Below are positions 1-21,812 of a stretch of DNA of 21,812 nucleotides, one piece after another (the first letter of the stretch is position 1; every line of letters starts with the position of its first letter). Location of the stretch: positions 1 through 21,812 of IMG/VR virus record IMGVR_UViG_3300005511_000092, one strand, 5' to 3'. The notes beneath the pieces are model-generated. The model did not search any database and had not been told where the DNA came from. It saw only the letters and a program-made list of their open reading frames with translations. The position numbers were made by a program, and so were the translations under genes. The DNA is from a virus.

Positions 1-198
1 GAGATCGTGATCCCGGCGCCAGACGACGTGCACGACGCCCATGTCTTCCGGTCGGTGCAGCCGTTGAATACGGATGCAGCCACGGCTTCCAGTGTCGCGC
101 GGAAGGAGCTGGCGAGGAAGCTTCTTGCCGCCATCGGCGTTCGTCCCGAGGACCTGTTGCCTACTCAGTACACCACCAACCATGGGAAAGGCGCATGA
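1..198 (+). CDS. 3' end of an unknown phage gene (5' truncated by window)
   Basis: The frame is open from the first base and ends at the TGA at 196-198. At least 65 residues are visible. A GTG at position 7 could serve as a start, but no convincing ribosome-binding site can be seen, so I treat this as the C-terminal end of a longer gene. The visible part has a helical stretch rich in Ala, Arg and Lys and then a short polar tail. No motif is recognised. The stop overlaps the start of the next gene (ATGA), so it belongs to the same packaging operon. Its place upstream of the terminase would allow a small terminase or another packaging helper, but nothing in the residues shows this. Confidence 0.5.
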   Translation, partial: EIVIPAPDDVHDAHVFRSVQPLNTDAATASSVARKELARKLLAAIGVRPEDLLPTQYTTNHGKGA

Positions 199-572
199 CC
201 ATCACCCCCGAGCAGCTGGAAACGATCGGCCCACTGTGGGCGCGGCTGAAGGAGCTGGAGTCTGCGCGGATGCTGCTGGCGCGGGCCGGGCATCTGGCGG
301 TGACGGTGGTGGATGGGACCGAGGCGCAGGGTACGGCGCAGGCGCCCCCCAGCTTCACCATGGGCGGCACCCCGCAGGAGCTGGCCGGCGTCGCTGGTGC
401 GGTGGCTGCGGCGCTGGAGGCGCAGGCCGCGGCGGTGAGGGAGGAGCTGGCGTTGCTGGGGGTGAAGCCGTCGGTGGAGCGCGCCGCCCATGACGCGTCG
501 GACGTGGTTGCCGCCGCACTTGTCACGACTGCGCCTCGCAAAAGCGCCAAGCCTGCTGGCAGGAAGCGCTGA
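195..572 (+). CDS. Unknown 125-aa phage protein with paired helices
   Basis: The ATG at 195 overlaps the preceding stop (ATGA), and the stop overlaps the next start (TGATG). I do not recognise a family. Residues 5-30 form a charged helix with a leucine pattern, a short beta-like stretch (VTVVDG) follows near residue 35, and residues 60-90 form a second Ala/Glu-rich helix ending in LLGVKP. The C-terminus is basic (KSAKPAGRKR). This helix-strand-helix layout occurs in many small phage proteins of unknown role. There is no visible helix-turn-helix, so a small terminase subunit is possible from position but unsupported by motif. It lies two genes upstream of the large terminase. Confidence 0.6.
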   Translation: MTITPEQLETIGPLWARLKELESARMLLARAGHLAVTVVDGTEAQGTAQAPPSFTMGGTPQELAGVAGAVAAALEAQAAAVREELALLGVKPSVERAAHDASDVVAAALVTTAPRKSAKPAGRKR

Positions 573-676
573 TGGACTGGCTGGTGATGCTGGCGGTGGT
601 TGGCCTGGCCCTGGCGGCGGAATGGCGCTGGGGGCCGGTGGTGCGGGAGGCGGAGCGACACCTGCATGCGGATTGA
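572..676 (+). CDS. 34-aa single-pass membrane peptide
   Basis: A very short open frame starts at ATG 572, overlapping the preceding stop (TGATG), and ends at TGA 674-676, which overlaps the terminase start by 11 nt. The product begins MDWLVMLAVVGLALAAEW. This is a hydrophobic segment of about 14 residues bounded by an acidic and an aromatic residue, followed by a charged helix with Arg, Glu and His. The tight stop/start overlaps on both sides are the main argument that it is translated; otherwise the gap between the two genes would be 93 nt of non-coding DNA in a region that has almost none. The function is unknown. A chance open frame cannot be excluded at this length. Confidence 0.4.
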   Translation: MDWLVMLAVVGLALAAEWRWGPVVREAERHLHAD

Positions 677-2336
677 GCATGCCCATGACGCCGCACAACT
701 CCTGCAGCGCCGCCGCGCCGCACGCGCATCGCTGGAGGACTACGCCGGCTACATCGAGATCCCCGACCGCCCGGTAAGCGAGGACGTGGACGAGGATAGC
801 TTCGAGGTCTACGACGGGCCGATGGCGCTGCACCACCGGGTCATCTGCCGCGCCATCCAGCGCTGCGTGCACAAGCGGCATGGGCGCTTGATGATCATGG
901 CCCCACCCGGCGCGGCCAAGTCCACATTTACCTCGGTGGTGGCGCCGACCTGGATCATGGGCGCCATCCCGCGCTCCAAGCTCATCCTGGCGTCGTATGC
1001 GTCGGAGCTGGCCGAGCGGCAGTCCCGCAAGGCGCGGCAGATCGCCCGCTCCCAGCGCTTCAACACGCTGTTCGATACCGCCATCCCGACCGACAACCGC
1101 GCCGCCGACGAGTGGGGGCTGACCAACGGGTCGACCTTCATGTGCGGCGGCATCCTCTCCGGCCTCACCGGCAACCGCGCCACGGTGGCCATCGCCGATG
1201 ACCTGATCAAGGGCCGCAACGAGGCTGAGTCCGAGACGCTGCGCAAGCGCACCTGGGAGGCATACCGCGACGACCTGCGTTCGCGCCTGGTGTCCGGCGG
1301 CTCGCTGATCCTGATGAACACCCGCTGGCACATGGAAGACGTGTCCGGGATGATCCTGCCGCGCGAGTGGAATGGCGAGAGCGGCACCTTCATGGGGTCC
1401 GACGGCCTGGAGTGGGAGGTGATCTCCCTGCCGGCCAAGGTGGAGACGTCGCTGCAGGAAGCCACCGACCCGCTTGGCCGCAAGGTGGGCGACTACCTGT
1501 GGCCGGAGAACTGGGACCGCGGCCACTGGGTGCAGTCCGACCCGGCGCTGGGCGCGCGCGACACCAACACGCCGACCGGCCGGCGTGCCTGGTATTCCAT
1601 GTACCAGCAGGTACCGCACCCGGACGACGGCATCCTGTTCCGGCGCGAGGACTTCCGCTGGTACGAGCGCGGCGAGGCGCCGTCCCGCCTGCGGCACTAC
1701 ATGGCCGCCGACTGGGCGCTGTCCGACCAGCTGCTGTCCACCGACCCGGACTGGACGCGGGTGGTGGTGGCTGGCCTTGACGACGGCAAGAACGAGGACC
1801 TGCTGCCGCGGCTGTACCTGCTGGACGCCTACAGCGCGCGCAAGGGCGAGGAGATCACGGTGCCTGCCGTGGTGCGGCTGATGAAGAAGTGGCGGCGCAA
1901 GCTGCGCAAGTACATCGGCGAGCATGGCAACATCGAGAAGCTGATCGCCGGCCTGATCCGCCGCGAGTGCAAGGACCAGAAGGTGCCGGAGGTGCCGCGC
2001 CTGATCCTGCCAACGGCCGGCGCCGGCAACAAGGTGGCCAAGGCCGGCGCATTCCGCAAGCTGGTGGAGGAGGGGCGCGTCTACCTGCCGATCGGCGAGG
2101 CATGGGCCGAGGAGTTCGTGGCCGAGTGCTGCGCCTTCCCGGGCGGGGCGCATGATGACTTCGTGGACGTGGGCAGCCTGTTCGGCCGGGCCATGGGCGA
2201 GATGCTCAACGCGCCGGGCGCCGCCACCGCCGAGGAGCGGGAGAAGCCGCTGACCCCGCTGACGTACGAATGGTGGGAGCGGCAGGCCAAGTATGAGAAC
2301 ATCGAGCGCGCCGAGCGCGAACGGCAATTCCGATGA
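666..2336 (+). CDS. terL: Terminase large subunit
   Basis: This is the ATP-driven DNA-packaging motor and headful/cohesive-end nuclease that docks on the portal. I place the start at ATG 666 (556 aa) because GGAG lies 9-10 nt upstream; an in-frame TTG at 600 would overlap the 34-aa frame almost completely. The ATPase domain is clear: a Walker A-like loop APPGAAKST at residues 79-87, a Walker B-type IADD at 176-179, and the NTRWHMED motif at 218-225 typical of the TIGR01630-type phage terminases. The C-terminal half looks like the RNase H-fold nuclease, with AADW (Asp349), LLDAY (Asp387) and HDDFVD (Asp498, Asp499 and Asp501) as likely metal ligands. The length is usual for the family. All key motifs are present, so the protein should be functional. 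Confidence 0.95.
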   Translation: MRIEHAHDAAQLLQRRRAARASLEDYAGYIEIPDRPVSEDVDEDSFEVYDGPMALHHRVICRAIQRCVHKRHGRLMIMAPPGAAKSTFTSVVAPTWIMGAIPRSKLILASYASELAERQSRKARQIARSQRFNTLFDTAIPTDNRAADEWGLTNGSTFMCGGILSGLTGNRATVAIADDLIKGRNEAESETLRKRTWEAYRDDLRSRLVSGGSLILMNTRWHMEDVSGMILPREWNGESGTFMGSDGLEWEVISLPAKVETSLQEATDPLGRKVGDYLWPENWDRGHWVQSDPALGARDTNTPTGRRAWYSMYQQVPHPDDGILFRREDFRWYERGEAPSRLRHYMAADWALSDQLLSTDPDWTRVVVAGLDDGKNEDLLPRLYLLDAYSARKGEEITVPAVVRLMKKWRRKLRKYIGEHGNIEKLIAGLIRRECKDQKVPEVPRLILPTAGAGNKVAKAGAFRKLVEEGRVYLPIGEAWAEEFVAECCAFPGGAHDDFVDVGSLFGRAMGEMLNAPGAATAEEREKPLTPLTYEWWERQAKYENIERAERERQFR

Positions 2337-2354
2337 CCAGCCAGGGCTACCCGA

Positions 2355-4673
2355 ATGTCCACCACGCCTGAAGAACTGCAGATCGCCGCCGCCGCCACGC
2401 AGGCGGCCAACGCCATGACCGACGAAGCGGCCGGCGTGGACGCCAAGAATCGCGCCGCCGAGCGAGAGCAGGTCAAGCGCTGGCAGCGCACCATCTCCGA
2501 GGCGCGGGACTTCGACAAGGCCGCCTACAGCATGATGGGCACCTGCCGCGGCTACGCCGCCGGCCTGTCCGCCTACGAGGTGTCGGTCAACGTCCTGGGC
2601 TCCAACATCGACATCATGAAGGCGTTCCTGTACGCGCGGAACCCACAGGTGGCGGTGACGCCGGCGCGGCAGACCTCATTGCCGCCGGTGGAGCGGCCGC
2701 AGGCCCCGGTGCCGCCGGAAAACCCGATGGACAAGCTGCTGCAGCTGCCAGGGGTGGCCGGCGCCACGCAGGATCCGGCGCAGGCACAGGCGCTGCTGCA
2801 AAGCCCGGAGGTGGCAGCGCGCGTGGGCCCGAAGCTGACCGAGTACCAGATGCAGTACGCGCAGTACCAGATGCACCTGGACATGTACACCGCGCAGATG
2901 CAGGCGTATGGCCAGGAGATGCGCAAGCGCGCCATGCTGCGCAATGAGCGCAAGCGCTTCGCCGAAACGCTGGACATCCTGGTGTCCAAGAGCTGGGACC
3001 TGGCCGAGCTGAAGGAGGAGATGCGCGCCAACATCAGCACCGCGCTGACCTGCGGGCTTGGCTGGATCAAGATGGTGTGGCAGGAAGACAATGGGATGGA
3101 CCCCATTGCGCTGAAGAAGCTCAACTCGCTGCAGGAGAACATGCAACTGGTGGAGGAACTGCGCAAGCAGGCCACCGACCCGACCAGCACGCCACATCTG
3201 GACCAGCTGCAGCAGCGCATCGCCGAGATCATCGCCGGCATGCAGCAGCAGAAGGAGGTGGTGGTTGCGCGAGGCCTGGTGGTGGACAACATCTCACCGG
3301 AAGACATCACGGTGCCGCTTGGCGTGACACGCGTGTCGAAGGTGTCCAGCTACCCGTGGATCGACCAGCGCGCTTTCATGCGCCTGGAGGCGGCGAAGGT
3401 TCGCTACCGCGGGCACGACGATGAGACATGGCGCAAGGCCACGCGCTACAGCCAGCGCAAGCCCACGATCCGCCTGAACGTCGCCGCTGCCGATCATCCC
3501 AGCTGGGAACTGACCGACGCCTCCAGCGCATCGCAGTTCACCGCCAGCAGCGACGGCAAGATGGTGGCGATGTGCGAGAGCAGCGGTGGCGACTTCATCT
3601 GCGTGCACGAAACCTGGGACAAGGTGGACGGCCTGATCCGCACCTGGGCCGAGGGGATGGACTGCTACCTGCTGCCGCCTCATGCGCCGGAAGTGCCGAT
3701 CACCCGCTTTTTCCCGTTCTTCTGCGTGGCGCCAATCGAAGTGGATGGAGAGCGTTACCCGCAGTCCAACGTACAGCGCAGCTACCAGCTGCAGGACGAG
3801 CGCAACTCGCGCCTCACCGCCATGAAGCGCCAGCGTGACCGCGCGCGGCAGGGCATCCTGGGCGACGCCGGCGCCATCGACAAGGACGAGGCCGGCAAGA
3901 TCAACGAGTCGGTGGAAGGCGAGATCACCTACGTCTCCACCACTGGCGACAAGCCGATCCAGAACGTGTTCATGGCCAAGCCCGTGGTCCAGCTGGACCC
4001 GGCGCTGTACCAGGTAGAGACGATCGACCGCGACATCGAGCGCATCTGGGGCGTGCAGCAGGCGCTCCAGGGCACCGTGCGTGTCGAGCAGACCGCCACC
4101 GAGTCGGAGATCCAGCAGCAGGGGTTCTCGGCGCGGACCGCCTATATGCGCGAGCCCATGGAGGCCGCGCTGTCGGACATGTCGGTGGCCACCTCGGAGA
4201 TCCTGCTGCAGCGGCTGACCCCGGAAGATGCCATGGCATATGCCGGCCCGGGTGCGGTGTGGCCGGAAGCCACCTCGGTGTCGGACCTGGCCTCACTGGT
4301 CACCGTGTCCATCAAGGCCGGAAGCTCCGGCAAGCCCAACCTGTCGGCCGAGCGCCAGGCGTGGTCCACGCTGCTTCCGCTGGCCCAGGGCCTGATCCAG
4401 CAGATCGGCCAGCTGCGCAACTCCGACCCGGCCAACGTCGCCGACACGTTCGAACACCTGCTGTCCATCACCATGGACCTGTCCGGCGTGCAGAACATCC
4501 CGATCGACGAGATCACCCCGCGCGAGTCCATGCCGCAGCCTCAGCCACAGCAGGCCGATGCCGGCGCGCCACCGGCTTTCCCCGCGCCGCATAACGCCGC
4601 ACCACCCATGCCCGATGACTTCGCCGCCGGCCCGACCGGCCCGAACAACCCCAACCCCAACATGCTGAATTGA
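2355..4673 (+). CDS. Portal protein (head-tail connector)
   Basis: The portal forms the dodecameric ring at one capsid vertex through which the terminase moves DNA. The identification rests on position (directly after the terminase and before scaffold and capsid), on length (772 aa, in the range of large podovirus portals) and on portal-like sequence. There is a DNISPEDITVP segment near residue 312 and, near residue 576, a TATES-EIQQQ segment leading into a long helix, as in other portals. Residues 100-200 form a Pro/Gln/Met-rich extended and helical insertion. The last 50 residues are Pro/Gln/Asn-rich and probably disordered. The start at ATG 2355 follows the terminase stop by 18 nt and its ribosome-binding site is weak, so reinitiation is likely. 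The exact portal family was not determined. Confidence 0.85.
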   Translation: MSTTPEELQIAAAATQAANAMTDEAAGVDAKNRAAEREQVKRWQRTISEARDFDKAAYSMMGTCRGYAAGLSAYEVSVNVLGSNIDIMKAFLYARNPQVAVTPARQTSLPPVERPQAPVPPENPMDKLLQLPGVAGATQDPAQAQALLQSPEVAARVGPKLTEYQMQYAQYQMHLDMYTAQMQAYGQEMRKRAMLRNERKRFAETLDILVSKSWDLAELKEEMRANISTALTCGLGWIKMVWQEDNGMDPIALKKLNSLQENMQLVEELRKQATDPTSTPHLDQLQQRIAEIIAGMQQQKEVVVARGLVVDNISPEDITVPLGVTRVSKVSSYPWIDQRAFMRLEAAKVRYRGHDDETWRKATRYSQRKPTIRLNVAAADHPSWELTDASSASQFTASSDGKMVAMCESSGGDFICVHETWDKVDGLIRTWAEGMDCYLLPPHAPEVPITRFFPFFCVAPIEVDGERYPQSNVQRSYQLQDERNSRLTAMKRQRDRARQGILGDAGAIDKDEAGKINESVEGEITYVSTTGDKPIQNVFMAKPVVQLDPALYQVETIDRDIERIWGVQQALQGTVRVEQTATESEIQQQGFSARTAYMREPMEAALSDMSVATSEILLQRLTPEDAMAYAGPGAVWPEATSVSDLASLVTVSIKAGSSGKPNLSAERQAWSTLLPLAQGLIQQIGQLRNSDPANVADTFEHLLSITMDLSGVQNIPIDEITPRESMPQPQPQQADAGAPPAFPAPHNAAPPMPDDFAAGPTGPNNPNPNMLN

Positions 4674-4683
4674 CGGAGAGAGC

Positions 4684-5799
4684 ATGAGTACGAAAGAGAT
4701 CACCGCCGAGATGACCGAGGCGGACGTGGTGAACGCGGCGCTGGCCGCGGCCGAGCTGGAAGAAGCCCCGCCTGCCCAGGTGGAGGACCCGGCGCCGGCT
4801 GAAGAAGCCGAGCCGACTGACCCGCCGCCGCCTGCCGAAGACGCCCCGCCGGCCGAGGATCCGGCCCCGGAGGAGCCCACACCCGAGGAAGTGCCGCCGG
4901 AGGAGCCGCCGCCGGCCGAGGAGCTGACCGAGGAGCAGAAGGCCAACCAGGAGGCCGACGAGGCGGCCAAGGCCATCGGCATCCGGTCGGAGCGCTCCAC
5001 CGAGAAGTTCCGCGAGGTCTACAACGACGCCAAGAAGGTGCTTCCGGCGGTGCGCGCAGAGCTGGAGCAGGTCCGCCCGGCCGCCGAGCGCTGGGAACAC
5101 ACCATGCGCTTCGTGCAGGAGCACAACATCTCCCCGGAGATGTACGGACAGGCCATGAACATGATGGCCGGCCTTGCTTCCAACGACCTGGGCGTGCTGG
5201 AGAAGGTCGCAGGCGCCCTGGAGGCCGAACTGCAGCGCGTCAACCAGCGCCTTGGCCGGGAGGGCGCCGGTTTCGACCCGCTCTCCACGCCGGAGAACCA
5301 CGACCTGCGCATGCGCGTGGAGACCGGGGAGATCGACCGCTCCGCGGCGCTGGAGATAGGCCGCCTGCGCCATGCCAACAGCCACAACGAGCAGGTGCGA
5401 GCAGAGCAGCAGCGACGGCAGCAGGAGGCAGACAGCGCGGCTGAGGCGCGCAACCAAGCTGTGGCCGAGCTTGACAGGCTCGGCGAGGAGCTGTCGAAGC
5501 TGGACCCGAACTTCGCGGCAAAGTCCGCCGCCATCGAGCCGTCCATGAAGGCGATGATCGCCCGCCTGCCGCCGCGGGAGTGGGCCGCGGCCTACAAGGA
5601 GGCCTACATGGGCTTCCAGTACACGCCGCCGCCTGCCGCGCGCGCCGCGCCCGCGCCCACGCCGCTGCGACACCAGCCTCTGCGCCCCAGCGCCGTGCCT
5701 GGAGGCGCCGCCGCCGCGCCGGTACAGACGGAAGCTGACGTGGTGGCCGAGGCGCTGCGCCAGGCCGCCGCGCTCGATGGTGTGCCGTTCAAGGGTTGA
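4684..5799 (+). CDS. Capsid scaffolding protein (probable)
   Basis: This gene sits between portal and major capsid protein, the usual place of a scaffold, which guides shell assembly and is then lost. The 371-aa product fits: residues 25-85 are an acidic Pro/Glu/Ala-rich disordered tract, the middle (about 85-310) is highly charged and helical with heptad-like stretches near 240-300, and the end is Pro/Ala-rich and basic. The start at ATG 4684 has a good GGAGAG 4-5 nt upstream. The hexapeptide TEADVV occurs at residues 11-16 and again at 349-354, each time leading into a short Ala/Leu helix, so the two ends look alike. Sequence alone does not prove scaffold function; a capsid protease or decoration role is not indicated. 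Confidence 0.75.
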   Translation: MSTKEITAEMTEADVVNAALAAAELEEAPPAQVEDPAPAEEAEPTDPPPPAEDAPPAEDPAPEEPTPEEVPPEEPPPAEELTEEQKANQEADEAAKAIGIRSERSTEKFREVYNDAKKVLPAVRAELEQVRPAAERWEHTMRFVQEHNISPEMYGQAMNMMAGLASNDLGVLEKVAGALEAELQRVNQRLGREGAGFDPLSTPENHDLRMRVETGEIDRSAALEIGRLRHANSHNEQVRAEQQRRQQEADSAAEARNQAVAELDRLGEELSKLDPNFAAKSAAIEPSMKAMIARLPPREWAAAYKEAYMGFQYTPPPAARAAPAPTPLRHQPLRPSAVPGGAAAAPVQTEADVVAEALRQAAALDGVPFKG

Positions 5800-5825
5800 C
5801 ACGCCCTGATCTATACCGATACGTT
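5796..5825 (+). promoter_or_regulatory. Possible sigma70-type promoter for the capsid gene
   Basis: A perfect TTGACA lies at 5796-5801, overlapping the scaffold stop codon. Eighteen bases downstream is TACGTT (5820-5825), which keeps the first, second and last bases of the -10 consensus but only these. The stretch 5808-5828 is clearly more AT-rich than its surroundings. Transcription from here would begin close to the first hairpin of the capsid leader. The -10 match is weak and the phage may use other promoters. Confidence 0.3.
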
Positions 5826-5828
5826 ATA

Positions 5829-5914
5829 GGCGCCCCGCCATGGGGCGCCCGCTACAGGTCTAGGCCGGGATGACCTCCGGTAGCGTCGGAAGTTCGAGCA
5901 TGACGCGGCTCGAA
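5829..5914 (+). promoter_or_regulatory. Structured leader upstream of the capsid gene (three inverted repeats)
   Basis: The 160-nt gap 5800-5959 holds no open frame of note but three successive inverted repeats. Repeat 1: GGCGCCCC (5829-5836) with GGGGCGCC (5842-5849), a perfect 8-bp stem with a 5-nt loop. Repeat 2: CTAC plus AGGTC (5852-5860) with GACCT (5872-5876) and GTAG (5880-5883), with a 3-nt bulge. Repeat 3: TTCGAGC (5893-5899) with GCTCGAA (5908-5914), an 8-nt loop. No U-tract follows, so these are not simple terminators. The capsid start is 46 nt downstream. An mRNA-stabilising or regulatory 5' leader is inferred. Confidence 0.5.
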
Positions 5915-5959
5915 GCGGACAGGTGAACACACCCTTTCCTTCTTCCAGAGAGCGCCAAC

Positions 5960-7018
5960 ATGCCTTTCAACCAGACGCAGATCGACCAGATCGGTCACTA
6001 CGCGATCAACTTCTACGCCAAGAATGAACCCGTGGACCAGGTGAACACCGGCCACCCGTTCTACGACTGGCTGGTGCGCAACAAGCAGGAGGAGCCGGCC
6101 GTCGGCCAGTTCTTCAGCGAGAACATCTACATCTCCAACGACTCGAACGGCCAGAACTACTTCGGCGCCGATCAGGTCACCTACAACAGCCGTGACCCGG
6201 GCCGCCAGACCCAGTGGGCCTGGTACAACTACCACAACGGCTTCGGCTTCGATGAGGACACCCTGAAGGCGGCTGGCGTCATCAAGACCGACGACCGCGA
6301 AGCGCAGGCGTCCGAGGCCGAGCGCTCCATCCTGATGAACCGCCTGAAGGTCGCGTACATGTCGATGCGCCTGGGCACGCAGGAAGACCTGGCCATCGAG
6401 TTCCTGTGGGACGGCACCCAGTCCACCAAGGCCGTGCCGGGCGTGGGTAATATCATCTCGCTGACCCCGAACACCGGCACCGTCGGAGGCATCGACGCGG
6501 GCACCAACACCTACTGGCGCAACAACACCAGCCTGGGCATCGTGACCAGCACGCCGGCCAACGGCAACATCAACGCCGCGCTGAAGTCGATGTGGCGCGC
6601 CAACACGCGCCGCGGCGGCGCCGCCCCGACCGTAATCTTCGCCGGCCAGGCCTTCATCGAAGCCCTGGAAGCCGAGAACCGCGCCATCTCGCACCTGAAC
6701 GTGACGATGGACAACAGCGGCCGCGGCACCAGCTACGACGGCGGCGTCAACAAGACCGACTTCAACGGCATCCCGGTCATCTGGGACCCGACGTTCGAGA
6801 CGATCGACGCCAAGTACAGCCCGGCCACCCCGTACACCAAGCGCGCCTACATGGTGTCCGAGCGCGCGCTGGTGCTGCGCCCGGTCCAGGGCTTCTGGAT
6901 GCTGGATCGCAAGCCGCCGCGCGTCTACGACCGCTACGTCCACTACTGGGGCCGCACCGCGTCGTACCGCCTGACCACCAACCGCCGCAACGGCCTGGCC
7001 GTTCTGTCGATCGCCTGA
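5960..7018 (+). CDS. Major capsid protein
   Basis: This is the shell-forming subunit, expected to have the HK97 fold. Support comes from its position after scaffold, its size (352 aa), its own leader and strong downstream terminator, and typical features. It has an N-terminal helix region, a middle with a long Glu/Arg helix (near residues 115-140), a FNGIPVIWDPTFE segment near residues 268-281 of the kind common in phage capsid proteins, and a C-terminal strand-rich part with RPVQGFW and TNRRNGLAVLSIA. The composition is balanced, with Asn and Tyr frequent, unlike the Ala-rich neighbours, as expected for a highly expressed, well-packed protein. The start at ATG 5960 has AGAGAG 7 nt upstream. 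I did not settle the capsid family; resemblance to the N4 gp56-type group is possible but uncertain. Confidence 0.88.
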   Translation: MPFNQTQIDQIGHYAINFYAKNEPVDQVNTGHPFYDWLVRNKQEEPAVGQFFSENIYISNDSNGQNYFGADQVTYNSRDPGRQTQWAWYNYHNGFGFDEDTLKAAGVIKTDDREAQASEAERSILMNRLKVAYMSMRLGTQEDLAIEFLWDGTQSTKAVPGVGNIISLTPNTGTVGGIDAGTNTYWRNNTSLGIVTSTPANGNINAALKSMWRANTRRGGAAPTVIFAGQAFIEALEAENRAISHLNVTMDNSGRGTSYDGGVNKTDFNGIPVIWDPTFETIDAKYSPATPYTKRAYMVSERALVLRPVQGFWMLDRKPPRVYDRYVHYWGRTASYRLTTNRRNGLAVLSIA

Positions 7019-7026
7019 TCCTGAGC

Positions 7027-7058
7027 AGCCCGGCCAGCCTATACTGGCCGGGCTTTTC
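7027..7058 (+). terminator. Rho-independent terminator after the capsid gene
   Basis: A perfect 11-bp stem AGCCCGGCCAG (7027-7037) and CTGGCCGGGCT (7044-7054) with loop CCTATA is followed by TTT then CC. It starts 8 nt after the capsid stop codon. With the leader upstream it frames the capsid gene as its own unit, while partial read-through would supply the genes behind it. Confidence 0.85.
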
Positions 7059-7082
7059 CAGACCTTTTCCGGAGAATTTGCA

Positions 7083-7400
7083 ATGACCATGCTCAAGAAT
7101 CTGCCGAACGTCGACATGACGGCGGTGGCGGCACAGGCGGCGGTGAAGCTGGGTGAAACCCCGTTCTTCCCGGGCGGCAACTGCATCCTCAACCTCGATG
7201 AGCCGATCGGCGGTGCCGGCGTGCTGCTGGTCGAAGGCTCGGCAGACGGTTCGACCAACTGGTCCACCCTGGCCACCCTCAACGCGGCCACCACCGCGCC
7301 CCTTCACGTCGAGATTTCGCCGAATCCGCTATGGATTCGCACGCGCGTGACCACCGTGGGCACGGGCACCCTGTCCCCGACTCTCGAAGGTATCCAGTGA
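7083..7400 (+). CDS. Small unknown virion-associated protein (possible head decoration)
   Basis: The 105-aa product follows the capsid terminator. The start at ATG 7083 has GGAG 8 nt upstream; a second ATG two codons later is less well placed. From about residue 30 the sequence alternates hydrophobic and polar residues with many Gly, Thr and Ser (ILNLDEPIGGAG, LLVEGS, PLHVEIS, WIRTRVTTVGTG), which indicates a compact beta-sandwich. Small beta proteins coded right after the capsid gene are often decoration or head-stabilising proteins, and that is my inference from position and fold only. The stop overlaps the next start (TGATG). No family was recognised. Confidence 0.65.
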   Translation: MTMLKNLPNVDMTAVAAQAAVKLGETPFFPGGNCILNLDEPIGGAGVLLVEGSADGSTNWSTLATLNAATTAPLHVEISPNPLWIRTRVTTVGTGTLSPTLEGIQ

Positions 7401-8020
7401 TGGCCAGCAACCAGAACAAGCCGGCGGAAGCCGACAAGACCAACGACACCCCCGCCACCGGCCTGGGTGAGGCCCTGCGCGCGCCGGACGTGCGCGCCGA
7501 TGGCCTGACCGCCGAGCAGGCGGCAGCAGCCACCGCGCCGGCCCCGGACGGCCCGCCGGTGCCCTCGCAGCAGGCCGGCCTCAACGTCACCCGCAAGGTG
7601 AAGGACGAGGACAAGGACGGCCACCAGGATCCGGTCGGTCCTCGCAAGACCGTGGGCGTCTACCACATCCTGGTCGAGCGTTCGAACAACGAGAAGATCT
7701 CCTCCGAAGCGCTCGCGCACGAGATCCCGATCCTGTACGCGCTGCATGGCGAGGATCACGTCACCTTCCCGGGTTACGACGTGGACACCGACGTGAGCGA
7801 CGTGGAGCCGATCTACGAGGTGGAGATCGACGACGATCCGCAGTCGATCCTGGACACCCTGCGCCTGAAGTTCAACAACAAGTCCGACGGCGACGTGGTG
7901 ATGCGCGTCTACCGCGACGCCGATGAACTTGCCAGCAAGGCTGGCTTCACCAAGCGCAAGGGCAAGGCGAAGGTGCGACCGCAGTCCGACAACACCGACG
8001 CGCGCCGCAAGGCCAGGTAA
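7400..8020 (+). CDS. Unknown 206-aa protein with acidic folded core and basic tail
   Basis: I start this gene at ATG 7400, which overlaps the preceding stop and has GAAGG about 9 nt upstream; an earlier in-frame ATG at 7331 would overlap the previous gene by 70 nt. Three parts can be seen. Residues 1-85 are Ala/Pro/Asp-rich and probably disordered. Residues 85-180 look folded, beginning with VGVYHILVERS, containing a His/Glu-rich stretch around YALHGEDH and then a strongly acidic segment, and ending in a helix-strand unit (SILDTLRLKFNN, DVVMRVYRDADEL). The last 25 residues are very basic. No family was recognised. Its place between capsid and lysis genes suggests a virion or assembly role, without direct evidence. 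Confidence 0.65.
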   Translation: MASNQNKPAEADKTNDTPATGLGEALRAPDVRADGLTAEQAAAATAPAPDGPPVPSQQAGLNVTRKVKDEDKDGHQDPVGPRKTVGVYHILVERSNNEKISSEALAHEIPILYALHGEDHVTFPGYDVDTDVSDVEPIYEVEIDDDPQSILDTLRLKFNNKSDGDVVMRVYRDADELASKAGFTKRKGKAKVRPQSDNTDARRKAR

Positions 8021-8024
8021 CCAG

Positions 8025-8060
8025 GCAGGGGCGGGAAACCGCCCCTTCCTGCAAGGGGAG
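8025..8060 (+). promoter_or_regulatory. Alternative hairpins in front of the endolysin gene
   Basis: AGGGGCGG (8027-8034) pairs with CCGCCCCT (8039-8046) around a GAAA tetraloop, optionally extended by GCAG/CTGC to 8025 and 8052. The 3' arm also fits a second partner: CCCCTT (8042-8047) is perfectly complementary to AAGGGG (8053-8058), which is part of the endolysin Shine-Dalgarno AAGGGGAG (8053-8060), with loop CCTGC. The two hairpins exclude each other. The first could be a weak terminator, though no U-tract follows, or could keep the ribosome site free; the second would mask it. Confidence 0.5.
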
Positions 8061-8065
8061 CCGTG

Positions 8066-8575
8066 ATGTCGTTCGAGCAAGCACACCGCCTGATCCTGGA
8101 GTTCGAAGGCGGAAAGTCCGACGATCCGAGGGATCCGGGTGGGCGCACCAATCTTGGCGTGACCCAGCAGACCCTGGACACCTTCCGGAAGAAAAACCCC
8201 TCCTGGGGGTTGCCGGCGGACGTGTTTGATTTGAACGTGGGCGAGTCCGGCATGATCTACAAGCAAGGCTACTGGGACGAGATGCGATGCGACGAAATGC
8301 CGGGGGGCATCGCGCTGATGGCGTTCGACTGCGCGGTCAATCAGGGGTCGGGGCGAGCCAAGCGGCTGCTTCAGACATCGGCCAAGGTGACGGCGGACGG
8401 GATCATCGGGCCGGCGACACTGAATGCGGTGAAGGCGGCCGACCAGGAGAAGCTGCGGGCCGAGTTCGCGGCCCAGCGCGTGATGGCATACATCAGCACC
8501 GGCAGGATGGCCACGTTCGGGCTTGGCTGGATGAGGCGCTTGATGCGCGTCCTCCAGGTAGCCGGGAGCCAGTGA
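8066..8575 (+). CDS. Endolysin, GH108-type muramidase with peptidoglycan-binding domain
   Basis: This enzyme cleaves the glycan strands of peptidoglycan at the end of infection. The N-terminal half carries the hallmark of glycosyl hydrolase family 108: FEGG (catalytic Glu14) followed by DDPRDPGGRTNLGVT. The C-terminal half, from about residue 88, fits the PG_binding_3 type (FDCAVNQG, then DGIIGPATLNAV). At 169 aa the length is normal. I chose ATG 8066 rather than the GTG at 8063 because GGGGAG ends 5 nt before the ATG, but only 2 nt before the GTG. No signal peptide is seen, so export should depend on the holin. It is the first gene of the lysis cassette; its stop overlaps the next start. Confidence 0.93.
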   Translation: MSFEQAHRLILEFEGGKSDDPRDPGGRTNLGVTQQTLDTFRKKNPSWGLPADVFDLNVGESGMIYKQGYWDEMRCDEMPGGIALMAFDCAVNQGSGRAKRLLQTSAKVTADGIIGPATLNAVKAADQEKLRAEFAAQRVMAYISTGRMATFGLGWMRRLMRVLQVAGSQ

Positions 8576-8898
8576 TGGAGCTGGAGCCGCGCGAAGGCGG
8601 TCGCATGCACTTCAAGCTCGGTCCGATCGAGCTTTGGGTCGTAGGGATCATCGCCTTTGCCTTCATCGGTGGCTGCGGAAAATTCGTCAATAGCATCAAC
8701 TCCAAGATGGACGAGATGGTCAAGGCGCAGCAGCAGCTGACCACGCAGCAGGCGGTGACCAACCAGCAGATCCTGACCCTCTCGGCGCAGCTCTCCGACG
8801 TGCCGGCGCTCTCCCAACGCGTGAGTAAGCTGGAGGTGCAGATGGAACAGCAGACCGCGGAGACGGCTGAACTGAGGCGACTGAGGGGGTTGAAATGA
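8575..8898 (+). CDS. Single-TM coiled-coil lysis-cassette protein
   Basis: The 107-aa product has one hydrophobic segment at about residues 16-33 (PIELWVVGIIAFAFIGG) ending in Cys34, followed by a long Gln/Leu-rich coiled coil to the end (heptad-like from residue 40 to 103). The start at ATG 8575 overlaps the endolysin stop and has GGGAG 6 nt upstream. A second in-frame ATG at 8605 has its own GAAGG 7 nt upstream. The layout resembles an inner-membrane spanin, but a better spanin pair follows, so a holin, antiholin or accessory role is more likely. IGGC could also be read as a lipobox. The stop overlaps the holin start (ATGA). No family was recognised. Confidence 0.7.
   Translation: MELEPREGGRMHFKLGPIELWVVGIIAFAFIGGCGKFVNSINSKMDEMVKAQQQLTTQQAVTNQQILTLSAQLSDVPALSQRVSKLEVQMEQQTAETAELRRLRGLK
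8593..8607 (+). promoter_or_regulatory. Internal ribosome-binding site and second start in the 107-aa gene
   Basis: GAAGG (8593-8597) lies 7 nt before an in-frame ATG at 8605. Use of this start would give a 97-aa product lacking the charged first ten residues but keeping the whole membrane segment. The upstream start at 8575 has an equally good GGGAG. This resembles the dual-start arrangement of some holin genes, though the starts are further apart than usual. Confidence 0.3.
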
Positions 8899-9242
8899 AG
8901 GACCAGCAGGAGGTACTGAACCTGGGCGGCGCGTCCATCGCCATGGCGCTGGTGGCGATCCTGGCCTACCTGTGCTGGACCCTGGCCACGCAGGAGATCC
9001 CTGCCTCCAACGAGAACATCCTGTTCGCCGTGGTCGGCGTGGTGGCCACGCAGATTACGCAGATCGTGAGCTTCTTCTTCGGGTCCAGCCAGTCCTCCAA
9101 GAAGCAGTCCGAGACGATCGACAAGCTGGCGCAGACCACCCACCAGGCCCAGTCCGCGGCGCTTCCGTCGGATAAGGCCACTGTCACCCTGGCGCCCGGC
9201 GCCAGCGCCACCGTGGAGGCGTCCGATGGCGGCCATCCTTGA
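8895..9242 (+). CDS. Holin candidate, two membrane segments
   Basis: The holin permeabilises the inner membrane and sets the time of lysis. The 115-aa product has two hydrophobic segments, about residues 12-31 (ASIAMALVAILAYLCW) and 42-63 (ILFAVVGVVATQITQIVSFF), joined by a short polar turn. The GSSQSSKKQ directly after the second segment resembles the FFGSS/K-rich end of known phage holins. The soluble tail (residues 64-115) is Ala/Ser/Thr-rich. The start at ATG 8895 overlaps the previous stop and is preceded by GAGGGGG. Neighbouring endolysin and spanins support the role. The call is by topology and context, not by a specific holin family. Confidence 0.75.
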   Translation: MKDQQEVLNLGGASIAMALVAILAYLCWTLATQEIPASNENILFAVVGVVATQITQIVSFFFGSSQSSKKQSETIDKLAQTTHQAQSAALPSDKATVTLAPGASATVEASDGGHP

Positions 9243-9630
9243 CCCCGTGCGCCCGTATCTGTGGGCGCTGAAGCTGGCCGGCTGGTGCCTGCTGGCGGCG
9301 GTGCTGGTACTGGGCGGCTGCCGCTGGGAGCATGCCCGCATGCAGGGCAAGGTCGAGCAGGCCCAGGCCAAGCAGAAGGCGGCCGAGGACCAGGCCGACG
9401 GCTACGTCCGTACCCTGAACACAATTAACGACCAGACCAAGGCGGCCGTGGCCGCCGCGGCGCAGGAGAAGGCCAAGGCCGACGCGGCGGTGAAATCCGC
9501 GCAGAAGGTGGCCGAGGAGTCGCGCCAGCGCGCTGCCAGCGCCGAGGCAGCGCTGCAGGCGGCCAAGCGCAACCCCACCTGCCGGTCCCAACTCGAGATG
9601 CAGCTATGCGACTCCATCCCCTTGCTGTGA
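9226..9630 (+). CDS. Rz: Inner-membrane spanin (Rz-like)
   Basis: The i-spanin spans the periplasm with its outer-membrane partner and fuses the two membranes in the last step of lysis. The 134-aa product has a single N-terminal signal-anchor (about residues 14-31) and a long Ala/Lys/Glu/Gln-rich coiled coil (33-115), the classic Rz layout. The C-terminus contains two Cys in a short non-helical tail (Cys118 and Cys127), where spanins contact their partner. The start at ATG 9226 has GGAGG 8 nt upstream and overlaps the holin gene by 17 nt. The next gene starts inside its last 25 nt in another frame, as is usual for Rz/Rz1 pairs. Confidence 0.88.
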   Translation: MAAILDPVRPYLWALKLAGWCLLAAVLVLGGCRWEHARMQGKVEQAQAKQKAAEDQADGYVRTLNTINDQTKAAVAAAAQEKAKADAAVKSAQKVAEESRQRAASAEAALQAAKRNPTCRSQLEMQLCDSIPLL

Positions 9631-9860
9631 TCGCCGCGGCGGCTCTGGCCGGCTGCTCACCGGCGCGCCCGGATCCGCCGAAGGTGGTCTACGTGACCGT
9701 CGAGAAGACCGTGGCCGTGCCCGAGCAGCTGACCCGTCCATGCCCGGTGACGCGCCCGAAGCAGCGCCGCGTCGAGGATGTGGTGAGCGCCTACAACGCC
9801 AACGTGGAGAGCCTGACGCGCTGCAACGACCAGCTGGACAAGGTGCGGGAGCTGAGGTGA
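9606..9860 (+). CDS. Rz1: Outer-membrane spanin lipoprotein (Rz1-like)
   Basis: The 84-aa product begins with Arg2, a hydrophobic stretch and the lipobox LAGC with Cys17 as the predicted lipidated residue; Ser at the next position favours the outer membrane. After this come several Pro (PARPDPPK), typical of Rz1, then a beta-like VVYVTVEKTVAV and a C-terminal helix. The mature part is longer than in the smallest o-spanins. The gene starts within the i-spanin gene in a different frame (25-nt overlap) and ends overlapping the following GTG start. The pairing, lipobox and order make the call reliable. Confidence 0.88.
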   Translation: MRLHPLAVIAAAALAGCSPARPDPPKVVYVTVEKTVAVPEQLTRPCPVTRPKQRRVEDVVSAYNANVESLTRCNDQLDKVRELR

Positions 9861-10360
9861 TCGACTTCCACGTCCTCACGATGCCGGACATGCGGCAGGA
9901 CTGGCTCAACCAGTCGGTCCTCAGCATCCTGGACGCTGCCAAGCAGGCGCAGGTTCCGGTGTCCGTCCGGCTGCTGCCCGGCATCGAGGGCCACATCGGT
10001 CGCGCGCGCAAGCAGGCATTCGCGGCCGGAACCCACCCATGGGTGTCGTGGGTCGATGGGGACGACTGGATCTCCCGCGATGCCATCGCCATGCTGGCCA
10101 GCCATATGGACGCCGCCCGCGCGGTCAGCGGCCGCGGAATCCATGTCCATGAGGACGGGCGCATGGTGCGCGCCTCGCGCGGGCTGGTGCTTGCGCGCCG
10201 GGAGGATGCGGACATATTCGACTGGGAGCGCTACCCGTACTGCGGCACCTGTTCGTTCCAGGATTCCCTCGGCGGCGTGCACGTCGACCACCATGGGTAC
10301 TACCGCCGGAGGTATGATTCACCGGCACGCAAGCTGCGGGGTGATGCGCCATGTGGGTGA
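9857..10360 (+). CDS. Small GT-A glycosyltransferase-like protein
   Basis: I place the start at GTG 9857, which overlaps the o-spanin stop (GTGA) and has GGGAG 5 nt upstream. The 167-aa product opens with strand-helix units. Residues 48-70 read GRARKQAFAAGTHPWVSWVDGDD: a conserved Arg-rich helix and then the strand ending in the DGDD box (67-70) that binds the nucleotide-sugar metal in family 2-like GT-A enzymes. The second half has shorter strands and a Trp/Tyr/Cys segment. At 167 aa it is well below a complete GT2 enzyme (usually 230 aa or more), so it may be a minimal or degenerate form. Substrate and acceptor are unknown. Its place between lysis and tail genes is notable. Confidence 0.7.
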   Translation: MIDFHVLTMPDMRQDWLNQSVLSILDAAKQAQVPVSVRLLPGIEGHIGRARKQAFAAGTHPWVSWVDGDDWISRDAIAMLASHMDAARAVSGRGIHVHEDGRMVRASRGLVLARREDADIFDWERYPYCGTCSFQDSLGGVHVDHHGYYRRRYDSPARKLRGDAPCG

Positions 10361-11568
10361 ACATTTTCGAGCTGGGGACCGGATACCGGACCTGGGGCCA
10401 GCGCTCCAGTGACAACTGGTTCTGGGCGGGGGGCACGCCTTTCGCCATCAACAGCGCTGCGGATGCGGTGATGGTCGATGACTGCGACCCGGTGTTCTCC
10501 TACCAGGCCAGCGACCATGCGGTGATCCGCACGCAGTTCCCCAGCACCGCAGGCGTCAACATCCTGTACCTGGAGATCCCCGGGTGGGGTGTCGGCTCCA
10601 ACAACTTCCGCATCCGGTGTGAAAGCGACGCCACGGACAGCGCGAATTTCGATCTGTGCCAGATGGCGATCGATGGCACCGACACGCCGGTCATCGGCAC
10701 CATCATCAACAACTTCATGACGCCATCGGCGCCGCTTGAGATCGCCGTTTCTGGCAACGACGGAAACGACGGCATCGCCATCAAGGTGACCGAAAGCCAG
10801 GCCAACCAGCCGGCAAACTTCTTCGTGGAGCAATGGGTGGACAGTCCGGAAGAAGTCTCCTACAACTGCGAGTGCGACGACGAGTATCCGCGCAAGACGC
10901 TGGCGGAGATGCGCAAGTACGTGCTAACCCGGCTCGGCATGTATACGCCGACGCTGCTTCCTGGCACCAAGGACCTGATCGACGCCTTCATCGTGGATGC
11001 GCAGGAGCAGCTGTCCGAGGCGTACAAGGTCTTCCGCATGGAGCGCTTCTTCACCTGGAACCTGGTTCCCGGGGTGCGCTTCTACGACCTGGACGCCAAC
11101 GCTGACACCTGCACCAAGAAGCTGGATCCGCGCATGCTGACGTGGGTCGGCATCTCGCAGCAGGATAATTTCTGGAGACCGCTGGTGTGCGGAATCCGGC
11201 CGGAGTTCTACTACTCCAACATCGAGTCATGGCCGACGCACTACGAGATCCGTCAGTGCATCGAGCTGTGGCCCGCGCCGTCGGACGAGAACTGGAAGCT
11301 TCGCATCAAGGGCTACTTCGGCCTGATGCCGCTGGTCGATGACGAGGACTACTCCACCATCGACTACCAGGCCATCCAGCTTTTCGCGCTTGCCAATGCC
11401 AAGGCGCACTACCAGCAGCCGGATGCGGCCAACATCATGGCGCAGGCCAACGCCTACATCAAAAGCTTGGTGGCAGGCCAGCACCAGACGCGCCGGTACA
11501 TCCCCGGCGTGGACCTGTACGTGCCGCCGCCGCTTCCGGTGCTTACCGGTTATCCGGGTGACCCATGA
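10351..11568 (+). CDS. Head-tail adaptor (P22 gp4-like C-terminal half) with extra N-terminal domain
   Basis: Adaptors form a ring beneath the portal and hold the tail. Residues about 180-405 fit this: a helix (KTLAEMRKYVLTRLGM), then DLIDAFIVDAQEQLSEAYKVF, an aromatic-rich strand part (RFFTWNLVPGVRFYDLD), and a later helix with FALANAKAHYQQPDA, like the gp4-type tail accessory and connector proteins. Residues 1-170 form a separate beta-rich domain (many Asn, Asp, Gly, Thr and aromatic residues; no motif recognised), joined by NCEC at 172-175. The start at ATG 10351 follows a GGGG and overlaps the previous gene by 10 nt. The N-terminal domain is unusual for an adaptor and could be exposed on the virion. 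The adaptor call is from pattern and context. Confidence 0.65.
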   Translation: MWVNIFELGTGYRTWGQRSSDNWFWAGGTPFAINSAADAVMVDDCDPVFSYQASDHAVIRTQFPSTAGVNILYLEIPGWGVGSNNFRIRCESDATDSANFDLCQMAIDGTDTPVIGTIINNFMTPSAPLEIAVSGNDGNDGIAIKVTESQANQPANFFVEQWVDSPEEVSYNCECDDEYPRKTLAEMRKYVLTRLGMYTPTLLPGTKDLIDAFIVDAQEQLSEAYKVFRMERFFTWNLVPGVRFYDLDANADTCTKKLDPRMLTWVGISQQDNFWRPLVCGIRPEFYYSNIESWPTHYEIRQCIELWPAPSDENWKLRIKGYFGLMPLVDDEDYSTIDYQAIQLFALANAKAHYQQPDAANIMAQANAYIKSLVAGQHQTRRYIPGVDLYVPPPLPVLTGYPGDP

Positions 11569-12356
11569 GGGACTTTGCGATCTCCAGCGCGAAGTCCGGC
11601 ATGAACCGCCAGCGCAACAAGGGCGGCGCGCCGAAGGACTCGTTCTACTCGCTGAAGGAGTGCTACGTCACCTCCGACCGCAGCGTGGTGCCGCGCCCCG
11701 GCACCGTGCGCGACGTGGCGCTGCCGGTTGGCACGAAGGGACTCATGGCCTTCCGAGGGAGGCTATGGGTGTTCTCCAGCGAGCCGCTGACCTCGCCGGA
11801 CCCGAAGTACGTCATCTCCACCCTGCAGCACCCGGACCCGGCATCCACGGCCAACCTGAAGGAGATCCACTTCGCGCAGCCGTTCCTCGGCTTCCCCTAC
11901 GTCGTGGCGGAGTTCGATGACGACCCGACGAAGTTCTACCACTACTGGCTGCAGGACACCGGCACCTGGCTGCCGAACCACATCTACGCCATCGGCGAGG
12001 TGGTGCAGCCCACGTCCCCGAACGGATACACCTACACCGCCACGCGCCTGGGCGCAGCCAACCCAGTGTGGGCTGCCGGACAGCCGCGCGCGATCGGTGA
12101 CGTGATCGAGCCGACGGTGGCCAACGGCTACCAGTACCGCGTCATCGACGTGGCCGGCGACAACCCGGTGTCCGGGTCCATCGAGCCGGCATGGATCGCG
12201 CAGGATGGCGCCATCGTCTACGAGGACAACGACACCACCGGCACTTCCAGCGGCAGCGCTGCGCCGACCGTCCCGCCGTCGGTGAGCGACCGCTACAGCA
12301 ACCAGGGCGGCTCTGGCGGCGCGATGACCAACAGCAACACGACGCAGGCGAACTGA
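11565..12356 (+). CDS. Tail protein, N-terminal part of a propeller with EPxW repeats
   Basis: The 263-aa product starts at ATG 11565 overlapping the adaptor stop (ATGA). Residues 37-72 (SDRSVVPRPGT, then LMAFRGRLWVFS) resemble the opening blade of phage tail-closure proteins of the P22 gp10 type. Residues 105-135 continue with strands. Residues 135-221 contain two related repeats, each with an AIGEVV/AIGDVI element, an NGY-x-Y strand and a W, the second ending in SGSIEPAW. The last 40 residues are Ser/Thr/Gly/Asn-rich and look like a linker. The protein stops just where the repeats resume in the next gene, so I read the two products as parts of one structure. Single-gene function was not determined. 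Confidence 0.6.
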   Translation: MRDFAISSAKSGMNRQRNKGGAPKDSFYSLKECYVTSDRSVVPRPGTVRDVALPVGTKGLMAFRGRLWVFSSEPLTSPDPKYVISTLQHPDPASTANLKEIHFAQPFLGFPYVVAEFDDDPTKFYHYWLQDTGTWLPNHIYAIGEVVQPTSPNGYTYTATRLGAANPVWAAGQPRAIGDVIEPTVANGYQYRVIDVAGDNPVSGSIEPAWIAQDGAIVYEDNDTTGTSSGSAAPTVPPSVSDRYSNQGGSGGAMTNSNTTQAN

Positions 12357-13126
12357 TGGCCACCCCTGTATGGACTCCCGGCACTCTCTACCCGAACGGC
12401 TCGATCGTCCGGCCGACTGCGCCGTCCGCGCCAGGGCCGGCCGTCATCGCCAACCCGACTTTCGATGCCGGGTCGACGGGCTGGGACCTGAGCGGCGTGG
12501 CCGCCTGGTCGGCGACCGGCGGCTTCTCCACCCCGGGCTGCATCCAGTGCACCAACGGCATCGGCGCTGTCTACCTGTCGGCATTCACCCCGGTGAACCC
12601 TGGCCAGTCGGTGACGGCCAGCTGCATGATCGGCACGCCAAACGGCAGCCCCGGCAGCGGCGGCGACGTGAACATCAACTGGTACACCGCCGCTGACGTT
12701 TTCATCTCCCAGTCGCAGGGGAACACCGTAAACCGGAATGGCGGCACCGGCTTCCGCATGTCGGCAGTGACCGCCAGCGCGCCGGCCAATGCCGCCAAGT
12801 ACAAGATCGGCGCCGACGTGCAGACGGCCGGCACCGGCGCCATCGTGCGAGTGGACAACTTCACTACCTCCGTCTCCGGCGGCACGCTCTCTGGCCTGGT
12901 CTACCGCGCCACGCAGTCCGGCGTCGGCACCAGCGGCAGCAGCGAGCCGGCGTGGCCCGGCGCGGCCGGCGTCACCGTCAACGACGGCACCGTGGTGTGG
13001 GAGGGCGTGGTCGCAACCCGCATCACCTACCAGGCCGAGCCGATCCTGAAGTCCGGATCTGTCGAGCCGACCTGGCCCAGCGTGGTCGGCAACGCCGTGG
13101 CAGACGGGACGATCTCCTGGGTCGCC
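11967..13126 (+). repeat. EPxW repeat array spanning two tail genes
   Basis: Four related protein repeats can be seen. Units 1 and 2 lie in the 263-aa protein (11967-12227) and share AIG-E/D-V plus NGY-x-Y. Unit 3 begins in the 600-aa protein as WTPGTLYPNGSIVRP (12371-12415) and resumes after a 160-residue interruption as LVYRATQSG with SSEPAWP and DGTVVW (12896-13006). Unit 4 follows directly (ITYQ, SVEPTWP, DGTISW). The shared pattern in units 2-4 is Y, then GS/SS-x-EP-x-W, and in units 3 and 4 also a DGT-x-x-W strand. Such units occur in many phage tail proteins and may bind glycans. Confidence 0.6.
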
Positions 13127-14158
13127 ACCACGCGCCAGGTCACTGCGGCGCCGAACTCCAAGGTGGTGGCGATCGACTCCTCCAAGGTCTACGCCGCCGA
13201 CAAGGACATCATCCGCTACAGTGCCACGGTCAACCCGCTGGACTGGACCACTCGGGATGATGCCGGCTACCTGCCCTCCGGCCTGACGCAGTACGGCAGC
13301 AACGACACCGCGGTGCTGAACCTGTACCGCGCCAACCTGGTGTCCTGGTCGGCCTCCACCTTCCAGAACTGGCAGGTCGATCCCGACCCGGCCAACATGG
13401 ACAAGCTGGACGAGATGCAGGGCATCGGCTCGATCTACCAGCAGGCTGCGCAGCCGGTGGCAAAGGATCTGTTCTTCCTCGCCGCGCTCGGCTTCCGCAC
13501 AGTCGGCATCTCCGCCGGCAGCACCAACCTGGTGAACGGTGATGCGGGCATGCCCATCGACCCGCTTGTGCGCGAGGAGATCGGCGATCTGACCACCAAT
13601 GGCTACACGCCGCGTGGCCTGTACTACCCGTCGCTGGGCCAGTACTGGGGCGCCTTCGGGCCGCGTACCTTCGTCTACACGTTCGCCCAGCTCGGCTCGG
13701 TCGGCGCCTGGTCGGAGTACAACTTCCCGTGGCCTGTCGAGGGCCAGGCGCAGCTCGGAGATGACCTGTACCTGCGCTCCGGCGATGCGGTCTACCGAGT
13801 GGATCCGTCGCGGCTGGCGGACCAGAACGCCGACGGCGCCGACGTGGAGGTCGTGGCTGAGATCCAGAGCCACTACCTGGACATGAACAGCCCCGGGGTG
13901 ATGAAGCAGATGCTCGGCTTCGACCTGGTGGGCAACGGCGTCGTGCGCGTCAGCTTCGGCATCAACCAGAGCGACCTGTCGGTATTCACCGACGACGCCA
14001 GCATCCCCTCGGACACCGTGCCAGGCATGGTGATCCCCATCCCGCTGATGGCGCCGTCGTTCTCTATGCGTCTTCGTTATAGCTCAACCGATAATCCGCA
14101 AGGATGGGAATGGCTCGCCTCGAACCTGTACCTGCAGGACATGAGGAAGATGTCGTGA
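12356..14158 (+). CDS. Tail protein: CBM-like domain, EPxW repeats and propeller remainder
   Basis: The start at ATG 12356 overlaps the previous stop (TGATG), giving 600 aa. Residues 6-22 are the first half of an EPxW unit. Residues 31-170 look like a jelly-roll carbohydrate-binding domain (NPTFDAGSTGW at the start, VDNF at the end). EPxW units follow at about 180-257. Residues 265-600 look like the remaining blades of a tail-closure propeller: VYAADKDIIRYSA, PLDWTT-RDDAG, then ANLVSWSASTFQNWQVDP, FFLAALGFRTVGIS and a strand-rich end. The pattern resembles P22 gp10-type packaged-DNA stabilisation proteins. The role inferred is closing the portal channel and possibly contacting surface glycan. 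No catalytic site is seen. Confidence 0.65.
   Translation: MATPVWTPGTLYPNGSIVRPTAPSAPGPAVIANPTFDAGSTGWDLSGVAAWSATGGFSTPGCIQCTNGIGAVYLSAFTPVNPGQSVTASCMIGTPNGSPGSGGDVNINWYTAADVFISQSQGNTVNRNGGTGFRMSAVTASAPANAAKYKIGADVQTAGTGAIVRVDNFTTSVSGGTLSGLVYRATQSGVGTSGSSEPAWPGAAGVTVNDGTVVWEGVVATRITYQAEPILKSGSVEPTWPSVVGNAVADGTISWVATTRQVTAAPNSKVVAIDSSKVYAADKDIIRYSATVNPLDWTTRDDAGYLPSGLTQYGSNDTAVLNLYRANLVSWSASTFQNWQVDPDPANMDKLDEMQGIGSIYQQAAQPVAKDLFFLAALGFRTVGISAGSTNLVNGDAGMPIDPLVREEIGDLTTNGYTPRGLYYPSLGQYWGAFGPRTFVYTFAQLGSVGAWSEYNFPWPVEGQAQLGDDLYLRSGDAVYRVDPSRLADQNADGADVEVVAEIQSHYLDMNSPGVMKQMLGFDLVGNGVVRVSFGINQSDLSVFTDDASIPSDTVPGMVIPIPLMAPSFSMRLRYSSTDNPQGWEWLASNLYLQDMRKMS
12446..12871 (+). other. CBM4/9-like jelly-roll domain inserted into an EPxW unit
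   Basis: Residues 31-172 of the 600-aa tail protein start with ANPTFDAGSTGWDLSG and end with a VDNF strand, the typical first and last elements of CBM4/9-like beta-sandwich domains. The segment lies between the two halves of repeat unit 3, which reads as if the domain had been inserted. Ligand and calcium sites were not determined. Confidence 0.55.
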
Positions 14159-14652
14159 GGATGGCCATGCCCGCCCGCGTGCGCGACTGCCGGCTGGAAG
14201 ACCTGCAGGCGGTGTGCGCCGACATGCGCGAGGACGAGATCGAGCAGACGCTGGCGCTGGGCGTAAACGATCGCTACGACGCCAGCGCGGCGGCAGCGTC
14301 CCTGTGGCGCTCGCCAGGTCCAAAGATCACCATCCTGGATACCACGGGCGCCCCCATCCTGTGCGGAGGCGCCATGGAGGTATCCACTGGCGTGTACGAG
14401 GGCTGGCAGGTGGCCACAAAGACAGCCTGGGACGGCAACTGGCGGCACATCACCCGCGTGACCCGGTGGTTCATGGCCCGCATGTTCCTGCTCGGCGCCC
14501 ATCGGATGCAGATCAACTCGCTTGCCAGTCGCCGCGGTGCTTGCCAGTGGTATGCCAAAGGTCTGAAAATGACCTTTGAGGGTATTCGCAGGGGTTATGG
14601 CCGCTGCGGGGAGGACATTGCCGAATATGCACGCCTGAGGAGTGATCCATGA
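14155..14652 (+). CDS. GNAT-fold internal virion protein (T7 gp13-like)
   Basis: The 165-aa product fits the small GNAT-like proteins coded ahead of podovirus ejection proteins, such as T7 gp13. It opens VRDCRLEDLQAVCADMRE, as these do, has a middle with TILDTTGAPILCGGAMEV, and a C-terminal helix-strand RRGACQWYAKGLKMTFEGIRRGYGR of the GNAT kind. The Arg/Gln-x-x-Gly-x-Gly/Ala acetyl-CoA loop is not evident, so it may be structural rather than enzymatic. The GTG at 14155 (overlapping the previous stop, with AGGAAG 5-6 nt upstream) is my preferred start; ATG 14161 is the alternative. In T7, gp13 is needed for virion assembly. The next start overlaps its stop (ATGA). Confidence 0.65.
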   Translation: MRMAMPARVRDCRLEDLQAVCADMREDEIEQTLALGVNDRYDASAAAASLWRSPGPKITILDTTGAPILCGGAMEVSTGVYEGWQVATKTAWDGNWRHITRVTRWFMARMFLLGAHRMQINSLASRRGACQWYAKGLKMTFEGIRRGYGRCGEDIAEYARLRSDP

Positions 14653-15260
14653 GCGGTCCCAACAACAGCGCGCAGCGTGCAGCCCAGCGGCAGGAGCAAG
14701 AGCGGCAGGCCGCGATCACCCGCACCTCGCAAGGCATCGAGGACATCTTCTCCTCGCCAGAGCGCCAGCAGCAGTACGCCGATTTCGAGAACGCCACCCG
14801 CACCCTCGGGATGCAGGACCTTGCCGAGCAGAAGCGCCAGGCTGACCTGGGCAACAAGTTCGCGCTGGCACGCTCCGGCCTGACCGGCGGCTCGCGCGCG
14901 CGGGATCTCGGAACGGCCACCGGCGAGGACTACACCAAGGGCCTGCTGACGGTTTCCCAGCGCGCGCAAGCGGCCTCGGCGGACCTGATGAGCGCCGACC
15001 AGACCGCCAAGAACAACCTCCTGGCGCTGGCGCAGAGTGGCCTGGACCTGACCACGGCATCGCAGAATGCCGCCTCGGCCATGCGGGCCAACCTACAGGC
15101 CGGCGAGGGATCTCGGCTGGCCGGCGGCATCGGCGACGTGTTCGGCACCGCCGCGGCGGTCAAGCAGGCGTCCGACGAAGCGCGCATCCGCCGCCAGGCC
15201 GAGCAGCAGTACGGCCAAAGCAACTACTCCCCCTTCTACAGCTACGGGGCCAAGGGATGA
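14649..15260 (+). CDS. Small helical internal virion (ejection) protein
   Basis: The 203-aa product is almost wholly helical and rich in Ala, Gln, Arg and Asp, starting with a highly charged Gln/Arg segment (residues 8-24). It has ALARSGLTGGSRARD near residues 75-90 and a long Ala-rich amphipathic stretch around 110-170. The end is Tyr/Ser/Gly-rich. No enzyme motif is seen. The start at ATG 14649 has GAGGAG 6-7 nt upstream and overlaps the previous stop. Its composition, and its place directly after the gp13-like gene and before two other Ala-rich proteins, point to a protein packed in the head and injected with DNA. A specific family name cannot be given. Confidence 0.65.
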   Translation: MSGPNNSAQRAAQRQEQERQAAITRTSQGIEDIFSSPERQQQYADFENATRTLGMQDLAEQKRQADLGNKFALARSGLTGGSRARDLGTATGEDYTKGLLTVSQRAQAASADLMSADQTAKNNLLALAQSGLDLTTASQNAASAMRANLQAGEGSRLAGGIGDVFGTAAAVKQASDEARIRRQAEQQYGQSNYSPFYSYGAKG

Positions 15261-15655
15261 GCGACCTGACGCTACGACCGCAGATCAAGGCGTTGCAGGC
15301 CACGTTGGAGTCCATGCCGCAGTCGCGCGACTTCGAGGCGTCGGTGGAGCATTTCTTCGGCGACGGCACGTACAGCAGGCTCATGCGCCTCAAGGCCGAC
15401 GACCTGATCGTGGGCAAGACCCATCGGCTGGATCACGTCGTGGTGGTGCTGGCCGGCGAGATCGAGCTGGCCTGCGTCAGTGGCACTCGCACGCGCGTCA
15501 TGGGCGGCCAGGTGTTCGAGTCCAAGGCTGGGGCCAAGCGTGCCATGTACGCTGTGACCGACTGCGCGGTGCTGACCATTCACCCCAATCCGACCAACAC
15601 CCGCGACATGGCCGAGCTGGAATCGGCCCTGATCGCGCCGGAGGACGCACCATGA
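15257..15655 (+). CDS. Cupin-like small protein of the ejection module
   Basis: The 132-aa product has an N-terminal helix (residues 7-35) and then a strand series that fits a single cupin barrel: DLIVGKTHRLDHVVVVLAGE, a GEIEL hairpin, CVSGTRTRVMGGQVFES, then a VTDCAVLTIHP closing strand. The usual metal-binding HxH pair is missing, although His56 and His59 are close, so it is probably structural or binds something else. The start at ATG 15257 overlaps the previous stop and has AAGGG just upstream, as well as GGGG further away. Both neighbours are ejection-type proteins. The role of a cupin in this position is unknown to me. Confidence 0.6.
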   Translation: MSDLTLRPQIKALQATLESMPQSRDFEASVEHFFGDGTYSRLMRLKADDLIVGKTHRLDHVVVVLAGEIELACVSGTRTRVMGGQVFESKAGAKRAMYAVTDCAVLTIHPNPTNTRDMAELESALIAPEDAP

Positions 15656-16269
15656 GCTGGGTAGCCATCGGAATCGCCGCTGCCGGTGCGCTGGCTGGAC
15701 TGGCGCAGACGCAGCATGTAGCGCATCAGCAGGACCGCGCGCTGGCCGCGCAGATCACCGCGAAGGGCGCTCTCCAGAAGACCGCCGACGCCAAGATCGC
15801 ACAGGCGGTGCAGGCCATGGCCGGCTCCAATGATGCCGCCGCGCGCCAGCAGTCGCAGCAGGCATACCTGGATACGCTGCAGCTCGCCAACCCGGGATCC
15901 GGCATCAACCAGGGGCCGGGCGCCTTCAGCGCTCAGTACCGGCAGGATGCGGCCAACGATGACGCGGCGCTGCGCCAGTACGGAGCCGACCGCGCCGCGC
16001 TGATGGCGCGCCTTGATGCTCCGAAGCTGCAGCGCATGAACGAAGGCATCCTGTTCGACAACACCCGCAACGACCTGCGGCTGATCGGCCGGGATGCTTC
16101 CGGTCAGGCATACCTGGACCAGCTCAAGTACAACTCCATCCAGAAAGACCCCTGGGTCACCGCCGGCATCCAGCTGGCGCAAGCCTATGGGACCTCCAAG
16201 GCGATGGGCGGCGGCGCCACCTCGGATCCCTACGTCATCCAGCGCGAGCCGATCGCGCTCCAGTACTGA
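15652..16269 (+). CDS. Internal virion protein, T7 gp14-like in layout
   Basis: I start at ATG 15652, which overlaps the cupin gene stop (ATGA) and has GGAGG 8 nt upstream. The 205-aa product begins with a hydrophobic Ala/Gly helix (residues 3-19: WVAIGIAAAGALAGLA), as in gp14-type ejection proteins that enter the outer membrane. An Ala/Gln-rich coiled coil covers residues 20-75, a Gly/Pro turn follows, and then further helices and a Gly-rich end with a second weakly hydrophobic part (WVTAGIQLAQAYGTSKAMGGG). The match to gp14 is by size, N-terminal segment and order; the sequence itself is divergent. Confidence 0.65.
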   Translation: MSWVAIGIAAAGALAGLAQTQHVAHQQDRALAAQITAKGALQKTADAKIAQAVQAMAGSNDAAARQQSQQAYLDTLQLANPGSGINQGPGAFSAQYRQDAANDDAALRQYGADRAALMARLDAPKLQRMNEGILFDNTRNDLRLIGRDASGQAYLDQLKYNSIQKDPWVTAGIQLAQAYGTSKAMGGGATSDPYVIQREPIALQY

Positions 16270-16278
16270 GGCGCAGAC

Positions 16279-17469
16279 ATGGCAGGCAACGGATGGGCAA
16301 AGCTGGGCGAGGCGCTGGCGGGGGTTTCCCCGGCGCGGCGCGCGCAGATCGAGCAGGAGACGCAGAGCCGGCTGGCCCAGCGCGACCAGCGCGTGGCGCT
16401 CGCGCAGCAGGCGGTGATGAAGGCCCGCGACCAGGAGGGCTTGGGCCGCGCGTTCGCCGACCTGGGCATCGACAACCCGGACGCCGTGGCGGTCGTGGCG
16501 CGCTCCGGCGTCAACCCGGCGCTGACCACCCGGGCGCTGGGCGACGTGCAGGAGCAGCGCTTCCGACAGGCGGCGGTGGATGCCGCGGCCGGAGGCGACT
16601 TCGGCGCGTCCAATGCGCAGCTGATGGGCGTGGCCAGCGGCCCGGTCGAGGTCCCTAAGGTGTCCGGCGGCGTGCTGCTGGCCAACCGACTGATCCCCGG
16701 TGGCGGTGCGGTCACGGTCACGCCGGTGGGCGCGGCGCAGATCGCCGCCGACGACGCGCGCGGCCAGGCCGCCCTCATTCGCGCCCACCGGCCTGCGGCT
16801 GCCCGGAGCGGCGGCAGCGGCTCCAGCACGCCGCGCCTGTCGGACGTGGACAAGGTTGCGCTCCGCTCGGAACTGGCCGACCTGAAGCCGGAGATGGACG
16901 CGGCTCTGGATGCCGTGGCGCTCAACCAGGGCGCCACCTCCGGCCCCGGCGTGCGCAAGCTGGCCGATGCCCAGGCGGCGCTGGCGCGCCTGCAGCAGCG
17001 CCGGGACGCCATCATCCGGCGCTACGGCGGCACCGGCGGTGCCCAGCCGCCCGAGGAGGCCGGGGTCGACATCTACGGTGTGGCGATCCCGCCCGGATAC
17101 ACGCAGGAGCAGTTCTCCGCACTGCGCGACATCAACCTGGACCGACGCGCGCGTGGGCAGCCGTACCTCAACGGTGCGCAGGCCGAGCAGTTCCGCCGCA
17201 CCGGTGCTGTGTCCATGGCAGAGCCGAACGTGCCGGCCAACGTCCCGGTGGTGGCGGGGCCTGCCGCTGCAGCGCCGGCTGCCGGCCTCGGGCGCTTGGC
17301 GCCGGCCTATGATTTCGTCAATGGCGGCTTCCAGGGCCAGAGCCAGGCGCCAGCGCAGGCACGCGGCGCGCCGGCCTCGAACGACACGCCTCCCATGGCC
17401 GGCGCACGCAAGGCCAAGGACGGGAAATGGTACATTCAGCGCGGTGGGCAATACTTCCGGGTGGACTGA
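16279..17469 (+). CDS. Ejection protein of 396 aa, function unknown
   Basis: The start at ATG 16279 has GAGG 7 nt upstream and follows the previous stop by 9 nt. Residues 5-60 are a charged helix (SPARRAQIEQETQSRLAQRD). Residues 60-165 are Ala/Val/Gly-rich. A Ser/Gly linker lies near 170-185. Residues 185-255 are a second long helical pair (LRSELADLKPEMDAALDAV, ADAQAALARLQQRRDAI). From residue 285 on the chain is Pro/Ala/Gly-rich, closing with GKWYIQRGGQYFRVD, a short strand-rich tag. No catalytic motif is visible. Position and composition place it with the ejection proteins, possibly like T7 gp15 but much shorter. It ends 3 nt before the next start, in the same frame. Confidence 0.6.
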   Translation: MAGNGWAKLGEALAGVSPARRAQIEQETQSRLAQRDQRVALAQQAVMKARDQEGLGRAFADLGIDNPDAVAVVARSGVNPALTTRALGDVQEQRFRQAAVDAAAGGDFGASNAQLMGVASGPVEVPKVSGGVLLANRLIPGGGAVTVTPVGAAQIAADDARGQAALIRAHRPAAARSGGSGSSTPRLSDVDKVALRSELADLKPEMDAALDAVALNQGATSGPGVRKLADAQAALARLQQRRDAIIRRYGGTGGAQPPEEAGVDIYGVAIPPGYTQEQFSALRDINLDRRARGQPYLNGAQAEQFRRTGAVSMAEPNVPANVPVVAGPAAAAPAAGLGRLAPAYDFVNGGFQGQSQAPAQARGAPASNDTPPMAGARKAKDGKWYIQRGGQYFRVD

Positions 17470-17472
17470 TTC

Positions 17473-20400
17473 ATGGCAAAGCTGACGGCGGTTGACTTCG
17501 ATCCGTTCGATGAGAAGAAGACCGCCCCGTCACTGACGCCGGTGGACTTCGACCCGTTCTCGGATGCGCCGCGCGCCGACTTCTCCGGGGTCAGTTCGCG
17601 GGTTATCCCAGCGGCACCGGAAGGGTTCCTTGACCGCACTGGCGACTACCTGCGCCAGCAGCAGGCCAAGCCACTGGCCCAGCGCCTGCAGGAGACGCCC
17701 GGGCAGATCCTGGGTGGCGTCGAGAGCTTTGGCCGTGGCTTGGCCTCCGGCTTCAACAACCTCGGCGGCAGCGCGGCGCTGATCGGCGCCATGCCCGTCG
17801 CCGCCGGCATCGACCTGCTGACCGGACACGCTCCCGGCACCGGGCCGGCAGGCGAGGCGGTGGGGCGCTACGTGGACTCTTCCTATGCCAATGCCCAGCG
17901 GCTGCTGGCGGAGGATCCGCGGCGCGACAACCCGCTAACCATCATCCCGCAGGCGGCCGGCGCCGTTATCCCGGACCTGGCGGCCGCCATGGCCACCGGC
18001 GGTGAGTCCGCGGCGGTGCGGCCGGCAATCCAGACCGGGCTGCGCGATGCTGTGCTGGCCAGCGCCGAGCGCGCCGTGGACCAGGGCGTGCGCGCCAGCA
18101 TCATCCCCTCAGTCAACCGTGGCACGCAGCTGGGCCAGCAGGTCATCCAAGCCGGCGGCACTCCGGCGGAGGCCATGGCGGCGCTCGGCAGCGGCGCGGC
18201 AGCCAACTCGCTGGCGTTCCTGGCCCCGGCGGCGACCAGCGGCTCCCTGCCGGCGCGGCTGGCGCAGGGCGCCCTGGTGGAACCAGCGGCGGGCTACCTG
18301 CAGACCCAGCTGGAGAACCTGGCGCTCCCCGACCGTCTGGGCCTGGACCAGCAGTACGACGCACAGCAGGCCATCACCGATGCCTTCATGGGCGCCGGCC
18401 TGGGAGGCATGACCGGAGAGCGGGCGCCGGAGCCGTTGAACGACCCGGTGGCGATGCGCGGCGCGCCCGCACCGGTGAGCGACCTGTCGCCGTCGGCTCG
18501 CGCTGTCGGCGGATTCGATGAGGCGCGCCTGACGCCGGTGGAGCGTGCCCCGGAATTCGTGGATGAGCCGGCGCCGCGCGCCGCCGTCACGGCGCCTGCA
18601 CCCGAAGCGCGAGAGACTGCACGCCCCTCCCCTGCGCCTGATGTGCGCGAGTCCGTCGCCCCCGACAGCGGCGCCGCGACGCTGGCGCGGGAGGAGGTTC
18701 TTTCTGAGCCGGCGACGGACACCCGGGTTGCGCTTGAGCCGCAGGCACCGCAGGAAACCCGTGAGGTGGTGGCCAAGACGCCTCGGGGCGAATTCCGCTT
18801 GGAGGACCGCCCTGCCGTCGCCGGCCGCGACTTCAGCGAGTTCGGACAGATCCGAGAGGTGACGGCCTACGATGGTGATACGCCCATCGGCACGCTGGTA
18901 TATGCGAATGACGGAACCCCTCCAACCGTTGAGGTGAATCCGGAATACCAGCGCCGCGGCGTGGCAACGGCCATGCTGAAGCTGGCGCGAGAGCAGGGTG
19001 GCGTGCTTGGTGCTGCGGATACCGGAATGTCCGGCCGTGGGCGTCCAACCTACCGGACCGATGAAGGGCAGGCATTCCGCAGCGCGGCAGACGAATCCAG
19101 CGTGCAGTTCTTTGCCCCTGAACAGCAGGCTTCCCCAGCCGCCCCAGCCACTCCCCAGGCAGAGGAGGCGCTGGCTCCGGTTTCCCAGCCTATCCCCATG
19201 CCGGCAGCACCGCCGGCGGCCGAGGCGCCCCCGCCCGCGCCGCGCGAGTCCACCGGAATCAAGCATGCCGTCACCGACATGGAGCGCGCGCGCGAGGGCC
19301 GCGACCCAATCTCCCGCGAGCTGCGCCAGTCCAACGAGCAGACCTACGGCGAGGCGATGCAGCGGCGCACCGAGGATCCAACCTGGACGGCCTCGCTGAT
19401 CGAGCGGCACAAGACCTCCACTACGCCGGGCACGCTGACGGCGACCGAGCAGATGGCGCTCCTGCAGGACAAGGTGGCGCTTCGCCAGGAGCGCGACGCC
19501 GCCGCCACCCGTGTGGGCAACGACAGGCTGCCGGAGAGCGAGCGCGCCGCGGCCAAAGCGGCGTGGCTGCGGGCAGAGCAGGCCATCAACGACATCGACG
19601 TGGTGACCAGCGAGGCCGGCTCGAACATCGGCCGCGCGCTGCAGATCCGCCAGCGCATGCTGCGCGACGACTTCAGCCTGGAAGCCATGGAGCGCCGCGA
19701 GCGCGCCGTGCGCGGTCGCCCTCTGACGCAGGCCGAGCATGCCCAGCTGGTGCAGCTGTCCGAGCGAATCAAGGGGCTGGAGCGCGACCTGGAGGCCGCA
19801 CGCAAGGCTGTGGAGGACCATGACGCCACCCGGGGCGTGAAGCAGGCATACGAGTCCATCCTGAAGGAGGTGGTCGGCCAGTCGCGCACCGCGGCGCGCG
19901 CCGGCAAGCCGAAGCTCGATGTCATGCGCGAGCGGGCGGAGAAATCCCGCGCCGAGATCCGCAAGTCCCTGGGCCAGTTCAACTCGGGCGTGGACCCTGC
20001 CCTATTTGGGCACCTGGTCAACATCGGCGCCTACCACGTCGCCGACGGCGCGGTGCGCCTGAAGGACTGGATGACCCGGATGAAGGCCGAGCTGGGCGAC
20101 GTGTTCGAGCGCGTGCGCGACATCCTGCCGGACGTGTTTGCCGCCAGTCGGATGAGCGATCGCGCGGCGGAAACCCAGTTCAAGGCCGATGCGCGCACCG
20201 GCGAGGCGCTGACGCCTACCGACATCGCCGCCGAGGTCGACCCGGAGAACGTCACCACGGCCAACGTGCGCGACCTGGCGCTGGCCCACATCCGGTCCGG
20301 CCTGCGTGGCGAGGATGCCGTCATGAAGGCCGTGCACGGCGATCTGGAGGACGCTGGCGCCGGCCTGACCGAGCGGGAGGTGCGTCAGCTGTTCTCCGAA

Positions 20401-21812
20401 TACGGCCGGCAGCGCAATCCGACGCGGGATGCCGATCGCGCCGAGCTGGGGCGCCTGCGCCAGCTGGTGAAGCTGCAGGAGAGCATCGACCGCCTGACCA
20501 CCGGCCAGAAGCCGCTGACCGGAGCGCGCCGCGGGCAGGTGGCTGAGGAGGTGCGCCAGAAGCGTGCGCAGCTCAACCAGATGCTGAAGCAGGCCGGCCT
20601 GAACCCGGCAGCATCACCAGAGCGCCAGGCCGCGCTGCGCCAGAAGCGCATCGAGAACTTGAACGCGCGGATCGCCGACCTGCAGGACCAGATCGCCACC
20701 GGGCGCCGGCCGGCGGGGCGCCAGCGCGCTGCCAGCGGCGATGCCGAGATCCAGGCGCTGCGCAACCGCATTAACGATCTGACCGCCGAGCGCAATGCCG
20801 TCGATGCCGAGGCGCGCCGCGCCGCGCGCGACCCGGAGGCCATCTACCAGGGCCAGCGCGGCCGCGCCATCGAGAGGGAGATCGAGAAGATCCAGGCACG
20901 CATCAAGGCCGACGACTACGCCCATGCGCCGCGCATGCCGCGCCAGCTGTCCGAGGCCAACCAGCGGGCCGCCTACGAACTGGACAAGGCGCGGCAGGAG
21001 TTCCGCAACCGGCAGTTCATGGCCGACCTGGCCAACCGCTCCGGCTGGGCCAAGGCGCTGGACAACACCAAGTCCGGCGTGAACCTGGCGCGCGCCATCC
21101 AGACCGGCCTTGACCTGTCCGGCCTGCTGCGCCAGGGCGGCGTGGTGACGTTCTCCCACCCCATCCGCGCCGGCTCTGCGATCCCGGACATGCTTCGCTC
21201 GTTCATTTCTGAGCGGAAGGCGCACGCCATCGAGCAGGACCTGAAAGCGCGGCCAAACGCGCCGCTGTACCGCAAGGCCGGCCTGGACATCACCGAATCC
21301 CACGGCGAGATGTCCAAGATGGAGGAGCAGTACATGACCAGGTGGCTGGATAGGCTGAACTACCAGCCAGGCCAGCCGGTGCGCAACGCAGCGCGCCGTA
21401 CGGTCAACATCGCCCTTGGCCCGATACGCGGCTCGGGGCGCGCCTACGGAACCGTCCTGAACAAGCTGCGCGCCGACACCTTCGATGCGATGGTGGCCAC
21501 GCTCTCGCGCGACGGTCAGGCGCCAACGATGGATGAGGCCAAGGCCATCGCCAACTACGTCAACGTGGCCACCGGCCGCGGCAACCCCGGTCGGATGAAG
21601 CAGTTCGCCTCGGACCTCAACACGGTGTTCTTTGCGCCGCGCCTGGTCCTGAGCCGTTTCCAGTTCCTGACCGGCCAGCCGCTGTATGGCGGCACGGCGC
21701 GCACGCGCGCGCTGGTCGCGCAGGAGTATGCCCGCTACCTGACCGGCATGTCGCTGGTCTACGGCCTTGGCTACTTGTGGCACCATGCCCAGGACGAGGA
21801 CAAGGACGAGGA
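17473..21812 (+). CDS. Giant ejection / polyvalent protein with GNAT domain (3' truncated by window)
   Basis: I translated this frame from ATG 17473 to the window end and found no stop, giving at least 1446 residues. In order: two VDFDPF repeats (7-12 and 24-29); a Gly/Ala-rich, membrane-active-looking stretch (about 75-118); helical segments to about 310; an Ala/Pro/Glu linker; a GNAT-like domain (about 457-540, acetyl-CoA loop QRRGVAT at 493-499); a Pro-rich linker (555-595); very long coiled coils (657-1160); and a C-terminal part with NYVNVATGRGNPGRM and FFAPRLVLSRFQ, ending in a hydrophobic segment (YLTGMSLVYGLGYLW). That last part resembles the LPD38-type domain of phage polyvalent proteins, from memory only. 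It is probably injected and may form a trans-envelope channel or act in the host. Confidence 0.85.
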   Translation, partial: MAKLTAVDFDPFDEKKTAPSLTPVDFDPFSDAPRADFSGVSSRVIPAAPEGFLDRTGDYLRQQQAKPLAQRLQETPGQILGGVESFGRGLASGFNNLGGSAALIGAMPVAAGIDLLTGHAPGTGPAGEAVGRYVDSSYANAQRLLAEDPRRDNPLTIIPQAAGAVIPDLAAAMATGGESAAVRPAIQTGLRDAVLASAERAVDQGVRASIIPSVNRGTQLGQQVIQAGGTPAEAMAALGSGAAANSLAFLAPAATSGSLPARLAQGALVEPAAGYLQTQLENLALPDRLGLDQQYDAQQAITDAFMGAGLGGMTGERAPEPLNDPVAMRGAPAPVSDLSPSARAVGGFDEARLTPVERAPEFVDEPAPRAAVTAPAPEARETARPSPAPDVRESVAPDSGAATLAREEVLSEPATDTRVALEPQAPQETREVVAKTPRGEFRLEDRPAVAGRDFSEFGQIREVTAYDGDTPIGTLVYANDGTPPTVEVNPEYQRRGVATAMLKLAREQGGVLGAADTGMSGRGRPTYRTDEGQAFRSAADESSVQFFAPEQQASPAAPATPQAEEALAPVSQPIPMPAAPPAAEAPPPAPRESTGIKHAVTDMERAREGRDPISRELRQSNEQTYGEAMQRRTEDPTWTASLIERHKTSTTPGTLTATEQMALLQDKVALRQERDAAATRVGNDRLPESERAAAKAAWLRAEQAINDIDVVTSEAGSNIGRALQIRQRMLRDDFSLEAMERRERAVRGRPLTQAEHAQLVQLSERIKGLERDLEAARKAVEDHDATRGVKQAYESILKEVVGQSRTAARAGKPKLDVMRERAEKSRAEIRKSLGQFNSGVDPALFGHLVNIGAYHVADGAVRLKDWMTRMKAELGDVFERVRDILPDVFAASRMSDRAAETQFKADARTGEALTPTDIAAEVDPENVTTANVRDLALAHIRSGLRGEDAVMKAVHGDLEDAGAGLTEREVRQLFSEYGRQRNPTRDADRAELGRLRQLVKLQESIDRLTTGQKPLTGARRGQVAEEVRQKRAQLNQMLKQAGLNPAASPERQAALRQKRIENLNARIADLQDQIATGRRPAGRQRAASGDAEIQALRNRINDLTAERNAVDAEARRAARDPEAIYQGQRGRAIEREIEKIQARIKADDYAHAPRMPRQLSEANQRAAYELDKARQEFRNRQFMADLANRSGWAKALDNTKSGVNLARAIQTGLDLSGLLRQGGVVTFSHPIRAGSAIPDMLRSFISERKAHAIEQDLKARPNAPLYRKAGLDITESHGEMSKMEEQYMTRWLDRLNYQPGQPVRNAARRTVNIALGPIRGSGRAYGTVLNKLRADTFDAMVATLSRDGQAPTMDEAKAIANYVNVATGRGNPGRMKQFASDLNTVFFAPRLVLSRFQFLTGQPLYGGTARTRALVAQEYARYLTGMSLVYGLGYLWHHAQDEDKDE
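17482..17562 (+). repeat. Two VDFDPF peptide repeats at the N-terminus of the giant protein
   Basis: The decapeptides LTAVDFDPFD (residues 4-13) and LTPVDFDPFS (21-30) are coded at 17482-17511 and 17533-17562. The core VDFDPF is identical while the codons differ at several third positions, so the peptide rather than the DNA appears conserved. This suggests a short binding motif. Confidence 0.7.
18841..19110 (+). other. GNAT acetyltransferase-like domain within the giant protein
   Basis: Residues 457-546 read as a GNAT core: strand IREVTAYD, strand PIGTLVYAND, strand TVEVNPEYQ, the acetyl-CoA loop QRRGVAT and a helix AMLKLAREQ. Pro/Ala-rich linkers flank it on both sides. By hand count 18841-18960 is about 60% GC, lower than the linker before it (about 80% in 18421-18480), which fits a separately acquired module. 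Confidence 0.65.

Follow-up and report, generated by a model that had tools for sequence, protein, structure and literature searches.

A conserved split of the tail nozzle in a phage family, with one subunit probably encoded as two chains

The nozzle is a hexameric beta-propeller protein which lies below the adaptor, closes the DNA channel and normally consists of one chain. In the virus studied here, two adjoining genes very probably encode one tail-nozzle subunit as two chains. The stretch analysed (the window) comprises positions 1 to 21,812 of IMG/VR virus record IMGVR_UViG_3300005511_000092, 21,812 nucleotides in all. The split nozzle is real and conserved in this phage family; it is shown by computation, through the homology and order of the parts, the recurrence of the break, selection, and the fold of a fused relative. 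The two chains would probably assemble together in the virion, non-covalently and in six copies. The nozzles P22 gp10, T7 gp12 and SU10 gp17 are single chains; here the gate which holds the pressurised packaged DNA would be built from separately translated pieces. No report of a split nozzle was found in open-licence papers. The protein is a variant of a known nozzle protein and not a new kind of machine.

The gene pair and its homology to one-gene nozzles

The genes and their parts are as follows.

10351..11568, + strand: adaptor (head-to-tail) gene (Pfam SU10_adaptor, E 2.4e-12, residues 183-378)
11565..12356, + strand: gene 1, N-terminal piece of the nozzle, 263 aa (hhalign to single-gene nozzles, N-domain HMM)
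11565..11966, + strand: N domain of the nozzle, residues 1-134 of gene 1, probably platform strands and about the first two blades
11964..12230, + strand: repeats 1 and 2 of gene 1, residues 134-222, with a CBM5/12-like pattern (phrog_20658, repeat-versus-repeat score)
12231..12353, + strand: Ser/Thr/Gly-rich tail of gene 1, counterpart of the disordered linker in fused relatives
12288..12302, + strand: DRYSN motif (DRYGN-like), kept in fused and split members
12354..12358, + strand: stop/start junction TGATG, a one-base overlap of gene 1 and gene 2
12356..14158, + strand: gene 2, remainder of the nozzle, 600 aa (tblastn to single-gene relatives, K and C HMMs)
12365..12421, + strand: first half of repeat 3 (WTPGTLYPNGSIVRPT...), gene 2
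12437..12889, + strand: CBM16-like beta-sandwich within repeat 3, about residues 28-178 of gene 2 (Foldseek)
12896..13129, + strand: second half of repeat 3 and repeat 4 (EPAW, EPTW), gene 2
13145..13648, + strand: propeller core K, gene 2 residues 264-431 (tblastn, K HMM)
13637..13675, + strand: blade hairpin GQYWGAFGPRTFVY, uncut in the window and the site of a second break in seven relatives
13673..14155, + strand: C-terminal blades and platform-like domain, gene 2 residues 440-600 (C HMM)

The reading frames, product lengths and one-base overlap reported in the first-pass annotation were all borne out on the window, and a longer contig of 44.5 kb (IMGVR_UViG_3300025294_000010) carries both genes with 100% identity. 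The adaptor gene lies directly upstream of gene 1, which it overlaps by four bases (ATGA), and relatives show the same order; because the adaptor gene adjoins it, the pair occupies the position of a podovirus nozzle gene. The adaptor itself has an N-terminal extension of about 175 residues (window 10351-10875) which is found at no other locus compared, and among relatives such extensions range from none to more than 400 residues.

Relatives of the core were collected from 51 viral contigs and 7 bacterial loci, and HMMs for N, K (the core) and C were placed on their open reading frames. Gene 2 residues 262-582 match single-gene proteins by tblastn in Microcystis phage Mae-Yong1326-1 (E 8e-18) and Rhizobium phage RHph_N65 (E 2e-15). 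The former protein is annotated as a packaged DNA stabilization protein, the latter phage has a single nozzle gene, and gene order in both is the same as in the window. Gene 1 had no tblastn match among phage records, so a profile comparison was needed to tie it to the single-gene nozzles; by hhalign the gene 1 family matches these with an E-value of 9.6e-10 (query columns 16-143 to template 10-137). When both genes were scanned against Pfam and PHROG, only repeat and module matches appeared and no nozzle family, and PDB sequence searches returned nothing relevant, with no solved nozzle matched at the sequence level. From their matches, a single ancestral protein has been divided in sequence order, its N-terminal part being gene 1 and its C-terminal part gene 2, and an insert separates the two.

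At the point of this insert Mae-Yong1326-1 has nothing, and the roughly 115 residues inserted in RHph_N65 are different. The repeats are absent from compact relatives such as Mae-Yong1326-1 and L054 (about 461-465 aa), which do have the propeller. In about 30 distinct sequences N, K and C lie together in one reading frame of 461-1404 aa, many with the same repeats and linker. These natural fusions are the one-gene relatives which the first-pass annotation had proposed to look for, and they agree with its remark that a single gene of the P22 gp10 type covers this role elsewhere. Its placing of propeller-like sequence before the repeats in gene 1 and after them in gene 2 also stands, as the N domain, K and C match one-gene nozzles in that order.

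One natural fusion, L023 (897 aa), was folded as a stand-in for the window pair. Its model has a mean pLDDT of 81, with the N part mostly above 85 and the core mostly at 75-95; strands within residues 2-124 reach about 82-97, while the linker at residues 219-274, which contains DRYGN at 248, falls below 50. In a Foldseek search of the PDB, every hit from rank 1 to rank 29 was a nozzle or gp10 chain of a podovirus, or else the crAss001 muzzle, which is related (E 1.5e-15 to 1.1e-6); these include cyanophage A4 (1.5e-15), SU10 (5e-14), T7 (about 1e-11, with gp12 nozzle entries at 2e-10 to 8e-10) and P22 gp10 (1.3e-9). TM-scores are moderate (0.3-0.5, target-normalised) and the rmsd is high, because the inserts move freely. 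As judged from this fusion, the pair is predicted to have a nozzle fold with a beta-propeller, to which the N domain of gene 1 would contribute about the first two blades.

It has to be asked whether the two products could be separate tail proteins, each with a complete and independent fold. Each does have complete repeat domains, and the CBM16-like sandwich is the well-folded part of gene 2 when this is modelled alone (pLDDT 68). In that model, however, the K region is not confidently folded: residues 268-358 have a pLDDT of about 25-47, whereas their counterpart in L023 is mostly at 75-95. For gene 2, the separate prediction proposed at first pass thus leaves the propeller core unfolded, a contrast which is suggestive only, because the two alignments differ. 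Moreover, in the alignment the gene 1 N domain corresponds to the start of a one-chain propeller protein, and the roughly 30 fused relatives have N continuous with K and C. Two independent proteins are thus very unlikely, and a single nozzle subunit in two chains remains the preferred reading.

Recurrence and history of the break

Metagenomes and Lysobacterales prophages supply 15 distinct sequences in which N lies apart from K; in seven of these C is also apart. One polypeptide per subunit, which is usual for nozzles and inessential to the fold, does not hold for the window, which has two genes; relatives have one to three. The split is also found in bacterial genome assemblies of Stenotrophomonas, Rhodanobacter and Luteibacter, and those bacterial carriers which can be placed below phylum are all Lysobacterales. 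Together with the likeness of the gene 2 sandwich to Xanthomonas phage fibres, this fits a host in the Lysobacterales. Related prophages in sequenced strains make the system testable; non-pathogenic carriers of a split-nozzle prophage include Luteibacter sp. SG786, Rhodanobacter sp. FW104-R8 and Stenotrophomonas rhizophila USBA GBX 843.

Every cut between N and K falls in the same stretch, a Ser/Thr/Gly-rich linker joining repeat 2 to repeat 3. The junctions are TGATG, TAATG, ATGA, GTGA, or gaps of one or two bases, and in 14 of the 15 sequences stop and start lie no more than 3 bases apart. In L015, three genes (2821-5179; 175, 140 and 492 aa) are found between nozzle pieces 1 and 2.

Programmed -1 frameshifting might bypass such a break and yield a full-length fusion, either as the sole product or alongside the two chains. 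In favour of this, most members have their downstream frame at -1, and in the window some 250 bases upstream of the gene 2 start are open in its frame. However, the overlap of the two genes contains no X XXY YYZ slippery heptamer, and ahead of the gene 1 stop the downstream frame is open for only about 3 bases in L012 and for 9 bases in L020-L022. The frame in L043 is +1, and the intervening genes of L015 also argue against it. For want of a slippery site, and because several members overlap too little, a programmed frameshift pair was rejected and has a very low probability.

The first-pass annotation had named an old frameshift as the plain alternative; in this reading a frameshift or a sequencing error broke the gene, and at most one of the pieces works. 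A single indel would leave gene 2 in the -1 frame relative to gene 1, as is observed, and two other loci, L047 (2009-4868) and L057 (4255-7060), do look like simple frameshifts, with a break inside a domain and no proper start; neither was counted among the conserved splits. Against this, the same linker is cut in 15 diverged sequences with varied junctions, some of them in bacterial genome assemblies, and both pieces are under purifying selection (between the window and L012, gene 1 has a dN/dS of about 0.37 and the gene 2 core one of about 0.23). The break is therefore not a recent frameshift, and this explanation too has a very low probability. A split intein was dropped, because the gene ends hold only short linker and repeat sequence.

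In a tree of N, K and C together, the compact fused genes lie outside, split lineages take the basal positions, and among them sits a large clade of fused genes; grouping the split lineages as one clade is rejected (AU test, p 1e-84). Fused L027 is sister to split L043 (support 100/95). A search of 399 Lysobacterales-order genomes yielded one further prophage (L071/L072), with a fused gene and a linker of about 10 residues, which is sister to split L067 (support 100/98). Four changes are needed on this tree. The simplest reading of the tree would be one split and three re-fusions, the deep ingroup branches being weakly supported; were splitting the only kind of event, this one linker would have to have been cut independently some seven times or more.

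The second break, between K and C, falls within a blade hairpin. In L023 the strands flanking its site (714-719 and 722-728) form one such hairpin, and a cut inside it indicates that covalent continuity is dispensable at that place. In the window's nearest relative, L012, the same hairpin is cut (6434-7018), with the genes overlapping and cargo absent, which is possibly a scar left by cargo loss. Tail-fibre genes lie between nozzle pieces 2 and 3 in L005 (3490-5084) and L066 (9161-10719); these match phrog_4176 (E 7e-71 in L005 and 1e-56 in L066) and, in L005, phrog_4950 (E 2e-43). L067 has a Laminin_G_3 lectin-like gene at the second break, and upstream of the second cut in L003/L013 come an Ig-like stretch and a propeller of the Sortilin/BNR-like type (Pfam E 2.4e-5). 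The presence of tail-fibre genes between the pieces suggests an entry route for receptor-binding modules into the tail hub. A bolder proposal, which we hold only tentatively, is that the nozzle is a deliberately fragmented modular hub of one to three chains, in which two fixed cut loops serve as landing sites where fibre or lectin-like genes are swapped without a reading-frame constraint, and which re-fuses without cargo. In gene 2 of L003 (6310-7571) the Ig-like stretch and Sortilin/BNR-like repeats perhaps form a second propeller inside the nozzle protein.

The repeats and the proposed assembly of the nozzle

The repeats are shared by both sides of the break, as first described. Gene 1 residues 134-225 align to the repeat region of gene 2 with a score of 95 (shuffles 32 +/- 6.5, with 0 of 500 reaching 95), and a PHROG profile, phrog_20658, matches both genes (E 2e-5 and 6e-4). 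Within gene 1, repeat 1 against repeat 2 scores 75 (shuffles 22 +/- 4.6); within gene 2, repeat 3 against repeat 4 scores 78 (shuffles 25 +/- 4.9). Their description as EPxW repeats holds less well, since gene 1 has a single strict copy of the motif, at residue 207, and gene 2 has two, at 197 and 237. The repeats have a resemblance to CBM5/12 and no more: the best match, in orthologue P0005, is 14.5 bits (E 0.037) against a CBM_5_12 cut-off of 26.2. Repeat 3 is split by the beta-sandwich of about 150 residues, which resembles CBM16 structures by Foldseek (target TM-score up to 0.73, E about 1e-6); a related module occurs in Xanthomonas phage tail fibres.

Gene 1 does not end inside the repeat series, as had been thought, but about 40 residues beyond repeat 2, in the Ser/Thr/Gly-rich tail. 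A DRYGN-like motif is found by pattern in 38 of 41 insert-bearing sequences, fused or split, with L066 (DRYQY) added by eye, and the end of gene 1 usually lies 2-17 residues past it. The first-pass proposal of a two-chain propeller assembled across a repeat-mediated joint thus survives in part. The split propeller holds, from the order of the parts and the fused relatives; the joint finds no support, as the repeats form an insertion, the break falls past them in a linker predicted to be disordered, and compact relatives lack them altogether. The repeats are appended arms, inserted between the two propeller parts.

In the proposed assembly, gene 1 would give the strands of the N-terminus, the first blades and, after these, two repeat domains, and gene 2 would give two repeat domains, one with the carbohydrate-binding-like sandwich, followed by the other blades and the C-terminal platform. 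The stop/start overlap most likely couples translation of the two genes; the chains would therefore be made together and in matched amounts. They would close the propeller through blade-to-blade contacts, and the repeats and sandwich would form arms outside the ring, at a loop like that which bears the nozzle domains of SU10, and may bind the host surface. The linker that is cut is disordered and sits at the distal end of these arms, so the propeller would lose only a covalent link which was already about 420 residues long.

P22 gp10 (packaged DNA stabilization protein, 471 residues; PDB 8eap, 8u10, 9jg6) occupies the same position below the adaptor, and its fold match to L023 has a target TM-score of 0.50. 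It is, however, one compact chain with neither the repeats nor the CBM insert, and its sequence similarity is undetectable. Solved nozzles have a seven-bladed propeller. In the nozzle of SU10, gp17 (PDB 7z4b, 7z47), which has such a propeller and a platform, blades 2 and 3 are separated by four inserted nozzle domains (PMC9509320). These inserted domains are comparable to the four repeats which follow about two blades in the window, although in SU10 they form a continuous string within one chain. From the order of parts rather than superposed coordinates, the insertion sites appear to be equivalent. In T7 gp12 (PDB 6r21, 7ey7) the propeller is closed by a velcro strand and the N-terminal strands lie in the platform (PMC6702177); this too is one chain, with domains inserted at other loops. 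Closer at hand, the single-gene nozzles of Mae-Yong1326-1 and RHph_N65 have sequence homology to gene 2 and profile homology to gene 1. The T5-like LtfA/LtfB (PMC4728585) likewise represent a virion protein encoded by a single gene in one phage and by two genes in its relatives; this is a fibre, not a propeller, with a joint of a different kind. The family described here offers a natural split-propeller system with fused controls to hand.

Other genes in the window

An endolysin gene (8063-8575; Glyco_hydro_108, PG_binding_3) and a spanin-like gene (9226-9630) are located between the genes for the coat and the adaptor. After the nozzle is a small gene (14104-14652) matching phrog_4177 (E 7e-11); genes at that place in Mae-Yong1326-1 and RHph_N65 are annotated as N-acetyltransferase. 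Finally, a very large reading frame (17473-21812) runs off the end of the window, with a weak GNAT-like stretch and a weak DarB-like antirestriction match.
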